From Jiangella sp. DSM 45060 (lineage in GTDB: Bacteria > Actinomycetota > Actinomycetes > Jiangellales > Jiangellaceae), in assembly GCF_900105175.1 (NCBI RefSeq), contig NZ_LT629771.1, positions 7,336,622-7,400,621 of the forward strand: a stretch of DNA of 64,000 bases, written 5' to 3'. The notes beneath the pieces were generated by a model. The model was not told the origin of the DNA and made no database searches. It was given only the letters and a program-made list of their open reading frames with translations. Both the position numbers and the translations under genes were made by a program. Positions 1-64,000 of the stretch are shown here, piece after piece (position 1 is the stretch's first letter; every line of letters begins with the position of its first letter).

Positions 1-2771
1 CGCGGACGCACCTTCTCGACGAGACCGGACGGAATCGCGCCCGGCCACGACTGCATGAGGTCGTACAGGTACGGGCTGACGGCGACGCCGTCGAACTGGA
101 CGGTGGGCAGGCGGTCGAGCAGCGCCGCGCCGTCGGCCTGCGAAACCGTCACCACCGGGATCGTCGTGCCCTCGGCGACCCACTGCAGCAGCCACCCCGG
201 CCGGTCGTGGTACTGGATCATCGCCGCGGCACCGGCCGCCGTCACAGCCGCGACCTGGTCGTCGATGGAGACGTCGTCGGAGCGGCGGACCAGCGCCGCC
301 GCGCCGGTGAGGTCGCGGCCGGCCAGCTCTGCGGGCGTGCCGGTTCCGGCGTCGACGACCGGGTGGCCGTGCCGGCCGTCGACCCGGGGCGAGCCGACGG
401 CGTACTCGTGCGCCAGCTCGCGGCCGTCCGCCCGCAGCGTCAGTTCGGGCGCGAACAGCTCCCACAGGCTGGAGAACTCGAACGTGCCCCGCTCCACCGG
501 CTCGGTCGGAGCGGCGTACGCGACGTCGATGTACTGGTCGAGCATGTACTTGAGGTTGAACATGTGGTTCTCGGAGCTGCGGTACCAGCCGAGGGTGAGG
601 CCCTGGTGCTCGGTCGGCCGCGGGGTGTCGACGGCGACGCGGGTGGCGGTGCGCCCGTCCAGCACGAGGTGGGTGTCCTCGGTCAGCTCCAGCTCGGTGT
701 CGCCGACGATCGCCACCTCGCGTGCCTGCTCGCCGGACTCGTCCGGCGTGAACAACACTCCGAACAGGCTGTACGTGCCCGGCGGCACCCGGAACACGGC
801 CGGCCCGCTGCCGCCGCCCTTGCGGCCGAAGAACCCGGTGCCCGACCAGTCGGTGTCGAGGTTCCACAGCTCGGCCGAGCTGGCCCCGATGGCCGGCGCG
901 CCCTCGTGGTCGATGCCCTCGATGGTCACCTCGATGGTCTGCTGCTCCTTCGTGGCGCCGACGACGGTGTGCACGACGACGCCGCCGTCGGCCGAGCGGG
1001 CGGTGACGCGGCCGCCGTAGATGTCCGGGTCGCCGAGGTTCGGGTCGAACGTGACGTCGACGCTGGCGCTGTCGCCCGCCGGCACCGTCACCGACGGTGC
1101 GCTCAGCGTCAGCATGCCGGACGGCGCGGGCGTGCCGGCCGCGCCGGTCAGCGTCGCGTCGAGCGCCAGCACCACGGGCTCGCCGCCGTCGTTGGTGTAC
1201 GTGACGGCGTGCGTGACCACCGGGTCGGTGCCGTCGTGCGGCCAGTCGTAGACGCCGAGATCGAGGGTCGCGGTGTCGGCGAACGTCGTCTGCGTGACGG
1301 CACGCGCGGCGTCGAGGCGCCCGGCGCCCTGCTCGTAGACGGTGTACTCGTCCAGCTCCCGCGCCGACTGCACGAGCGCCCGCTTCAGCTGGTCCGCCGC
1401 CCAGTCCGGGTGCCGCTGCAGCAGCAGCGCGGCCGCGCCGGACACGTGCGGCGTCGCCATCGAGGTGCCGTCGAGGCTGGTGTAGAGGTCGTCGACGGGG
1501 TCGCCGAGCGACGTCCCGGCCGCCCGGGCCGCGACGATCCCCACGCCCGGCGCGGTGATCTCCGGCTTGATCGCGTGGTCGCCGAGCCGCGGGCCGCGGC
1601 TGGAGAACGAGGCCAGCACGTCGGACTTGTCGACGGCGCCGACGCTGAGCGCGGCGTCGGCCACGCCCGGCGCCCGGACGGTGGTCGCGCCCGGCCCTTC
1701 GTTGCCGGCCGCCGCCACGAACAGCGTCCCGCTGGCCGCCGTCAGCTCGTTCACCGCCTGGCTGAGCGGGTCGGTGCCGTCGCTGACCTCGCTGGACAGG
1801 CTCATGCTGACGACGTCGGCGCCCTGCGTGACGGCCCACTCCATGCCCTCGATCAGCCACGAGTTCTGGCCGCTGCCGTCGTCGCCGAGCACCTTGCCGA
1901 TGAGCAGGTCGGCACCGGGAGCGACGCCGGCGCGGGCGCCGCCGGACCCCGCCCCGGTGCCGGCGACGGTGGCCGCGACGTGCGTGCCGTGCCCGTGGCC
2001 GTCCTGCACGGTCGAGCCGGAGAAGTCGGCGGCGCCGCTGACCTGGCCGGCGAGGTCCGGGTGGGCGGGGTCGTAGCCGGTGTCGAGGACGGCGACGGTG
2101 ACGCCGGTGCCGTCGTACCCGGCCGCCCACGCCTCCGGCGCGCCGATCTGCGGCACGCTCTCGGCCAGGACCGGCCGCACCTTCGCGTCCAGCCAGATCT
2201 TCTCGATCGACGGCGCCGCCCGTCGGGTGGCCTCGGCGCTGGGGAGGTCCGCAGCGACGTCGGTCCAGAACGCGGGCAGGTCGGCGGCCGGCGCGGACAC
2301 CGCGACCGCGCCCACGCTCTCGAGGGTGGCCGTGACGACGGCGTGCTCGGGCGCGGGCGGGGCGGCGGCCCGCGCGGCGGCGCCACCGGCGTACGTGACG
2401 ATCAGCGGCAGCGCGTCGCCGGTGTAGCCCTGCTCGATCAGCCCGGTGACGTTGAACAGCTCGCGGTCCAGCGATCCGGCCGCCAGGTACGGCTCGGCCT
2501 CGGCCGGGATGGCGTAGAGGCCCTCGGCCCGCTCGACCACCTTGAGGTTGCCGCGCACGGTGCCCGGCGCGGGCAGCGCGGTGATCGCGTGCCGCCCGTC
2601 GGAGGACGTGTCGACCCGCAGCCGGTGCCCGGTCACGAGCGTGACCGTGACGCCGTCGGCCGCCGGCTGGGGGAGCGGCGCCGGCGGGGCCGGGTCCGCG
2701 GCGCCCGGTGCGGCGGCCGCGACCAGCAGCACAGCGGCGCAGACGGCGAGCAGGGGACGAGACCGGCGCAT
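1..2771 (-). CDS. Secreted subtilisin-like serine protease (S8) with PA domain, C-terminus beyond window
   Basis: Extracellular S8 peptidase. The first 923 residues are in the window and the gene runs off the left edge. A Sec signal peptide (residues 1 to about 25, RRSRP then a hydrophobic stretch) is followed by a propeptide. In the catalytic domain Asp230 lies in AVLDTGYD, His261 in GHGTHV and Ser437 in GTSMATPH; the oxyanion-region motif AAAGNEG is also present. After the protease domain come beta-rich segments and, at about residues 800-905, a PA-like domain (VRRSDD...IPVVTV). The ATG at 2771 has GGGAGG upstream. The triad looks complete, so it is probably active. Its substrate cannot be told. 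Confidence 0.9.
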   Translation of the reverse strand, partial: MRRSRPLLAVCAAVLLVAAAAPGAADPAPPAPLPQPAADGVTVTLVTGHRLRVDTSSDGRHAITALPAPGTVRGNLKVVERAEGLYAIPAEAEPYLAAGSLDRELFNVTGLIEQGYTGDALPLIVTYAGGAAARAAAPPAPEHAVVTATLESVGAVAVSAPAADLPAFWTDVAADLPSAEATRRAAPSIEKIWLDAKVRPVLAESVPQIGAPEAWAAGYDGTGVTVAVLDTGYDPAHPDLAGQVSGAADFSGSTVQDGHGHGTHVAATVAGTGAGSGGARAGVAPGADLLIGKVLGDDGSGQNSWLIEGMEWAVTQGADVVSMSLSSEVSDGTDPLSQAVNELTAASGTLFVAAAGNEGPGATTVRAPGVADAALSVGAVDKSDVLASFSSRGPRLGDHAIKPEITAPGVGIVAARAAGTSLGDPVDDLYTSLDGTSMATPHVSGAAALLLQRHPDWAADQLKRALVQSARELDEYTVYEQGAGRLDAARAVTQTTFADTATLDLGVYDWPHDGTDPVVTHAVTYTNDGGEPVVLALDATLTGAAGTPAPSGMLTLSAPSVTVPAGDSASVDVTFDPNLGDPDIYGGRVTARSADGGVVVHTVVGATKEQQTIEVTIEGIDHEGAPAIGASSAELWNLDTDWSGTGFFGRKGGGSGPAVFRVPPGTYSLFGVLFTPDESGEQAREVAIVGDTELELTEDTHLVLDGRTATRVAVDTPRPTEHQGLTLGWYRSSENHMFNLKYMLDQYIDVAYAAPTEPVERGTFEFSSLWELFAPELTLRADGRELAHEYAVGSPRVDGRHGHPVVDAGTGTPAELAGRDLTGAAALVRRSDDVSIDDQVAAVTAAGAAAMIQYHDRPGWLLQWVAEGTTIPVVTVSQADGAALLDRLPTVQFDGVAVSPYLYDLMQSWPGAIPSGLVEKVRP

Positions 2772-2956
2772 GGGACCTCCCGGGCAGAGGCGCCGAAAGG
2801 CGGCGCGGATCCTCGGAGCCTAGGGGCGCGCGGTCGCCGCTGCCGAGGGGTCGACGCTGGCCGATGGGCGACATGGCAGAAACCCGCCACGGTCGTCAGC
2901 CGGTCCGCGGGCGGGTGGGGACGCCGGCCTCCGCCCGCCATGCTCGTTCCTCGCTC

Positions 2957-2987
2957 GGACGCCGCGGCCTACCGTTGGCCGGCGTCC
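2957..2987. terminator. Possible hairpin terminator at the 3' end of the two-gene membrane-protein operon
   Basis: GGACGCC pairs with GGCGTCC, and GGCC pairs with GGCC after a 2-base bulge. The hairpin overlaps the stop codon of the gene ending at 2969 and has no T-tract, so a terminator role is only a guess. Confidence 0.3.
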
Positions 2988-3763
2988 TCGCCTACCTGCG
3001 GCGCCATGGCGACGGGCACGATCGCGCACTCGCCGGACGCGCCGGCCCGCACGATCGACACCTCACGCCTGGTCTCGAACGTGGCGAGCTCCTCGGGGAG
3101 CCGGGCCAGCGTCTCGCGCAGCAGGCGGCCATCCCGCTCGGCGCGGACGGTGATCGTTGTCGGCCACCAGTCACCGTCGGGAGCGGAGGCGACGCTGACC
3201 GACTCGACGACGGCCGGCTCGGGCCGCGCGTCCGGCGAGGCGGCGTCGTGGCGCAGGGCGCCGAGTGCTCGCGGGCGGTGGAGCGGCTCGATCCACACCA
3301 GGTGCCGCATCGTCGGATGCCGGCGGAAGCCGAAGAGCATGCCGGGCCGGATCGTGCACCCGACCTCGGCGTCGAAGGTGTAGGGACCGTGGACGAGGTC
3401 GCCGGTGCCGGACCCCAACGGACGGCCGATCACCCGCGCCCAGTGCGTGCGACCGTCGGCCTTACCCCAAGTCGTGGGCTCGATCCCCACCACCACCGCG
3501 GCCTCGAGCTCGGTGTCGGGGCGTGGCCGCGGCGGGTCGGGCTCCCAGCCGATGCGGGCCAGGCCCAGGCCCAGCAGCACGGCGAGGCCGGACAACAGGA
3601 TCCAGAGCCGCTGGTCCGGCGCCTGAGTCATGCCCCACGCGGTCGCGGCGACGGCCGGGACGACGGCCGCCAGGGTGAGCCGGCGCTGGAGCCGGACGCG
3701 GCGTACCGCGCGGGCCCGGACGTCCAGCATGAACTGGTCGGGCCGGCCGCGGACCTGGCTCAT
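2969..3763 (-). CDS. Membrane-anchored protein of unknown function
   Basis: A 264-residue protein not assigned to a family. Two hydrophobic segments lie near the N-terminus (about residues 24-60: LTLAAVVPAVAATAWGM, then LWILLSGLAVLLGLGL). The rest is a soluble, probably beta-rich region that alternates charged and Trp/Gly-rich stretches. The start at 3763 (MSQVRGRPDQF) is chosen over longer options because it lies one base after the stop of the upstream gene. That gene also pairs an N-terminal membrane segment with a soluble domain, so the two may be co-translated and share a cell-surface role. Confidence 0.75.
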   Translation of the reverse strand: MSQVRGRPDQFMLDVRARAVRRVRLQRRLTLAAVVPAVAATAWGMTQAPDQRLWILLSGLAVLLGLGLARIGWEPDPPRPRPDTELEAAVVVGIEPTTWGKADGRTHWARVIGRPLGSGTGDLVHGPYTFDAEVGCTIRPGMLFGFRRHPTMRHLVWIEPLHRPRALGALRHDAASPDARPEPAVVESVSVASAPDGDWWPTTITVRAERDGRLLRETLARLPEELATFETRREVSIVRAGASGECAIVPVAMAPQVGEDAGQR

Positions 3764-3764
3764 G

Positions 3765-4511
3765 TCAGTACCACGCGGGCCACAGCACCCGCTGTCCTTC
3801 CCGGGTCTCGCACACGAGCGCGGTGCCGGTGTGACGCATCGTCGCGATCTCCTGCGGCCGCAGGAATCCCCGGGCCGTCCCGTGGCCGCCGGTCGTTTCG
3901 ACCTCGACCTCGACGTGCCCACGCCGGACCCGGCCGGTCGGACGGATCGAGGTCAGCGCGGCTTCCGCCGGCTGGGCGTCCAGCAGGTCGCGGGCCGTCC
4001 CGGGCTCGAGCAGGCCGAGCTCGCTGCGGTGCCGCGCCAGCACCGCACGCAGACCGGGTTCGTCGAGCTCGACGGCGGGTGACCAGTCCTCGCCCGGCGC
4101 GGCCTGCGGCCGTACCGGCAGGAACGTCCCGGCCTGCACCGTACGCTCACGGTGCACCGGTGTGTCGACCACGACCTCCCTCCCGTCGGGCAGGGCCACC
4201 CGGAGCTGCGCCTGGATGTCCCCGCCGTCGTTGTCCCAGGTGCCGTCGAGCACGGCCAGCACCTCGCCGACCTGGACGTCGTCGACCGTACGGGTCTCGC
4301 TGTAGCGGGCGCCGCTCAGCCACCACTGCACCGAGCTGGGAGCACCGCGCCACACGTCGGCCCGGATCCTGAAGTGGGACGCGGAATCGTGCGGCTCCGG
4401 CTCTTTGCGCAGCTCGCGCCAGGAAACTTCCGCCAGACCCCACGCCACGAGAGCCGCCAACCCGACGATGACGGCGAGTGACGCCGCGATGATCGTCGCG
4501 GTCAGGCCCAT
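3765..4511 (-). CDS. Single-pass membrane protein of unknown function
   Basis: A 248-residue protein with one N-terminal membrane helix (MGLTATIIAASLAVIVGLAA, residues 1-20 onward) and a soluble domain that is not recognised. The soluble part contains PDGREVVVDTPVHRERTV, typical of a small beta-barrel fold (inferred). The ATG at 4511 opens directly on the helix; longer in-frame starts would add Arg-rich residues of shadow type. It is first in a two-gene operon with the protein ending at 2969. The upstream gene at 4606 is divergent, leaving about 94 bp for promoters. Confidence 0.75.
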   Translation of the reverse strand: MGLTATIIAASLAVIVGLAALVAWGLAEVSWRELRKEPEPHDSASHFRIRADVWRGAPSSVQWWLSGARYSETRTVDDVQVGEVLAVLDGTWDNDGGDIQAQLRVALPDGREVVVDTPVHRERTVQAGTFLPVRPQAAPGEDWSPAVELDEPGLRAVLARHRSELGLLEPGTARDLLDAQPAEAALTSIRPTGRVRRGHVEVEVETTGGHGTARGFLRPQEIATMRHTGTALVCETREGQRVLWPAWY

Positions 4512-4605
4512 GCGGCGGCTCCTCTGCGTAGGTCCGGGTTGGCCACCACCATCGCACGTCGTCCGTTCCGGTGGTCGCGCGGATCGCGCGTGGCAAAATC
4601 GGCGC

Positions 4606-7600
4606 GTGCAGGTCGCCATGCTCGGATCGTTCGAGCTCCGTACCGACGACGGCCGGGTGGCCGAGGTCGCGGGCGCCCGGTTGCGCGGCCTGCTGGCCGC
4701 CCTCGCGCTGGAGACCGGTCACGTCGTCCCGAAGGCGACGCTGCTGGACTGGATCTGGGCCGCCGACCCGCCCGCCGACGCCACCAACGCGCTGCAGCGG
4801 CTGGTCTCGCGGCTGCGCAAGGTGCTGCCCGACGGCGCCATCGAGGGGCATCCGGACGGGTACCTCCTGCGGGCCGAGCCCGACGCCGTCGACGCGGTGC
4901 GGTTCGAGCACCTCGTCGGGCGGGCCCGCGCCGCCGAGGACGTCGTGCGGGTCCGGCTGCTGCGCGAGGCGCTCGGGCTGTGGCGCGGCGGCGCCCTGCA
5001 GGACGTCGGCCTGCACGACAGCGCGGCGTTCGAGGCGGCCGCCACCCGGCTCGACGGCCTGCGGCTGTCGGCCATGGAAGAGCTGTTCGACGCCGAGATC
5101 GGCCTCGGCCACGGCGCCGACCTGGTCGCCGAGCTGACCGACGCCGTCGCCGCGCATCCGATGCGCGAGCGGCTGGCCGGCGCGCTGATGCGGGCGCTGG
5201 TCGCGGCCGGGCGCAACTCCGAGGCGCTGCTGGTGTTCGAGCGCACCCGCGAGGCGCTGGCCGACGCGCTCGGCGTCGACCCCGCGCCGGAGCTGTCCGC
5301 CCTGCACCTCGCCGTGCTGCGCGGCGAGGTGGGCGGGCGCGACGACGACCGGAAGACCAACCTGCGCTCCGAGTTGACCAGCTACATCGGCAAGGACGCC
5401 GACGTCACGGCCGTCCGCGGCCTCGTCGCCGAGCACCGGCTCACCACCCTGATCGGGCCGGGCGGGTCGGGGAAGACCCGGCTGGCCACCGAGACCGGAC
5501 GTACGCTGCTCGACGACCTGCCCGACGGCGTCTGGCTGGTCGAGCTGGCCGCCATCGGCCCGGACGGGGACGTCGCTCAGGCGACGCTGGCCGCGCTCCG
5601 GCTGCGCGACTCGCTGCTCGGCGACGCACCGGACGCCGAGCCGGCCGGCCGCGTCGTCGCGGCGCTGCGCGAGCGGTCGATGCTGCTGGTCCTGGACAAC
5701 TGCGAGCACGTCATCGAGTCCGCGGCGACGTTCGCGCACCGCGTGCTCGGCGAGTGCCGCCGGGTGCGGATCCTCGCCACCAGCCGCGAGCCGCTGGGCA
5801 TCACCGGCGAGGTGCTGTGGCCGGTCGCGCCGCTGCTGCTCCCGGCGGACGGCGCCGAGCCGGACGTCATCGAGGCGTCGCCGGCCGTCCGGCTGCTGCT
5901 GGAACGGGCCCGCGCGGTGCGCCCCGATCTCGCCGCCGACGCGCCCACGCTGGCCACGCTGGCCCGGGTCTGCCGAGCGCTCGACGGCATGCCGCTGGCG
6001 ATCGAGCTGGCCGCGGCCCGGCTGCGCACGATGTCGCTCGACCAGCTGGCGCACCGGCTCGACGACCGGTTCCGCCTGCTCACCGGCGGCAGCCGGACCG
6101 CGCTGCCGCGGCACCGCACCCTGCGCGCGATGGTCGACTGGAGCTGGGAGCTGCTCACCGACCCCGAACGCGCGGTGCTGCGCCGGCTGTCGGTGTTCTC
6201 CGGCGGCGCGAGCCTCGACGCGGCCGAGCGGGTCTGCGCCAGAGAGGGGGGTGGGCCCGAAGGGCAGGGGGGCGGGACAAGCACAGGCGACGTCGCGCCC
6301 GGCGAGGTCCTCGACCTGCTCACCCAGCTGACGGAGAAGTCGCTGGTGGTCGCGGAGGGCGAGCGGTACCGCCTGCTCGGCACCATCAAGGAGTACGCCG
6401 AGCAGCGGCTCGCGGAGGCCGGCGAGACCGGCCGCACCCGCCGGGCGCACCTCGACCACTTCTCCGAGCTGGCCGAGACAGCCGAGCCGTGGCTGCGCCG
6501 CGCCGACCAGGTGGAGTGGCTCGCCGTCCTGGGGGCCGAGCACGACAACCTCGGTGCGGCGATGCGCGGCGCGCTCGCGGCCGGCGACGCGGCGGCGGCC
6601 ATGCGGCTCGCGGCCGGCGCGGGGTGGTACTGGTGGCTGGCCGGGCACAAGACCGAGGGCCTGGAGCTGATCACCGCGGCGACGGAGCTGCCCGGCGAGG
6701 TGCCTGACGCGGTCCGCGCCACGGTGTACGCCATCATCGTGCTGTTCGTCTCGACCGGGCCGGGCGACGAGCACCAGGCCGCGGGGTGGATCCACCGCGC
6801 CTACGAGGCGAGCCGGGACGTCCGGGGCGGCCACGCGGCCATGGGCCTCGTCGGTGCGATGGAACGACTGCTGCAGGGGCCGGAGGCGGCGCTGACCGCG
6901 TTCGAGCCGGTGCTCGACGACGACGATCCCTGGGCCCGCGCGCTGGCCCGGCTGCAACTGGGCAAGATGCGCGTCGTGAGCGGCCAGGCCGGTCACGACG
7001 CCGAGAAGTACCTCGAGACCGCGCTGGCCGAGTTCCGCGCCCTCGGCGAGCGCTTCGGGATCTCCTTCGCGCTCACCGAGCTGGCCGATCTCATCGCCAC
7101 CCGCGGCGAGCTGGCCCGGGCGTGCGGGTACTACGACGAGGCCGTCGCGGCCGTCGCCGAGGTGGGTGCCGTCGACGACGTCATCCGCATGCGCGCGCGC
7201 CAGGCCGAGCTGTACTGGCAGCTGGGCGACGAGGATTCCAGCGCGGCCGCCATCGCCGAGGCGCAGCGCCGGGCCGACGGCGTGACGTGGCCGGGCACGC
7301 TGGCCGCGCTGGCCCTGTCGAAGGCGGAGCTGGCCCGCTGGCGCGGCGACTCCGACGACGTGCGCCGCCAGATCGAGGTGCTGCGGTCCGTGCTGGGCGA
7401 CGAGGCAGAGCTGCCCTACATCCGCGCGCCGATCCAGGACCTGCTGGGCTACCTCGCCGACGATCTCGACGCCGCGTGCGAGCACCGTGCGGCGGCCTGT
7501 GCGTCGGCGGCCGAGGCGGGGCACGCCCTGGTCGTCGCCGGGGTCCTGATCGGGGTCGCGGACCTGGCTCTGCGCCGCGAGCAGTACGAGCAGGCCGCCC

Positions 7601-7776
7601 GGCTGCTGGCGGCGAGCGCCGTCGCCCGCGGCCTTCCGAACGGCCCGCACCCGGATGTCGTCCGGATCGAGCGCGAAGCGCGGAGCCGCCTCGGCGACGC
7701 GCGGTACGCCGAGGCGGCTCAGGAGGGGATGCGGGCGAACTGGCGGGAGCTGGCCGAGGTCACGCTCGCTTGCTGA
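4606..7776 (+). CDS. AfsR/SARP-like transcriptional regulator with NB-ARC-type ATPase and TPR region
   Basis: A 1,056-residue STAND regulator. It has an OmpR-type winged helix (residues 1-95) and a bacterial transcriptional activation domain (about 100-245), which together form the SARP unit. A P-loop ATPase follows, with Walker A GPGGSGKT near residue 285, Walker B LLVLDNCEHV near 365 and an ATSREPLG sensor. An all-alpha TPR-like half completes it. Such proteins bind direct repeats and activate exporter or antibiotic genes. The GTG at 4606 (VQVAMLGSFEL) fits the usual SARP N-terminus; ATG 4618 is possible. Its end overlaps the convergent ABC permease by 17 bp. A G-rich insert at 6241-6297 has foreign codon use. 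Confidence 0.9.
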   Translation: MQVAMLGSFELRTDDGRVAEVAGARLRGLLAALALETGHVVPKATLLDWIWAADPPADATNALQRLVSRLRKVLPDGAIEGHPDGYLLRAEPDAVDAVRFEHLVGRARAAEDVVRVRLLREALGLWRGGALQDVGLHDSAAFEAAATRLDGLRLSAMEELFDAEIGLGHGADLVAELTDAVAAHPMRERLAGALMRALVAAGRNSEALLVFERTREALADALGVDPAPELSALHLAVLRGEVGGRDDDRKTNLRSELTSYIGKDADVTAVRGLVAEHRLTTLIGPGGSGKTRLATETGRTLLDDLPDGVWLVELAAIGPDGDVAQATLAALRLRDSLLGDAPDAEPAGRVVAALRERSMLLVLDNCEHVIESAATFAHRVLGECRRVRILATSREPLGITGEVLWPVAPLLLPADGAEPDVIEASPAVRLLLERARAVRPDLAADAPTLATLARVCRALDGMPLAIELAAARLRTMSLDQLAHRLDDRFRLLTGGSRTALPRHRTLRAMVDWSWELLTDPERAVLRRLSVFSGGASLDAAERVCAREGGGPEGQGGGTSTGDVAPGEVLDLLTQLTEKSLVVAEGERYRLLGTIKEYAEQRLAEAGETGRTRRAHLDHFSELAETAEPWLRRADQVEWLAVLGAEHDNLGAAMRGALAAGDAAAAMRLAAGAGWYWWLAGHKTEGLELITAATELPGEVPDAVRATVYAIIVLFVSTGPGDEHQAAGWIHRAYEASRDVRGGHAAMGLVGAMERLLQGPEAALTAFEPVLDDDDPWARALARLQLGKMRVVSGQAGHDAEKYLETALAEFRALGERFGISFALTELADLIATRGELARACGYYDEAVAAVAEVGAVDDVIRMRARQAELYWQLGDEDSSAAAIAEAQRRADGVTWPGTLAALALSKAELARWRGDSDDVRRQIEVLRSVLGDEAELPYIRAPIQDLLGYLADDLDAACEHRAAACASAAEAGHALVVAGVLIGVADLALRREQYEQAARLLAASAVARGLPNGPHPDVVRIEREARSRLGDARYAEAAQEGMRANWRELAEVTLAC
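6246..6276 (+). other. G-quadruplex-like G-run cluster inside the AfsR-like gene
   Basis: Five G runs (6, 3, 3, 6 and 3 bases) lie within 31 bases of the coding strand, separated by 1, 6, 2 and 1 bases. They encode the Gly-rich linker REGGGPEGQGGG between the ATPase and TPR halves. The pattern meets the usual G3+ quadruplex rule; folding is untested. Confidence 0.6.
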
Positions 7777-8503
7777 ACGTCGACCGGGCCCACACGTAGC
7801 CGACCACGGCGATGCCGACGCACCAGGCGAGGGCCGGGATGACGTCGCCGGCCGACGGCGCGCCGGCCAGCAGCCCGCGCAGCGTCTCGATGATCGGCGT
7901 GAACGGCTGATACTCCGCGAACTCCCGCAGGCCCGGGCCCATCTTGTCGGCCGGCACGATCGCGCTGCTGAAGAACGGCAGCATGACCAGCGGCACCGCC
8001 GCCATGCCCGCCGTCTCCGGCGACTTCGCCGCCAGCCCCAGCGCGACGGTGAACCAGCCGGCCGCGGTGGCCAGCAGCACGATCATGCCGACGACGCCGA
8101 GCCAGTCGAGCGCGCTCGCCGACGCGTCGAAGCCCAGCAGGAAGGCCACGCCGACGAGGGCGGCGATCGCGATCAGGTTGGTCAGCACGCTGGCGACGAC
8201 ATGGCCGGTCAGCACCGCGCCACGCGAGACGTCCATGACCTTGAACCGGTTGATGACGCCCTTCGTCATGTCGGCGTTCACCGCCGTCGCGGTGCCGCCC
8301 AGCCCGTAGCAGACGGCCATCAGCATAAGCCCTGGTGTGGCGTAGTCGACGTAGTCGACGCCGACGCTGAACGCGTCGCCGAGCATGTACACGAACATCA
8401 GCATGAGCACGATCGGCATCAGGACGGCGTTGAACACCGACGTGGGGTTCCTGGTGAGGTGCTTGAAGTCGCGGCGCAGCATCACCATCGCGTGAGCGGT
8501 CAT
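7760..8503 (-). CDS. ABC-2 type transporter permease (DrrB family)
   Basis: A 247-residue integral membrane protein with about six hydrophobic segments. It carries the ABC-2 features ATPGLMLMAVCYGLGG and the pattern DMTKGVINRFKVMDVSRGA, which is typical of drug exporters of the daunorubicin DrrB type. It pairs with the ATPase encoded just upstream: the ATPase stop and this ATG overlap as ATGA at 8500-8503. Together they should export a hydrophobic compound. The next gene on the other strand is the AfsR-like regulator, which may control this pair. Confidence 0.9.
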   Translation of the reverse strand: MTAHAMVMLRRDFKHLTRNPTSVFNAVLMPIVLMLMFVYMLGDAFSVGVDYVDYATPGLMLMAVCYGLGGTATAVNADMTKGVINRFKVMDVSRGAVLTGHVVASVLTNLIAIAALVGVAFLLGFDASASALDWLGVVGMIVLLATAAGWFTVALGLAAKSPETAGMAAVPLVMLPFFSSAIVPADKMGPGLREFAEYQPFTPIIETLRGLLAGAPSAGDVIPALAWCVGIAVVGYVWARSTFSKRA

Positions 8504-9438
8504 GTCGTGGGCACCTCCGTGGCGTGGCCCGTCAGGGCGAGGAAGACGTCGTCGAGGTCGGGGGTCTGGACGGAGAACCCCTCGGCGCTGAGGGCGTACT
8601 CGTCGAGTCGGTCCAGCAGGGCGCGCAGCGAGGTCGTGCCGCCGTCGCTGGGCACTCGCAGGGTCTGCGACTCGTCGTCGCGGGCGGCGTCGGGGAAGAT
8701 CCGCGCGGCGGAGTCGAGCTCCGCGGCCGTGGCGAAGCGGAGCTGGACGTGGGTGCCGGGGAGCCGGCGCTTGAGCTCGTCGGGGGTGCCCTGGGCCACG
8801 ATGCGGCCCTGGTCGAGCACCGCGACCCGGTCGGCGAGCTTGTCGGCCTCGTCGAGGTACTGGGTGGTGAGGAAGATCGTGACGCCGTCGGCCACCAGGT
8901 CGCGGACGATCGACCACATCGTGCGGCGGCTGCGCGGGTCCAGGCCCGTCGTCGGCTCGTCGAGGAAGATGATCCGCGGGCTGCCGACCAGCGTCATCGC
9001 CAGGTCGAGCTTGCGCCGCATGCCGCCGGAGTAGGTCGAGGCGGGCCGCTGCGCGGGCTCCACCAGGTCGAAGCGCTCCAGCAGCTCCGCGACGATCCGC
9101 TTGCCGTCCTCGGCGCGCACCGGGCTGAGGTCCACCATCAGCTGGAGGTTCTCCTCGCCGGTCAGCAGCTCGTCGACCGCGGCGAACTGCCCGGTGACGC
9201 CGATGGCTCGGCGCACCGGCCGGGGCTCGGCCGCGACGTCGTGCCCGGCGACGCGGACCGTCCCGGCGTCGGCACGCAGCAGTGTGGTGAGGACGTTGAC
9301 CGTCGTCGTCTTGCCCGCCCCGTTGGGGCCGAGCAGGGAGAAGACCGTGCCGGCCTCGACCTCGAGGTCGATGCCGTCGAGCACGATCGTGTCCCCGAAG
9401 GCCTTGCGCAGGCCCGAAACCTCAATCGCCTTTGTCAT
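8500..9438 (-). CDS. ABC transporter ATP-binding protein (DrrA family)
   Basis: A 312-residue ATPase that powers the permease 7760-8503. Walker A is GPNGAGKT (about residues 37-44), the signature is YSGGMRRKLD, Walker B is IIFLDEPTTGLDP, and the switch region is LTTQYLDEAD. The C-terminal extension (about residues 230-312) with DLDDVFLALTGH is the DrrA-type domain. The start at 9438 has GGAGG upstream. Four 11-bp direct repeats lie just before it (9458-9501), a layout like SARP target sites. It is 77 bp downstream of a second, similar ABC pair. Confidence 0.93.
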   Translation of the reverse strand: MTKAIEVSGLRKAFGDTIVLDGIDLEVEAGTVFSLLGPNGAGKTTTVNVLTTLLRADAGTVRVAGHDVAAEPRPVRRAIGVTGQFAAVDELLTGEENLQLMVDLSPVRAEDGKRIVAELLERFDLVEPAQRPASTYSGGMRRKLDLAMTLVGSPRIIFLDEPTTGLDPRSRRTMWSIVRDLVADGVTIFLTTQYLDEADKLADRVAVLDQGRIVAQGTPDELKRRLPGTHVQLRFATAAELDSAARIFPDAARDDESQTLRVPSDGGTTSLRALLDRLDEYALSAEGFSVQTPDLDDVFLALTGHATEVPTT

Positions 9439-9457
9439 GCCTCCACGGTCGGCGTCT

Positions 9458-9501
9458 CGCCTGACACCGGCCTGACACGCGTCTGTCACGGCCGCTGACG
9501 C
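9458..9501 (-). promoter_or_regulatory. Four tandem 11-bp direct repeats, candidate SARP binding sites
   Basis: On the minus strand the repeats read GCGTCAGCGGC, CGTGACAGACG, CGTGTCAGGCC and GGTGTCAGGCG, in perfect 11-bp register, 20-63 bp before the ATG at 9438. Heptamer direct repeats on an 11-bp period are the known binding architecture of SARP regulators. An AfsR-like gene lies next door. The region also holds an 8-bp inverted repeat (GTCACGGC, 7-base gap, GCCGTGAC; 9485-9507). Confidence 0.55.
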
Positions 9502-9515
9502 CGTGACGGAGCGGG

Positions 9516-10357
9516 TCAGACCCGGCGGCGCAGGGCCCAGACGGAGAGCGGGGCGAACACGGCGGCGATGGCGGCCGCCCAGATCAGCGACTGCACCGCG
9601 GGCGTGGTGGCGGACGCGACGTGCCACTCGGTGCCGAGGGTGTCGTCGCCGACCATGAGCGCCCGGCAGGCGTCGGACAGGATGGTGACGGGGTTGTTCT
9701 CGACGATCGGCTGCAGCCAGCCCGGCATGGTGCTGGTGGGCGCGAACACGTTGCTGACGAACGTCACCGGGAACAGCGCGGTGAAGCCGAACAGCTGCAC
9801 CTTCTCGGGGTCTTTCGCCAGCACGCCGACCAGCACCGACACCCACGAGAACGCCAGCGCGAACACCAGCATGAGGCCCACCGCCGCCAGCAGCGACCAC
9901 ACGTCGGTGCCGATGCGGAAGCCGAGGATCATGCCGATGGCCAGCAGCAGGAAGATCGACCACGCCTGCTTGACCTGGTCGGCGATGATGCGCCCGGCCA
10001 TGGGCGCCCACCTGGCGATGGGCAGCGAGCGCAGGCGGTCGAAGACGCCCTTGGTGAGGTCGATGTTCAGGCCGGTGCCGACGTACATGGTGATGAACAG
10101 CATGTTCATGACGATGATGCCGGGCAGCGCGAACGTGAGGTACTCGCTGGTGGACCCGGCGATGGCGCCGCCGAACACGTAGGTGAACAGCAGCACGAAC
10201 ATGATGGGCTGGATGCTGAAGTCGCCCAGCTCCCACGGGTTGTGCCGCACCTGCACGATGGTGCGCCAGGCCAGCGTCATGGTCTGCCGGACACCTTCGC
10301 CGATGCCGACGCGTGGACTCAGCTCGGCCGGTGCGGGCCGGGCCGCGGTGACGGTGG

Positions 10358-10361
<4 letters not shown>
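9516..10361 (-). CDS. ABC-2 type transporter permease (DrrB family), second pair
   Basis: A 281-residue polytopic membrane protein. A cytoplasmic N-terminus of about 45 residues is followed by about six membrane segments. The ABC-2 signature is visible as YLTFALPGIIVMNMLFITM and DLTKGVFDRLRSLPIARWAP. It is the permease for the ATPase encoded at 10358-11320; the two genes overlap as ATGA. It is a second complete DrrAB-like exporter upstream of the 7760-9438 pair, but diverged from it, so this is not a recent duplication. Confidence 0.92.
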
Positions 10362-11320
<959 letters not shown>

Positions 11321-11366
11321 GGGGAACCTCCTCGTTCCACCTGGCAAGTGACCAGCATGCCGCGTA

Positions 11367-11385
11367 CCACCGACAATGTCGGTGG
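11367..11385. promoter_or_regulatory. Perfect 19-bp palindrome in the divergent ABC / ECF sigma region
   Basis: CCACCGACA, a central A, then TGTCGGTGG. It lies 47 bp before the ABC operon start codon and 20 bp before the GTG chosen for the sigma factor. Length and symmetry fit a dimeric repressor operator. No TetR- or GntR-type gene adjoins it, so the binding protein is unknown. Confidence 0.55.
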
Positions 11386-11404
11386 CCGATGCGATGCTGA
11401 TGCG

Positions 11405-12040
11405 GTGCCGCCCTCCGCGCTGCCGCCCGACGCCGAGCTCGCCGGCCTCCTCCTGGCCGGCGACGAAGCGGCGTTCGCGCAGGTCGTCGGCGCGTGGTCG
11501 CCAGGAATGCGGCGGCTGGCCCGGGTCTACGTGTCGACGGAGGAATCCGCGGCCGAGGTGGTACAAGAGGCCTGGCTGGCCGTCGTCCAGAGCGTGGGCA
11601 CGTTCGCCGGCCGGTCCTCGCTGCGCACCTGGGTGTACCGCATCGTCGCGAACATCGCCCAGCGGCGCGGCGGCCGCGAGGCGCGGGCCGTCCCGGCGAC
11701 CGGCCTCGGCGACGGCAGCGAGCCCACCGTCGACCCCGCCAGGTTCGCCCCGCCGGGTCACCCGCACGCCGGGCACTGGCAGCACCCGCCCTTGCCGTGG
11801 CCCGAGCAGGCGTTGCTCGCGGCCGAGGTCCGCGCCGAGGTGGCCGCCGCCGTCGCGGGGCTGCCGGCTCGCCAGCGAGTCGTCATCACCCTGCGCGACG
11901 TGCACGGTTACGACGCCGCCGAGGTGTGTTCGATACTGGAGATCTCGGCGGCGTACCAGCGGGTGCTGCTGCACCGGGCCCGGGCCGCCGTCCGGACCTG
12001 CCTGGAGCGGTACCTCGCCGACGGAGAGGAGGCGCCGTGA
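11405..12040 (+). CDS. ECF-type RNA polymerase sigma factor
   Basis: A 211-residue sigma factor. Region 2 is visible as DEAAFAQVVGAWSPGM...SAAEVVQEAWLAVV...FAGRSSLRTWVYRIVAN (about residues 20-85). A Pro/His-rich linker follows, then region 4 with LPARQRVVITLRDVHGYDAAEV and a terminal helix-turn-helix. The start is uncertain: GTG 11405 is chosen because it leaves the palindrome 11367-11385 outside the gene. ATG 11357 would add 16 atypical residues. Neither has a good Shine-Dalgarno. The stop overlaps the anti-sigma start as GTGA, the usual coupling for such pairs. Confidence 0.88.
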   Translation: MPPSALPPDAELAGLLLAGDEAAFAQVVGAWSPGMRRLARVYVSTEESAAEVVQEAWLAVVQSVGTFAGRSSLRTWVYRIVANIAQRRGGREARAVPATGLGDGSEPTVDPARFAPPGHPHAGHWQHPPLPWPEQALLAAEVRAEVAAAVAGLPARQRVVITLRDVHGYDAAEVCSILEISAAYQRVLLHRARAAVRTCLERYLADGEEAP

Positions 12041-12300
12041 CCGAGTCGCTGAACGACCCCGTCGACCACCTCGCCTGCAACGAGCTGGTCGAACTGGTCA
12101 CCGCGTTCCTCGAGGGCGCCCTCGACCCCGTCACCGAGCGGCGCGTGGTCGACCACATCTCGCTGTGCGACGGCTGCGACCTCTACGTCGACCAAGTGCG
12201 CCAGACCACCGACGTGCTGGCGGGGCTGTCCGGTGGCCAGCCGCTGTCGCCCGCCGACCGCGACCGCCTGCGGGCGGCGTTCCGAGATTCCTCCGCCTGA
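12037..12300 (+). CDS. Zinc-finger anti-sigma factor
   Basis: An 87-residue ZAS-type anti-sigma factor. It has the motif HISLCDGC (His-x3-Cys-x2-Cys, about residues 44-51) within a four-helix N-terminal unit. The C-terminal third is short and shows no membrane helix, so it should act in the cytosol, possibly as a redox-responsive partner. The GTG start overlaps the TGA of the upstream sigma gene, so equal synthesis of both is likely. The target should be the sigma factor at 11405. Confidence 0.85.
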   Translation: MTESLNDPVDHLACNELVELVTAFLEGALDPVTERRVVDHISLCDGCDLYVDQVRQTTDVLAGLSGGQPLSPADRDRLRAAFRDSSA

Positions 12301-12338
12301 CGTGTAACGCCCGGCCGGCCCGCCGACACTGAACGGGC

Positions 12339-13556
12339 ATGCCGACACCAACCGCGTTGCGCCGCCGCCTGCGTCCGCTACAGGTGGCCGTCGCCCTGCA
12401 GGCGATCCTGCTGTGGGTGCCGATCGAGAAGCTGTTCCTCGACGAGATCGGCTTCGATCCGATGACGGTCGGCATCATGACCGCCGTCTACGCGGCCATG
12501 GTGCCGCTGATCGAGATCCCGTCCGGCGTGCTGGCCGACCGATGGAGCCGGCGGTCCGTGCTGCTGGTCGGCACCGCCGGGCTGGCCGGCGCGGCGTTGC
12601 TCGGCGGCCTGAGCACGGGCGTCCCGCTGTACCTGGTCAGCGCGATGTCGCTCGGGGTCTACTTCGCGATGTCGACCGGCACGCTCGACGCCGTCGTCTA
12701 CGACACCGTGCTGGAGGAGACCGGCAGCAGCGACCTGTTCGAGCGCACGATCGGGCGGGTCCGGCTGGTCGAGAGCGTCGCGCTGGTGACCAGCTCGCTG
12801 GCCGGTGGCTGGCTGGCCGGCGTGCTCTCGCTGCGGTCGACCTACTACCTGACGGTGCCGTTCATGCTGCTGGCGGCCGTGGCGCTGCTCTGGTTCAGGG
12901 AGCCGCGGCTGCACGAGACCGGGCGGCCGGAGTCGCTGCGCTCCCACCTGGCCCAGACCGCCCGGATCCTCGGCGACCGCGGCCAGGTGCTGCCGATCGT
13001 CGCGGCGATCGTGCTGGCCGCCGGGACCACGTCGCTGCTGTTCGAGTTCGGGCCGCTCTGGCTGGTCGCGCTGGCCGTGCCGGCGGTCGCGTTCGGGCCC
13101 TACTGGGCGGCGCTGACCGCGGCGTTCGGGTTCGCCGGGGTGCTGGCCGGGCGGGTCCGGCTGGACTCCCCGCGGGTGACGGTGGTCGCGACGGTGCTGC
13201 TGGCGGCGACCGGGCTGGTCCTGACCACCGGTGCGACGGCCGCGTGGATCGTGCCGGCGCAGGTGCTGATGGCGGTGCTCACGATCCTCGCCGGCATCCA
13301 CCTCTCGAAACTGCTGCACGACGCGGTGCCCTCGACCGTCCGCTCGGGCGTCGCGTCCGGCGTGAGCGCGCTGTCCTGGATGGCGTTCCTGCCGGTCGCG
13401 CTGGTCACGGGCGCGGTGATCGACGGCGGCGGCCCGCGGCCGGCGGGCTGGCTGGTGGTCGCGACGGCGGTCCTGACCGGTGTCCTGCTCGTCGGGCTGG
13501 CCCGCCGCCCGCTCTGCGCGCCTTGCCCAGAGGCCGAGCTCGTCGGCGCCGGTTGA
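12339..13556 (+). CDS. Major facilitator superfamily transporter
   Basis: A 405-residue protein with about 12 hydrophobic segments. The MFS motif GVLADRWSRRSVLLVG lies in the loop after the second helix (about residues 60-75). This is the 12-TM efflux type, probably for a small drug-like molecule; the substrate is unknown. The ATG at 12339 gives the expected short basic N-terminus. It follows the anti-sigma gene by 38 bp on the same strand and could be co-transcribed. Confidence 0.85.
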   Translation: MPTPTALRRRLRPLQVAVALQAILLWVPIEKLFLDEIGFDPMTVGIMTAVYAAMVPLIEIPSGVLADRWSRRSVLLVGTAGLAGAALLGGLSTGVPLYLVSAMSLGVYFAMSTGTLDAVVYDTVLEETGSSDLFERTIGRVRLVESVALVTSSLAGGWLAGVLSLRSTYYLTVPFMLLAAVALLWFREPRLHETGRPESLRSHLAQTARILGDRGQVLPIVAAIVLAAGTTSLLFEFGPLWLVALAVPAVAFGPYWAALTAAFGFAGVLAGRVRLDSPRVTVVATVLLAATGLVLTTGATAAWIVPAQVLMAVLTILAGIHLSKLLHDAVPSTVRSGVASGVSALSWMAFLPVALVTGAVIDGGGPRPAGWLVVATAVLTGVLLVGLARRPLCAPCPEAELVGAG

Positions 13557-13605
13557 CGTCCGAAAGCTTCAAGCCGGGCGGGCCCGACGGGGACAGGATG
13601 ACGGT

Positions 13606-14484
13606 ATGGATCTCACCGCCGCTACCGCGTTCCTCGCCGGCCACGCCCGTCAGCTGGACCGGCTCCGGTTCGAGCTGCTGACCGGGACCGGCGACCGGAC
13701 GGCGACACTGGCCGCGCTGGCCGGCTACCGCAACCCCGACGGCGGCTTCGGCTGGGGCCTCGAGCCCGACCTGCGCTCGCCGGAGAGCCAGCCGCCCGCC
13801 GCGCTGCACGCATTCGAGGTGCTGGCCGAGACCGGGCCCGGCGACGCCGGCCTCGCCGGTCCGCTGTGCGACTGGCTGACGTCGGTGACGCTGCCCGACG
13901 GCGGCCTGCCGTTCGCGCTGCCCGTCACCGTCCCGGCCGGCACCTCGCACTGGTGGATCGGCGCCGACCCCACGACGTCGTCGCTGCAGATCAGCTCGGC
14001 CGTCGCCGGCCAGGCCCACCGCGCCGCGCGGCTGGACCCCGTCGTCGCCGCGCACCCGTGGCTGGAGCGCGTCACCGACTTCTGCCTGCGCACCATCGCC
14101 GCCACCGAGCGGCCGCGCGCCCACGAGCTGATGTTCTCGCTGATCTTCCTCGACGCCGTCCACGACACCCGGCCCGAGGCGGCTGCCCAACTGGAGCGGC
14201 TGGGCGCGCTGGTGCCGTCGGACGGCGGCATCCCGGTCGAGGGCGGCATCGAGGGCGAGGCGATGCACCTGCTCGATTTGTCACCGGAGCCCGGCCGCCC
14301 GCTGCGCGCGCTGCTCGACCCGGCCGCCGTCGAGCGCGACCTCGACCGGCTGGCGGCGCTGCAGCAGGACGACGGCGGCTGGATCGTCGACTTCGACTCG
14401 TCATCGGCGGCCGGCGCGCTGGAGTGGCGCGGCTACCAGACGGTGTGGGCGGCGCGGACGCTGCTCGCCCACGGCCGACGCTAG
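13606..14484 (+). CDS. Alpha-alpha toroid (prenyltransferase/squalene-oxidase-repeat-like) protein
   Basis: A 292-residue protein with repeats of the terpenoid-cyclase/protein-prenyltransferase toroid type: NPDGGFGWGLEPD near residue 46, LPDGGLPF near 98 and DDGGWIVDF near 255. No DxDD or DDxxD motif is seen, so a cyclase activity is not supported. A binding or uncharacterised enzyme role is more likely. The stop codon TAG lies within the CTAG at 14481-14484, where a mobile island is inserted, so the natural 3' flank has been replaced. Confidence 0.75.
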   Translation: MDLTAATAFLAGHARQLDRLRFELLTGTGDRTATLAALAGYRNPDGGFGWGLEPDLRSPESQPPAALHAFEVLAETGPGDAGLAGPLCDWLTSVTLPDGGLPFALPVTVPAGTSHWWIGADPTTSSLQISSAVAGQAHRAARLDPVVAAHPWLERVTDFCLRTIAATERPRAHELMFSLIFLDAVHDTRPEAAAQLERLGALVPSDGGIPVEGGIEGEAMHLLDLSPEPGRPLRALLDPAAVERDLDRLAALQQDDGGWIVDFDSSSAAGALEWRGYQTVWAARTLLAHGRR

Positions 14485-15289
14485 TGCTGTGACCGGATAG
14501 GTTCGCCGGGGTGTCAGGCTGCTTCGGTTTGGGTGATGGGGCGGCCTCTCCAGCGGATGCCTTTCTCGGTGATGCGGGCACGTTCTCGGCGTTGAGCTGC
14601 CAGCACGTCGGGGTGGCGGGCGTTGGCGTTGCGCCAGCGCAGGTAGGCGTGCAGGGATGATGTAGATCGGTGCCCCGTCCGGCCTCGCGGCGCGGATCGA
14701 CTTCAACCCGGTGAGGGAGTTGGTGGTGCCTTTGTGGCGGTGGTTGATGCCCCAGAGCGTGTCGTCACCAATCGAGTAGCAGCCGTGGAAGTAGGTGACA
14801 CCATGGGTGTGGTGATAGGTCGCGGCCACCCGATCGGGCTCGCCTTTCCCGGCCCAGCACGCACCGCCGGTTGGGCGGAGACCGAGCGGGCCGAATTCGT
14901 CGAACGCGAAGGTCCGGTCCGGGAAGTTCTCCAGGACGTGCTCGATGCGGTCGAGCTTGGTATCCCGTTCGGGGTCGGTGGACTCCTTCCAGGTCTTCGT
15001 GCGCTGAAACGTGATCCCGCGGCGGGCGAGCAGGCAACGCAGGGCTTCCCGGCCGATCCGGATCGCTCTGCCAGCTGTGGTGGCCAGGAAGGCGGCGAGT
15101 TTACCGAGTAGGCGGGGACGGCCTCCCGCCCACTGAGGGTCCAGACACGCCAACCCGATCTCGTTGAACCGATGGATCACCTCCCGCACCGTGTCCTCAT
15201 CCGCCGCCACGAGCTGTCCCCACCATCGAACCGGGTCATGGCACCTCACCACCCAGCGACATCCCGGCGAACCATTCCGGTCACAGCAC
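14484..15289 (-). mobile_element. Decayed IS630-family insertion sequence with terminal inverted repeats
   Basis: 806 bp flanked by TA at 14482-14483 and 15290-15291, both inside CTAG. The ends match over about 32 bp with three mismatches (GTGCTGTGACCGG, then ATAGG against AATGG, then TTCGCCGGG). IS630 elements duplicate TA and are normally about 1.1-1.2 kb, so several hundred bases have been lost. It carries the transposase remnant 14514-15252. Confidence 0.85.
14514..15252 (-). pseudogene. IS630-family transposase remnant
   Basis: Recognisable pieces are LVAADEDTVREVIHRFNEIG (helix-turn-helix end), IRIGREALRCLLARRGITFQ (linker) and FAFDEFGPLGLRP, which holds the first catalytic Asp. The C-terminal tail LHAYLRWRNANARHPDV is in another frame. 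The stretch that should carry the second Asp (LDN motif) and the catalytic Glu is deleted between IYII and that tail. The N-terminus and the segment after GRPRLL are also shortened. It cannot encode an active transposase. Confidence 0.9.
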
Positions 15290-15291
15290 TA

Positions 15292-15547
15292 GCTCCGTCT
15301 TGCCGACACCATTTGGACCGGAGATCACGACTAGACACTGGTTCCCTGCGGTCAACACATCCAGTTCAGATTGCGACTCTGGTCGGTCAACCCAGCTTCG
15401 ACGTGAAGGCGGTACCTGTCGTGGCGGCACTGGTTCCGGTGTGGCGTAGTGGTAGTGAACATCACCAACATCTGCAGACTGGATAAGCACCTCGCCCACG
15501 TCAAGTAACCCGTCGAATGGATTCTTGGCTGGCTTGCGCCCCCGCAC
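15292..15547 (-). pseudogene. N-terminal fragment of a P-loop (NB-ARC-like) protein
   Basis: About 85 codons remain, from a GTG near 15547 to the CTAG at the IS boundary. The fragment ends within a Walker A motif, ISGPNGVGKTEL, preceded by RQVPPSRRSWVDRPESQSEL. That layout opens NB-ARC/TPR regulators in actinomycetes. Nothing beyond the P-loop survives, on either side of the insertion sequence. It should have no ATPase function. Confidence 0.7.
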
Positions 15548-15578
15548 CCCATCCTTAACTTCACGGCCTTGGTGCTGG

Positions 15579-16019
15579 TCACGGTTCGAGGTCAGTCACT
15601 CCGTTGCCGCTCGCCAGGTCGAACGGTACGGAGACCTGGTCGTGCGTGATCAACCAGTTGCCGTCGATCTTGCGGAAGCAATAGGTGACCCGGACCCACA
15701 TACCGTTCGTGACCGTCCCGTTCTTCAGCGTTCCGCTGAGCCGAGCGAAGCAGTGCCCGAATGCCACGTCATCGCCCACGGTGAGTGTCAGGTCGCGAAC
15801 TTCATAGCGTGCATCCTGGAAGAACGTGAACGCGGTCGCCCAGTTCTTCGACTTCGCCGCCAGCCCCACATGCTGCAGCGGCGGTTCGATGTCGAAGGAC
15901 ACGACGTCCGTTGCGTAGAGCTGTTTCAGGCTCTCGAGATCCTTGGTTCGGATTCCTTCGACGATCTGGTCGACCTGCTGCCTGATCTTGACGTCGTCCA
16001 CCTCGCGTTGGCTTGGCAT
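15579..16019 (-). CDS. SnoaL-like / nuclear transport factor 2 family protein
   Basis: A 146-residue protein of the NTF2-like fold: IRQQVDQIVEGIRTKDLESLKQLYATDVVSFD opens it, and the C-terminal strands include RVTYCFRKIDGNWLITHDQ. Members are small ketosteroid-isomerase-like enzymes or stress proteins. The substrate here is unknown. It is the only intact gene within the 14484-16243 island and appears less GC-rich than its neighbours, so it is probably cargo. The ATG is at 16019. Confidence 0.8.
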   Translation of the reverse strand: MPSQREVDDVKIRQQVDQIVEGIRTKDLESLKQLYATDVVSFDIEPPLQHVGLAAKSKNWATAFTFFQDARYEVRDLTLTVGDDVAFGHCFARLSGTLKNGTVTNGMWVRVTYCFRKIDGNWLITHDQVSVPFDLASGNGVTDLEP

Positions 16020-16210
16020 CGCTCCCCATCCTCCATCCGAACCTCAACCTTGGCTTCTCGCCTGTACGACGACACAGCACCCCGGCATGTGACACGCCAG
16101 GTCCGTAACCTGACGCGACGCCTGCGGCGTTCGTCGAGGCCCAGGCCCGGTCGAGGTCGGGTGAAGGGCAGTGCAAACCAATCACCGGCCACGCACGCTG
16201 CCCGGCGTGT

Positions 16211-16243
16211 CACCAACCCGGCCAACGTTCATGGACACAGCAC
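16211..16243 (-). repeat. Solitary IS630-like end marking the right border of the island
   Basis: On the minus strand it reads GTGCTGTGTCCATGAACG followed by TTGGCCGGGTTG, with CTAG at its outer edge (16243-16246). It shares GTGCTGTG and GCCGGG with the ends of the IS at 14484-15289 but is diverged in the middle. It therefore belongs to a different, now lost, element. The rest of 16020-16210 shows no gene. Confidence 0.6.
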
Positions 16244-16932
16244 TAGCGCTTCAGGCAGGTATAGGCGCCGAACAGGCCGGCGTCGTCGTACTCGACGTCG
16301 GCGAGGTCGAAGCCGGCGTGGTCGATCATGGGCTCGAGCAGCCAGCGGAACGTGCTGTGCTCGGTGCGGACGTGCTCCGCATAGTCAGCACCCGTGTAGC
16401 CCGCCGCCGGGTCGTCGACGCCGCCGGCCACCCAGCCGTCCATGACCTGCTCGGTGGTGGCGGACGGGAAGTCGTACACGAGGTCGCGCAGCCGCAGCAC
16501 GCCGCCCGGGCGCAGCAGGCCGGCGATGCGGTGAAGCGCGACCACCTTCCAGAAGTCGGGCAGCTGGTGCAGCGCGTGCCGGGTGTAGACGGCGTCGACG
16601 AGCTCGCCTGCGTGGGCGTAGCTGAGGAACCCGGCCTGGACCAGCTCGACGGTGACCCCGGCGGCCCGCGCCCGCTCGCCGAGGTACGCCAGCATCGCCG
16701 GCGACACGTCGACCGCCACCACGCGGTCGAACGCCGCGGCGGCCGGTACGGCGAACTGGCCGGTGCCGGCGCCGAGGTCGACGACCGACCGCACCCCGTA
16801 CGAGGCCAGCACCTCGATGTCGGACGCGGGGTCGGGGTAGCCCTGCTTGCGGTCGAAGCCGGCGACGAAGTCGGGGTCGAGGTGTTCCGGGCCGGCGTGT
16901 ACGGTCTCGTCGAGCATCCAGGTCGGGCGCAT
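16243..16932 (-). CDS. Class I SAM-dependent methyltransferase
   Basis: A 229-residue methyltransferase with motif I VVDLGAGTGQFAVP (about residues 49-62), the acidic end of beta-2 VVAVDVSPAM and the later motif LLRPGGVLRLRDLVYDF. The substrate is unknown; the sequence resembles general small-molecule methyltransferases. The stop TAG lies in the CTAG where the mobile island ends, and the protein still ends normally (AYTCLKR). The start at 16932 is an ATG. It is 11 bp downstream of the XRE regulator on the same strand and probably co-transcribed. Confidence 0.85.
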   Translation of the reverse strand: MRPTWMLDETVHAGPEHLDPDFVAGFDRKQGYPDPASDIEVLASYGVRSVVDLGAGTGQFAVPAAAAFDRVVAVDVSPAMLAYLGERARAAGVTVELVQAGFLSYAHAGELVDAVYTRHALHQLPDFWKVVALHRIAGLLRPGGVLRLRDLVYDFPSATTEQVMDGWVAGGVDDPAAGYTGADYAEHVRTEHSTFRWLLEPMIDHAGFDLADVEYDDAGLFGAYTCLKR

Positions 16933-16943
16933 GGGCCCGATCG

Positions 16944-17807
16944 TCACACGCGTGAACGCTCGTCCGCAGCCGGTTTTCCGCCGGCCGGGCGGGTGATCGT
17001 GCTGCTGAGCAGCGCGATGGCCTGCTCGGACGGGCTCCCCGGTTCCGCGTGGTAGGCGACGATCAGCTGGCCGGGCGCGCCGTTCACCGCCAGCGACTCG
17101 TACCGCAGCGTGAGCTCGCCGACCAGCGGGTGCCGGAACCGTTTGGTGCCCGACGTCTTGGGCCGGACGTCGTGGCGCGCCCACAGCCGGCGGAACTCGT
17201 CGCTCTTCAACGACAGCTCCCCGACGAGGTCGGTGAGCGCGGGGTCGTCGAGGTCGGCGCCGGCGGCCGCGCGCAGGCTGGCCACGGCCTCGGCCGCGAC
17301 GGCGTCCCAGTCGGGGTACAGCTCGCGCGCGTCGGGGTCCAGGAACACCGCGCGGACCTGGTTCACGCCTGGCGCGGAGCACGAGGCGACGCTGGCGCCG
17401 AGTGCGTTGACGGCGAGCACGTCGAGGCGGCGCCCGAGCACCAGCGCGGGCGTGGAGGTCCAGCCGTCGAGCAGCAGCTGGATGCCGTCGCTGACCCGTT
17501 CGGGCCGGCTCGGCGCCCGCCGGCGGCGCCGCGCCGGGCGGGCCAGCTCGCGCACGTGGGCGACGCCGTCGTCGTCGAGCCCGAGGACCCCGGCCAGGGC
17601 CTCGATGACCTGCTCGGACGGGTGCTTGTCGCGGCCCTGCTCGAGCCGCACGTAGTAGTCGGCGCTGACCCCGGCCAGCATCGCGACCTCTTCGCGGCGC
17701 AGGCCCGGCACCCGCCGCCGGCCGAAGCCGTCGGGCAGCCCCACGTCGGCGGGCTGGGCCAGCTCGCGCCGCGCCCGCAGGTACTCGCCGAGCCGGTTGT
17801 CCGTCAC
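16944..17807 (-). CDS. XRE-family transcriptional regulator with MmyB-like ligand domain
   Basis: A 287-residue regulator. The helix-turn-helix is at about residues 10-75 (VPGLRREEVAMLAGVSADYYVRLEQGR), a hallmark of this actinomycete group. The C-terminal two-thirds form the MmyB-like PAS domain (TPALVLGRRLDVLAVNALG...FLDPDARELYPDW). Such genes commonly sit opposite a short-chain dehydrogenase and repress it, and that is the arrangement here. The GTG at 17807 starts VTDNRLGEYLRARR. A short inverted repeat ACCCT-ACG-AGGGT overlaps and follows the start and may be its operator. Confidence 0.88.
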   Translation of the reverse strand: MTDNRLGEYLRARRELAQPADVGLPDGFGRRRVPGLRREEVAMLAGVSADYYVRLEQGRDKHPSEQVIEALAGVLGLDDDGVAHVRELARPARRRRRAPSRPERVSDGIQLLLDGWTSTPALVLGRRLDVLAVNALGASVASCSAPGVNQVRAVFLDPDARELYPDWDAVAAEAVASLRAAAGADLDDPALTDLVGELSLKSDEFRRLWARHDVRPKTSGTKRFRHPLVGELTLRYESLAVNGAPGQLIVAYHAEPGSPSEQAIALLSSTITRPAGGKPAADERSRV

Positions 17808-17922
17808 CCTACGAGGGTAGGCGGGCCGGGCTCGCCGTGGGTGGCCGTGCGACTCCCAGGGTCCGGTCTCCTGGTCGTCGGGCGGTCTGGTCGGCCCGTC
17901 ACGTTCGCCGGATCGTGGAGCC

Positions 17923-18681
17923 ATGACGACAGCACAGAACACCGACACACTGACCGGCCGCGTCGCGGTGGTCACCGGAGCCACGAGCGGGATCGGCGCG
18001 GCGACGGCCCGCCGGCTGGCCGAGGGCGGCGCCGCCGTCGCGGTGGTCGGCCGTCGAGAGGACCGGCTGAAGATCCTCGCGGACGAGATCGGCGGCCTCG
18101 CGGTGCCGGCCGACGTGAGCGACATCGCCGCCATGACGGCCGCGGCCGGCGCCATCCGCGCCGAGCTCGGCCGGGTCGACCTCGTGGTCGCCAACGCCGG
18201 CGTCATGCTGGCCGCGCCGTTCGAGTCCGCCGAGACCCGCGAATGGGACCAGATGATCGCGACGAACGTGAACGGCCTGCTCTACACCGGCCGGGCGTTC
18301 GCCGACGACCTCCTCGCGACGGCGGCCGACGGCGGGACGGCCGACCTGGTGCACGTCGGCTCGATCGGGTCGCACGGGATCTTCCCCGACTACGCCGTGT
18401 ACGCCGCCACCAAGGCGGCCGTCGCGCACCTGACCCGGAACCTGCGCGCCGAGCTCGGACCGCGTGGCGTCCGGGTGAAGAACGTCGAGCCGGGCTTCGT
18501 CGGAACCGAACTCGGGGATGGCATGCTCGACTCCGCCAAGCGCGAGGAGCTGTCGCGGTGGCGTGGCGCGATCGAGATCCTGCGCTCGGAGGACATCGCC
18601 GACGCGATCGCCTTCGCCGTCGCGGCGCCCCCGCGGGTCAACGTCGCCGAGCTGATCGTCGTCCCGACCGCTCAGGGCTAG
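17923..18681 (+). CDS. Short-chain dehydrogenase/reductase (SDR)
   Basis: A 252-residue classical SDR. It has cofactor motif TGATSGIG (about residues 19-26), VVGRR (NADP preference, inferred), NAGV, and the catalytic pair in YAVYAATK (Tyr-x3-Lys, about residue 160) after GSIGS. The substrate is unknown. It is divergent from the XRE regulator, with 115 bp between start codons. A 7-bp-stem hairpin follows its stop. Confidence 0.92.
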   Translation: MTTAQNTDTLTGRVAVVTGATSGIGAATARRLAEGGAAVAVVGRREDRLKILADEIGGLAVPADVSDIAAMTAAAGAIRAELGRVDLVVANAGVMLAAPFESAETREWDQMIATNVNGLLYTGRAFADDLLATAADGGTADLVHVGSIGSHGIFPDYAVYAATKAAVAHLTRNLRAELGPRGVRVKNVEPGFVGTELGDGMLDSAKREELSRWRGAIEILRSEDIADAIAFAVAAPPRVNVAELIVVPTAQG

Positions 18682-18684
18682 CCT

Positions 18685-18712
18685 GCTGCCGCCATTCGCG
18701 TGATTCGGCAGC
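18685..18712 (+). terminator. Hairpin after the SDR gene
   Basis: GCTGCCG and CGGCAGC enclose a 14-base loop just after the SDR stop, with no T-tract. It may reduce read-through into the nicotianamine-synthase-like gene. Confidence 0.4.
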
Positions 18713-18746
18713 GCGGCCGCCACCGGCTGTGCCATGATCAGCCGCG

Positions 18747-19610
18747 ATGAACATGAGTCTCACTAGCAACATATTCGGTCAAACCGACCTGACCGACCTC
18801 CGCCGGCCGACGGCGCAGGACGTCGCGGCCTCGGTGGGTGAGGTGTACCGGGAGCTGGCCGCGCGCGACGACCTGCGGCCGGGCCCGGAGGTGGACGGGC
18901 TGTTCGGGCGGCTGGTGCGGCTGGTCCTCACCGCGCCGGCCGAGACTGTGCCCGCCGTCCTCAACGACGTCGAGATCCAGCGGCTGGCGCCCAGGCTGCG
19001 CGCCCTCTGCGCCCGCGGCGAGGGGGAGCTGGAGCACGCCTGGGCGCACCGGATCGTCGCCGGCCGGCCGCCGCGGGAGGAGCTGGCGCGGTTCCCGTAC
19101 TTCGGGAACTACCGCCAGCTCAGCCGCATGGAGATCGGCGTCCTGGCGTCCGCGCTGCCGCGCCGGGTGCGGTCGGTCGCGTTCGTCGGGTCCGGGCCGT
19201 TGCCGCTGAGCTCGCTGTACCTGGCCGGCGAACTGGACGTCGCGGTCGACAACTTCGACCGCGACCCGGTGGCGCTGCACACCGGCGCCGCGGTGTCGGC
19301 CGCACTCGGCTACGGCGAGCTGGGCTTCCACGAGGCGGACGTGCTGGCGGCGGACCTGTCCGGCTACGACGTGGTGGTGCTGGCCGCGCTGGTCGGCGAC
19401 ACGCTCGAGGCGAAGCGGCGGGTGCTGCGGCACCTGGCCGTCACCATGCGTCCCGGCGCCGTCCTGCTCGCCCGCAGCGCCCGCGGCCTGCGCACGCTGC
19501 TCTACCCGCCGATCGACCGGACCGCGCTCGACGGGTTCGAGCCGCTGACGGAGGTGCACCCGGTGAACGACGTCATCAACTCGGCGATCCTGGCCCGGGC
19601 CGGAGGCTGA
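18747..19610 (+). CDS. Nicotianamine-synthase-like enzyme
   Basis: A 287-residue protein with the full NAS fold signature: FPYFGNYRQLSRMEI (116-130), AFVGSGPLPLSSLYLA (145-160), VDNFDRD (167-173), YDVVVLAALVGDTLEAK (207-223) and RSARGLRTLLYP (243-254). NAS-family enzymes move the aminobutyrate group of SAM onto an amine or amino acid to build metal chelators such as nicotianamine and the staphylopine precursor. Which amine acceptor is used here cannot be read. The ATG is at 18747 (ATG 18753 also possible). The stop is one base before the GTG of an ATP-grasp ligase, so the two form a unit. Confidence 0.9.
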   Translation: MNMSLTSNIFGQTDLTDLRRPTAQDVAASVGEVYRELAARDDLRPGPEVDGLFGRLVRLVLTAPAETVPAVLNDVEIQRLAPRLRALCARGEGELEHAWAHRIVAGRPPREELARFPYFGNYRQLSRMEIGVLASALPRRVRSVAFVGSGPLPLSSLYLAGELDVAVDNFDRDPVALHTGAAVSAALGYGELGFHEADVLAADLSGYDVVVLAALVGDTLEAKRRVLRHLAVTMRPGAVLLARSARGLRTLLYPPIDRTALDGFEPLTEVHPVNDVINSAILARAGG

Positions 19611-19611
19611 C

Positions 19612-20880
19612 GTGGCGACGCTGCTCATGGTGGAGAGCTGGGTGCAGTCGACGGGGCTCGCGCTGCCGCCGCTGCTGCGCGAGGCGGGCCACGACTACAT
19701 CCTGTTCACCCGCGACCCCGGCCTCTACCCGGACGTCGACGGCGAACGGCACCCGGTGCTGCGCGACGCCGACGAGGTGATCGTCGTCGACACCAACGAC
19801 CGGGCCGCCATGACCGGCGCCGTCATCGGCATCGTGTGCCGGCGGCGCATCGACGGCGTGATCACCACCTGCGACTACTACCTCGACGCGGTCGCGGAGC
19901 TGGCCAAGATGCTCGGGCTGCCCGGGGCGTCGCCGGACATCGTGCGCCGGGCCGTGCGCAAGGACGCGGTGCGGACGGTGCTCGCCCGGGCCGGGCTGCC
20001 CGGCCCGCGCTTCGCGGTCGCAGCGACATGGGAGGACGCGCTGGCCGGCGCGGCGGAGCTGGCCTTCCCGCTGGTCGCGAAGCCGGTCGACCTCAACTCC
20101 GGCACGTCGGTGCACCTCGTCGACGGCGAGGCGGCGCTGAAAGACGTGTTCTACGAGGTCACCGGTGTCGAGCGGAACACTCGCGACCAGCCGCTGGCCC
20201 GCCGGCTGCTGCTCGAGGAGGTCCTGCGCGGCCCCGAGGTCAGCGTCGAGACGGTCACCGCCGCCGGGCGGACCACGGTGCTCGGCATCACCGGCAAGAG
20301 CGTCACGCCGACGTTCGTCGAGGCCGGGCACGTGTTCCCGGCGCCGCTGCCGCCCGCCGTCGCCGCCGAGGTGACCGAGCACGTCCGGTCGGCTCTCGCC
20401 GCGCTCGGCATCAGCCACGGCCTGAGCCACACCGAGCTCCGCCTGACGCCGTCCGGGCCGCGGATCGTCGAGATCAACCCGCGCCAGGGCGGCGGCTACG
20501 TGTTCGACCTCGTCCGCACGGTGACCGGGGTCAGCCCGCTGGCGCTGCTGGTCGACCTCGCGCTCGGTCGGGCGACCGAGCTGGACGTGCGGCCGCGGGG
20601 CACGGCGGCGGTCGCGTTCGTGTTGGCGCCGGTCGACGGCATCGTCACCGCCGTCGAGGGCCGCGACGCGCTGGACGACGACCCGGCGATCGTCCGCTGG
20701 CAGCTGGACGTGCCCGGACCCGTGCGCCGTCCCCGCGACAACAACGACCGCGTCGGCCACGTGCTCGCCGTCGACCCGGACGGCGACCGCGCCGGCGAGC
20801 TGGCCGCCTCCGCCGTCGGCTCGCTCGCCCTGCGCATGGCCGGCGGCGAGGTCGTCACACCCCAGGCGATCGGCGTCTGA
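19612..20880 (+). CDS. ATP-grasp ligase partnered with the NAS-like enzyme
   Basis: A 422-residue ATP-grasp enzyme. The N-terminal domain begins ATLLMVESWVQSTGLALP. The ATP-binding domain has LVAKPVDLNSGTSV (Lys near residue 157), LLLEEVLRGPEVSVE and the metal-binding end RIVEINPRQGGGY (about 284-296). The last 100 residues resemble the C-terminal domain of carboxylate-amine ligases. The expected reaction is amide-bond formation through an acyl phosphate, joining a carboxylate to an amine. The adjoining NAS-like gene suggests it adds a residue to a chelator backbone. It has its own GGAGG site within the NAS 3' end. Confidence 0.88.
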   Translation: MATLLMVESWVQSTGLALPPLLREAGHDYILFTRDPGLYPDVDGERHPVLRDADEVIVVDTNDRAAMTGAVIGIVCRRRIDGVITTCDYYLDAVAELAKMLGLPGASPDIVRRAVRKDAVRTVLARAGLPGPRFAVAATWEDALAGAAELAFPLVAKPVDLNSGTSVHLVDGEAALKDVFYEVTGVERNTRDQPLARRLLLEEVLRGPEVSVETVTAAGRTTVLGITGKSVTPTFVEAGHVFPAPLPPAVAAEVTEHVRSALAALGISHGLSHTELRLTPSGPRIVEINPRQGGGYVFDLVRTVTGVSPLALLVDLALGRATELDVRPRGTAAVAFVLAPVDGIVTAVEGRDALDDDPAIVRWQLDVPGPVRRPRDNNDRVGHVLAVDPDGDRAGELAASAVGSLALRMAGGEVVTPQAIGV

Positions 20881-20892
20881 GCAAGCGCTTGC
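20881..20892. promoter_or_regulatory. LacI/GalR-type operator-like palindrome
   Basis: GCAAGCGCTTGC abuts the stop of the ATP-grasp gene and fits the LacI-family core AANCGNTT. No LacI-family regulator gene is in the window. It lies 74 bp upstream of the WXG100-like gene. Confidence 0.4.
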
Positions 20893-20894
20893 CC

Positions 20895-20917
20895 CGCGCG
20901 CGGCCGGTGAGCGCGCG
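20895..20917 (+). terminator. GC hairpin between the ligase and toxin operons
   Basis: CGCGCGC and GCGCGCG flank a 9-base loop. It could end the NAS/ATP-grasp transcript. Alternating CG can also form by chance in DNA of this composition. Confidence 0.35.
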
Positions 20918-20965
20918 CGTGGCATCATGGCGGCCTCGAAACGATCAACCGGGCGGGAGCTGCCG

Positions 20966-21256
20966 GTGGCCGACCAGGTGTCCAATCCCTACCGCGCCGC
21001 CCTGTGCGCGAGCCGCGACGACGCCCGGCCGGTGTCGGACGATCTCAAGAGCGACCTCGACGCCGCCGTCCAGGCCATGGACAACGGCGCCTGGCAGAGC
21101 AGTATCGCCGACACGTTCTACACCGAGCTCACGGAGCACAAGGCCACGCTGGCCACCGCGGCCGAGGGCGTCATGACGGAGTTCGGCGACGCCATCGAGG
21201 GCCAGGAGCCGATGGTCGACGCCAACGCTTGGCAGGTGCGCTGGAGGAACCTGTGA
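20966..21256 (+). CDS. WXG100-like (ESX/type VII) protein
   Basis: A 96-residue all-alpha protein of the length expected for WXG100 effectors or chaperones. The turn between helices reads NGAWQSSIADTFYTEL, a W-x-S form of the WXG motif. The GTG at 20966 is chosen because GGGAG lies six bases upstream; ATG 20927 would add 13 residues without a good ribosome site. The stop overlaps the toxin gene's GTG as GTGA. It probably guides the toxin through an ESX system. No secretion machinery is encoded in the window. Confidence 0.75.
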   Translation: MADQVSNPYRAALCASRDDARPVSDDLKSDLDAAVQAMDNGAWQSSIADTFYTELTEHKATLATAAEGVMTEFGDAIEGQEPMVDANAWQVRWRNL

Positions 21257-23211
21257 GCATCGCCGCCATCGACATCGCGGAGCTGGCCGGCCTCGTCACC
21301 GCGCTGGAGAACGCGGCGGAGAACATCGCCACCCGGCGCGGCGACCTCAGCGGCGAGCTGTCGGGCGTCCACCTGCCCACCACCGAGCTCAACCGCCTCG
21401 ACGCCGTCGAGGGGTGGATCGACGACGAGCTGCCCGGGCTGCGGCGCCGACTGGCCCTGGCGCGGCACATCGAAGCCCAAACTCCGGGGCCGCAGGCGTT
21501 CGTCCAGCTGGACGAGTCGACGATCCCGACCGCGACGCCGGAGGAGGCCCGCGAGCGTGCCGACCGGGCCGCGGAGCTGATCGAGGACTACGACGACGGC
21601 GACCCGCCCCAGGAACTGGTCGACCTGTTGGCGGAGAACGCGACCGACCCGTACTTCGCCCACCAGCTCGCCACCCAGGTGTCGCCCGAGGAGGTCGCCG
21701 ACTTCATCGTCAGCGCGTCGAGCACCCGGCGTCAGATGGCCGGCGCGACGATGCCCGACGACGTCGAGGACGTGGAGCGGTTCGACGAGGCGTACGAGGC
21801 GACGCTCGACGGCCTCGGCGCCGCCTACGGCACGGCCACCCAGGGCACCGGCGACCTCGCCCTGCCCGACGACTACGCCGCGTCGTGGTCGTCGGCCATC
21901 ACCGAGGAGTCGCCGGAGGTGCTCGGCCAGGCCAGCGCGCTCGGCCTGGTCATCTCCCGCGGCACCTTCTCCGCCGACTTCCTCACCACCGTCGCCACCG
22001 ACGTCTACGAGTACGAGCGCGAGCTCGACGAGGACGACATGTGGTGGAAGCGGGCGCACTCGGAGATGGGCGCCGACGGCTACGGCGCCATCGACCCCGT
22101 GCACGGCGACGACGAGGGCGCGCCGACCGGCTACACCGAGTACTACGACCCGCTGGCCGGCATCATGTCCGCGGTCGGGCGCAACCCCGAGGCCGGCCAC
22201 GCCCTGTTCGGCACCGGCACGTTCACCTACATCGAGGCCGGCGACGAGTCGGGCATGGTCAACGAGTTCCTCGAGTACGTCCTGGCGAAGCGCAAGTGGC
22301 CGGTCGACGACGGGGCGGGTGCCGACGCGGCCATCGCGGCGGCCATCACCCCGTACGAGGGCGGCAGCACGATGAGCACCAGCATCGCCCGCGACGCCCA
22401 CGAGATCCTCACCATCAAGGCCGCCGAGATCGAGGAGCGCCGCGAGGACTCCAACCCGTTCTCCGACATCGGCCACCTGATCCTCGACGGCCTCGGCCTG
22501 ATCCCGATCCTCGGCGAGCCGGTCGACGCCATCAACGCCCTCTGGTACGCGGCCGAGGGCAACGTCGTCGACGCCGGCCTGTCCGCCGCCGGCATGATCC
22601 CGTTCATGGGCTGGGGCGCCACCGGCGGCCGGTGGACCCGGCGGGCGCTCAACGCCGACGAGCTCGCCGCGCTGCGCCAGACCGACGGGCTCGACGAGCT
22701 GCCCGAGGGCTTCGACGGCATCGCCCGGGCCGACGATCTCCACGTCGACCTGAGCGAGACCGATAGGCTGGCCCTGGAGGACTACACCGGGGACGGGTAC
22801 TGGGACATGAACGCCGCGCTACGCAACCCCGGCGCCGACATCCCGGCCGGCCTGCAGGGACGTATCGATCGGGTCTCCGACGCGCTGGCCAACCTGCCGG
22901 CCCACCCCGGCACGACCTACCGCGGCACCGATCTGAACGACAGCCAGCTGGCCAACTACGAGCCCGGCGAGGTCGTCACGGAACGCGGGTTCATGAGCAC
23001 GAGCACCGACCCCGACGTCGCCGACTCCGATTTCGAGGGCAACACGTACTTCATCGTCGAGGGCCGTTCCGGCCGCGACGTGGCGCCGTACTCGGAGGTC
23101 TCGCACGAGGCGGAGATCCTCTTCAACACCGGGACGGAGTTCGAGGTCCTCGACAAGGTGTTCGACGAGGACATGGGCAAGTGGGTCATCCGGCTGAGGG
23201 AGGCGCCATGA
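21253..23211 (+). CDS. Polymorphic toxin with C-terminal ADP-ribosyltransferase domain
   Basis: A 652-residue putative ESX-exported toxin. The N-terminal 100 residues are helical. A long middle region follows, then a pre-toxin hydrophobic stretch at about 418-460 (LIPILGEPVDAINALWY, SAAGMIPFMGWGATGG). The C-terminal domain has the R-S-E signature of arginine-type ADP-ribosyltransferases: Arg557 in TYRGTDL, Ser582-Thr-Ser584 in FMSTSTD, and Glu619-x-Glu621 in SHEAEILF. It should transfer ADP-ribose from NAD to a target protein, which is unknown. It is coupled to the WXG100-like gene upstream and to an 85-codon gene downstream (ATGA overlap). Confidence 0.88.
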   Translation: MSIAAIDIAELAGLVTALENAAENIATRRGDLSGELSGVHLPTTELNRLDAVEGWIDDELPGLRRRLALARHIEAQTPGPQAFVQLDESTIPTATPEEARERADRAAELIEDYDDGDPPQELVDLLAENATDPYFAHQLATQVSPEEVADFIVSASSTRRQMAGATMPDDVEDVERFDEAYEATLDGLGAAYGTATQGTGDLALPDDYAASWSSAITEESPEVLGQASALGLVISRGTFSADFLTTVATDVYEYERELDEDDMWWKRAHSEMGADGYGAIDPVHGDDEGAPTGYTEYYDPLAGIMSAVGRNPEAGHALFGTGTFTYIEAGDESGMVNEFLEYVLAKRKWPVDDGAGADAAIAAAITPYEGGSTMSTSIARDAHEILTIKAAEIEERREDSNPFSDIGHLILDGLGLIPILGEPVDAINALWYAAEGNVVDAGLSAAGMIPFMGWGATGGRWTRRALNADELAALRQTDGLDELPEGFDGIARADDLHVDLSETDRLALEDYTGDGYWDMNAALRNPGADIPAGLQGRIDRVSDALANLPAHPGTTYRGTDLNDSQLANYEPGEVVTERGFMSTSTDPDVADSDFEGNTYFIVEGRSGRDVAPYSEVSHEAEILFNTGTEFEVLDKVFDEDMGKWVIRLREAP

Positions 23212-23465
23212 CGACAGCAGGGCCCGACGACGTCTCCCCTGAGGAGCGGGAGCGGACACTGGAGGCCATCGCGAAGCTCAAGAGTGAGCTCGCGGCGGCG
23301 AAGCGGCGGCCGCGGCGACCGGGCGTGAACGCCGCCAAGTTCCACGGCTCCATCGGTCTCGACGACGACGGCAACCCGCAGGCGCCGCTGACCCCGGCGG
23401 AGCGCCGGCGCAAGGAGGAGTGGCGGCGGCGCGCCAAGGGACCGCGCGGCTCCGAGTCCGAGTGA
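23208..23465 (+). CDS. Small charged protein, possible immunity protein for the ART toxin
   Basis: An 85-residue protein that overlaps the toxin stop by four bases. It is rich in Glu, Lys and Arg (VSPEERERTLEAIAKLKSEL, then RRKEEWRRRAKG), with one predicted coiled-coil helix and a short central motif FHGSIGLDDDGNPQ. It has no family match I recognise. Position suggests an immunity protein. However, immunity proteins to ART toxins are usually larger, so a chaperone or regulatory role is also possible. Confidence 0.6.
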   Translation: MTTAGPDDVSPEERERTLEAIAKLKSELAAAKRRPRRPGVNAAKFHGSIGLDDDGNPQAPLTPAERRRKEEWRRRAKGPRGSESE

Positions 23466-23469
23466 TCGG

Positions 23470-24738
23470 TTAGAGGAACAGCTCCACCACCGGCACCAGC
23501 ACGTCCGGGCGGACCGTCGGCAGCCGCAGCGTCAGCGTGTCCGGCGGCTGACCACCCGGCCTCGTGTTCCAGGCCTGCTGGCCGGGCGCCAGCCTGATCG
23601 TCGTCAGCTCCGACCCGTCGTTCAGCAGTTGCGCGTAGCGCACCCGATCGGCCATCCCGCGCAGATGCACGTGCTCGAACGGCCACGCGAACAGGTGGAC
23701 GTACAGCCGGTCGCCGCGCTGGGTGAGGACGGCGCCCGGCGGCAGCCCCGGCGCCACGGCCGCCGCGAGGTCCGGCGCGGCCGGTCCGGCGCCCACCACC
23801 GAGCGCCCGTGCAGCCGCATCCACTCGGCCAACGCGTCCAGCAGGGCCACGTCCCGGGCCGGCAGCGCGCCCCGTCCGTCCGGGCCCACGTTGAGCAGCA
23901 GGTTGCCGCCCTTCGCGACGGTGTCGACGAGCATCCGCACCAGCAGGTCCGGCGTCTTGAACCGGGTGTTGTCGCGGTCGTAGCCCCAGCTCCCGTTCAG
24001 CGTCTGGCAGGCCTCCCACGCGATCGGCGCGCCGTCCGGCCCGCGCATCGGCTCGGCCGGCTGGTACTGCTCCGGCGTGACGAGGTCGCCCGGGACGCCC
24101 AGGCGGTCGTTCACGACGATGCCCGGCTGCAGCTCGCGGACCATGGCCAGCAGTTCGTCCGCGGCCCAGTCCTCCGGGTACTTGCCGCGCACGCCGTCGC
24201 GGTCCTCGGCGTAGGTGTAGTCGAAGAACAGGTAGTCGACGCGGCCGTAGCCGGTGAGCAGCTCGCGCACCTGGGCGTGCAGGTAGGCGCGGTAGCGCGC
24301 CATGTCTCGGGGCGGGCCAGGCGGGTCGTCGCGGCGAGGGTGCAGATAGTCGACGGTGAAGTCGGGGTGGTGCCAGTCGATGAGGGAGTGGTACAGCCCG
24401 ACCCGCAACCCCTCGGCGCGGACGGCGTCGGCGAACTCCGCGACGAGGTCGCGCCCGCACACCGCGGCCGACGTGTAGTCGCTGGCGGCGGAGTCCCACA
24501 GGCCGAAGCCCTCGTGGTGCTTGCTCGTCAGCACGACGTACCCCATGCCGGCCGAGCGGGCGGCGCGGGCGATGGCGCGGGCGTCGAACAGGTCCGGGTC
24601 GAAGATCTCCGCGTAGCGCTCGTACTCCGCGAGCGGCGTGCGTTCGCGCGACATCACCCACTCGTGCCGGGCGGCCAGTGAGTACAGCCCGAAGTGCACG
24701 AACATCCCGAACCGGGCCTGGGTGAACCAGTCCGCCAT
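23470..24738 (-). CDS. Alpha-L-fucosidase, GH29 family
   Basis: A 422-residue glycosidase. N-terminal features of GH29 are FGMFVHFGLYSL (residues 10-21), LTSKHHEGFGLWDS (70-83) and the nucleophile motif VDYLFFDYTY with Asp173. The C-terminal 80 residues form the usual beta-sandwich. No signal peptide is present, so it should act in the cytosol on imported fucosides. The ATG at 24738 has GAGG six bases upstream and removes a long Arg/Pro-rich prefix. It is divergent from the RraA-like gene, and a palindrome lies 86 bp upstream of its start codon. Confidence 0.88.
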   Translation of the reverse strand: MADWFTQARFGMFVHFGLYSLAARHEWVMSRERTPLAEYERYAEIFDPDLFDARAIARAARSAGMGYVVLTSKHHEGFGLWDSAASDYTSAAVCGRDLVAEFADAVRAEGLRVGLYHSLIDWHHPDFTVDYLHPRRDDPPGPPRDMARYRAYLHAQVRELLTGYGRVDYLFFDYTYAEDRDGVRGKYPEDWAADELLAMVRELQPGIVVNDRLGVPGDLVTPEQYQPAEPMRGPDGAPIAWEACQTLNGSWGYDRDNTRFKTPDLLVRMLVDTVAKGGNLLLNVGPDGRGALPARDVALLDALAEWMRLHGRSVVGAGPAAPDLAAAVAPGLPPGAVLTQRGDRLYVHLFAWPFEHVHLRGMADRVRYAQLLNDGSELTTIRLAPGQQAWNTRPGGQPPDTLTLRLPTVRPDVLVPVVELFL

Positions 24739-24823
24739 CTCGTTCCTCGCTCCCATCGAAGCCGCCGGCCGTCCATCGTCGCCGAGCCCGGGGTCTTGAC
24801 ACGACGGCGGGGTGACCGGTTTC

Positions 24824-24841
24824 CTATCGCTCAATCGATAG
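24824..24841. promoter_or_regulatory. Palindromic operator candidate upstream of the fucosidase and RraA-like genes
   Basis: CTATCG-CTCAAT-CGATAG, a perfect 6-6-6 inverted repeat between the divergent genes. The core TATCG-TCAA-GATA is similar to the site at 35395-35417 in the other divergent promoter of the island. Both could be bound by the island's GntR-family regulator. Confidence 0.6.
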
Positions 24842-24881
24842 ACGATAAGTGATCCGCGATCATACTCCGAGAGGACGCCGG

Positions 24882-25670
24882 ATGAACACCGAGCAGGACG
24901 GTTATCCGACCGGCCACACCCCCTTGCTCTCCGACCCGCCCGGGCGGCCGGCGCGCGCGCTGGTCGAGGCGTTGTCCGGGGTGAGCGCGGCCACCGCCTG
25001 CGCGAAGCTGCACCACCAGGGCGTCACCCGGACGTTCATCGACGGCCCGGCGCCGCTGCACCGCGACGCCGAGATCCGCGTCACCGGCGCCGCCGTCACG
25101 CTGCAGTTCATGCCGCAGCGCGAGGACGTGTTCACCGGCCAGGGCCAGGAGGACGCGGAGCGGCGCTCGGCGCTGTGGGCGGTGCTGGAGTCGATCCGCC
25201 CCGGCGACGTGCTGGTGGTGTCGGCGCAGGCGGCCCAGCGCACCGGCTGCCTCGGCGACATGCTCGTGCGCTACTTCAAGCTGCGCGGCGGCGCCGGCAT
25301 CGTCGTCGACGGGCGCATCCGCGACGCCGGCCGGGTGCGCGCGCTCGGGGTGCCGGTCTGGTGCACCGGGGTCACCCCGCATTATGCGTCCCAGACCGAG
25401 TTGTTCCCGTACGCGTACAACGTGCCGGTCGCGGTCGGCGGGGCGCTGGTGCGCCCCGGCGACCTGGTGATCGCCGACGACGACGGCGCCGTGGTGGTGC
25501 CGCCGTCGCACGCCCAGGCGATCGCCGATGACGCACTCGCCCACCAGGACAAGGAGGAGTTCGCCCGCCGGCGTCTCGATGCCGGCGGACGGCTGTCCGA
25601 CTACTACCCGCTGACCGGCCGGGGCCTGGACGAGTACGTCGCCCACCAGGGCAGCAGCAACGGCCGCTGA
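24882..25670 (+). CDS. RraA-like family protein (aldolase/dimethylmenaquinone-methyltransferase fold)
   Basis: A 262-residue protein. The RraA-type core is GDMLVRYFKLRGGAG followed by IVVDGRIRD (the Arg-Asp pair near residue 150). Members include 4-hydroxy-4-methyl-2-oxoglutarate aldolases that split 2-oxo acids, and E. coli RraA, which binds RNase E instead. In a sugar-catabolic island the aldolase-type role is more likely, with cleavage of a 2-keto-3-deoxy sugar acid as an inference. The ATG at 24882 has GAGAGGAC upstream. It opens the importer operon. Confidence 0.8.
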   Translation: MNTEQDGYPTGHTPLLSDPPGRPARALVEALSGVSAATACAKLHHQGVTRTFIDGPAPLHRDAEIRVTGAAVTLQFMPQREDVFTGQGQEDAERRSALWAVLESIRPGDVLVVSAQAAQRTGCLGDMLVRYFKLRGGAGIVVDGRIRDAGRVRALGVPVWCTGVTPHYASQTELFPYAYNVPVAVGGALVRPGDLVIADDDGAVVVPPSHAQAIADDALAHQDKEEFARRRLDAGGRLSDYYPLTGRGLDEYVAHQGSSNGR

Positions 25671-25704
25671 AACCACCCACCAACGCAACGGAGCGAGCGG
25701 AGAG

Positions 25705-26964
25705 ATGACCATGAACAGCAGGCGGCGATTCCTGACGGCCGGAGTGCTGGCCTCAGCGGTGCTGACGGCGTCGGCGTGCGGTGGCGGTGACGACGACGTC
25801 GCGGGCGGCGAGGGCGGCGACACCACGCTGCGGATGATCGTCAACATCACCCCCAACCTCACCGAGCAGTTCTGGAACGAGCTGTTCGACAAGTACGAGG
25901 CGGAGAACCCCGGCATCACGGTCGAGCTGGAGCTGACCGGGACCATCGAGGCGGAGGCCAAGCTGCAGCAGGACCTCGCCGCGGGCGACCCGCCCGACAT
26001 CGCGCAGCACGTCGTCCCGAACCCGGAGACGGCGGAGCTGTTCGTCGACCTGTCCGACGAGGACTGGGCCGCCGACACCCCGCTGTTCGACGAGTACGCG
26101 ATCGACGACGGGCACTACGTCGTGGGTGTCGGCGAGCAGATCCAGTCGCTGGTGTTCTACAACAAGGCGGCCTTCGAGGAGGCCGGCGTCGACGCCACGC
26201 AACTGCAGACCATCGCGCAGTTCGAGGACGCGATGCGCAAGCTGCAGGCGGCCGGCTACCAGCCGCTGCAGTCGGCCGGCCAGTGGGTCACCGGCGCGCA
26301 GTTCACCATGCTGGCCGACGCCGGCGTCCTCACCGACGAGCCGGACTGGGTGATCGAGCGCAAGAACGGCGAGACGTCCTTCGCCGACAGCGGCTACCTG
26401 CGCTACTTCGAGCTGTACGAGTCGTGGCTGAAGGAGGGCTTCCTCACCCAGAGCGCGCTCGGCCTGGAGTACCCGGACGGGCAGGCAGCGTTCCTCGCGG
26501 GCGACTCGGCGATGTACATCATGGGCTCGTACTTCGTGCCCGCCGCCGACGAGGCCGGGCTGAGCGACCAGATCGGCGTCTTCCCCGTCCCGGCCGACGG
26601 CACCTACCCGCCCGGCCAGTTCGGCAACATGGCCCAGCCGTACACCGTCGTCGAGGCCTCCGACGCGAAGGAGGAGGCGATCGACCTCGTCGAGTGGCTG
26701 GTCACCGACGACGAGGCGATCGAGATCCAGCTCGCCGCCGACGGCAACCTGCGCAAGGGCTTCAGCTACGACGTGTCCAGCCTCGGCGAGGGCGTCCAGG
26801 CGGTCCTCGACGCCAGCCCGATGGTCATCGTCAAGCAGGGCGAGCGGCAGCCGGTGCACGGCTACGCGGAGGAGCTGAACACGCAGGTCCAGTCCCTGTT
26901 CACCGGCTCCTCGGCCAGTGACGTCGCCGCCAACCTGGACACGTGGTGGGACTCGCAGCGCTGA
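25705..26964 (+). CDS. ABC transporter sugar-binding lipoprotein
   Basis: A 419-residue solute-binding protein. It has a twin-arginine leader (SRRRFL) and a lipobox ending SAC near residue 26, so it is probably exported by Tat and lipid-anchored. The mature part is the usual type 1 sugar-binding fold (GTIEAEAKLQQDLAAGDPPDI, then NKAAFEEAGVDATQLQTI). It probably binds fucosides or fucose. The start is ATG 25705 (25711 is alternative). The permease genes follow directly. Confidence 0.9.
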   Translation: MTMNSRRRFLTAGVLASAVLTASACGGGDDDVAGGEGGDTTLRMIVNITPNLTEQFWNELFDKYEAENPGITVELELTGTIEAEAKLQQDLAAGDPPDIAQHVVPNPETAELFVDLSDEDWAADTPLFDEYAIDDGHYVVGVGEQIQSLVFYNKAAFEEAGVDATQLQTIAQFEDAMRKLQAAGYQPLQSAGQWVTGAQFTMLADAGVLTDEPDWVIERKNGETSFADSGYLRYFELYESWLKEGFLTQSALGLEYPDGQAAFLAGDSAMYIMGSYFVPAADEAGLSDQIGVFPVPADGTYPPGQFGNMAQPYTVVEASDAKEEAIDLVEWLVTDDEAIEIQLAADGNLRKGFSYDVSSLGEGVQAVLDASPMVIVKQGERQPVHGYAEELNTQVQSLFTGSSASDVAANLDTWWDSQR

Positions 26965-26966
26965 AG

Positions 26967-27914
26967 GTGAGCCCGGCGCGGACGGACGACCCGCCCGCGC
27001 CGGCTCCCGGCCACCCCGGCGCGCCCGCCGCCGTCCGCCGCCGCCGGTTCCGCGACGGCGCGCTCAGCCTCGGCATGCTGGCGCCGGCCGTCGTCGTGTA
27101 CACGGTGATGACGATCGTCCCGGTCGTCGTCGCCCTGTACCTGAGCCTGACCGACTGGAACGGCTTCTCCGACGCCACCTTCATCGGCATCGAGAACTAC
27201 ACGCGGCTGTTCGAGGACCCGGGCATCAGCCGGGCCTGGGTGGTCACGTTCGTCGTGGCGGCGTTCGGGTCGGTCGGCATGCTCGGCCTCGGCCTGGCGT
27301 ACGCGCTGCAGCTGAAGGAGCGGTCGCGGACGAATTCGTTCTTCCGCGCGCTGGCCTACTACCCGCACGTCATCAGCGCACTGATCCTCGGCTTCCTGTG
27401 GAGCGCGATCCTCGGCACCAACGGGGCGATCAACACCACGCTGGAGCGGTTCGGTGTCGGGCCGGTCGGGTTCCTGTTCGACGAGACGCTGGCCGTCATC
27501 ACGCTGGTCGGCGTCATCATCTGGGCCGGGTTCGGGTTCAACGTCGTGCTGTTCGTCGCGGCGCTGCAGACGGTGCCGCACGACCTCATCGAGGCCGCGC
27601 AGATCGACGGCGCGTCCCGGCGGCAGATCAACCGCCGGATCGTCATCCCGATGATCTCGCCGGTCGTGACGGTCGCGATGGTGCTCAACCTGGTCGGGCT
27701 GATCAAGGTCTACGACATCGTCGTCAGCCTCACCGACGGCGGGCCGGCCGGGTCCACCGAGACCATCGCGTACGTCATCCTCAGCCGGTCGTTCGCCAGT
27801 ACCGACGTCGGCTTCGCGACCGCGCAGGCGGTGGCCCTGATGGTGGTGTCCGCTGTCCTGTCCGTGCTGGTGGCCGCCATGCGCAACCGGCAGGACCAGG
27901 CCGCGGCGAACTAG
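26967..27914 (+). CDS. ABC sugar transporter permease, component 1
   Basis: A 315-residue permease of the MalF/UgpA type with six membrane segments. The EAA loop is ALQTVPHDLIEAAQIDGASRR (about residues 200-220), which contacts the shared ATPase. A GTG at 26967, two bases after the stop of the binding protein, is taken as the start. No ATPase gene is in the operon, so a shared MsiK-like ATPase from elsewhere is needed, as is usual in actinomycetes. Confidence 0.9.
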   Translation: MSPARTDDPPAPAPGHPGAPAAVRRRRFRDGALSLGMLAPAVVVYTVMTIVPVVVALYLSLTDWNGFSDATFIGIENYTRLFEDPGISRAWVVTFVVAAFGSVGMLGLGLAYALQLKERSRTNSFFRALAYYPHVISALILGFLWSAILGTNGAINTTLERFGVGPVGFLFDETLAVITLVGVIIWAGFGFNVVLFVAALQTVPHDLIEAAQIDGASRRQINRRIVIPMISPVVTVAMVLNLVGLIKVYDIVVSLTDGGPAGSTETIAYVILSRSFASTDVGFATAQAVALMVVSAVLSVLVAAMRNRQDQAAAN

Positions 27915-27923
27915 GAGCGAACG

Positions 27924-28775
27924 ATGGCACTCCCCATGGACCTCCGCCGGCGGCCGCCGGCCACCCGCATCGTGCTGCTGGCGGTGCTGTTCGTCGTCAT
28001 GACGATCCCGGCGTACCTGCTGCTGGTGAACAGCTTCAAGTCGCAGCAGGACATCCAGGCCAACCCGTTCGCGATCCCGTTCACCGGACTGACGCTGGAG
28101 TACCTGGAGGCGGCGGTCACCAGCCCGCAGTACAACGTGCTGCGCAGCTACGGCTTCACCTTCTTCCTGGTGGTCGCCGTCGACATCCTGTGCATCGCGT
28201 TCGCCGGGCCGGCCGCCTACGTCATCGCCCGCAGCCTGAAGCGGCGGACGCAGATCCTGCTGCTGTACTTCCTGGCCGGGACGTTCATCCCATCGGCGGC
28301 GCTCATCGTGCCGCTGATCTACGTGCTGCGCTCGATCGGTCTCGGCAACACCGTGACCGGGCTGATCCTGCACGACGTGGCGATGACGCTGCCGGTGAGC
28401 ATCTTCCTGTTCGTCGGCTTCATCCGCACGATCCCGCGCGACATCGACCACGCCGCCGCGATCGACGGCGCCGGCCGCCTGCGCACGTACTGGCAGATCA
28501 TCTTCCCGCTGACCCGGCCCGCCGTCGTCACCGTGCTGATCCTCAACTCGATCGGCATCTGGAACGACTTCATCAGCCCGCAGGTGCTGCTCACCCCCGG
28601 CTCCGGCAACTACACGGTCACCACCGCGATCTACGCCGGCGTCAGCCAGTACTCCACCGACCTCACCAAGGTCTTCCCGAACCTGCTGCTGGCCATCGCG
28701 CCGGTGATCATCTTCTTCGTCTACATGCAACGGCACATCATCAGCGGCCTCACGGTCGGCGCCCTCAAGGGGTGA
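27924..28775 (+). CDS. ABC sugar transporter permease, component 2
   Basis: A 283-residue permease of the MalG type with six membrane segments and the EAA-loop pattern DIDHAAAIDGAGRLRTYWQI (about residues 172-191). It pairs with the upstream permease. The ATG at 27924 has GGAGCG seven bases upstream. It belongs to the operon with the binding protein and the large beta-helix enzyme that follows. Confidence 0.9.
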   Translation: MALPMDLRRRPPATRIVLLAVLFVVMTIPAYLLLVNSFKSQQDIQANPFAIPFTGLTLEYLEAAVTSPQYNVLRSYGFTFFLVVAVDILCIAFAGPAAYVIARSLKRRTQILLLYFLAGTFIPSAALIVPLIYVLRSIGLGNTVTGLILHDVAMTLPVSIFLFVGFIRTIPRDIDHAAAIDGAGRLRTYWQIIFPLTRPAVVTVLILNSIGIWNDFISPQVLLTPGSGNYTVTTAIYAGVSQYSTDLTKVFPNLLLAIAPVIIFFVYMQRHIISGLTVGALKG

Positions 28776-28802
28776 CTGGCGAACCCAGAAAGGAACCGCA
28801 CC

Positions 28803-31800
28803 ATGAAACGCCTCATGCCCATCGTCGTGCTGGCGTGCCTGTTGGTCGCCGGCCTGCAACCGGCGGCCCAGGCCGAGACCGCGGCGGCCGAGCCGGGTGC
28901 CGTCCTGTACGTGGCGACCAACGGCGACGACGCCCAGGACGGCTCCGAATCGGCGCCGCTGGCCACCCTCGAAGGCGCCCGCGACGCGATCCGCGCGCTC
29001 AAGGCCGACGGCGGCCTGCCGGCCGGCGGCGTCACCGTCTACCTGCGTGAAGGCACCTACGAGCGGACGGCGTCGTTCCGCCTGGAGGAGCAGGACTCCG
29101 GCACCGCCGAGGCGCCGATCGTCTACCGCTCGTTCCCCGGCGAGACGGTCCGGCTCAGCGGCGGCCGCCAGCTCGACCACGACGGCTTCACCGCCGTCAC
29201 CGACGACGCCGTGCTCGGCCGCATCATCGACGAGTCCGCCCGCGACGACGTCCTCCAGGTCGACCTCGCCGCGCTCGGCATCACCGACTACGGCGAGACC
29301 AGCCGGCACGGCTACTGGAAGGCGAACGACGTCTCCAAGGTGCCGCCGATGGAGCTCTACGTCGGCGGTCAGGGCATGACGCTGGCCCGCTGGCCGAACG
29401 AGGGCACCGTCCAGATGAACGAGATCATCGACCCGGGCCCCACCGTCGACGACCCCGACCTGCAGGAGCGCGGTGGCACGTTCAGCTACACGTACGACCG
29501 GCCGCAGTACTGGACACAGGCCGAGGACGTCTGGCTGGACGGCATCTTCGGCTACAGCTGGGAGTGGTCGTACAACAAGATCGAGTCGATCGACCCCGAG
29601 GCGAAGACGATCACGTTGCGCTACGGCGAGATGTCCGGCCTGATGAAGTCGTGGTACCCCGACTTCCACTTCGCCGAGAACCTGCTCGAGGAGCTCGACG
29701 CACCCGGCGAGTACTACATCGACCGCGCGACCGGCGTGCTGTACCTCGTGCCGAACGCCGCGTTCCGCACCCGCAGCGGCGACGTCACCGTCACCATGCT
29801 GAAGGAGCCGATGGTCCGGACCGAGAACGCGTCCTACATCACCTTCGACGAGCTGGTCATGGAGTACGGCCGGGCCACCGCGGCCACCGTCCTCGGCGGC
29901 AGCAACGTCACCTTCGCCCGCAGCGACATCCAGAACTTCACCGACGGCGGCGTCTACATCAACTCGCCCGGCCGCTACGTCTACGACGGCATCCCGAGCG
30001 GCTGGGACGGCCGCGACCACGCCGTCGTCTCGTCCGAGCTGCGCCACGTCGGCGGCGTCGGTGTGGTGCTCAACGGCGGCGACGAGGACACGCTGGAGCC
30101 GGGGAACAACCGGGTCGAGAACTCGCACATCCACGACTTCGCCTACTACCACAAGGCGTACAACCCGGGCGTGATGTTCGACGGCGTCGGGAACGTGGCC
30201 CGCAACAACGAGATCAACGACGCCCCGCATCCGGGCATCATCGTGCACGGCAACGACCACCTGATCGAGTACAACGAGATCTACGACATCTGCAAGCAGT
30301 TCCAGGACCTCGGCGCCATCTACATGAACGCCGGCATGACGCCGCACGAGCGCGGCACGGTCATCAGGCGCAACTACTTCCACGACACCGGCATCGGCCG
30401 GCACGGCGTCGAGGGCGTCTATCCGGACAACCTCACGATGGGTCTCACCATCAGCGAGAACGTCTTCTACCGGATGGGCAACGACGCCATCAAGAGCGGC
30501 TCCGGCGACCACATCACCGCCGAGAACAACATCTTCGTCGACACCTTCGTCCCGTACGACAACTACGAGATGTGGATGGGCGACCAGCCGGGCAACAAGG
30601 TCGACACCGACTACCGGCCGGCGTGGGAGAAGCTGTTCGCCGAGAACAACGACTTCATCGGCACGCCGTACGGCGAGAAGTACCCCGAGTTGCTGAGCTT
30701 CTGGGACGAGAACCACTACTACCCGGAGCACAACTTCTTCGCGAAGAACCTGGTCTGGAACCCGACGATGGAGCGCTCGCCGGACGTCAACCAGCACGGC
30801 GCCCGCGACGTCGAGAACCTGATGAACTACGCCGACAACTGGGTCGCCGACCAGAACCCCGGCTTCGTCGACTGGGAGAACGGCGACTTCCGGCTGACCG
30901 ACGACGCCGTCGCGTACGACCGCATCCCGGGCTTCGCGCCGGTGGCGTTCGAGGAGATCGGCCCGCAGGGCGTCGTCGGCCTGCCGCACGGACCGCAGAC
31001 CGTCCCGCTGGCCGGTCTGTACCTGCCGGGCGACACGTTCACCGTCGAGCTGGGCGCGACCGTGCCGTTCCGGGCCGAGCCGGTGCCGTGGGACGCGACC
31101 GCGCAGGAGGTGACGTACACCAGCAGCGACCCGGCGGTCGCGACCGTCTCCGCCACCGGTGAGATCACCGCGCTGGCGCCGGGGGAGACGGTGGTGTCCG
31201 TGGCGTCGGTGGCGGACCCGGCGATCAGCGACGAGGCCGTCGTCACCGTGGCCGACGGCGACGGCGTGCTGCACGCGACCGACTTCGAGTCAGGCGGCAA
31301 CGGCTGGCCGGTCGACGGCAACCGCCCGATCGTCGCCGACGACACCGGCAACCACTGGTACCGGATCCTCAACGGCGCGAACGGCCAGCTGGACCGCGCG
31401 TTCTCGGACTACGTGCTCGACTACCGGCTCAAGACGCCGGCCGAACTGCCGGAGGGCGCCGAGCTGATCACGTACGACCGCAACGGCGAGAACGGCAGCG
31501 GCTACATCCGCTACCGGCACGCCGCCGACGGCGCGACGTGGACGCTGTACAACGCGCAGTGGCAGACGCTGGCCGAGACCGTCCTGCCCGCGGGCGGCGG
31601 CCTGCAGCCGGACACCGTCTACGCCGTGCGGGTGGTGGCCCGCGGGCCGTCCGTCGCGGTCGTCGTCGACGGCGCCACGGTGCTCGAGGGCGAGAACCCG
31701 GCGCACAGCGCGTCCGGCACGCTCGGGTTCTACGTGGCGGGCGCGGCGCACATCGACGTCGACGACGTCACCGTCTCGCTGGTGCCGACCGACGTCACCG

Positions 31801-33056
31801 GCATCGAGGTGAGCCCCGCACAGCTCACGCTGGAGCCCGGCGAGAGCCACACCGTCACCGCGTCCGTCAGCCCGCCCGACGCCACCAACCGGCGGGTCGA
31901 CTGGGCCTCGTCGGCGCCGTCCGTGGCCACCGTCGACGCCGACGGCACGGTGCGCGGCGTGGCGCCCGGCACCGCGACGATCACCGCGACGTCGCGGGCC
32001 AACCCGGAGCTGAGCGCGACGGTCGCCGTCACGGTCGGCGCGGCCGAGCACCCCGTGATCGAGCTCGGCGGGCAGCTGTCCGACGCCGCGAGCTGGCCGG
32101 CCTCCGACGCCGTCGACTTCGACGAGGGCACCGTCCGGATCTCCGCCAACGGCGTGTACGGCTACCAGGCCGAGCGGTTCGGCAGCGGCCTGCTCCGCTT
32201 CACCGCGTCGATCGGCGAGTTCGCCGGCGGCTGGTACGGGTTCGCCGTCCGCTCCGACCGGCCCGGCGACCCGACCTGGGTCAACGCCAACAAGGGCTAC
32301 CTGGTCGTCGTCAAGGAGGACCAGATCGAGTTCCAGAGCTGGAAGCCCGGCCAGACGATGATCGACGTCATCCCGAACACGTCGATCAAGGCCGGCCAGG
32401 ACCACGACATCGAGTTCGGCGCCGTGACCGTCGACGGCGGAACCCGGCTGGTGCTGCGGGTGGACGGCGCGACGGTGTGGAGCGGGCTGGACCGCGACGC
32501 GGCCAACCCGATCGCCGCCGACGGCTACCTCAACGTGTACCACTACGCGGGCGGCGACAACGCGATCCGGCTGCGGCCGTCGGAGGGATCCGCCGTCGTC
32601 ACCGGCATCGCGCCGATCGAGGGCACCGGGTACCAGACCCAGTACCGCCTGGGCGAGGACCTGAACGTCGACGGCCTCGCGGTCTCGGCGACCTGGAGCG
32701 ATGGGTCGACGACCGTCGTGCCGGTGACGGCGGACATGGTGAGCGGGTTCGACAGCTCCGCCGTGACCTCGTCGCTGCCGCTCACCATCGCGTACGAGGG
32801 CGCCACGACGACCGTCTCGGTGTCCGTCCAGTACCGCACCGACCCCGTGTACGAGGTCGGCTTCGACTCCGCCGGCGGCAGCCCGGTCGGCTCGCGCACC
32901 GTCAAGGCCGGGACAGCGCTGCGGATGCTGCCGCTGCCCAAGCGGGACGGGTACCGGTTCGAGGGCTGGTTCACCGCGGCCGGGGTCCCGGTCACGGTGG
33001 AGACCCGCGTGTACGGCCCGCTGGCGGCCGTCGCGCACTGGACGCCCCTGGAGTGA
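28803..33056 (+). CDS. Large secreted beta-helix protein, GH141-like, with Ig-like and InlB-type domains
   Basis: A 1,417-residue exported protein (signal residues 1-24, ending AQAET). Residues about 30-720 form a right-handed parallel beta-helix. Its opening LYVATNGDDAQDGSESAPLA and DSGTAEAPIVYRSFPGETV resembles GH141, a family that includes an alpha-L-fucosidase. Then come Big_2-type Ig domains (about 733-819, 997-1079), two concanavalin-like sandwiches, a Big_3-type domain (1265-1342) and a terminal InlB/Listeria-Bacteroides repeat (DGYRFEGWF). The domains suggest sugar binding or surface attachment. It sits next to a fucose-type importer, so cleavage of fucosylated glycans is plausible. 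Confidence 0.8.
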   Translation: MKRLMPIVVLACLLVAGLQPAAQAETAAAEPGAVLYVATNGDDAQDGSESAPLATLEGARDAIRALKADGGLPAGGVTVYLREGTYERTASFRLEEQDSGTAEAPIVYRSFPGETVRLSGGRQLDHDGFTAVTDDAVLGRIIDESARDDVLQVDLAALGITDYGETSRHGYWKANDVSKVPPMELYVGGQGMTLARWPNEGTVQMNEIIDPGPTVDDPDLQERGGTFSYTYDRPQYWTQAEDVWLDGIFGYSWEWSYNKIESIDPEAKTITLRYGEMSGLMKSWYPDFHFAENLLEELDAPGEYYIDRATGVLYLVPNAAFRTRSGDVTVTMLKEPMVRTENASYITFDELVMEYGRATAATVLGGSNVTFARSDIQNFTDGGVYINSPGRYVYDGIPSGWDGRDHAVVSSELRHVGGVGVVLNGGDEDTLEPGNNRVENSHIHDFAYYHKAYNPGVMFDGVGNVARNNEINDAPHPGIIVHGNDHLIEYNEIYDICKQFQDLGAIYMNAGMTPHERGTVIRRNYFHDTGIGRHGVEGVYPDNLTMGLTISENVFYRMGNDAIKSGSGDHITAENNIFVDTFVPYDNYEMWMGDQPGNKVDTDYRPAWEKLFAENNDFIGTPYGEKYPELLSFWDENHYYPEHNFFAKNLVWNPTMERSPDVNQHGARDVENLMNYADNWVADQNPGFVDWENGDFRLTDDAVAYDRIPGFAPVAFEEIGPQGVVGLPHGPQTVPLAGLYLPGDTFTVELGATVPFRAEPVPWDATAQEVTYTSSDPAVATVSATGEITALAPGETVVSVASVADPAISDEAVVTVADGDGVLHATDFESGGNGWPVDGNRPIVADDTGNHWYRILNGANGQLDRAFSDYVLDYRLKTPAELPEGAELITYDRNGENGSGYIRYRHAADGATWTLYNAQWQTLAETVLPAGGGLQPDTVYAVRVVARGPSVAVVVDGATVLEGENPAHSASGTLGFYVAGAAHIDVDDVTVSLVPTDVTGIEVSPAQLTLEPGESHTVTASVSPPDATNRRVDWASSAPSVATVDADGTVRGVAPGTATITATSRANPELSATVAVTVGAAEHPVIELGGQLSDAASWPASDAVDFDEGTVRISANGVYGYQAERFGSGLLRFTASIGEFAGGWYGFAVRSDRPGDPTWVNANKGYLVVVKEDQIEFQSWKPGQTMIDVIPNTSIKAGQDHDIEFGAVTVDGGTRLVLRVDGATVWSGLDRDAANPIAADGYLNVYHYAGGDNAIRLRPSEGSAVVTGIAPIEGTGYQTQYRLGEDLNVDGLAVSATWSDGSTTVVPVTADMVSGFDSSAVTSSLPLTIAYEGATTTVSVSVQYRTDPVYEVGFDSAGGSPVGSRTVKAGTALRMLPLPKRDGYRFEGWFTAAGVPVTVETRVYGPLAAVAHWTPLE

Positions 33057-33393
33057 GGGGGTCCGCAGCCGGGGCCGGGCGTTCGCGCCCGGCCCCGGTA
33101 CCTTCTGTGCCGTGGACATCGGGATCACGACTTCGCCGGCGCGGCGGTGCTGGTCGGCAGGGTGTGCGGCCCCCTTTGCAATGAGCACCTCTACGCATCG
33201 GCGGTGCGGTGATGCGTAGAGGTGCTCATTGCAAAGGGCACAGCACCGGCCCCGGCCGGCACGCATCGGCTCACGTACGCCCCATGCGCCGCCGGGCCGC
33301 CGACGCCGGGCGTGGACCCGTCTCGGTCACGGTGTTCGACCCGTCGAACGACCGGTCGCTCCTCGCCACGCTCGACGCGTGCGCGCCGCGCCG
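33057..33393. other. Gene-free stretch holding the first dispersed hairpin
   Basis: No gene is supported in these 337 bases. The stretch contains the 28-bp-stem hairpin at 33172-33238. To its right, one frame reads VSVTVFDPSNDRSLLATLDA and ends in a TGA that overlaps the next gene's ATG. It could be the tail of a lost gene. Confidence 0.6.
33172..33238. repeat. Long perfect hairpin, dispersed copy 1
   Basis: Perfect 28-bp arms (33172-33199 and 33211-33238) with an 11-base loop. The arm begins CCCTTTGCAATGAGCACC and ends TCTACGCATC. A second copy at 53661-53718 shares TTGCAATGAGCACC and ACGCATC but has GATACG where this has TCTACG, with the matching change on the other arm. Structure, not only sequence, is conserved. 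It may act as a terminator or a REP/MITE-like element. Confidence 0.8.
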
Positions 33394-33735
33394 ATGACGG
33401 CGGCGAAGCGGTTCGAGCGGGCGATGCGGCTGATGCGCCGGCACGACCCGCAGTCTCAGGAGGACGGCTTCCGGCTGCTGCTGCCCCATGCCGCCGACCA
33501 CGTCGGCGAGCTCCTGCAGGCGTTCGCCGACGAGCACGACCACGGACTGCGGTGCTGGCTGCTCGAGCTCATCGGCGCGGCCCGTTCGCCGGCGGCGTTG
33601 CCTTTGCTGGTCGAGCAGCTGCACGGCGACGACACGTCGCTGCGGGAGTGGGCGGCGCGGGGTCTCCGGCTGCTCGACACCAAGCCGGCCCGCGAGCACC
33701 TCTGGCGAGCGCGGGCCGACGGGCTGATCGGCTGA
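33394..33735 (+). CDS. HEAT-repeat-like small protein
   Basis: A 113-residue all-alpha protein. Its helical pairs (ALPLLVEQLHGDDTSLREWA, then ARGLRLLDT) look like HEAT or Armadillo repeats, as in small immunity or scaffold proteins. The ATG at 33394 overlaps a TGA by two bases. No function is assigned. It lies between the carbohydrate operon and the GntR regulator and is convergent with the latter. Confidence 0.65.
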   Translation: MTAAKRFERAMRLMRRHDPQSQEDGFRLLLPHAADHVGELLQAFADEHDHGLRCWLLELIGAARSPAALPLLVEQLHGDDTSLREWAARGLRLLDTKPAREHLWRARADGLIG

Positions 33736-33754
33736 GGGCTGGACGGCGCGCCCG

Positions 33755-34507
33755 TCAGTCGGCGGCGGGGGTGCGCTTGGCCCGGGTGGAGCGGCGGTCG
33801 GGGACCGGGCCGCGCCCGGCGGCGTGCTCGGCGAACGCCTGGCCGGCGGCCTTCGGGTCGCCCTCGCGCAGCAGCGCGACCAGCCGGCCGTGTTCGTCGG
33901 CCATGGCCTGCCAATCGCCGTCGAAGAGCGGGTCGGCGATGGCGCGCAGCGTGCGCAGGCTGGGCTCGAGGACGCCCCACATGCGGGTGAGGAACGGGTT
34001 GCCGGCGGCCTCGCCGACGGTGGCGTGGAAGGTGATGTCGGCGTCGCGGAACCGGCCGAGGTCGCCGCGGGCGACGGCGTCGCGCATCTCGCGGACGAGG
34101 TCGTCGAGCCGGGACAGCTCGGCGGCGGTGATGGCGGTGGCGGCCAGCTCGCCGGCCAGCCGCTCCAGCGGCTCGCGCACCTGGCGCGCGTGCTCGACGT
34201 CGCGTTCGGACACCTCGGCGACGAAGTTGCCGCGGCGCGGAATGTGCTCGAGGACGCCCTCGCGGGCCAGCCGCTTGACCGCCTCGCGCACCGGCGCCTG
34301 GCTCACCCCGAGCCGCCGCGCGATCTCGGACTCGACGACGCGCTCGCCCGGCTGCAGGTCGCCGTCGATGAGCGCGGTGCGCAGGAGGTCGTACACCTGG
34401 TCCGACAGCAGCGCCGGGCGCAGGCGGTCCTTGCCGGCGAGGGACGACGCGAAGCCGCCCTCGGGCTGGGTGGTGCCACGCACTGCCATGCCGTCCCCAT
34501 CAATCAT
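33755..34507 (-). CDS. GntR-family transcriptional regulator (FCD subfamily)
   Basis: A 250-residue regulator. The winged helix at about residues 27-95 contains YDLLRTALIDGDLQPGERV and EIARRLGVSQAPVREAVKRL, the classic GntR signature. The C-terminal all-alpha FCD domain has DITFHATVGEAAGNPFL, a pattern that often binds a metal and a sugar-acid ligand. It probably controls the fucoside island through the palindromes at 24824 and 35395. The ATG at 34507 shares one base with the stop of the upstream lactonase gene (TGATG), indicating coupling; ATG 34489 is possible. Confidence 0.9.
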   Translation of the reverse strand: MIDGDGMAVRGTTQPEGGFASSLAGKDRLRPALLSDQVYDLLRTALIDGDLQPGERVVESEIARRLGVSQAPVREAVKRLAREGVLEHIPRRGNFVAEVSERDVEHARQVREPLERLAGELAATAITAAELSRLDDLVREMRDAVARGDLGRFRDADITFHATVGEAAGNPFLTRMWGVLEPSLRTLRAIADPLFDGDWQAMADEHGRLVALLREGDPKAAGQAFAEHAAGRGPVPDRRSTRAKRTPAAD

Positions 34508-35373
34508 CACGAGTGAGCTCCGTCCATCGTGCCATTTCCGTAGACCCGCAGGGCCGTTCCGCGCCGCACCATCGTCGCGGCGTCGGTGGGGAGGTGGTCG
34601 AGCGCCCGGGCGGCGGCCGCGAGCGAGTCCGCGCGGGAGCCGGCGGGCAGGCAGATCGGCCAGTCCGAGCCGATCATGCACCGATCCGGCCCGGCCGCGT
34701 CCAGCGCCGCCGCCACCAACGCGTCGACGTCGGCCGCCGGGGCGCCGGCCTGCTGCGTCAGCAGCCCCGAGATCTTGACGACGACGCCCGGCTGGTGCCG
34801 GACGGAGTCGAGGTCGCGCAGCCAGGCCCCCGGGTCCTCCCGGGCGACGTTCGGCGGGTTGCCCAGGTGGTCGAGGACGACGACCAGGCCGGAGTGCCGC
34901 TCGGCCAGCTCGGCCGCCGTCCGGACGGCGCCGGCGTGCAGGTTCAGCTCCAGCGCGACCCCGTGATCGGCGAGGACGGGGAGCAGCGCCGCGGCGCCCG
35001 GCGGGACGTCGGCCCACGAGCCGCCGCCGGCGCGCATACCGGCGGGCGCGCCGGCGCCCCATCGGCGCAGCAGCGCGGCGAACCGGCGCGGCGTCAGGCC
35101 GGCATAGCAGTGCAGGTTGCCGACGTAGCCGACGACGAGGTCCGGACGGCGCCGGGCCGCCGCCCGCAGCGCCGCCGTCTCGCCCGCGTCGCCGCGCGAC
35201 GCCTCGACCAGCACCGACCCGGCGACGTCGAGGCCGGCGCCGGCCGCCGAGAGGTCGGCGAGCGTGAAGGCGCGGTGGTGCGGCGAGCCCGGACGGATCC
35301 ACGGGAAGCCGCGCGCGGGGTCCCACACGTGCACGTGGGCGTCCACGATGGCCGTCTTGACAGGGGTGCGCAC
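34507..35373 (-). CDS. Amidohydrolase-2 family protein, probable sugar lactonase
   Basis: A 288-residue TIM-barrel protein of the COG3618 type, which includes L-fucono-1,5-lactonase and L-rhamnono-lactonase. Metal ligands visible are VDAHVHVWDP (His13, His15) near the N-terminus, VVLDHLG and the terminal Asp in MIGSDWPIC. In this island it should open the lactone made by the aldo/keto reductase. It starts at GTG 35373, divergent from the 35442 gene. A co-regulated pair with the GntR gene is likely. Confidence 0.82.
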   Translation of the reverse strand: MRTPVKTAIVDAHVHVWDPARGFPWIRPGSPHHRAFTLADLSAAGAGLDVAGSVLVEASRGDAGETAALRAAARRRPDLVVGYVGNLHCYAGLTPRRFAALLRRWGAGAPAGMRAGGGSWADVPPGAAALLPVLADHGVALELNLHAGAVRTAAELAERHSGLVVVLDHLGNPPNVAREDPGAWLRDLDSVRHQPGVVVKISGLLTQQAGAPAADVDALVAAALDAAGPDRCMIGSDWPICLPAGSRADSLAAAARALDHLPTDAATMVRRGTALRVYGNGTMDGAHS

Positions 35374-35394
35374 CGGACCACAGTATGACGCAAT

Positions 35395-35417
35395 CGGTTA
35401 TCGATCAAAGATAATCG
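35395..35417. promoter_or_regulatory. Palindromic operator candidate between the lactonase and the 35442 gene
   Basis: CGGTTATC-GATCAAA-GATAATCG, 8-bp arms with one mismatch. It shares TATCG-TCAA-GATA with the site at 24824-24841. It lies between two start codons only 68 bp apart, a good place for a repressor to block both. Confidence 0.6.
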
Positions 35418-35441
35418 CCACGAATGCTTGTGAGGTGTGCC

Positions 35442-37289
35442 GTGCTCGTGTCGTCCCGCCGGCCGGCCGAGGTCCCCGAGTGGGCCCGGCTGCAGCGGTC
35501 GCTGTTCGCCCAGCAGGACAAGGCATGGCGGACGTTCGCCGAGCGCTACACCGCCGCCGACGGCCGGTTGGTCTTCGCCGGCACGCTCGGCGAGGGCTCC
35601 GACGACCGCGACGGCGTGGACGACTTCTACGAGGCGTTCTTCAACTGGCCGATGCTGTATCTGCTCGGCGGCAGCGACGACCTGCTGACGGCGTCCGAGC
35701 GGCACTGGGACGGCGTCACCGCGCAGCTGAGCGAGATGGGCATGCTGGTCGACGGCTACGAGCGCGGCTACGACTGGTTCCACCAGGGCGAGAGCCTGCT
35801 GTTCTTCTACGCGCGCTGCCTGGCGCGGCCCGGCGCGACGCGGTCCGACGCCCGCCGGTTCGCCGACCTCTACCTGCCGGGCGGCCCGAACTACGATCCC
35901 GAGCACCGGGTCATCCGCGCGCCGCACAACGGCGCGGGCGGCCCGCGCTGGGGGTTCGGCGACCACGAGGTGGCGTTCCCGTGGAGCCTGCCGCTGCGGC
36001 CGTACGGGCTGCCGCTGGACTGGCTCGGTTACGACTCGTTCGACGACCTGGTGGCCGACCCCGCGAAGGCGCGCGCCTACGGCCGCGAGATGTGGGACCG
36101 CATGGGCCGCGGTGACACCTTCGCGAACGTCCTCTCGACCAGCCTGGCCGTGCACGCCTGGCTGCTCACCGGTGAGCAGCGCTACGCCGACTGGGTGGCC
36201 GAGTACGTCGGCGCCTGGCGCGACCGCTGGGCCGGCGGCCCGGTCGTCCCCGACAACTCTGGGCTGAGCGGGCAGGTCGGCGAGTACCTGGGCGGACGGT
36301 GGTACGGCGGCCACTACGGCTGGTCCTGGCCGCACGGGCTGCAGTCGATGGCCTGCGCGGCCGTGGTCGCGGGCACCAACGCCGCGTTCGTCACCGGCGA
36401 CGACGGCTTCCTCGACCTCGCCCGCAACCCGTTCGACGTCGCCATGGAGCAGGCCGAGCACCGCCGCCCGCACGACGTCCCCTCCGTGACCTCGCGGTGG
36501 ACGAAGCACCTCGCCGGGCTGGGCGACCGGCCGACGCTGATGGTGCCGCACCGCCGCGGCGACGCCGGCTGGTTCGACTGGAACGTGCCGCCGACGCAGT
36601 ACCTGATCTGGCTGTGGCACTTCGGCCGCGCCGACGAGGACCTACGCCGCGTCGACGCGCTGCGTGCGGGCGCCTCGTGGGACTGGACCGCCGTCCACGA
36701 CCAGCGGACGAAGGAGGAGAACGGCCACGAGGAGCCGTGGTTCGAGTACCTCGCCGGCCGCAACCCCGGCTATCCGGAGCGGGCCCTGCGCAGCGCGCTG
36801 GCCACCAGCGAGCAGCGGCTCGACGACATCGCCCGCGACGACACCGACCCGGTGGCCGGGCCGTCGGCGCTGGACATCCACCTCTGGCAGAACCGCAATC
36901 CGGTCGTCACCGAGATCCTGCTGCAGCTCACCACCGGCACGCCGCAGGTGCTCTACAACGGTTCGCCGGCGCACCTGCACCTGCGCTGGTTCCACGGCGA
37001 CGGCGTGCGGCCCGGCCTGCCCGACGACGTCGCCGCGCTGGTGTCGTCGATCGACCCGGACCGCACCGTCGCCGAGCTGGTCAACACCGGCGACCGGCCG
37101 CGGACGCTGGTCGTGCAGGGCGGCTCGTTCGCCGAGCACCGCATCCGCACCGTCGCGCTCGACGACGGCCCGGCCGAGGACGTCGGCGGTCAGCGGGTGA
37201 CGGTGCGGCTGGAGCCACGCGCGCAGGCCCGGCTCACGCTGACCCTGGGGCTCCGGGCGGCGACGCCGACGCTGGTGAGCGGGGCGTGA
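35442..37289 (+). CDS. Uncharacterised 615-residue alpha-helical toroid-like protein of the fucoside island
   Basis: No known family is recognised. The sequence is rich in Trp, Tyr and His (GYDWFHQGESLLFFYARC, GRWYGGHYGWSWPHGLQSM), with repeated helix-loop spacing typical of (alpha/alpha) six-helix glycosidases or polysaccharide lyases. The last 100 residues (IDPDRTVAELVNTGDRPRTL) look like a beta-sandwich. There is no signal peptide, so it would act inside the cell. The GTG at 35442 is preferred because GAGG lies seven bases upstream; ATG 35424 is an alternative. The stop overlaps the next gene as GTGA. A glycoside hydrolase role is only a suggestion. Confidence 0.7.
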   Translation: MLVSSRRPAEVPEWARLQRSLFAQQDKAWRTFAERYTAADGRLVFAGTLGEGSDDRDGVDDFYEAFFNWPMLYLLGGSDDLLTASERHWDGVTAQLSEMGMLVDGYERGYDWFHQGESLLFFYARCLARPGATRSDARRFADLYLPGGPNYDPEHRVIRAPHNGAGGPRWGFGDHEVAFPWSLPLRPYGLPLDWLGYDSFDDLVADPAKARAYGREMWDRMGRGDTFANVLSTSLAVHAWLLTGEQRYADWVAEYVGAWRDRWAGGPVVPDNSGLSGQVGEYLGGRWYGGHYGWSWPHGLQSMACAAVVAGTNAAFVTGDDGFLDLARNPFDVAMEQAEHRRPHDVPSVTSRWTKHLAGLGDRPTLMVPHRRGDAGWFDWNVPPTQYLIWLWHFGRADEDLRRVDALRAGASWDWTAVHDQRTKEENGHEEPWFEYLAGRNPGYPERALRSALATSEQRLDDIARDDTDPVAGPSALDIHLWQNRNPVVTEILLQLTTGTPQVLYNGSPAHLHLRWFHGDGVRPGLPDDVAALVSSIDPDRTVAELVNTGDRPRTLVVQGGSFAEHRIRTVALDDGPAEDVGGQRVTVRLEPRAQARLTLTLGLRAATPTLVSGA

Positions 37290-38191
37290 CGGTCGCGCTG
37301 CCGCGCCTGGGCATCGGGACCGCGGCGTTCGGCGGGCTGTTCACCCCGGTCGCGGAGGCCGACGCACTGGACGCGGTACGGGTCGCGGCCGAGCTGGGCG
37401 TCGGCTACTTCGACACCGCGCCGCGCTACGGGCACGGGCTGGCCGAGACGCGGCTGGCCCGCGGGCTGCGCGAGACCGGCGCCGACGCGGTCGTGTCGAC
37501 GAAGGTCGGCTGGCTGCTGCGCGACGGCGACGCCGTCGAGCCGGACTGGACCGAGCGCGGCATCCGCGCGTCGTTGGAGTCGAGCCTGGAGCGGCTCGGG
37601 CGCGACCACGTCGACATCGCGTTCATCCACGATCCCGACGACGCCGCCGACGAGGTCCGGCGCACGGCCTTCCCGGCGCTGCGGCGGCTGCGCGACGAGG
37701 GTCTGGTGCGGGCCATCGGCTTCGGGATGAACCACGCCGACCCGCTGGCCGCGCTGGTCCGCGAGCACGACGTCGACGTCGTGCTGATCGCCGGTCGGTT
37801 CACCCTGCTCGACCACCGGGCGCTGACGACGCTGCTGCCGGCCTGTGCCGACACCGCGACGCAGGTGGTCGTGGGTGGCGTGTTCAACACCGGCCTGCTG
37901 GCCGCGCCGTCGGCGTCGACGATGTACGACTACCGGCCGGTCGGCGATGACGTGCTGGCGCGGGCGCTGCGGTGCGAGGAGATCTGCGCGCGCTACGGCG
38001 TGCCGCTGGCCGCGGCCGCCGCGCAGTTCCCGCTGCTGCACCCGGCGGTCGGAACGGTGCTGGTCGGCTGCCGCTCCGGCGCCGAGGTGGCCGCGAACGT
38101 CGCGGCGGCCGGGCACGAGATCCCGGCCGCGCTGTGGACGGAGCTGGCCGCCGCGGGCTACGTCCCGGCCGAGCTGCTCGCCGCGGTGTAG
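37286..38191 (+). CDS. Aldo/keto reductase, probable aldose (L-fucose-type) dehydrogenase
   Basis: A 301-residue AKR. The catalytic tetrad is visible: Asp43 and Tyr48 (YFDTAPRYGHG), Lys73 (STKVGW) and His115 (AFIHDPDDA). The subgroup resembles D-threo-aldose 1-dehydrogenases (L-fucose dehydrogenase) and pyridoxal dehydrogenases. It would oxidise the sugar to the lactone that the neighbouring amidohydrolase opens. The GTG start overlaps the previous stop. Its 3' end overlaps the Nif3-like gene by 34 bp on the other strand. Confidence 0.85.
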   Translation: MTVALPRLGIGTAAFGGLFTPVAEADALDAVRVAAELGVGYFDTAPRYGHGLAETRLARGLRETGADAVVSTKVGWLLRDGDAVEPDWTERGIRASLESSLERLGRDHVDIAFIHDPDDAADEVRRTAFPALRRLRDEGLVRAIGFGMNHADPLAALVREHDVDVVLIAGRFTLLDHRALTTLLPACADTATQVVVGGVFNTGLLAAPSASTMYDYRPVGDDVLARALRCEEICARYGVPLAAAAAQFPLLHPAVGTVLVGCRSGAEVAANVAAAGHEIPAALWTELAAAGYVPAELLAAV

Positions 38192-38997
38192 GCGTCCTTC
38201 GTCTCGACGAAGGTCACCGGCAGGTCCGGGACCAGCGCGGCCAGCCAGTCGGCGAAGAACCGCATACCGGCCTGCTCGGACGGGATGTGCCCGGCGACGA
38301 CCAGCCCCGCGGGTGACCCGCCGCGCCCGGCCAGCCAGGCGGCGTCGGTGGCGTACGACCCGGTCTCCCACTCGTGCGCCTCGCCGATGACGACGGCGTC
38401 GACGTCGTCGCGGCGCAGCAGCGAGCGGTTGCGGGCGAACCCGCGGTTGCCGAGGTCGAGCCCGACCCGGCTGACCGGCAGCTCGGGGTCGCCGACGAAG
38501 CGTGGCGCCCGCGCGCCGAGGCGCTCGGAGACATGGGCGGCCAGGGCCGCGAGCGTCGTCGGCGCGACGGCGCACAGCGCGACGCCTGCGGCGGCCGGCT
38601 CCGGGTCCAGCGTCCAGCCCAGGGCCCGCGCGACGCCCTCGTCGACGCCGTCGGGACGGCGGCGGTGCCAGCCGTCGTGGTAGTGGCAGAGCACCAGCCC
38701 GCGCTCGTCGATGAAGGCGCGTTTGGCGAGGTAGACGGGGTCCTGCTCGGCCTCGAGGTCGTCGTTCGCGGCGCCGAGGTGGTCGTAGAACGGCGCCTCG
38801 TGGGTGATGACGACGTTCGCGCCGGCGGCCGCGGCCCGCTCCAGAACGTCGAGCGTCGCCAGCGTCGTGACCGCCACCCCCGCCACGACGGCGCCGGGGT
38901 CGCCCGCCACCACGCCGTCGACCGTCGTCGGGCGGGGAATCGCGCCGTCCGCCGCGGCGATGCGAGCGAGCAGGGCGGCGGCGGTCAGCGTCGTCAC
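38158..38997 (-). CDS. Nif3-like dinuclear metal centre protein
   Basis: A 279-residue Nif3/YbgI-family protein. It has the metal-binding clusters ITHEAPFYDH and CHYHDGWH in the N-terminal half and GHIPSEQAGM near the C-terminus. Members are hexamers with two metal ions; a GTP-cyclohydrolase-like or phosphatase role is suspected, but none is firm. The GTG at 38997 is used; a TTG at 39006 is less likely. It is convergent with and overlaps the aldo/keto reductase. Confidence 0.82.
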   Translation of the reverse strand: MTTLTAAALLARIAAADGAIPRPTTVDGVVAGDPGAVVAGVAVTTLATLDVLERAAAAGANVVITHEAPFYDHLGAANDDLEAEQDPVYLAKRAFIDERGLVLCHYHDGWHRRRPDGVDEGVARALGWTLDPEPAAAGVALCAVAPTTLAALAAHVSERLGARAPRFVGDPELPVSRVGLDLGNRGFARNRSLLRRDDVDAVVIGEAHEWETGSYATDAAWLAGRGGSPAGLVVAGHIPSEQAGMRFFADWLAALVPDLPVTFVETKDAYTAASSSAGT

Positions 38998-39007
38998 GCG
39001 GTCCAAC

Positions 39008-39580
39008 CTAGGCGGTGGCGAACAGCACCGCCAGCCACGTCCACCCGGCGCCGATCCCCAGCCGCTGCCACAGCCCGGTCAGCGGCTCGTCGCGCTCCCA
39101 GGCCGTGCCGAACCGGGCGAACAGCAGCCCGGTGGCCAGCGCCGTCGCGGCCGAGTACCAGCGCAGCCAGCCGTCTGGCCCGGTGAACGCCGTCAGCGCC
39201 GCGGTCACCGGCACCCCGAGGAACAGCAGGGCCCCCGCGTGGTCGTGCCACCGGTGCGCCCGGCTGTACCGTTCCGGCGTCGTCGGTGGTGTGCCGGGCG
39301 GGTAGCCGCGCATCGGGTCCATCGCCCACACGCCGGACGCGGCCAGCGCCAGCCCCAGGACGGCCACCGTCGCCGCGATCCACGGGAACTCCGCCCAGAG
39401 CGCCGCCGCCCCGACGACGAACCCGGCGCCGCCGACCAGGAAGTTCGCCGTCTGCGCCCAGCCGCGCCGCCCCAGCGCCAGCGCGCTGACCGGGTGGTAC
39501 AGCGGCCGGTAGCCCGGCCGCAGCCACCCGTCGACGGTGAACACGGCGAGGAACGCCACGGCCGCGACAGCTCCGATCAC
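39008..39580 (-). CDS. DUF998-like membrane protein
   Basis: A 190-residue protein with about six hydrophobic segments. It has the family pattern GYRPLYHPVSALALGRRGWAQ (about residues 21-41), seen in DUF998 proteins. The function is unknown. The GTG at 39580 overlaps the stop of the ABC permease (GTGA), so it belongs to that operon and may assist the exporter. Confidence 0.75.
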   Translation of the reverse strand: MIGAVAAVAFLAVFTVDGWLRPGYRPLYHPVSALALGRRGWAQTANFLVGGAGFVVGAAALWAEFPWIAATVAVLGLALAASGVWAMDPMRGYPPGTPPTTPERYSRAHRWHDHAGALLFLGVPVTAALTAFTGPDGWLRWYSAATALATGLLFARFGTAWERDEPLTGLWQRLGIGAGWTWLAVLFATA

Positions 39581-40347
39581 TCCCACCGGAACGCCGCCGC
39601 GGCCACCGTCACGCCCACCACCGTCGCGGCCGCGAGCGCGATCAGGTGCGCCGCGTCGACCGGCGCACCCGCCCACGCGTCCGACAGCGCCTCGACGGTG
39701 GCACCGAACGGCAGCCACTCGCCGACGCGGGCCAGCGCGGACGGCAGCCCGCCGGTGCCGCCGAACAGCCCGCCCAGGGCGCCGAGCGCGAAGAAGCCGA
39801 CCAGCCCGATCGCGACCGCGGAGTTCGGCGTCGGCGCCATCGCGGCGACGATCATCCCGGCCGCGTACATCGCCGCGATCGCCAGCGCGACGACCCCGGC
39901 GGCGGCCCATGCGTTCAGCGGCGGCCGCGCCCCGAACGCCAGCACCGCGACCGCGTAGGCCAGCCCGATGCCGATCAGCGCCTGCACCAGGCTCACGACC
40001 AGCTGCGCGACCAGCACCATCGCCGGCGACGCGGGGGTGACGGCGAGCCGGCGCAGGATGCCGGAGCGGCGGTAGTAGGCGAGGAAGCTGGGCATGTTCA
40101 CGATGCCGATGGTCGCCAGCACGATGGTGAATACCAGCGGCAGCACGTGCACGTCCAGCGCGGACCGGCCGTTCACGACCTCCTCGTCCGACGCCGACGA
40201 CGCGTTCATGACCAGGATCAGCAGCGGCAGCCCGATCGGCACCACCAGCCCGGCGGTGTCTCGCACCACCATCTTGGCCTCGCAGATCGTCAGGGCGAGC
40301 CAGGCGGCCGGGCCGGGCCGGCGGGCGGTGATCGTCGCGGTGCTCAT
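39577..40347 (-). CDS. ABC-2 type transporter permease
   Basis: A 256-residue membrane protein with six predicted helices. The typical exporter motif SFLAYYRRSGILRRLAVTP lies in the middle. It pairs with the ATPase 40344-41078 (ATGA overlap). Pairs of this type often provide resistance or export of a peptide or lipid, and they are frequently run by a neighbouring two-component system, as here at 41281-43100. No substrate can be inferred. Confidence 0.88.
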   Translation of the reverse strand: MSTATITARRPGPAAWLALTICEAKMVVRDTAGLVVPIGLPLLILVMNASSASDEEVVNGRSALDVHVLPLVFTIVLATIGIVNMPSFLAYYRRSGILRRLAVTPASPAMVLVAQLVVSLVQALIGIGLAYAVAVLAFGARPPLNAWAAAGVVALAIAAMYAAGMIVAAMAPTPNSAVAIGLVGFFALGALGGLFGGTGGLPSALARVGEWLPFGATVEALSDAWAGAPVDAAHLIALAAATVVGVTVAAAAFRWE

Positions 40348-41078
40348 GCGGCGTCCTCCTCGTACTCGGGCTCGCGGCCGGTCAACGCGACGAACGCGTC
40401 CTCCAGGGTCGACGTGCCGGCTCGGTCGACGATCCCGGCCGGGGTGTCCAGGGCGATCACCCGGCCGGCGTCGAGCAGCGCGACCCGGTCGCACAGCCGC
40501 TCGACCTCGTCCATCGCGTGGCTGACCAGCACGACCGTCTCGTCGTGCAGGCTCTCGACCGCCGACCACATGCGTCGCCGGGCGCGCGGGTCCAGGCCGG
40601 TCGTCAGCTCGTCCAGGATCACCACGCGCGGCCGCCCGGCCAGAGCCAGCGCGATGGACAGCCGCTGCTGCTGGCCGCCGGACAGCCGCTCGAACCGGGT
40701 CCGGCGCTGCTCGCGCAGGTCGACGAGGTCGAGCAGCTCGTCGGCCGGCCGTGGGTCGGGATAGAAGGTGCGGTAGAGGCCGATCAGCTCGGCGACGGTC
40801 AGTGCGTCGTGCAGGTACGACTGCTGCAGCTGCACGCCGAGCACCTGGCTCAGCGCGGCCCGGTCGCGGCGCGGGTCGAGGCCGAGCACGCTGACGCGGC
40901 CGCGGTCCGGCGCGCGCAGCCCGGCGATCATCTCGACGGTCGTGGTCTTGCCCGCGCCGTTCGCGCCCAGGATGCCCAGCACCTCGCCCGGCTCGACGCG
41001 CAGGCTGATGTCGTCGACGGCGACGGTGTCGCCGTACCGCTTGTGCACGTGGTCGACGACGATGGTGGATTCGCTCAT
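40344..41078 (-). CDS. ABC transporter ATP-binding protein
   Basis: A 244-residue exporter ATPase. Walker A is GANGAGKTTTVEM (about residues 37-49), the signature is LSGGQQQRLSIAL, Walker B is VVILDELTTGLDP, and the switch His is in VLVSHAMDEV. It lacks the DrrA-type C-terminal extension of the exporters at 8.5-11.3 kb, so it is another subtype. It is transcribed divergently from the histidine kinase. Confidence 0.92.
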   Translation of the reverse strand: MSESTIVVDHVHKRYGDTVAVDDISLRVEPGEVLGILGANGAGKTTTVEMIAGLRAPDRGRVSVLGLDPRRDRAALSQVLGVQLQQSYLHDALTVAELIGLYRTFYPDPRPADELLDLVDLREQRRTRFERLSGGQQQRLSIALALAGRPRVVILDELTTGLDPRARRRMWSAVESLHDETVVLVSHAMDEVERLCDRVALLDAGRVIALDTPAGIVDRAGTSTLEDAFVALTGREPEYEEDAA

Positions 41079-41198
41079 GCCCCGACGCTAGGAATCCGGC
41101 CCGTGTGGGCGCGCGTGCCGGACGTCACGAATGACGGGCATGACTTCCGGCACCCCCGGCGCGCGGTTGCGGGCACCTAGGGTGGGCAGCATGCGTCG

Positions 41199-41365
41199 CT
41201 AGGGGGTGCCTGGCGGATATTGGTGGATGCGGGCGGCGTCCAGGCGTCGGTCCAGCAAGGCGGAGGAGGAGGTCGATGCGGTGCCATCGAGCGACGACGA
41301 CAACGCAGCTGGTCGGCGTCTGGTCGTCGATCCGCGCCGCCGAAGATCCGCCAGGCACCCCCTAG
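41199..41365. mobile_element. 167-bp MITE-like element with perfect 20-bp terminal inverted repeats
   Basis: The left arm 41199-41218 (CTAGGGGGTGCCTGGCGGAT) is the exact reverse complement of 41346-41365. Both outer edges are CTAG, so a TA target duplication is likely, as for IS630-type and IS427-type elements. The 127 bp between the arms encode no transposase but contain a strong GGAGGAGGAGG and the GTG used here for the histidine kinase. The element therefore supplies both ribosome site and start codon. Confidence 0.75.
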
Positions 41366-42459
41366 GTCCGGAGGAGTGGTCGGGCCTGGCGATGCTCGTG
41401 GTCTGCGCCGGCGTCGGCATCCCGGTCGTGCTCGGCGCCGTCGATCCGGACCTTCCGGCGGGCCTGTGGGTCGCGGCGTACGCGGCGTCGTTCATCGCGA
41501 TCGTGGCCGCCGGGGTGCTGGGAGAGCGGCCGTCCGCCCAGCGCGCCGTCTACGCCGGCGCCGTCGTGCTGTCCTGGCTGGTGGTCGCGACGGTGCCGGG
41601 TGGCGGGCTGCTGCCGGTGCTGCTGGTGGTCGTCGCGGCGGTCGGCACCGAGGTGGTGCGGCTGCCGGCCAACCTGGCCGTCGTCGCGCTGAACACCGCC
41701 GTCATCGGGTTCACCGCGGCGCGCGGCGGCGACAGCACCACCGGCGTGCTCATCGGCACCGCGTTCTACGCGCTCGTCCAGATCGCGTCCGTGTTCAGTG
41801 TCGCCGCGATTCGGCGCGAACAGCGGCTGCGCCTCGAGCTGACCGAGGCGCACGTCGAGCAGCAGGCCACGACCGTCCTGCTGCAGGACGCCGCGCGCAC
41901 GGCCGAGCGGCTGCGCATCTCCCGCGAGCTGCACGACCTCATCGGGCACCAGTTGACCGTGCTGACGCTGGAGCTCGAGGCGGCGCGGCACCGGCCCGCC
42001 GACGCCGCGCGCGAGCACGTCGAACGGGCCGGCCGGGTCGCCCGCGACCTGCTCGGCGACGTCCGCGCCACCGTCGGCGAGCTGCGCACGGCGCCGGGCA
42101 CCGACCTGCGCGAGGCGCTGCGCAGCGTCGGGCGCGACGTGCCCGGTCTGGACGTCGCGGTCGAGGTCGGCGACGGCGTCCAGGTCGACGAGGAGCAGAC
42201 GGCCGCCCTCGTCCGGGCCATGCAGGAGATCGTCACCAACACGCTGCGCCATGCCGGCGCCCGCGAACTGTGGGTCGAGGTGGCCCGCGACGGCGACGCC
42301 ATCACGCTCGCCGCGGCCGACGACGGGCGGGGCGCGGTCGCGCCGGTCGCCGGCCACGGCCTGCGCGGCCTGTCCGAGCGGTTCGCCGCGCTCGGCGGCG
42401 ACGTCGACTACGACGGCCGCGACGGCTTCCGCGTCCTCGCCCGGGTGCCGGCCCGATGA
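41281..42459 (+). CDS. Two-component sensor histidine kinase (NarL-system type)
   Basis: A 392-residue kinase. It has about four or five N-terminal membrane helices (LAMLVVCAGVGIPVVLGA onward, to about residue 180), then a HisKA_3 dimer domain with the phosphorylated His218 in SRELHDLIGHQ, and a HATPase domain with NTLRHAGA and GHGLRGLSERF. The GTG at 41281 has AGGAGG eight bases upstream. That start and the first 27 residues lie within the MITE at 41199-41365, so the native N-terminus may have been replaced. The stop overlaps the response regulator ATG. Confidence 0.85.
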   Translation: MPSSDDDNAAGRRLVVDPRRRRSARHPLGPEEWSGLAMLVVCAGVGIPVVLGAVDPDLPAGLWVAAYAASFIAIVAAGVLGERPSAQRAVYAGAVVLSWLVVATVPGGGLLPVLLVVVAAVGTEVVRLPANLAVVALNTAVIGFTAARGGDSTTGVLIGTAFYALVQIASVFSVAAIRREQRLRLELTEAHVEQQATTVLLQDAARTAERLRISRELHDLIGHQLTVLTLELEAARHRPADAAREHVERAGRVARDLLGDVRATVGELRTAPGTDLREALRSVGRDVPGLDVAVEVGDGVQVDEEQTAALVRAMQEIVTNTLRHAGARELWVEVARDGDAITLAAADDGRGAVAPVAGHGLRGLSERFAALGGDVDYDGRDGFRVLARVPAR

Positions 42460-43100
42460 CCCGCGTCGTGGTGGTCGACGACCAGACGCTCGTCCGCCAG
42501 GGCATCCGCACCCTGCTCGACGTCGCCGGCATCGAGGTGGCCGGCGAGGCCGGCGACGGCGCCGCCGCCCTGGACGTCGTCGAGGCGACCCGGCCCGACG
42601 TCGTCCTGCTGGACCTGCGGATGCCCGGCCACGACGGCATCTGGGCGCTGGAGCAGCTGCGCGAGCGCGGCTGCGACATCCCCGTCCTGGTCCTCACCAC
42701 CTTCGACGACGACACCCTCGTGCTCGACGCGCTGCGCGCCGGTGCCCGCGGCTACCTGCTCAAGGACGTCACGCTGGAGCAGCTGACCCGCGCGGTCGAG
42801 GCGCTGGCCGCCGGCGGCACGCTGATCGCGCCGTCCATCACCGAACGCCTCCTCCGCGCCATCCGCTCCGGCCCGTCGCCCGTGGGCACCGGCGCGCCGC
42901 CGATGGAGCCGCTCACCGAGCGCGAGCTGGAGGTGCTGCGGCTGGTCGCCGAGGGGTACAGCAACCGCGAGATCGCCGGCTCGCTCTTCCTCGCCGAGGG
43001 CACCGTCAAGAACCACGTGTCGACGATCCTGCTCAAGCTGGGCGCCCGCGACCGCACCAACGCCGTCCTCCGCGCCCTCCACGAAGGCGTGCTGCGCTAG
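42456..43100 (+). CDS. Response regulator, NarL/FixJ family
   Basis: A 214-residue regulator. The receiver domain has the phospho-acceptor Asp53 in VVLLDLRMPG and the Lys in GYLLKDV. The LuxR-type helix-turn-helix at about residues 150-210 reads TERELEVLRLVAEGYSN and EGTVKNHVS. It pairs with the kinase by ATGA overlap. The divergent ABC operon at 39-41 kb is the likely target. Its last bases overlap a convergent gene by four. Confidence 0.93.
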   Translation: MTRVVVVDDQTLVRQGIRTLLDVAGIEVAGEAGDGAAALDVVEATRPDVVLLDLRMPGHDGIWALEQLRERGCDIPVLVLTTFDDDTLVLDALRAGARGYLLKDVTLEQLTRAVEALAAGGTLIAPSITERLLRAIRSGPSPVGTGAPPMEPLTERELEVLRLVAEGYSNREIAGSLFLAEGTVKNHVSTILLKLGARDRTNAVLRALHEGVLR

Positions 43101-43924
43101 ACCTCGAACAACCCGATGGCGTCCCAGGCGATCCAGGACCCCTCGTCCTTGACCATCGTCAGCACGTTCTCGCCGGTCGTGAGCAGGCCGGCCGGCAGCG
43201 GCCGTTCCAGGTACGACGGGCGCAGCCGGGTGCCGGGCACCGTGGCGTCGCCCTCGAGCGAGCCGCGGGTCGCGCCGCCCTCGAACCGCAGCCGGTCCAC
43301 CGGTGTCCCGTTGACGTCGAGCGCTGCCGAGCCGGGGCTGGTCGCGTGGCTGTCGATCAGCCAGATCGCCAGCCAGACCTCCCCCGCAGGCACAGCGGCC
43401 AGGTCGAAGCGGAGCCGGAGCGTGTGCGTGCGCCGGCCGGCCCACGAGTCCGACGGACCGGGGTGCAGGTAGCTCCAGCCGATGCCGGGCGCGTCCGTGC
43501 CGACCCGGAAGTCGACGCCGTCGGGGAACGTCGCCGGGTAGCGGCTATAGCCGTTCGGGGACAGCGCGAACTCCAGGCCCTTGCCGTCGAAGTCGCCGAC
43601 CACCGCGAGCGGCGAGCCGGTCGCCGTCACCGAGGCCTGGCTGCTCGCCGCGAGCGACGCCGACGGCGTCGAGCGGGCGCCGGCCGCGTCGACGGTGATC
43701 ACCTCGTACGTGAACCGGCGGGCGTTGCCACCCAGCCCGCTGTGCACGTAGTGCGGATACACCGTCTTCGCCAGTAGCCTCGACGGCCCGCCGTCGGGCG
43801 CGGCGTACACCATGTAGTGGTCGACGACGGTGTCCCAGGGGACCGGGGTCCAGTCCAGCACGATGCGGCCGAGCCGGCCCTCCGCGCGCAGGCCGGTGAC
43901 GGTGCGGACGTGGCGGCCGCTCAT
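43097..43924 (-). CDS. Fn3-like / polysaccharide-lyase-4 C-terminal-like domain protein
   Basis: A 275-residue protein with no signal peptide of its own. The first 90 residues look like a fibronectin-type III domain (IVLDWTPVPWDTVVDHYMVY). The rest resembles domain III of family 4 polysaccharide lyases, a jelly-roll fold (HTLRLRFDLAAVPAGEVWLAIW, LDVNGTPVDRLRFEG). A lyase catalytic domain is absent. It is translationally coupled to the PhoD-like gene (ATGA overlap at 43921-43924). It might be a separated accessory part of a surface phosphatase, but that is an inference. Confidence 0.7.
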   Translation of the reverse strand: MSGRHVRTVTGLRAEGRLGRIVLDWTPVPWDTVVDHYMVYAAPDGGPSRLLAKTVYPHYVHSGLGGNARRFTYEVITVDAAGARSTPSASLAASSQASVTATGSPLAVVGDFDGKGLEFALSPNGYSRYPATFPDGVDFRVGTDAPGIGWSYLHPGPSDSWAGRRTHTLRLRFDLAAVPAGEVWLAIWLIDSHATSPGSAALDVNGTPVDRLRFEGGATRGSLEGDATVPGTRLRPSYLERPLPAGLLTTGENVLTMVKDEGSWIAWDAIGLFEV

Positions 43925-45460
43925 GCCAGCTCCTCCAGACCCGGCGCGCCGGCCGGTGTGACGAACCTGGCGACGGTCTGCAGGGGCGCGTCGGCGTCCG
44001 CCTCGACCCAGGGCACGATCTTGAACTCCGACGTCATCGCCGCACCGGTGAGCGTCACGTACACGTAGCCGCGGCGCCCGTCGTAGAGCTTGACGTACGG
44101 GTGCTGCACCCAGTCGGGCGTGTAGCCGTCGGTGGGTGCGCCGTCGCCGTCGGAGGCGATGGACGTGCAGATCAGTTCGACGCCGACGGTGGCCGAGGCG
44201 GGGTCGGCGAAGTCGGCCTTCAGTTCCGCGGCGACGTGCTTGTGGATGTCGCCGGTGAGGACGACCGGGTTGTTCGTCGTCCGCATGGCCTCGAGGAGCC
44301 GGCGGCGGTTGGCCGGGTAGCCGTCCCACTGGTCGGTCCGGTTCGTGGTGATGGCCGCGACCGTGACGCCGTTGGCGATGACGTTCCAGCGTGCGGGCGA
44401 GGCGGCCAGGCCGTCGTAGAGCCACGCCTCCTGGCCGGCGCCGAGGATCGTGCGGTCCTCGCGGTTCTGGTCAGAGGCATCGACGGGCAGCGGGTCGCGG
44501 TACTGGCGGGTGTCGAGGACGTGGAAGCGGACCAGCCCGCCGTCGCCGAAGGCGGTACACCGTGCTGTCCGGGCCCTCCGGCAGCGCCGACAGCGACACC
44601 GGCAGGTTCTCGTAGAACGCGCGGTAGCCGGCGGCGCGCAGGTGCACGAAGTGCTCGGGGCGCACGCCGTACTGCGACCCGTCCGCGCCGTAGTTGTTCT
44701 GCACCTCGTGGTCGTCCCAGGTGACGATCCAGGGCGCCCTGGCGTGCGCGGCCTGCAGGTGCGGGTCGGTCTTGAACAGCGAGTAGCGCAGCCGGAACTG
44801 CTCCAGCGTCTGGATCTCGACGGCGTGCTCCGGCGTGACGGCGGCGCCCGCGCGCCACAGGTTCGACGACGTGATGCCGTACTCGTAGATGTAGTCGCCG
44901 AGGAACACGACCGCGTCCAGCTCTTCCTGCACCAGATGCCGGTACGCCGTGAAGTGGCCGTGGTACCAGGCCTGGCAGGACGCGGTCGCGAACCGGAACG
45001 TGGCGCTGTCGTCCGCGGGCAGCGTCTTCGTGCGCCCGGTCGGGCTCACCTGGCGTCCGACGTGGAAGCGGTAGAAGTACTCGCGCCCCGGGTCGAGCCC
45101 GTCGACCTGCGGGTGGACGGAGTGGGCGAGTTCCGGCGAGGCGACCGCGGCGCCCCGCCGGACGACCTGGCGGAAGCTCTCGTCTGTCGCCACCTCGTAG
45201 CGCACCGGCACCGGGCGCGGCGGCATCCCGCCGTGGCCGTCGGGGGCCAGCGGCCGCGGCGCCAGCCGGGTCCACAGGACCACGCTGCCGGTGCTCGGGT
45301 CGCCCGAGGCCACGCCGAGGCCGAACACACCGTCCGGAACGTGCGCGTCCTCGGCGGCCGCCAGCGCCTCCGCGGGCGCCGCGACGCCCCACGCGAGAGC
45401 GGCCGAGCTGACGCCGGTGAGCTGCAGGAACGTTCGTCGGTTCAGCCGGGGCTCGGTCAC
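43921..45460 (-). pseudogene. phoD: PhoD-like alkaline phosphatase, interrupted by a frameshift
   Basis: A Tat-exported PhoD-type phosphatase/phosphodiesterase. The leader holds NRRTFLQLTG. Metal and active-site motifs are ATASCQAWYHGHF, VVFLGDYIYEYG and WDDHEVQNNYGA in the first frame, and TGDIHKHVAAELKADF in the second. The frames join at about 44551: after TVYR (residue 303) the homologous continuation FGDGGLVRFHVLDTRQY needs one base removed or two added. The 1,540-base length is not divisible by three. The repaired protein would be about 512 residues. It is either a recent pseudogene or a sequencing error. It is co-transcribed with the 43097-43924 gene. Confidence 0.85.
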
Positions 45461-45530
45461 GCGGTCGACTTCATCGAACCGAAGTGTCCGAGAGTTGGCC
45501 TACGGGTGACGGCTGGACCAGTGGTCCATG

Positions 45531-46949
45531 TCAGGCGGACGACAGCGGCAGCCGGGCACTGAAGGTGGTGCCGCCGGGGCCGGTGGTGTAGGTCAGCGTG
45601 CCGCGGTGCCGCTTCTCGATGATCCGCTTCGCGTTGTCGAGCCCGAGCCCGCTGCCCTCGCCCATGGGCTTGGTGGTGACGAACGGCTCGAACAGGCGGC
45701 CGCGCACGTCCTCGGGCACGCCGTGCCCGGTGTCGGTGACGTCGACGACGGCGTGGTCGCCGTCGAGGTGGGTGCGCAGGGTGAGCGTGCCGTGCCCCTT
45801 CATCGCGTCGACGGCGTTGTCGATGAGGTTGGTCCACACCTGGTTGAGCTCGGCCGCGAACGCGGGCACCGGCGGCAGCGTGGTGTCGTAGTCGCGGTGC
45901 ACCTCGATCTCGCCGAGCTTGTGGCCCAGCATGACCAGCGTGCTGTCGAGGCCCGGGTGGAGGTCGACTTCCTGGTGGGCGGCCTGGTCGAGGTGGGTGT
46001 ACTGCTTCACCGACGCGACCAGGGTCGAGATGCGGTTCGACGCGTCCTCGATCTCGTCCATCAGCGCCTCGGTCTCGAGCGTGTAGCCGAGCCAGGCCAG
46101 CGCGGACGGGAGGGCCTCGCCCACCTCGGCGGCGACGTCGTCGACGAAGGTGGTGTCGAGGCCGGCGGCGACGAACACCGGCGCGACGTCGACGGCGTGG
46201 TCGAAGCCGAGGTCCTCGAGGTGGTCGATCATCGCGTCCTCGAGGTCGCTCTCCTGCAGCGGGCTGAGCGGGTCGCGCTTCTTCGCGGCGATCTCGACGG
46301 CGCGCTCCTGGATGGCCATCAGCCCGGCGATCATCTCCGGGTCGACCGGCCCGGACGCGATCAGGCCGAGCTTCTGCCGCATGTGCGCCACGCGGTCGCG
46401 CAGCTGCCCGGCGGCCCGGACGGTGGCCGCGGCGGGGTTGTTCAGCTCGTGCGCGAGGTTCGCCGACAGCGTGCCCAGCTGGGCGAGGTGCTCGCGCTGG
46501 CGCACCGTCGCCTCGGTGGTGCGGATGCCGAGGTACAGGCCGTCGAACAGGTGCACCGCCATGGGGAACCACTTCTGCACGAACGCGGCGAAGTCGTCGG
46601 CGGCGTAGCGCAGGAACCGGCAGTCGGTGACGGCGTGCAGCGACGTCGGGTAGGCGGCCGCGCCGGCCGACGTGGCGAAGGCGCGGACGGCGCCGGCGTA
46701 CGAGCCGCGGTAGTCGGTCTCGTTGACGACGACCTCTTCGCCGTCGGCGTGCCGGACCAGCCGCAGGGTGCCGTCGAGCAGCACCCACAGCGCGTTGGAC
46801 GGCTCGCCGGCGCGGTAGACCGTGCTGCCGGCCGGGTAGGTGCGGACCTCGCTGCTCGCGGTGACCTCGGCCAGCTGCTCCGGCGTCATGCCTTCGAAGA
46901 GGAACAGCGTGCGCAGCTCCTCGACGTCGATGGGCGTGCCCATGGTCAC
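45531..46949 (-). CDS. Cyclic-nucleotide-binding-domain sensor histidine kinase
   Basis: A 472-residue cytosolic kinase. The N-terminal 130 residues form a cNMP-binding/CRP-like domain (FEGMTPEQLAEVTASSEVR, YPAGSTVYRAGEPSNALWVL). The kinase core follows with His167 in NLAHELNNPAAA and an HATPase region with NQVWTNLIDNAVDAM and GSGLGLDNAKR. Its GTG (46949; ATG 46943 also possible) overlaps the stop of a receiver/thioredoxin-reductase fusion, which is probably its partner. It may sense a second messenger or redox state. Confidence 0.9.
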   Translation of the reverse strand: MTMGTPIDVEELRTLFLFEGMTPEQLAEVTASSEVRTYPAGSTVYRAGEPSNALWVLLDGTLRLVRHADGEEVVVNETDYRGSYAGAVRAFATSAGAAAYPTSLHAVTDCRFLRYAADDFAAFVQKWFPMAVHLFDGLYLGIRTTEATVRQREHLAQLGTLSANLAHELNNPAAATVRAAGQLRDRVAHMRQKLGLIASGPVDPEMIAGLMAIQERAVEIAAKKRDPLSPLQESDLEDAMIDHLEDLGFDHAVDVAPVFVAAGLDTTFVDDVAAEVGEALPSALAWLGYTLETEALMDEIEDASNRISTLVASVKQYTHLDQAAHQEVDLHPGLDSTLVMLGHKLGEIEVHRDYDTTLPPVPAFAAELNQVWTNLIDNAVDAMKGHGTLTLRTHLDGDHAVVDVTDTGHGVPEDVRGRLFEPFVTTKPMGEGSGLGLDNAKRIIEKRHRGTLTYTTGPGGTTFSARLPLSSA

Positions 46950-48607
46950 GTCGCCTCCAGGTAGCGGTGCACCAGCGTGACCGCCATGGCGCCCTCACCG
47001 ACCGCCGACGCCACGCGCTTGACGGACTCGGCGCGGACGTCGCCGGCGACGAACACGCCCGGGACGCTGGACTCCAGGTGGTACGGGGTGCGGGCCAGCG
47101 GCCAGTCGCGCGGCGGCCGTCCGTCGGCGTCGAGCAGCGCCGGCCCCGTGAGCAGGAAACCGCGCTCGTCGCGGGCGAATTCCTCGCCCAGCCACGACGT
47201 GGGCGGCTCGGCGCCGATGAACACGAACAACCGCGTGGCCGGCAGCGTCTCGGTGCCGCCGTCGCGGGTGTCGGTGACGACGATGCGCTCGAGCCGGCCG
47301 TCGCCCTCGGCGGCGGTGACCTCGGTGCAGGTGCGCACCTCGATGCGAGGGTCGGTCTCGATGCGTCCGACGAGGTACTCGGACATCCGCAGCCGCAGCT
47401 CCGGCCCGCGGACCAGCATGACGACGCGGCTGGCGTACTGAGCGAAGTGCAGCGCGGCCTGACCGGCGGAGTTGGCGGCGCCGACGATGTAGACGTCCTC
47501 GCCCTTGCAGCCGGGCGCCTCGTGGGCGGACGCGCCGTAGTAGATGCCGCGGCCGGCGAAGTCGTCGGCGCCCTGGGCCGGCAGCTGCGACCACCAGACG
47601 CCGGTGGCGATGACGACGGCGTGCGCGGCGACCTCGTGGCCGTCGTCGAAGCGCACGACCCGGCCCTCGCCCTGCGCGACGACGTCGACGGCGGCGGCCG
47701 CGGTGAGCATCTCGACGTCGAAGCGGACGGCTTGGTCGCGGGCCCGCTGCGCCAGCTCGGCGCCGGAGACGCCCTGCGGGAAGCCGAGGTAGTTCTCGAT
47801 CAGGCTGCTGCGGGCGGCCTGTCCGCCGACGCCGGCGCGGTCGACCAGCAGCGTGCGCAGGCCCTCGCTGGCGCCGTAGACCGCGGCGCCGAGCCCGGCC
47901 GGCCCGCTGCCGACCACGACGAGGTCGTAGAGCGGGCTGCCGGCCGTCGTGGCCAGGCCCAGCCGCTCGGCGACGTCGCGCAGCGGCGGGCAGGTCAGCA
48001 CCACGCCGTCGGGCATGATGACCGCCGGCAGCGCGTCGTCGGGGATGTTCGCGGTCTCCTGCAGCGCCGCGCCGTCGGGCCCGCGCAGGTGGCGGTAGGG
48101 CACCTGGTTGCTGGTCAGGAACTCCTTGAGGTCCTGCGTCTCGGCCGCCCACTGGTGCCCGAGCAGCGTGACGCCCTCGAAGCCGGGCCGGCTGTCGCGC
48201 GCCCACACCTCCAGCAGCTCGTCGAGGACGGGGTACAGGTGCTCCTCGGGCGGGTCCCAGGGCTTGACCAGGTAGTGGTCGAGGTCGATGTCGTTGACGG
48301 CGCGGATGGCCGCCTGCGTGTCGGCGTACGCCGTCAGCAGCACCCGCTTCGCCTGCGGGACGACGTCCATGGCCTGTTCGAGGAAGTCGATGCCGTTCAT
48401 GCCGGGCATGCGGTAGTCGGCCAGCAGCAGCGCGGTGGCCTCGCCCCGCAGCGTCAGCTCACGCAGCACCTCGAGCGCCCCGGCCCCGGTCTCGGACCGT
48501 ACGACCCGGTGGTCGGCGCCGTAGCGGCGCCGCAGATCGCGGGCGATGGCCCGGCTCACCGCGGGATCGTCCTCGACGGTCAGCAGCACAGGTCCCTGTC
48601 GTGGCAC
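46946..48607 (-). CDS. Receiver domain fused to thioredoxin-reductase-like flavoprotein
   Basis: A 553-residue fusion. Residues 1-130 are a response-regulator receiver with acceptor Asp64 in LLADYRMPGM and the Lys in YLVKPWDPP. A glutaredoxin-like segment without an active Cys follows (about 145-225). Residues 230-553 form an FAD/NAD(P)H flavoprotein like TrxB (VVVGSGPAGLGAAVYGASEG, VYIVGAANSAGQAALH, GVFVAGDVR). The usual CxxC redox pair is missing: the region reads ASAHEAPGCKGED with one Cys. It is coupled to the cNMP-type kinase downstream. The GTG at 48607 gives a normal receiver N-terminus. Confidence 0.88.
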   Translation of the reverse strand: MPRQGPVLLTVEDDPAVSRAIARDLRRRYGADHRVVRSETGAGALEVLRELTLRGEATALLLADYRMPGMNGIDFLEQAMDVVPQAKRVLLTAYADTQAAIRAVNDIDLDHYLVKPWDPPEEHLYPVLDELLEVWARDSRPGFEGVTLLGHQWAAETQDLKEFLTSNQVPYRHLRGPDGAALQETANIPDDALPAVIMPDGVVLTCPPLRDVAERLGLATTAGSPLYDLVVVGSGPAGLGAAVYGASEGLRTLLVDRAGVGGQAARSSLIENYLGFPQGVSGAELAQRARDQAVRFDVEMLTAAAAVDVVAQGEGRVVRFDDGHEVAAHAVVIATGVWWSQLPAQGADDFAGRGIYYGASAHEAPGCKGEDVYIVGAANSAGQAALHFAQYASRVVMLVRGPELRLRMSEYLVGRIETDPRIEVRTCTEVTAAEGDGRLERIVVTDTRDGGTETLPATRLFVFIGAEPPTSWLGEEFARDERGFLLTGPALLDADGRPPRDWPLARTPYHLESSVPGVFVAGDVRAESVKRVASAVGEGAMAVTLVHRYLEAT

Positions 48608-48624
48608 GGTCCCAGCGTACGGCG

Positions 48625-49425
48625 TCAGAAGCCGCGCGCTTTCAGCCAGGCGAGAACGTCGTCGGCGATGGTCCGCCACCCGCCGTCGATGCCGAGGCTG
48701 TGCCCGCGGTCGGGGTACTCGCGGAGCTCTGTGACCGCCGGTGACCTGCGGTAGAGCCGCGCCGTCGTGCGGACGATGGCCGGCGCGACGGTGTGGTCGC
48801 GGCCGCCGAGGGTGAGCAGCAGCGGCCCGCGGCCCGCGTTGCCGGTGGCGACCCGGGCCGGCGACGACGGGTTGAGGTTGGCGAGGGCGACCTCGAACAG
48901 CGGCCGGCCGGGCGACGGGATGGCCCAGCGGGCGAACAGCTCGTCCGACTCGCGCTCGGTGAGGGCGTTGCCGAAGCCGTAGCGGAACTGGCCTCGGTCG
49001 AGCGCGACCGCACGGCCCCGGTTGGCCGGGTTGCGCAGCGCGATCGAGGCGACCCGCAGCGACGACGGCGGCAGATAGATGACGCCCTTGATCGGCGCCG
49101 GGTCGAGTGCGACGGCCGCCGCGCCGAGGTTCTCGCCGAGCAGGCGCTGCACGATCAGCCCGCCGAACGAGTGGCCGACGAGGACCGGCGGCATTGGCAG
49201 GCCACGGATCAGCTCGGCATAGTGGTCGACGACGGCGTCGATGCCGATGCCGGCGACCCGCTGCGGCTGGGCGCGGGTCTCCTCGGCGGACCCGCTGTCA
49301 CCGGGCCAGCCGGGCGCCTCGGCGTCGTAGCCGGAGTCGCGGAACAGCTCCACCCACGGGCGCCACGAGTCGGCGTGCAGCCAGAGGCCGTGGACGAAGA
49401 CGACGGGACGGCGATCGGTGGACAC
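48625..49425 (-). CDS. Alpha/beta hydrolase
   Basis: A 266-residue hydrolase. The strand-turn PVVFVHGLWLHADSW opens it, and the nucleophile elbow is VGHSFGGLI with Ser near residue 105. The acid is probably the Asp in LGGRDHTVAP and the base His is in DRGHSLGI near the C-terminus. The substrate is unknown. The GTG at 49425 has GGGGGGA upstream. It stands alone, 17 bp before the fusion flavoprotein gene on the same strand. Confidence 0.88.
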   Translation of the reverse strand: MSTDRRPVVFVHGLWLHADSWRPWVELFRDSGYDAEAPGWPGDSGSAEETRAQPQRVAGIGIDAVVDHYAELIRGLPMPPVLVGHSFGGLIVQRLLGENLGAAAVALDPAPIKGVIYLPPSSLRVASIALRNPANRGRAVALDRGQFRYGFGNALTERESDELFARWAIPSPGRPLFEVALANLNPSSPARVATGNAGRGPLLLTLGGRDHTVAPAIVRTTARLYRRSPAVTELREYPDRGHSLGIDGGWRTIADDVLAWLKARGF

Positions 49426-49456
49426 GGCGATCCCCCCTCGGATGTGCCTGCACCGA

Positions 49457-51334
49457 TCATGGACCCGGATCGCGCCGTTGGGAACGGGTCGCGCCCAGCT
49501 CGCGTGTGATCGCCGCGCGCAGCGACTCGAGGTCGTACGGGCCGTGGTGGCGCTGCCCGTTGACGAAGAACGTGGGGGTGCCGGCGACGCCGCTCTGCTC
49601 GGCGCTCTCGACGTCGCGGGTGACACGCAGGGCGAAGTGCCGGGACGACAGGTCGCGGGCGAACCGGTCGACGTCCAGGCCGAGGTCCTCGGCGTAGCGC
49701 AGCAGGTCGGGGTAGGTGAGCGCGTCCTGGTGGGTGAGCAGCAGGTCGTGCAGCTCCCAGAACCGGCCCTGCCGGCCCGCCGCCTCGGACGCCTCCGCCG
49801 CCAGTTGGGCGTGCTCGTGCACGTCGGTGAGCGGCAGGTGCCGGAACACGAACGTCAGATCGTCGCCGAAGGCCTGGGTCAGCTCGCGCAGCACCGGCTC
49901 GGCCCGGCCGCAGTACGGGCACTCGAAGTCGCCGTACTCGACCAGCGTGACGCGGGCGTCCGCGGGGCCGCGGATGTGGTCGGCCTCGGGGTCGACCGGG
50001 TCGGCGAGGTCGACGATCGGGGCGGCCAGCCGGTCTTCCCCAGCCGTCCGGGCCCGCCCCGGCAGGTGGCCGATCAGCCGGAACACCAGCAGCGAGAGCA
50101 CCGTCGCGAGGACGGACGCGGCGAGGATGCCGAGCTTGGCGTCGTCGAGGTGGTGGCCCTCGAACGCGATGCCGGCGATCAGCAGCGAGACGGTGAACCC
50201 GACACCGCCGATCGTCCCGGCGCCGATCAGTTGCGGCCACGGCACCGTCAGCGGGAAGCCGAAGCGGCTGGCCAGCCACGTCACGCCGACGATGCCGACC
50301 GGCTTGCCGACCACCAGCCCGAGCACGATGCCCAGCGTGATCGGCGACGTCGCCGCCTCGCGCAGCACGTCGGCGTTGATCACCAGGCCCGCGTTGGCCA
50401 GCGCGAACAGCGGCACGATCAGGTAGTTGGCCCACGGGTGGAACAGGTGCTGCAGCCGCTCGTTCGGCGAGATCGCGGTCGCGAGGGTGCGGCTGGCCGT
50501 CCGCGCGTACTCCGGCACCGGCTGCTCGCGGAACAGCCGCCACACCGCGCCGACCCGCTCCAGGTCTTCCCGCGAGGGCGGGAACGCGGACGCGATGAGG
50601 CCGAGCGCGATGCCGGCCAGCGTCGCGTGCACGCCCGAGACCAGCGTGGCCAGCCAGATGCCGGAGCCGACGATGAAGTACGGGACGCCGTGCCGCACGC
50701 CGCTGTACTTGAGCACCAGCACGACGCCGAACAGCGCGACGGCCACGGCCAGCGCCGCGAGCGACACGTCCTCGGAGTAGGCGATCGCGATGATCGTCAG
50801 CGCCACGACGTCGTCGACGATCACCGCCGTCAGCACGAACGTCCTCGTCCGCGGCGACGCCCGCTTGCCGGCCAGCGCCAGCACGCCGAGCGCGAACGCG
50901 GTGTCCGTCCCCATGACGATCGCCCAGCCGTGCACGGCCTCGCCGTCGCCGGCGTTGACGGCGAGGTAGAGCAGCGCCGGGACCGCCATCCCGCCCAGCG
51001 CCGCCAGCACCGGCGTCGCGACGCGGCTGCGCTCGCGCAGCTCGCCCATGTCGAACTCGCGCCTGATCTCCAGCCCGACGACGAAGAAGAACAGCGCCAT
51101 CAGGCCGTCGTTCACCCAGTGCCTGATGTCCAGCGACAGCTCCGCGTCGCCGAGCCGGATCGACAGCTCGGTGTGCCAGAACTCCTCGTAGCTGTCCGGC
51201 CACGGCGAGTTCGCCCACACCAGCGCCGCGACGGTGGCCGCCAGCAGCACGACCGCGCCGGAGCTCTGCGTCGCGATGAACTCGCGGATCGGCGAGGCGA
51301 GTCGCCGCGACCGCGGGGTCTGCCCGGTCGCCAT
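49457..51334 (-). CDS. nhaA: Na+/H+ antiporter NhaA fused to a DsbA-like thioredoxin domain
   Basis: A 625-residue protein. Residues 1-420 are NhaA, with about 11-12 membrane segments, WVNDGLMALFFFVVGLEIRR, the ion-binding pair in AVIVDDVVALTIIA and GIVGVTWLASRFG. Residues about 450-615 are a DsbA/thioredoxin-fold domain with the active motif CPYC (Cys472-Cys475) in YGDFECPYCGRAEP and the cis-Pro loop VAGTPTFFVNGQ. Such fusions occur in actinobacteria. The thioredoxin part may sense or repair thiols near the antiporter. A single ATG start is clear. Confidence 0.93.
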   Translation of the reverse strand: MATGQTPRSRRLASPIREFIATQSSGAVVLLAATVAALVWANSPWPDSYEEFWHTELSIRLGDAELSLDIRHWVNDGLMALFFFVVGLEIRREFDMGELRERSRVATPVLAALGGMAVPALLYLAVNAGDGEAVHGWAIVMGTDTAFALGVLALAGKRASPRTRTFVLTAVIVDDVVALTIIAIAYSEDVSLAALAVAVALFGVVLVLKYSGVRHGVPYFIVGSGIWLATLVSGVHATLAGIALGLIASAFPPSREDLERVGAVWRLFREQPVPEYARTASRTLATAISPNERLQHLFHPWANYLIVPLFALANAGLVINADVLREAATSPITLGIVLGLVVGKPVGIVGVTWLASRFGFPLTVPWPQLIGAGTIGGVGFTVSLLIAGIAFEGHHLDDAKLGILAASVLATVLSLLVFRLIGHLPGRARTAGEDRLAAPIVDLADPVDPEADHIRGPADARVTLVEYGDFECPYCGRAEPVLRELTQAFGDDLTFVFRHLPLTDVHEHAQLAAEASEAAGRQGRFWELHDLLLTHQDALTYPDLLRYAEDLGLDVDRFARDLSSRHFALRVTRDVESAEQSGVAGTPTFFVNGQRHHGPYDLESLRAAITRELGATRSQRRDPGP

Positions 51335-51405
51335 GCCGTGATCCTAGGACCGGGTGGACGGGCTTGAGGGCTGGCTTCGCTGTTCCGGCTGGTGCTCGCC
51401 GCGGA

Positions 51406-52344
51406 CTATGTCAGCCGGCTGAGTTGCTGTTTGGCTTCGCGGCGGCGCCGGCGGGCGGCTTCGGAGGCGCGGCGGGCGGTCTCGACGTCGTCTTCGGCGG
51501 ATCCGACGTCGTCGCGGGCTTGTTCGAGTTCGCGGCGGGCGGCGGCCAGTTCCTCGGTCAGCCGTTCGACCGCCTCCTGCGCCCGCTCCAGCCGCTGCCG
51601 CTGGTCGTCTAGCGCGGCCTCGGCATCGTCGACCTGGTCTTCGGCGGCGTCGACGGCGGCCTCGGCCTGCTCCAGTTCGCGTTCGGCCCGTGCCTGGTCC
51701 CCGGCGGACTCGGGCTCCGCGGCGGACTCAGAAGCGGCCGAGCCGGCCGGCTCGGCCTCCGCCTCAGCCGCCGGCGTCGCGCGCGGCCGCCGCGTGGTCT
51801 CGAGCCGCTGGCCACGGGCGACCCGGGCCTCGGACAGCGAGATGACCTCGGCCGCCTCGCCGTCGTCCTCGACGGCCCCGAACCCGACGTGTTCCAGGCC
51901 GTGCGACAGCCGCGCGGCCCGCAGCACCTCGGCGGCACGCGGGTCGGCGATGGCGGCGTCCAGCGAGGCGGCGACGGCCTCGATCAGGTCGGGCCCGGCC
52001 TTCTGCCCGGCCGCGGCGGCCACCTTCCGGGCCGCCTTGAGCAGGCCGTCGACCTGTTTCTTGCGTTCGGCGGTCAGTTCACGCAGCGCGGCGCCGTCCA
52101 TGGCGGACATCGCCCGGCGCATGCGTTCGCCGAGGTCGGCGAGCGCCTGGACGTCGTCGTCGTGCTGACGGACCAGCTGGTTGGTCAGCCAGGCCGCCAC
52201 CGTCGGCTTGCGCAGCGCCTTGACCCGGGCCGCGACGTCGCCGGCGCCCTCGCTCTTGAGCCGTTTGGCGAGCGTGTTGCGGGCTTCGACGAACTCGTCG
52301 GGCGGGAGGGCGTACAGCTCGTCCGCCGCGTCGTCGAGGTTCAT
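51406..52344 (-). CDS. Coiled-coil protein of unknown function
   Basis: A 312-residue protein. The N-terminal 120 residues are helical and basic (RNTLAKRLKSEGAGDVAARV, WLTNQLVRQHDDD). A central low-complexity Ala/Glu stretch follows. The last 100 residues are heptad-rich (EDQVDDAEAALDDQRQRLER, then RRELEQARDDVGSAEDDVET), predicting a long coiled coil. The N-terminal pattern occurs in actinobacterial genes annotated only as hypothetical. No function is proposed. Confidence 0.75.
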   Translation of the reverse strand: MNLDDAADELYALPPDEFVEARNTLAKRLKSEGAGDVAARVKALRKPTVAAWLTNQLVRQHDDDVQALADLGERMRRAMSAMDGAALRELTAERKKQVDGLLKAARKVAAAAGQKAGPDLIEAVAASLDAAIADPRAAEVLRAARLSHGLEHVGFGAVEDDGEAAEVISLSEARVARGQRLETTRRPRATPAAEAEAEPAGSAASESAAEPESAGDQARAERELEQAEAAVDAAEDQVDDAEAALDDQRQRLERAQEAVERLTEELAAARRELEQARDDVGSAEDDVETARRASEAARRRRREAKQQLSRLT

Positions 52345-52356
52345 GCGACCAGTGTC

Positions 52357-52602
52357 CTACTGCAGGTACTTCTCCACCTCGTCGACGGGCCGGGCGGCGG
52401 CTTCGTCAGGGTTCTGTCCCGCCTCGACGCGGGCGCGGCGCTGGCGCAGCAGGTCCCAGCACTGGTCCAGCTGCTCCTCGAGCTGCCGCAGCCGGGAGTG
52501 CTCCTCGTCGGTCGAGATCTCACCGGTCTGCAGCCGCTGCCGCAGCTGGTGCTCGTCCTCGACCAGCGCGTTGATCCTGGCCCTGATGTCGTCTTCCTGC
52601 AT
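52357..52602 (-). CDS. DUF2630 family small protein
   Basis: An 81-residue protein matching the length and pattern of DUF2630 (INALVEDEHQLRQRL, RLRQLEEQLDQCWDLLRQRRA, then VEKYL at the end). It is helical and soluble. The function is unknown. ATG 52602 with GGGAG upstream is preferred over the longer start at 52614. Confidence 0.85.
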   Translation of the reverse strand: MQEDDIRARINALVEDEHQLRQRLQTGEISTDEEHSRLRQLEEQLDQCWDLLRQRRARVEAGQNPDEAAARPVDEVEKYLQ

Positions 52603-52666
52603 CGCTGCTCCCACGGCTCGGTCCGGGACCTGACCCTGCCGAGCATAGGCACGGTACCGTCAGGCC

Positions 52667-53617
52667 GTGACCGTCATCGGCACATGGAATCTGGAGAACC
52701 TGTTCCGTCCGGGCGACGGCGACGGCCGGCCGCCGGACCGGGCGACCTACGAGGCGAAGCTCGACGCGCTGGCCGGCACCGTCGGGCGCATGGCGCCGGA
52801 CGTCCTCGCAGTGCAGGAGATCGGCGAGCAGGCCGCGCTGGACGACCTCGTCGAGCGGCTCGACGGCGACTGGACGACGCACGTGTCCGAGCATCCCGAC
52901 AGCCGCGGCATCCGGGTCGCGGCGATCTCGCGGCTGCCGGTCGACGAGACCGAGGACCTCGTCGCGTACGCCGACGGCGTCGGGCCGGTGCGCGCGTCCG
53001 ACGGCGGAGCGTTGTCGGAGGAGATGGGACGGGGCGCGCTGCGGGTCCGGGTCCGCACGGCCGCCGGCGGCACCGTCGACATCGTCACCTGTCACCTCAA
53101 GTCCAAGCTGCTCAGCTACCCGGGCGGCCGGTTCAGCCCGCGCGACGAGGGCGAGCGGGCCCGCTACGGCGCGTTCGCGCTGTACCGCCGCGCGGCCGAG
53201 GCGGCCACCGTCCGCGAGTGGGCGAACACCCTGCTCGACGGCGACGGGCGGCAGCGCGCGCTGGTGGTGTGCGGCGACCTCAACGACGAGCCCGGCGCGG
53301 CCACCACGCAGATCCTGCTCGGGCCGGGCGGCTCGGAGATCGGCACGCCCGGCGAGACCCAGCCCGACCAGGGCGACGCGTGGCGGCTGTGGAACACCGC
53401 GCCGCTGATCGCGGAGGCGCGCCGGTACAGCCGCGTCTACCGGGGCCGCGGCGAGCTGATCGACCACGTCCTCGTCTCGCACCAGCTGCTCGGCCGCATC
53501 GAGGCGGTCGACAGCCTGGTCGACCGCGGGCTGGCGTCGGTGACCGACGACCCGCGGCGGCGCGCGGCGGCCGAGGACTCCGACCACGCCCCCGTCGTCG
53601 CGACGTTCACGGACTGA
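52667..53617 (+). CDS. Endonuclease/exonuclease/phosphatase (EEP) family protein
   Basis: A 316-residue cytosolic EEP-fold enzyme. Conserved pieces are TWNLENLFR, LAVQEIGEQAAL, VTCHLKSKLLSYPGG, VVCGDLNDEPGA and the terminal SDHAPVVATF. These carry the Asn, Glu, His, Asp and Asp-His residues that bind Mg2+ in this fold. It hydrolyses a phosphodiester or phosphomonoester; the substrate is unknown. The GTG start is at 52667. It is divergent from DUF2630, 65 bp away. Confidence 0.88.
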   Translation: MTVIGTWNLENLFRPGDGDGRPPDRATYEAKLDALAGTVGRMAPDVLAVQEIGEQAALDDLVERLDGDWTTHVSEHPDSRGIRVAAISRLPVDETEDLVAYADGVGPVRASDGGALSEEMGRGALRVRVRTAAGGTVDIVTCHLKSKLLSYPGGRFSPRDEGERARYGAFALYRRAAEAATVREWANTLLDGDGRQRALVVCGDLNDEPGAATTQILLGPGGSEIGTPGETQPDQGDAWRLWNTAPLIAEARRYSRVYRGRGELIDHVLVSHQLLGRIEAVDSLVDRGLASVTDDPRRRAAAEDSDHAPVVATFTD

Positions 53618-53660
53618 CGCCGCGGCATCGTCGCTGGTCGCTATCGGTGTGCGCCCCGCT

Positions 53661-53718
53661 TTGCAATGAGCACCGATACGCATCACCCGCGGGCGATGCG
53701 TATCGGTGCTCATTGCAA
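53661..53718. repeat. Long hairpin, dispersed copy 2
   Basis: 24-bp perfect arms (53661-53684 and 53695-53718), extendable by two pairs if G-T is allowed, with a 10-base loop. It lies between the convergent EEP and FAD-protein genes, a good place for a two-way terminator. Compared with copy 1 (33172-33238), TC has changed to GA on one arm and GA to TC on the other. Confidence 0.8.
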
Positions 53719-53732
53719 GGGGGCCGGCGACC

Positions 53733-56285
53733 TCAGGTGAGCGTCAGATTCTCGAACACCGCCAGGCCGAGCCGGTCCTGCACGTGCGCGCAGGACAGCA
53801 CGCCGACGTCCTGGGTGGGGGCGGCGGACGGGAGGTCGATGGCGCCGATCGGCTGCCACGTCGTGCCGTCGATGCTGTACGAGCCCTCGAACCGGGTCTG
53901 CGAGCGGACCAGCCGCAGGTGGACGGGGTACGGCGACGGCGTCATGGGCGCGCGCAGCACCGACTCGACCGTTCCGCTGCCGTCGGCGTCCCAGAGCAGC
54001 AGCAGCCCGTTCTCCGGCTTCACCACCAGCGCGACGTAGCCCGCCGACGTCCCGGCGCCGCGCAGGTCGTTGCGGAACACCAGCCCGGCCCGGGCGTTGG
54101 GGTCGGTGGCCTCCTGGTGGACGACGGTGACGGTCGCCGTGGTCGCCGGGCCGGCCGCGCCGTCGTGGAAGATCGCGCCGTAGTGGTCGACGCCGGTCCA
54201 CAGGTCGACGCCGTTGCCGAGGATCGCCAGCCGCGCGCCCCGCTGCCCGAAGTGCGCCCGCGTGGACGCCGCGGTCTGCAGCGGCGGCTGAACCGGTTCG
54301 GCGACGGCGACGGCGTGCGTCGCGCTGTGGCCGGCGCCGTCGTCGTACGTGACCGTCGCGTCCAGCGCCGCCTGCGACACCGGCTCGGCCGGGGCCGCGG
54401 CCGTCACCCGCCACGTCGCGGCGAACTCGGCGCCCGGCTCCACGGCGCCGGTCTCGACCGGCGTCGACGGTGTCACCGTCCACCCGGCCGGAGCAGCCAG
54501 CGCGAGCCGCACCCCCGTGACCGTCGCCGGCTCCTCGTTGACGAACGTGACGGTGACGTCGCCGGCGGCGCCCGGCCGCAGCTCGTCGGGCGCGTCGAAC
54601 GCGAGCACGCCGGCGTTCGGTGGCCACGTGATGACCATGCCGTCGGCCCGCAGCCGCTGCCGCAGCGCCGGGTAGGGCACGTCCTGCACCGCGACACCTG
54701 ACGACAGCGCGAGGTCGGCCGCGACCGCCGCCGCGTGCCCCGTCGCCATGAACACCGGCTCCATGCGGGCCGACCCGAAGGCGATGTGCGACGCCGAGAT
54801 GGCACACGTGACCAGCAGGTTCGCGCACTCGCCGCGGGCCGGGACGATGGCGCGGTAGGAGATGCCGTACGGGCCCGCCGGTGGCACCTGCACGTCGCCC
54901 TCGTTGCGGGCGAAGCCGCCGACGACCACGCGGGCGCAATTGTGCGAGTCCATGGTGTACGACGCCAGCGCGATCGGGTCGGGCGCCGCCACCGTCCACC
55001 GGCAGTCGTGCTCGGTGATGACGTAGTCGGCGACCATGCGGCGGGCCTCGCGGATGTACAGCTCGTGCGACCAGCCGCCGGTGCCGGTGAACTCGTCGTG
55101 CGTCAGCCCCCAGCCGTTGACCTCGGTACGGACAGCGTCGGGCACCCGTGGGTCGTTGGCCAGGAACCAGAGCAGCCCCTGCTGGTACGTCACGTGGTCC
55201 TGGAAGATCGCCTCGCGCGTGGCGTGGTCGCCGTCGGGCCAGGAGTAGTTGCGGCCGATGTTGTCGGTGCTGACGGCGCCGTGGTTGTTGAGGTCGGTCT
55301 TGCCGTTCGGCATCGGCGTGTTCAGCCGCATCGCGTCCCACACGCCGGCCTGGAGGTAGCGCAGCAGCAGCTCGTAGCGCCGGGCGTCGTAGTTCGGCGG
55401 CCGGGGGAACGGGCGGCGGTCCGCGGCGCGGGTCAGGCAGACGCGGAAGTTGAACGCCTGGATCCGCTGGTCGCCCTGGCCGGTGCTGCCGGGAGGGTCG
55501 GCGGAGACGCCCTGGAGCAGGCCGCTGGCCGGGTCGCCCGGCACGACGTAGGGGTCGATCTGGCGCTGGAACTGGTGACCGGAGCGGAACTGGACGCCGT
55601 TGAGCGTCTCGCCGTACGTCGCGTTCGACTCGCGGCCCACGGTGTAGCTGACCCCGGCCGCCGCCAGCAGGTCGCCTTCGTAGCTCGCGTCGATGAACGC
55701 CTTCGCGATGAAGACCTTGCCGTTCTCGGCCCGCAGCGAGTGGATGCGGTCGCCGACCATGCGGACGTCCTGCAGCCGGTGGTCGCGGTACACCTCGACA
55801 TCTGTCTCTTCGATCCATGAGTCGAAAGTCTGCTCGGCGACGTGTGGCTCGAATGTGAACGACTCCGGCCGGCCGTAGTGCTGGCCGAGGCGGCGGTAGA
55901 ACTCGCGGCTCAGCCCGCCGATCGACTCGATCCGCCCGGTGTCCGTCGCGCCCAGCCCGGCCGAGCTGAGCCCGCCCAGGTGCCGTCCGAACACGACGAG
56001 GGCGACGCTGTGCCCGGCCTGCGCGGCCCGCACCGCCGCCGTCACTCCGGCCGACGTGCCGCCGTAGACGCAGACGTCGGTGCGCACGATGCCCGGGTCG
56101 CGCGGGACGGGGTACCAGTAGCGCAGCCCGGGGTGCTGGTCCGGTCCGACGACGGCCGCGGGCGCCGGCACGCCCGCGGCCGACGTGGCACTGGCAGCGG
56201 GCGCCGGCACGCCCGCGGCCAGCCAGAGGGCCCCGGCGCCCGCGGCCCCCAGCACAGTGCGGCGGGTGGGTTCGGGAGCCGGCAT
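53733..56285 (-). CDS. Secreted FAD-dependent oxidoreductase with NEW3-type and sandwich domains
   Basis: An 850-residue Tat substrate (TRRTVLGAAG, residues 7-16). Residues about 65-560 are an FAD_oxidored-type flavoprotein with VCVYGGTSAGVTAAVRAAQ and AFIDASYEGDLLAAAG, often found in polysaccharide-use loci. A NEW3-type Ig domain follows (about 565-660: AAPAGWTVTPSTPV), then a C-terminal carbohydrate-binding-like sandwich. It probably acts outside the cell on a sugar or polyol; the substrate is unknown. ATG 56285 has GGAGG nine bases upstream; ATG 56291 is too close to it. Confidence 0.85.
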   Translation of the reverse strand: MPAPEPTRRTVLGAAGAGALWLAAGVPAPAASATSAAGVPAPAAVVGPDQHPGLRYWYPVPRDPGIVRTDVCVYGGTSAGVTAAVRAAQAGHSVALVVFGRHLGGLSSAGLGATDTGRIESIGGLSREFYRRLGQHYGRPESFTFEPHVAEQTFDSWIEETDVEVYRDHRLQDVRMVGDRIHSLRAENGKVFIAKAFIDASYEGDLLAAAGVSYTVGRESNATYGETLNGVQFRSGHQFQRQIDPYVVPGDPASGLLQGVSADPPGSTGQGDQRIQAFNFRVCLTRAADRRPFPRPPNYDARRYELLLRYLQAGVWDAMRLNTPMPNGKTDLNNHGAVSTDNIGRNYSWPDGDHATREAIFQDHVTYQQGLLWFLANDPRVPDAVRTEVNGWGLTHDEFTGTGGWSHELYIREARRMVADYVITEHDCRWTVAAPDPIALASYTMDSHNCARVVVGGFARNEGDVQVPPAGPYGISYRAIVPARGECANLLVTCAISASHIAFGSARMEPVFMATGHAAAVAADLALSSGVAVQDVPYPALRQRLRADGMVITWPPNAGVLAFDAPDELRPGAAGDVTVTFVNEEPATVTGVRLALAAPAGWTVTPSTPVETGAVEPGAEFAATWRVTAAAPAEPVSQAALDATVTYDDGAGHSATHAVAVAEPVQPPLQTAASTRAHFGQRGARLAILGNGVDLWTGVDHYGAIFHDGAAGPATTATVTVVHQEATDPNARAGLVFRNDLRGAGTSAGYVALVVKPENGLLLLWDADGSGTVESVLRAPMTPSPYPVHLRLVRSQTRFEGSYSIDGTTWQPIGAIDLPSAAPTQDVGVLSCAHVQDRLGLAVFENLTLT

Positions 56286-56387
56286 GCGCATCACCCTCCG
56301 ACGCTGGAAAGCGGTTGCCCGGATCGTACCGATCATCATGCATCGAGGGGAAGTGTCTAGCGTCGGTGAGTTGAGAAACCAACAAGA

Positions 56388-56837
56388 TCAGTGGCGAAAG
56401 TCGCGCCCGAGTGTCCAGAGGAGATCGCGGAACTCCGGCCCGCTCAGGTCCGGCGCGGCGGCGAGGAACTGCCGCTCGGCCGCGTCGACGGCCCGGGTGG
56501 CGTCGGCCCCGATGCGCCGGCCGTGCTCGGTGGGCTCGACCAGGTTCTTCCGGCGATCGGCCGGGTCGGGGCGCCGCCGCACGAGCTCGAGCGCCTCCAT
56601 GCGGTCGACCATCGCGACCATCGTCGTGCGGTCGACCTGCAGCTGACGGGCGAGGTCCTGCTGCGACATCGCGTCACCCCGGGTCAGCAGGGTCAGCGCG
56701 GCCAGCTCGCGCGGGTCGACGCCGTACGGCTCCAGTGCCTGCCCGACCAGCGTGGCCAGGTGCAGGTGGGTGCGCTTGAGCAGGTAGTGGAGGCGGAAGC
56801 CGGGCGGCGGCGAGCCGGCGGCGTCGTCGGTGGCCAT
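56388..56837 (-). CDS. MarR-family transcriptional regulator
   Basis: A 149-residue winged-helix regulator. The DNA-binding part is LTRGDAMSQQDLARQLQVDR followed by TTMVAMVDRMEALELVRRRP, with the wing in DPADRRKNLVEPTEHG. It is divergent from the LLM flavoprotein gene. The 12-bp-arm palindrome between them is the probable operator for repression of both. The ATG is at 56837. Confidence 0.92.
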   Translation of the reverse strand: MATDDAAGSPPPGFRLHYLLKRTHLHLATLVGQALEPYGVDPRELAALTLLTRGDAMSQQDLARQLQVDRTTMVAMVDRMEALELVRRRPDPADRRKNLVEPTEHGRRIGADATRAVDAAERQFLAAAPDLSGPEFRDLLWTLGRDFRH

Positions 56838-56856
56838 GCGTCGATTGTGCCACTCC

Positions 56857-56885
56857 ACTGATCGTCAGCTAGACTGACGATCAGT
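56857..56885. promoter_or_regulatory. MarR operator candidate, 12-bp arms with 5-bp spacer
   Basis: ACTGATCGTCAG, CTAGA, CTGACGATCAGT, perfect over 12 bp per arm. An extra ACTGACGA half-site follows at 56890-56897. It overlaps a TATACT -10-like box (56886-56891) just before the LLM gene and lies 20 bp before the MarR start codon. Confidence 0.75.
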
Positions 56886-56909
56886 TATACTGACGAAAGG
56901 ATGATCGCC

Positions 56910-57797
56910 ATGAACGAGGTCAGTTTCGGGATCAAGACCACCCAGGTGCACGTGGACTACGCCGACCTCGTCCGGGTGTGGCGCGAGGCCGACGAAGTCC
57001 CCGTCCTCGCCGACGCCTGGCTGTGGGACCACCTGGTGCCGATCATCGGGCCGCCGACGACGCCGGGGCACGAGGGCTGGACGCTGCTCGCCGCGCTGGC
57101 CGCCCAGACGTCGCGCATCCGGCTGGGGCACCTGGTCACGAGCAACCGCTTCCGGTCGCCGGCGCTGCTGGCGAAGATGGCGGCGACGGTCGACATCGTC
57201 TCCGGCGGCCGGCTGATCCTGGGGCTCGGCGTCGGCGCGACCGACGCACACGGCGCGGGGCAGGAGTTCGCCGCCCGCGAGCACGCCGCGTACGGGTTGC
57301 CGCTGGTGCCGCCCGCCGAGGGCCGGGCCGCGCTGGCGGAGGCGTGCACGATCGTCCGCCGGTTGTGGAGCGAGGAGCCGTTCGACTTCGACGGCGAGCA
57401 CTACACGCTGCACGGCGCCGTGTGCGAGCCCAAGCCGGTGCAGCGCCCCGGCCCTCCGCTGCTGATCGGCGCCTACGGGCCGCGGTCGCTGCGGGTCGTC
57501 GCCGAGCACGCCGACGTGTGGAACGTGCCCGGGCCGCCGCACTTCGACCTCGACCTCCTGCGGGAACGGTCGGCGCTGCTGGACCGGCACTGCGCGGAGA
57601 TCGGGCGCGACCCGGCGACGATCGTCCGCTCCGTCCAGCTGATCGTCGACTACGATCAGGCCGCGGCCGCACGTGCGACGGTCGAGGAGCTGATCGAGGT
57701 CGGTTTCGGGCACATCGTCCTCAGCGTGCGGCCGCCGTTCCCCGACGGCGTCGCGCACTGGCTGGCCGACGAGATCATCGCTCCCGTTATTCGGTAG
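56910..57797 (+). CDS. LLM-class flavin (probably F420)-dependent oxidoreductase
   Basis: A 295-residue luciferase-like TIM-barrel protein. It has ADAWLWDHLVPIIGP, IRLGHLVTSNRFRSPALLAK and IVSGGRLILGLGVGATDAHG, which are typical of F420-linked members. The substrate is unknown. ATG 56910 has GAAAGG nine bases upstream; ATG 56901 would touch it. The gene should be repressed by the divergent MarR protein. Confidence 0.9.
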   Translation: MNEVSFGIKTTQVHVDYADLVRVWREADEVPVLADAWLWDHLVPIIGPPTTPGHEGWTLLAALAAQTSRIRLGHLVTSNRFRSPALLAKMAATVDIVSGGRLILGLGVGATDAHGAGQEFAAREHAAYGLPLVPPAEGRAALAEACTIVRRLWSEEPFDFDGEHYTLHGAVCEPKPVQRPGPPLLIGAYGPRSLRVVAEHADVWNVPGPPHFDLDLLRERSALLDRHCAEIGRDPATIVRSVQLIVDYDQAAAARATVEELIEVGFGHIVLSVRPPFPDGVAHWLADEIIAPVIR

Positions 57798-57829
57798 CGC
57801 CGGCGGCCGGCAGACGGTGTGCTGGTGCC

Positions 57830-58421
57830 ATGGAGGTCGTGACGGGCGACGCGTTCGGCCGGGTGCTCGAGCGGTGCCACGCCGCCGGTGGGCGGCCGGG
57901 CGTGGCGTACGCCGTCGTCGAGCGCGACGACGGGCACATCGGTGTCCATGACGCCGCCGCCTACTTCGCCGGGCGCCGTGGCGGTGGCCCGCGCCCGCGG
58001 CGTCGACGCCCGGGCGGGGTCGGCGACGGCGCTGCCCGGCGGCCTCGGCACCTTCGACGCCGTCCTGCTGCTCGGTAACAACGTGGGCCTGCTCGGCTCG
58101 GCCGCCACGGCGCCGGAGGTGCTGGCCGAGCTGGCCCGGGTGACGGCGCCGGGCGGGCGGCTGCTGCTGTCGGGCCTGGACCCGTTCGACACCGACGACC
58201 GCGAACACCTGGACTACCACCGGTGGAACCGCGAGCGTGGCCGGCTGCCCGGCCAGTGCCGCATCCGGCTGCGTGACGGCCGGCTGGCGACCGAGTGGTT
58301 CGACTACCTGTTCCTGTCCGAGCCGGAGTTGCGCGCCTTCGTCGACCCGTCGCCGTGGCGCCTCACCCGGTGGGAGCGCGAGGGGCACGGGTACGCCGTC
58401 GAGCTCATTCGGCCTCGGTAG
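57830..58421 (+). pseudogene. SAM-dependent methyltransferase pseudogene with an internal deletion
   Basis: The N-terminal part (ATG 57830 to about 57970: VAYAVVERDDGHIGVHDAAA, then YFAG) is in one frame. It joins at 57966-57971 to another frame that gives VAVARARGV, GTFDAVLLLGNNVGLLGS and a normal C-terminus (GYAVELIRPR). The SAM-binding motif I that should lie between (LDVGCGAGRHAL type in relatives) is missing. The total length, 592 bases, is not divisible by three. TCGCCG at the joint fits both flanks, so a microhomology deletion of roughly 40-50 codons is likely. Confidence 0.8.
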
Positions 58422-59226
58422 CCACGGCGGCGTCGACCAGCTCGTCCAGCGCCGGCACGTCGATCTCGCACACGGAGCGCACCGCGGTGATCACGGGGTG
58501 ACCCTCGGCCAGCAGAGCGGCGTCGGTGCCGGTGCCGGGCGGCTCGGACAGGTCGGCGACGGAGAGCCGGATGTGCTCGTCGGTCTGCTCGGTCATCGTG
58601 GTCTGGACGATGCCGAACTCGGCCAGCGGCGCGACGCGCAGGCCGGCCAGTTCGTCCGGCTCGCGGTCGGGGACGTTGAGGTTGAGGATCGTGCCCGGCC
58701 GCTGCTCCAGCAGGAACGGCACCACGCGGGCGGCGAGGTCCGCCGCCGTCGCCCAGTGCGGCTCCGCGGCCGGGTCCTCGAGATGGAACTCGACGGCCAG
58801 GCCCACGTCGAGCGAGACGGCGAGGCCCCGGCGCCCGTTGATGCCGGCCGTGAGGGCGGCACCGACCGTACCCGAGTGCAGGATCGCCCGGCCGACGTTC
58901 GCGCCGTGGTTGACCCCCGAGAGGACGACATCGGGCGGATCCCCGAACGCGCCGTACGCCGCGATCAGCGCGATCAGCCCGGGCGCGCCGCCGACGGCGA
59001 AGGCCGGCAGGTCCTCGAGGCCGTCCAGCGTCCGCCGCTCCAACGCGATGCGGTCGCGCTCCTGCAACCCGGCGATGATCGACGCGCTGCTGCCGCTGGA
59101 CTGCACGGCCGGCGCTGCGACGACCGTCTCGAGTCCCAGGTCGCGGACGGCCGCGGCGAGGGTGCGCAGGCCGGGCGCGTCGATGCCGTCGTCGTTCGTG
59201 ACGAGAGCGCGCTGCGGGCCGGTCAC
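58405..59226 (-). CDS. surE: 5'/3'-nucleotidase SurE
   Basis: A 273-residue SurE protein. The catalytic motif is ALVTNDDGIDAPGLRTL (residues 7-23), with VVAAPAVQSSGSSASI and VLSGVNHGANVGRAILHSGT. SurE removes phosphate from nucleoside monophosphates and is linked to stationary-phase survival. The GTG at 59226 overlaps the stop of a PfkB-type kinase by GTGA. The 3' end overlaps the methyltransferase pseudogene. Confidence 0.93.
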   Translation of the reverse strand: MTGPQRALVTNDDGIDAPGLRTLAAAVRDLGLETVVAAPAVQSSGSSASIIAGLQERDRIALERRTLDGLEDLPAFAVGGAPGLIALIAAYGAFGDPPDVVLSGVNHGANVGRAILHSGTVGAALTAGINGRRGLAVSLDVGLAVEFHLEDPAAEPHWATAADLAARVVPFLLEQRPGTILNLNVPDREPDELAGLRVAPLAEFGIVQTTMTEQTDEHIRLSVADLSEPPGTGTDAALLAEGHPVITAVRSVCEIDVPALDELVDAAVATEAE

Positions 59227-60233
59227 GAGTCGCGGGTCCGTTCGGCCAGGTCGCGCGGGGTCACCTTCGCCTGCGGCGCGGTCGCCGCGTGGCCGCCGGG
59301 CGCCAGCCGCTCCACCTCGACCAGGTCGCGCAGCTTCACCACGGCCTCGGCGTCGCCGGTGCCGAGCCCGTGCCGCGTGACGTTGAGCATGCCGGCCGCG
59401 GCGCCCAGCCTGACGGCGTCCTCGATGCCGCCGCCGCGGGCCAGCGTCGCCGTGACGCCGGCGGTGAGCGAGTCGCCGGCGCCGTGCGTGTCGGCCGACT
59501 GCAGCCGCGGCATCCGCACGATCCGGACGACGTCGTCGGCGAGCACCAGCAGCGGGTCGTCCGCCCGCGTGACGATCACGTACCGCGCGCCCTGGTCGTG
59601 CACGTCGTGCATCGCCCGGACCAGCGCCTCCTGGTCGTCCGACGCCGCGCGGCCGTCGGCGAGCAGTTCCTCGTGGCTGACCTTGACCACCGTCAGGCCG
59701 CTCTCCAGGACGGCGGCCAGCCGGTCGCCGGCGAGGTCCGCGACCACCGGCTTCCCGACGGCACGCAGGTCGGCGGCCAGCCGCCGGTACGCGTCGGCCG
59801 GGAGCGCATCGCCGGCCGCCGGGTGGTCCGAGGGGCCGCTGAGCAGCACGGCGCCGGCGTCCAGCGCGGCGCTCAGCGTCAGACCGTACAACTCGTCCAG
59901 GTCGTGCCGGGTGAGCGGATCGGACGGCGCTTCGGCCACCTCGACCCGCTCGCCGCCGCGACGGTCGTGGATGTAGGCGCCGTTGCGCCCGGCGCCCTCG
60001 ACCGCCTTGACGGTGACGCCCTCGTCCTCGATCAGATGCCGCAGCACGGTCCCGGTCTCGCCGGCCAGCACGCAGCACATCGTCACCGAGACGCCGAGGG
60101 TGACGAGCATGCGGGCCTGCCAGACCCCCTGGCCGCCGGCGTGGACGTGGATGTCCGGCCGCCCGGCCTGATCCTCGATCGTCAGCGTGAGCACGGGCGA
60201 CGGGGCGAACAACGCGACGTCGCTGTGGGTCAT
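59223..60233 (-). CDS. PfkB-family carbohydrate kinase (1-phosphofructokinase-like)
   Basis: A 336-residue ribokinase-fold kinase. Motif 1 is HAGGQGVWQARMLVTLGV, where family members usually read GGKGxNVA, and the catalytic Asp is in DTHGAGDSLTAG. It is closest to 1-phosphofructokinase or tagatose-6-phosphate kinase types, but the altered first motif leaves the substrate open. It starts at ATG 60233 with GGAGACAG upstream and is coupled to SurE, which may dephosphorylate a product of the same pathway. Confidence 0.88.
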   Translation of the reverse strand: MTHSDVALFAPSPVLTLTIEDQAGRPDIHVHAGGQGVWQARMLVTLGVSVTMCCVLAGETGTVLRHLIEDEGVTVKAVEGAGRNGAYIHDRRGGERVEVAEAPSDPLTRHDLDELYGLTLSAALDAGAVLLSGPSDHPAAGDALPADAYRRLAADLRAVGKPVVADLAGDRLAAVLESGLTVVKVSHEELLADGRAASDDQEALVRAMHDVHDQGARYVIVTRADDPLLVLADDVVRIVRMPRLQSADTHGAGDSLTAGVTATLARGGGIEDAVRLGAAAGMLNVTRHGLGTGDAEAVVKLRDLVEVERLAPGGHAATAPQAKVTPRDLAERTRDS

Positions 60234-60347
60234 GGGCTGTCTCCGTTCGTCGACCGCGACGTACCCAGGCGGCGATGAATTCACGCCATCGGGGTACGCC
60301 ATCGGGCAGGATCGGAACAGGCACACCATCCAGTTCGGGGAGGGCCC

Positions 60348-60614
60348 GTGGAGGTCAGCGGCATCATCTCGGCCATCATCATCGGCGCGATCATCGGCGC
60401 ACTGGGCCGCCTCGTCATCCCGGGGAAGCAGGCCATCCCCATCTGGCTGACCATCGTCATCGGCATCGTCGCGGCGCTCATCGGCACCGCCATCGTGGGC
60501 CCGCTGCGCGACACCAGCGGCGTCGACTGGATCGAGATCATCGTCCAGGTCGGCCTCGCCGCCGCCGGCGTCCTGCTGGCCACCAGCATGCGGTCCAGGG
60601 GCGGCACACCCTAA
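60348..60614 (+). CDS. GlsB/YeaQ/YmgE-family membrane protein
   Basis: An 88-residue protein with three membrane helices. The Gly-rich pattern AIIIGAIIGALGRLVIPGKQ (residues 9-28) is diagnostic for this transglycosylase-associated family. It is tied to envelope or acid stress in other bacteria. A GTG start at 60348 has GGGAGGG eight bases upstream. The stop overlaps the convergent udgX gene by four bases. Confidence 0.9.
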   Translation: MEVSGIISAIIIGAIIGALGRLVIPGKQAIPIWLTIVIGIVAALIGTAIVGPLRDTSGVDWIEIIVQVGLAAAGVLLATSMRSRGGTP

Positions 60615-61264
60615 AGCAACGGCGTGACGGCCCGCAGGTCGGCGACGAAGCCGGCGTACGCCGCGTCCCGGTCCCGGGAGCGCAGCACCGCCGACGGATG
60701 CACGGTGGCGACCACCATCGCGTCGTCGAGCGGCGGGCCGTCACCGGGTTCGGTCAGCGGCGAGCCCACAGCGTAGTCGGCCCACTCCAGCGGCTGTCCG
60801 TGCTGCTTCGTGACCCGGAACGACCGGCCCAGGATCGATGCGGCCGCGGTGGCGCCGAGCACGACGAGCACCCGTGGGCGGACGGCGGCCAGCTCGGCCC
60901 GCAGCCACGGCCGGCAGGCCGCGATCTGCCCGGCGTCGGGCTTCTCGTGGATGCGGCGCTTGCCCTCGCGGTGGAACTTGAAGTGCTTGACGGCGTTGGT
61001 GACGTAGGCGCGGTCGCGGTCCAGCCCGGCGTCGGCCAGGGCGCGGTCCAGCAGCCGCCCGGCCGGGCCGGCGAACGGCCGGCCCTCGCGGTCCTCGACG
61101 TCGCCGGGCGTCTCGCCGACCAGCATGAGCGGCGCGTCGCGCGGACCGGCGCCGAACACGGTCTGGGTGGCGTCGCGGTAGAGGTCGCAGGCTTGGCAGT
61201 GCTCGGCCGTGGCGCGCAGCCGGGTGAGCGATCGCGTCAGCGGGACGGCGGCGACGTCAGGCAC
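60611..61264 (-). CDS. udgX: Uracil-DNA glycosylase superfamily protein UdgX
   Basis: A 217-residue UdgX. The diagnostic loop GKRRIHEKPD (residues 101-110) with His106 is present. In UdgX this His bonds covalently to the DNA after uracil removal. The active-site motifs GETPGDVED (50-58) and TVHPSAVLRS are also present. Iron-sulfur Cys at 23, 26 and 117 are visible; the fourth position seems to be a Val near residue 135. GTG 61264 overlaps the next gene's stop by eight bases. It acts in uracil sensing or repair. Confidence 0.92.
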   Translation of the reverse strand: MPDVAAVPLTRSLTRLRATAEHCQACDLYRDATQTVFGAGPRDAPLMLVGETPGDVEDREGRPFAGPAGRLLDRALADAGLDRDRAYVTNAVKHFKFHREGKRRIHEKPDAGQIAACRPWLRAELAAVRPRVLVVLGATAAASILGRSFRVTKQHGQPLEWADYAVGSPLTEPGDGPPLDDAMVVATVHPSAVLRSRDRDAAYAGFVADLRAVTPLL

Positions 61265-62228
61265 GCCGGACCCTGCTCCGCCGGAACCACGCCAGTGTGG
61301 CGGCCAGCCCGTCGTGCACCGAGGTCCGCGGCTGCCAGTCCAGCAGCTGTCCGGCCAGCGTGATGTCGGGGCGACGGGCCCGGCTGTCGACCGCCGGCGG
61401 CTCGACGAAGACGATCTCGGCGGCCGGGCCGGCGATCTCCGCGACCTCCTGTGCGATCGTGTACACCGGCACCGCCTCCGGGCTGCCGATGTTCACCGGC
61501 CCCGGGTAGCCGCCCTCGGCCAGCGCCAGCAGGCCGGCGACCGCGTCGTCGACGTAGCACAGCGACCGGATCTGGGTGCCGGGCCCGGGCACGGTCAGCG
61601 GCGTCCCGGCCAGCGCCTGCCGGATGAACCGCGACACCACGCCGCCGTCGTCCAGGCGCATCCGCGGCCCGTAGGTGTTGAAGATGCGCCCGATCGCCGT
61701 CCGCATGGTGTACGTCGTCCGGTACGCCGTCGTCAGCGCCTCGGCGAAGCGGCGCGACTCGTAGTAGGCGCCGTAGCCGTCGACGGGGTCGACCTGGCCG
61801 ACGCGGTCCTCGCGGCTGGGCGCGTCGCCGGCCGGTCCGTACACCTCCGACGTCGACGCCAGCACGAACCGGGCCGACCGGGCCCGGGCGAGGTCGAGCG
61901 CGTTCAGCGTGCCCGTGCTGGTGCTGCGCATCGTCGCGACCGGGTCGAGCAGGTAGTCGCTGGGCGCGGCCGGCGCCGCGAGGTGGAAGACGACGTCGAC
62001 CGGGCCGGGCAGCTCGCCGTCCAGGTCGTCGTTGAGATCGCGCCGGAGCAGCGTGAACGCCTTCTCGTCGATCAGGTGCCGGAGGTTCGCCGAGTGGCCG
62101 GTCTCGAAGTTGTCGACGCAGGTGACGCGGTGTCCGGAGGCCAGCAGGGCGTCGCACAGGTGCGAGCCGAGGAACCCCGCCCCACCCGTGACCACTGCGT
62201 GCGGTCGCAGATCGCCGTTGCCCACCAT
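61257..62228 (-). CDS. NAD-dependent epimerase/dehydratase (extended SDR) with altered catalytic Lys
   Basis: A 323-residue protein of the UDP-glucuronate decarboxylase/epimerase type. The NAD motif is VTGGAGFLGSHL (residues 11-22), with DNFETG, FHLAAPAAPSDYL and the Thr/Ser-rich ASTSEVYG. The catalytic region reads YGAYYESRRFAEAL. The usual YxxxK has Arg (CGC) in place of Lys. The substrate is probably a nucleotide sugar. ATG 62228 is chosen. It is divergent from the GAF-ANTAR gene. Confidence 0.88.
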   Translation of the reverse strand: MVGNGDLRPHAVVTGGAGFLGSHLCDALLASGHRVTCVDNFETGHSANLRHLIDEKAFTLLRRDLNDDLDGELPGPVDVVFHLAAPAAPSDYLLDPVATMRSTSTGTLNALDLARARSARFVLASTSEVYGPAGDAPSREDRVGQVDPVDGYGAYYESRRFAEALTTAYRTTYTMRTAIGRIFNTYGPRMRLDDGGVVSRFIRQALAGTPLTVPGPGTQIRSLCYVDDAVAGLLALAEGGYPGPVNIGSPEAVPVYTIAQEVAEIAGPAAEIVFVEPPAVDSRARRPDITLAGQLLDWQPRTSVHDGLAATLAWFRRSRVRRA

Positions 62229-62230
62229 GT

Positions 62231-62246
62231 TCGGGTGCGTACCCGA
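62231..62246. promoter_or_regulatory. Palindrome in the divergent epimerase / GAF-ANTAR promoter
   Basis: TCGGGT-GCGT-ACCCGA, 6-bp arms, directly before the epimerase start codon and 76 bp before the GAF-ANTAR start. It may be an operator; no regulator is assigned. Confidence 0.4.
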
Positions 62247-62321
62247 TGGGGAGTATCGACACTGCCGACCCGCTCGGGGAGGATGATGGCCCGGTAAGGG
62301 CTCGAGGGGGCGGAGGACGGC

Positions 62322-63005
62322 GTGACCGAACCAGATGCGGGCGACTTCGCCGAAATGGCGCTCGCCTTGCACGACGAACCCGATGTCGAGCAGACGCTCG
62401 AGCGGGTGGTCGAATACGCACAGCAGGCGACGGTCTGCGACGACGCCGGCCTGATGCTGCAGCGCGGCGGCGGGCGCCTCGAGACGGCCGTCGCCTCCGA
62501 CCCGCGGGTCGGCAAGGCCGACGAACTGCAGACCGCTCTCGGCGAGGGCCCGAGCCGGGCCACCATCGAGACCCGCACGTCCATCCTGATCGAAGACACC
62601 GCCACCGAGCCGCGCTGGCCGGCGTGGGGCCCGCAGGCCGCCGACCTCGGCCTGCGCAGCGTGCTGTCGGTGTGCCTGCGCACCGGCAACTCCACGCTCG
62701 GCGCGCTCAACCTCTACAGCCACCGGCCGGGCATGTTCGACGACGACGACACCGACGTCGCGGAGATCTTCGCCCGGCACGCGTCGGTGGCGCTCGCGTC
62801 GGCGCGCGAGGAGCACGGCCTGCGCCAGGCCATCGGCGCCCGGCACCTCATCGGGCTGGCCCAGGGCATCCTCATGGAGCGCTACGGCCTCGACGCCGAC
62901 CGCGCGTTCGCCGTCCTGCGCCGCTACTCCCGCAACAGCAATGTCAAGCTGCGCGTCGTCGCCGAACGGATCATCGCCACGGGGCGGCTGCCCGACGAGC
63001 CCTGA
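62322..63005 (+). CDS. GAF and ANTAR domain regulatory protein
   Basis: A 227-residue protein. A GAF-like sensor domain (about 15-150: VCDDAGLMLQRGG, TALGEGPSRATIETRTSILI) is followed by an ANTAR RNA-binding domain (ARHLIGLAQGILMERYGLDA). ANTAR proteins act on transcript terminators. A GTG start is used. It is common in Mycobacterium and Streptomyces relatives. Confidence 0.9.
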   Translation: MTEPDAGDFAEMALALHDEPDVEQTLERVVEYAQQATVCDDAGLMLQRGGGRLETAVASDPRVGKADELQTALGEGPSRATIETRTSILIEDTATEPRWPAWGPQAADLGLRSVLSVCLRTGNSTLGALNLYSHRPGMFDDDDTDVAEIFARHASVALASAREEHGLRQAIGARHLIGLAQGILMERYGLDADRAFAVLRRYSRNSNVKLRVVAERIIATGRLPDEP

Positions 63006-63023
63006 TCCCGGGCCGTTCGGCCG

Positions 63024-63047
63024 GTTTGCCCGGGAACCCGTGGGTAA
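63024..63047 (+). promoter_or_regulatory. SigB-type promoter candidate for the WhiB gene
   Basis: GTTT (63024-63027), 14 bases, then GGGTAA (63042-63047). This matches the actinobacterial stress-sigma pattern GTTT-N14-16-GGGTAY. The expected start of transcription falls near 63054, almost at the start codon, so the mRNA may be leaderless. Confidence 0.5.
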
Positions 63048-63056
63048 CCGGGGGTG

Positions 63057-63413
63057 ATGACTGTCGGGGTGATGCGGATCGTCCGGAGGACGGAGGCCGG
63101 ACGACGCAGCGATGTGGTGGTGCCGAGTCCGCACGAGCCCGGTGCTCGGGTCGACTCGGCGTCGTGGTGGGAGTACGGGCTGTGCCGGGGGTGGGACGCG
63201 GACCTGTTCTGCGTCCCCGAAGGGGTGTCGCCCAGCCGCAAACGCGCTCAGGAGACCCGCGCGAAACGGATCTGCGAAGCCTGCCCGGTCCGGGACCGTT
63301 GCCTCGCCGAGGCGATGGAACGTGACGAGCAGTACGGCGTGTGGGGCGGGCTGGACACCGAGGAGCGGCGGCAGCTGGAGCGGCGGCGACGGGGGATGCG
63401 CCGCTCCAGCTGA
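63057..63413 (+). CDS. WhiB-family transcriptional regulator
   Basis: A 118-residue WhiB protein. Four Fe-S Cys are in LCRGWD and in CEACPVRDRC, and GVWGG is the hallmark turn. An extra Cys sits in DLFCVPEG, where most WhiB proteins have Phe. A basic C-terminus (RRQLERRRRGMRRSS) contacts DNA. The start is unsure: GTG 63054, ATG 63057 or ATG 63072, none with a good ribosome site. A SigB-like promoter with a near-leaderless transcript fits the first two. Confidence 0.9.
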   Translation: MTVGVMRIVRRTEAGRRSDVVVPSPHEPGARVDSASWWEYGLCRGWDADLFCVPEGVSPSRKRAQETRAKRICEACPVRDRCLAEAMERDEQYGVWGGLDTEERRQLERRRRGMRRSS

Positions 63414-63418
63414 CCGCG

Positions 63419-63832
63419 TTACCAGCCCGGCCGTCGCTGGTCGTCGGCGACGACGTCGGGGCCGGTCCGGTCCGGATCCGGCGCGCCGTCTCGCGGCGTC
63501 GCGGGGTCCGGGGCGTCGGGGTGCAGGGTGTCGGCCGTGCGACGCCGTTCCGCGGCCGCCGCGGCCTCGTCGCCGGCGGTGGCCTTCAGGCGCTCGGCCT
63601 CGGCCTCCTGCTCCGCCGCCGTCGCCCTCGCGTGCCGGGCCTGCGCGGCGCGTTCGTCGGCCTCGGCGCGGTGCCGTTCGGCGGCCCGCTCGGCCGCGGC
63701 GGCCTGCTCCCGCTCCTGGACGGCCGCCTCGCGGCGGGCGGCGCTGTGGCCGCGACGGCGCGACAGCAGCCACGCGGCGACGGCGATGAGCACCACGATG
63801 ATGACCAGCACCACGATGAGCTCGGTACTCAT
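63419..63832 (-). CDS. Single-pass membrane protein with coiled-coil tail
   Basis: A 137-residue protein. One N-terminal membrane helix (LIVVLVIIVVLIAVAAWLL, residues 5-23) is followed by a long Ala/Glu/Arg-rich coiled coil (to about 110) and a Pro/Asp-rich end. It looks like an envelope or stress protein of unknown function. The ATG at 63832 is the only start that opens on the helix. Confidence 0.8.
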   Translation of the reverse strand: MSTELIVVLVIIVVLIAVAAWLLSRRRGHSAARREAAVQEREQAAAAERAAERHRAEADERAAQARHARATAAEQEAEAERLKATAGDEAAAAAERRRTADTLHPDAPDPATPRDGAPDPDRTGPDVVADDQRRPGW

Positions 63833-63927
63833 GGGTACCTCCCTCCGCCGCGGCCACGGTGGCCGCGGCATCCGGCACCCATACCCGTGCGCGCGGCGGG
63901 CATGCCGCGCGGTCCGCACCGCCGGGA

Positions 63928-64000
63928 TCAGGCTGGTGGTGGTACCGGCTCTTCGCGGATGACGTCGCGGGCCGGCTTGTCCTCGCGTAGTCCTTCGAAC
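63928..64000 (-). CDS. C-terminal end of a protein of unknown function, cut by the window edge
   Basis: Reading the minus strand from the right edge gives FEGLREDKPARDVIREEP, then VPPPA and a TGA at 63928-63930. Twenty-three residues are too few to identify the family. Confidence 0.45.
   Translation of the reverse strand, partial: FEGLREDKPARDVIREEPVPPPA

Follow-up and report, generated by a model that had tools for sequence, protein, structure and literature searches.

The opine-type zincophores staphylopine, pseudopaline, yersinopine and bacillopaline are produced with the enzyme pair CntL and CntM, whereas thermonicotianamine synthase of Methanothermobacter (MtNAS) is known as a stand-alone synthase. 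The window analyzed here, a stretch of 64,000 nucleotides at positions 7,336,622–7,400,621 of the genome of Jiangella sp. DSM 45060, contains a two-gene unit that differs from both. A gene for a nicotianamine synthase-like enzyme (hereafter NAS) is paired with a gene for an ATP-grasp amide ligase (LIG), which takes the place of CntM, and, unlike the opine-type systems, the pair has neither an exporter nor an importer beside it. LIG shares the fold, the domain set, the LAL_C2 domain and the ATP-grasp residues of bacterial L-amino acid ligases such as BL00235, BacD/YwfE and RizA but differs from them in being linked to NAS and not to bacilysin-type genes.

General background on NAS is available (PMC10248798, consulted for the portion accessible to us). 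Zur-controlled metallophore biosynthesis in actinomycetes has been described for coelibactin and ethylenediamine-disuccinate (PMC6103462). The Jiangella unit appears to be similar to these pathways in its control by Zur, but the biosynthetic genes are different, and the accessible part of that paper does not describe them as NAS-based. ATP-grasp neighbours have been reported for AZE synthases but, in the accessible part of the source, not for NAS (PMC11794875), and the term "metallophore" does not occur in the available portion of PMC7029138. Zincophores of the NAS family have been described, as have amino acid ligases, and it is their combination under a Zur-like box that is new in the sense that we found no description of it in the literature searched; most subscription papers were outside the scope of that search, and we do not claim that the combination is unpublished.

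NAS and its ligase partner

The protein encoded by the first gene matched the PF03059 profile of Pfam with 204.9 bits (cut-off 27.1), the only such match in the 7.49-Mb single-contig genome of this strain. An initial sequence-only reading had proposed a complete NAS-like enzyme with the motifs VGSGPLPLSS, NFD and ALVGDTLEAK, and all three are indeed present in the open reading frame. Structure comparison identified MtNAS and CntL as the closest folds, of which MtNAS is the nearer (~22% identity), and the residues aligned with the active-site Glu and Tyr of MtNAS (E81 and Y107) are invariant. In the predicted structure, residues 1–9 and 11–14 have pLDDT values below 50, and the protein as called begins with a variable, probably disordered extension of ~20 residues; the first codons of this extension bear a DNA-level motif. 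The J. alba enzyme is 97% identical to that of the window.

Three domains were found in LIG, all above cut-off: ATP-grasp_4, ATPgrasp_N and LAL_C2, the C-terminal domain of L-amino acid ligases. The closest folds are those of BL00235 and BacD/YwfE, although identity to the solved L-amino acid ligases does not exceed 24%, and the ATP-grasp residues are invariant. As the sequence-only reading had noted, LIG starts one base after the end of NAS (Table 1). When the window copies were compared with those of 11 other Jiangella genomes, pN/pS was 0.17–0.45 for NAS and 0.18–0.48 for LIG.

Table 1. Features of the NAS-LIG unit, numbered from the first base of the window
Feature	Position	Strand	Remarks
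Extended -10-like element TGTGCCATGAT	18728..18738	+	ends 8 bases before NAS start codon; alignment by eye
Zur-box-like 7-1-7 motif TGAACATGAGTCTCA	18748..18762	+	overlaps NAS start codon; 20/20 family NAS loci
NAS, putative NAS-like aminobutyrate (3-amino-3-carboxypropyl) transferase	18747..19610	+	287 aa; ordered core from ~residue 22
LIG, putative ATP-grasp L-amino-acid-ligase-type enzyme	19612..20880	+	422 aa; GTG start

When 148 related genomes were searched at the protein level, NAS was detected in 21, namely Jiangella sp. DSM 45060 itself, 11 others of the genus, eight of the family Jiangellaceae, and one genome of another family (G098). Twenty of the 22 Jiangellaceae genomes searched encode NAS, and the two that do not are 81% and 75% complete. 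Conserved adjacency of NAS and an ATP-grasp gene had been named beforehand as a check, and it was borne out in each of the 20 NAS-bearing Jiangellaceae genomes: LIG lies directly 3' of NAS, with a gap of 1–2 nt in 19 of them and of -16 nt in one. The flanks of the pair, as approximated with a home-made gene caller, differ between genomes of the family. In the window, the unit is preceded by an SDR gene on the same strand and followed by an ORF of 109 amino acids and a gene for an ADP-ribosyltransferase-domain protein, in agreement with the SDR gene and toxin operon first described as its neighbours. The SDR and ADP-ribosyltransferase genes were not accepted as members of the unit, because in 20 other genomes (window excluded) SDR was found near the pair in nine of 21 wide loci, all from Jiangella, and the ADP-ribosyltransferase in only one (G004). 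The downstream genes occupy positions 20927–23211; the 109-aa ORF has no Pfam match, and the ADP-ribosyltransferase domain is C-terminal in a protein of 652 aa. The proposed separation of the unit by hairpins was not substantiated, as the scan found no terminator-like sites in 18500–21100.

The absence of an opine dehydrogenase and of dedicated transporters, also noted in the initial reading, was confirmed for the seven neighbouring ORFs scanned (15579–25670), which gave no match to either type of protein, opine dehydrogenase or metal transporter. No transporter is conserved beside the pair in the family. The PF10100 profile of opine dehydrogenases had no matches in the 22 family genomes, although the control genomes gave none either. 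The gene that adjoins NAS is LIG in all 20 family genomes, which fits the view that an amide ligase stands in the opine dehydrogenase's place.

The pair is probably more widespread than the genomes opened here, because the best 120 homologues of NAS and the best 120 of LIG (119 usable rows) had 27 contigs of equal size in common, as opposed to 0–4 when the sizes were shifted by 1–10 bases. Nine of these 27 were named Jiangellaceae records or the genome of DSM 45060 itself; in the same lists, Promicromonospora, Antribacter and Haloechinothrix have homologues of both NAS and LIG.

A motif resembling a Zur box at the start of NAS

Alignment of the 20 upstream regions revealed a near-invariant word, ATGAACATGA[A/G]TCTCA, at the start of NAS; the near-invariant DNA that spans the called start reads TGAACATGA[A/G]TCTCA. 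Among 12 Jiangella genomes, NAS codons 1–6 show no synonymous change, and indeed no change at all, while the gene overall varies. In the Jiangella loci, as well as in L014 and L015, the NAS frame begins with this word, but in six Phytoactinopolyspora-type loci (L016–L020, L023) it opens a separate small ORF that is out of frame with NAS. The constraint is therefore on the DNA, and a feature of the NAS protein was rejected as the main cause of the conservation. The small ORF comprises 25–52 codons, begins with MNMNLI, and lies ~75–155 bases before NAS; in all six loci, its stop codon overlaps a possible NAS start codon. Such an overlap suggests translational coupling on a leaderless message, and the transcripts of the family are probably leaderless, with the leader ORF either coupled or fused to NAS. 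About 10 bases ahead of the start motif, most of the 20 aligned regions contain a TGTGnnAnnAT-like element, as judged by eye. Since a promoter scan around the unit found no consensus -35/-10 promoter, the evidence for this -10-like element is the alignment.

For Streptomyces coelicolor, 172 regions bound by Zur have yielded the motif tGaNNatSatNNtCa (PMC5472717, accessible part). The NAS start site fits 10 of the 11 defined positions of this consensus, missing position 10, and a 7-1-7 box is conserved at the start in all 20 loci. It could not be regarded as unique in the window, where two further sites with one mismatch to the consensus were found, both inside ORFs: one at 10094, in a long ORF that by eye encodes an ABC-2 permease, and one at 25829, in ORF 25705–26964. 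The case for Zur rests on the conservation of the motif, its position, and its regulon partners.

One of these partners is znuA. In the genome of DSM 45060, znuA and a Fur-family gene point away from each other; the box TGACAATGGTTGTCA lies between them, and 22 bases further on a weaker site overlaps the znuA start. All 20 family genomes examined retain the first box with at most one mismatch, and 18 of them retain the second site with at most two. The start words of NAS and znuA are identical at 13 of 19 bases, and of the 951 ATG 19-mers in the window, only the NAS site reached 13 matches to the znuA word. A pattern drawn from the NAS and znuA sites, ATGANNATGNNTCNCA, had 74 matches in 22 genomes, compared with a single match for the reversed control. 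By our reading, 41 of the 74 are at NAS (20), znuA (18, including that of G014) and aztD (3); the NAS and znuA sites match by construction, except for znuA of G014, which, like the aztD sites of G012, G018 and G021, was not used to draw the pattern. Sites within coding sequences and a recurrent ATGATCATGGTTCTCA-like element are among the remaining 33. Of 11 non-NAS matches opened (L119, L242–L251), four are located at znuA or aztD (L243, L244, L247, L250) and seven away from zinc genes. AztD of DSM 45060 matches NF038015 with 490 bits (cut-off 400), and its gene also has a Zur-like box; the other aztD genes were named by similarity to this protein (68%, 57% and, in G012, 32% identity). One of the opened loci (L244, G021:C33) is a second zinc cluster, in which a Zur-like motif overlapping the start precedes genes for an AztD-like protein, whose tail is rich in His, Asp and Glu, and then for a ZnuA-like protein. 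Another (L242, G012:C25) has a perfect-looking start-overlapping motif, ATGAGAATGAATCTCA, before an ORF of 71 codons, with no zinc gene recognised behind it. Judged by sequence, the NAS start motif is likely to be a Zur box, that is, a candidate zinc-sensing switch.

NAS and LIG apart from each other

Across 393 genomes sampled from the class, 22 gave a match to NAS and 59 to LIG (at E values up to 1e-30), and only the 20 Jiangellaceae gave both. Three genomes, G098, G290 and G647, encode NAS together with only distant ATP-grasp proteins, and 39 of the 59 genomes with a LIG match lack NAS. This distribution would fit a pair that consisted of two independent zinc-starvation enzymes in one operon, NAS making a nicotianamine-like ligand by itself and LIG catalyzing a separate ligation. 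We consider this improbable, because the adjacency in all 20 family genomes, the near-constant spacing and the changing flanks argue that the two enzymes belong to one pathway.

The NAS gene of G290 has two Zur-like boxes near its 5' end, and its neighbours encode Opp-type ATPases, a permease protein and an MFS protein. In G647, genes for ZnuA, ABC-3 and ATPase proteins and an ArsR-type regulator lie within ~6 kb of NAS, near which no Zur-like box was found. The neighbours scanned in G098 encode a GNAT protein and an aldehyde dehydrogenase, with neither a box nor a zinc context.

Relatives of LIG that are 42–47% identical to the window protein were found without NAS in ten other genomes of the class. 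In nine of the ten loci opened, the gene order is LIG-DUF364-SbnA-like-epimerase-MFS-methyltransferase, and in the tenth only stretches resembling LIG and SbnA are present; in place of NAS, these operons of Streptomyces and Rhodococcus encode an SbnA-like PLP enzyme and an epimerase. A Zur-like box is located 53–108 bases upstream of LIG in seven of the ten loci, and none was found in the other three at the threshold used. The DUF364 match is barely above cut-off (24.3 vs 23), though a named record also calls DUF364, and the SbnA-like, DgcA/epimerase-like, MdtH-like and CntF-like matches are below NCBIfam cut-offs. This operon of ligase, DUF364, SbnA-like, dipeptide epimerase, MFS and methyltransferase genes, mostly with a Zur-like box, was observed in L255–L263, L265 and L266. 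On plasmids of Streptomyces angustmyceticus and Rhodococcus sp. ZPP, the LIG operon is followed by ABC genes; the former has a box 119 bases upstream, and none was found for the latter at one mismatch. Over 400 residues, the MFS protein of G290 shares 40% identity with that of S. angustmyceticus. LIG homologues occur in 308 plasmid records. A plasmid search for NAS gave only two records, both from Halocatena (39%), and the one opened shows no ligase among the annotated neighbours of NAS. We found no paper on the Streptomyces and Rhodococcus LIG operons in the literature searched and know of no described product. The LIG-DUF364-SbnA-like-epimerase operon looks like a zinc metallophore cluster in its own right.

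BacD/YwfE-type ligases make antibiotic dipeptides, and the occurrence of LIG homologues in so many other contexts, in the class sample as well as on plasmids, might indicate that the NAS-LIG product is a small molecule unrelated to metals, for example, a dipeptide-like antimetabolite, the Zur-like motif being fortuitous or reflecting the zinc cost of the pathway. This seems very improbable given that the motif is near-invariant in all 20 loci and common to the starts of znuA and aztD and that, of the closest LIG operons lacking NAS that were opened, most have a Zur-like box. Apart from each other, the two enzymes are mostly found in metallophore-like or zinc-uptake company. These contexts of each half, together with the Zur-box-like motif at the NAS start, support the metallophore part of the original proposal of a metallophore or opine-like pathway; its opine-like part, taken in the strict sense, is not supported. 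As for the metal, which had been left open among zinc, nickel, copper and iron, the motif points to zinc.

A possible pathway to a zinc ligand

On balance, we think it probable that NAS and LIG form a Zur-controlled two-gene zinc-starvation unit that makes a zinc ligand, a pseudopeptide bearing aminobutyrate. Under zinc shortage, Zur would dissociate from its box at the NAS start, and NAS and LIG would be expressed from one message. Like MtNAS and CntL, NAS would then transfer one or more 3-amino-3-carboxypropyl groups of SAM onto the amine of an acceptor amino acid, and LIG would use ATP to convert a carboxylate into an acyl phosphate and join it to an amine, yielding an amide. The resulting aminobutyrate-bearing pseudopeptide is predicted to bind zinc and could be either an exported scavenger or an internal carrier. 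This scheme builds on the gene content, the folds, the conservation of key residues and of adjacency, and a conserved motif that resembles known Zur boxes; from these we infer the binding of Zur, the substrates, the order of steps, the product, its binding of zinc, and transport by systems encoded elsewhere. The lack of a conserved transporter beside the pair, as well as the occurrence of NAS without LIG and of LIG without NAS, speaks against a zinc-ligand pathway. So do the consensus position missed by the NAS box, the two other one-mismatch sites inside ORFs of the window, and the NAS loci of G098 and G647 and the LIG operons in which no box was found.

Nicotianamine is a zinc buffer and carrier inside plant cells, and the product of NAS and LIG may similarly stay in the cell as a cytosolic zinc buffer or carrier instead of being secreted as a scavenger. 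This is a serious rival because no exporter or importer is conserved beside the family pair, unlike in the G290 NAS locus and the LIG-relative operons, and Zur control would fit it equally well. However, when encoded apart, each of the two enzymes has MFS and ABC genes as neighbours in several genomes, and transport genes for the pair may be located elsewhere in the genome. We regard this internal role as rather unlikely.

The NAS-LIG pair of Jiangellaceae and the Zur-boxed LIG-DUF364-SbnA-like-epimerase operons of other actinobacteria might tentatively be viewed as two forms of one class of zinc metallophores made by amide ligation, a possibility to which we give somewhat less than even weight. 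LIG would be the common amide-forming module, joined to different makers of chelating groups, NAS for aminobutyrate and SbnA-type enzymes for a diamino acid. To our knowledge, no described pathway makes pseudopeptide zincophores of this kind.

Opine-like zincophores were mapped by way of the dehydrogenase CntM, according to the accessible part of that work (PMC7438024), an approach that would miss NAS-LIG loci, as would other dehydrogenase-based searches. A Zur-boxed NAS beside an amide ligase would mean that the zinc-scavenger chemistry of the NAS family is wider than the opine type. The prediction is that zinc starvation induces the pair and that its product is an aminobutyrate-bearing amide. 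The same considerations suggest a role for the Streptomyces and Rhodococcus ligase operons as a family.
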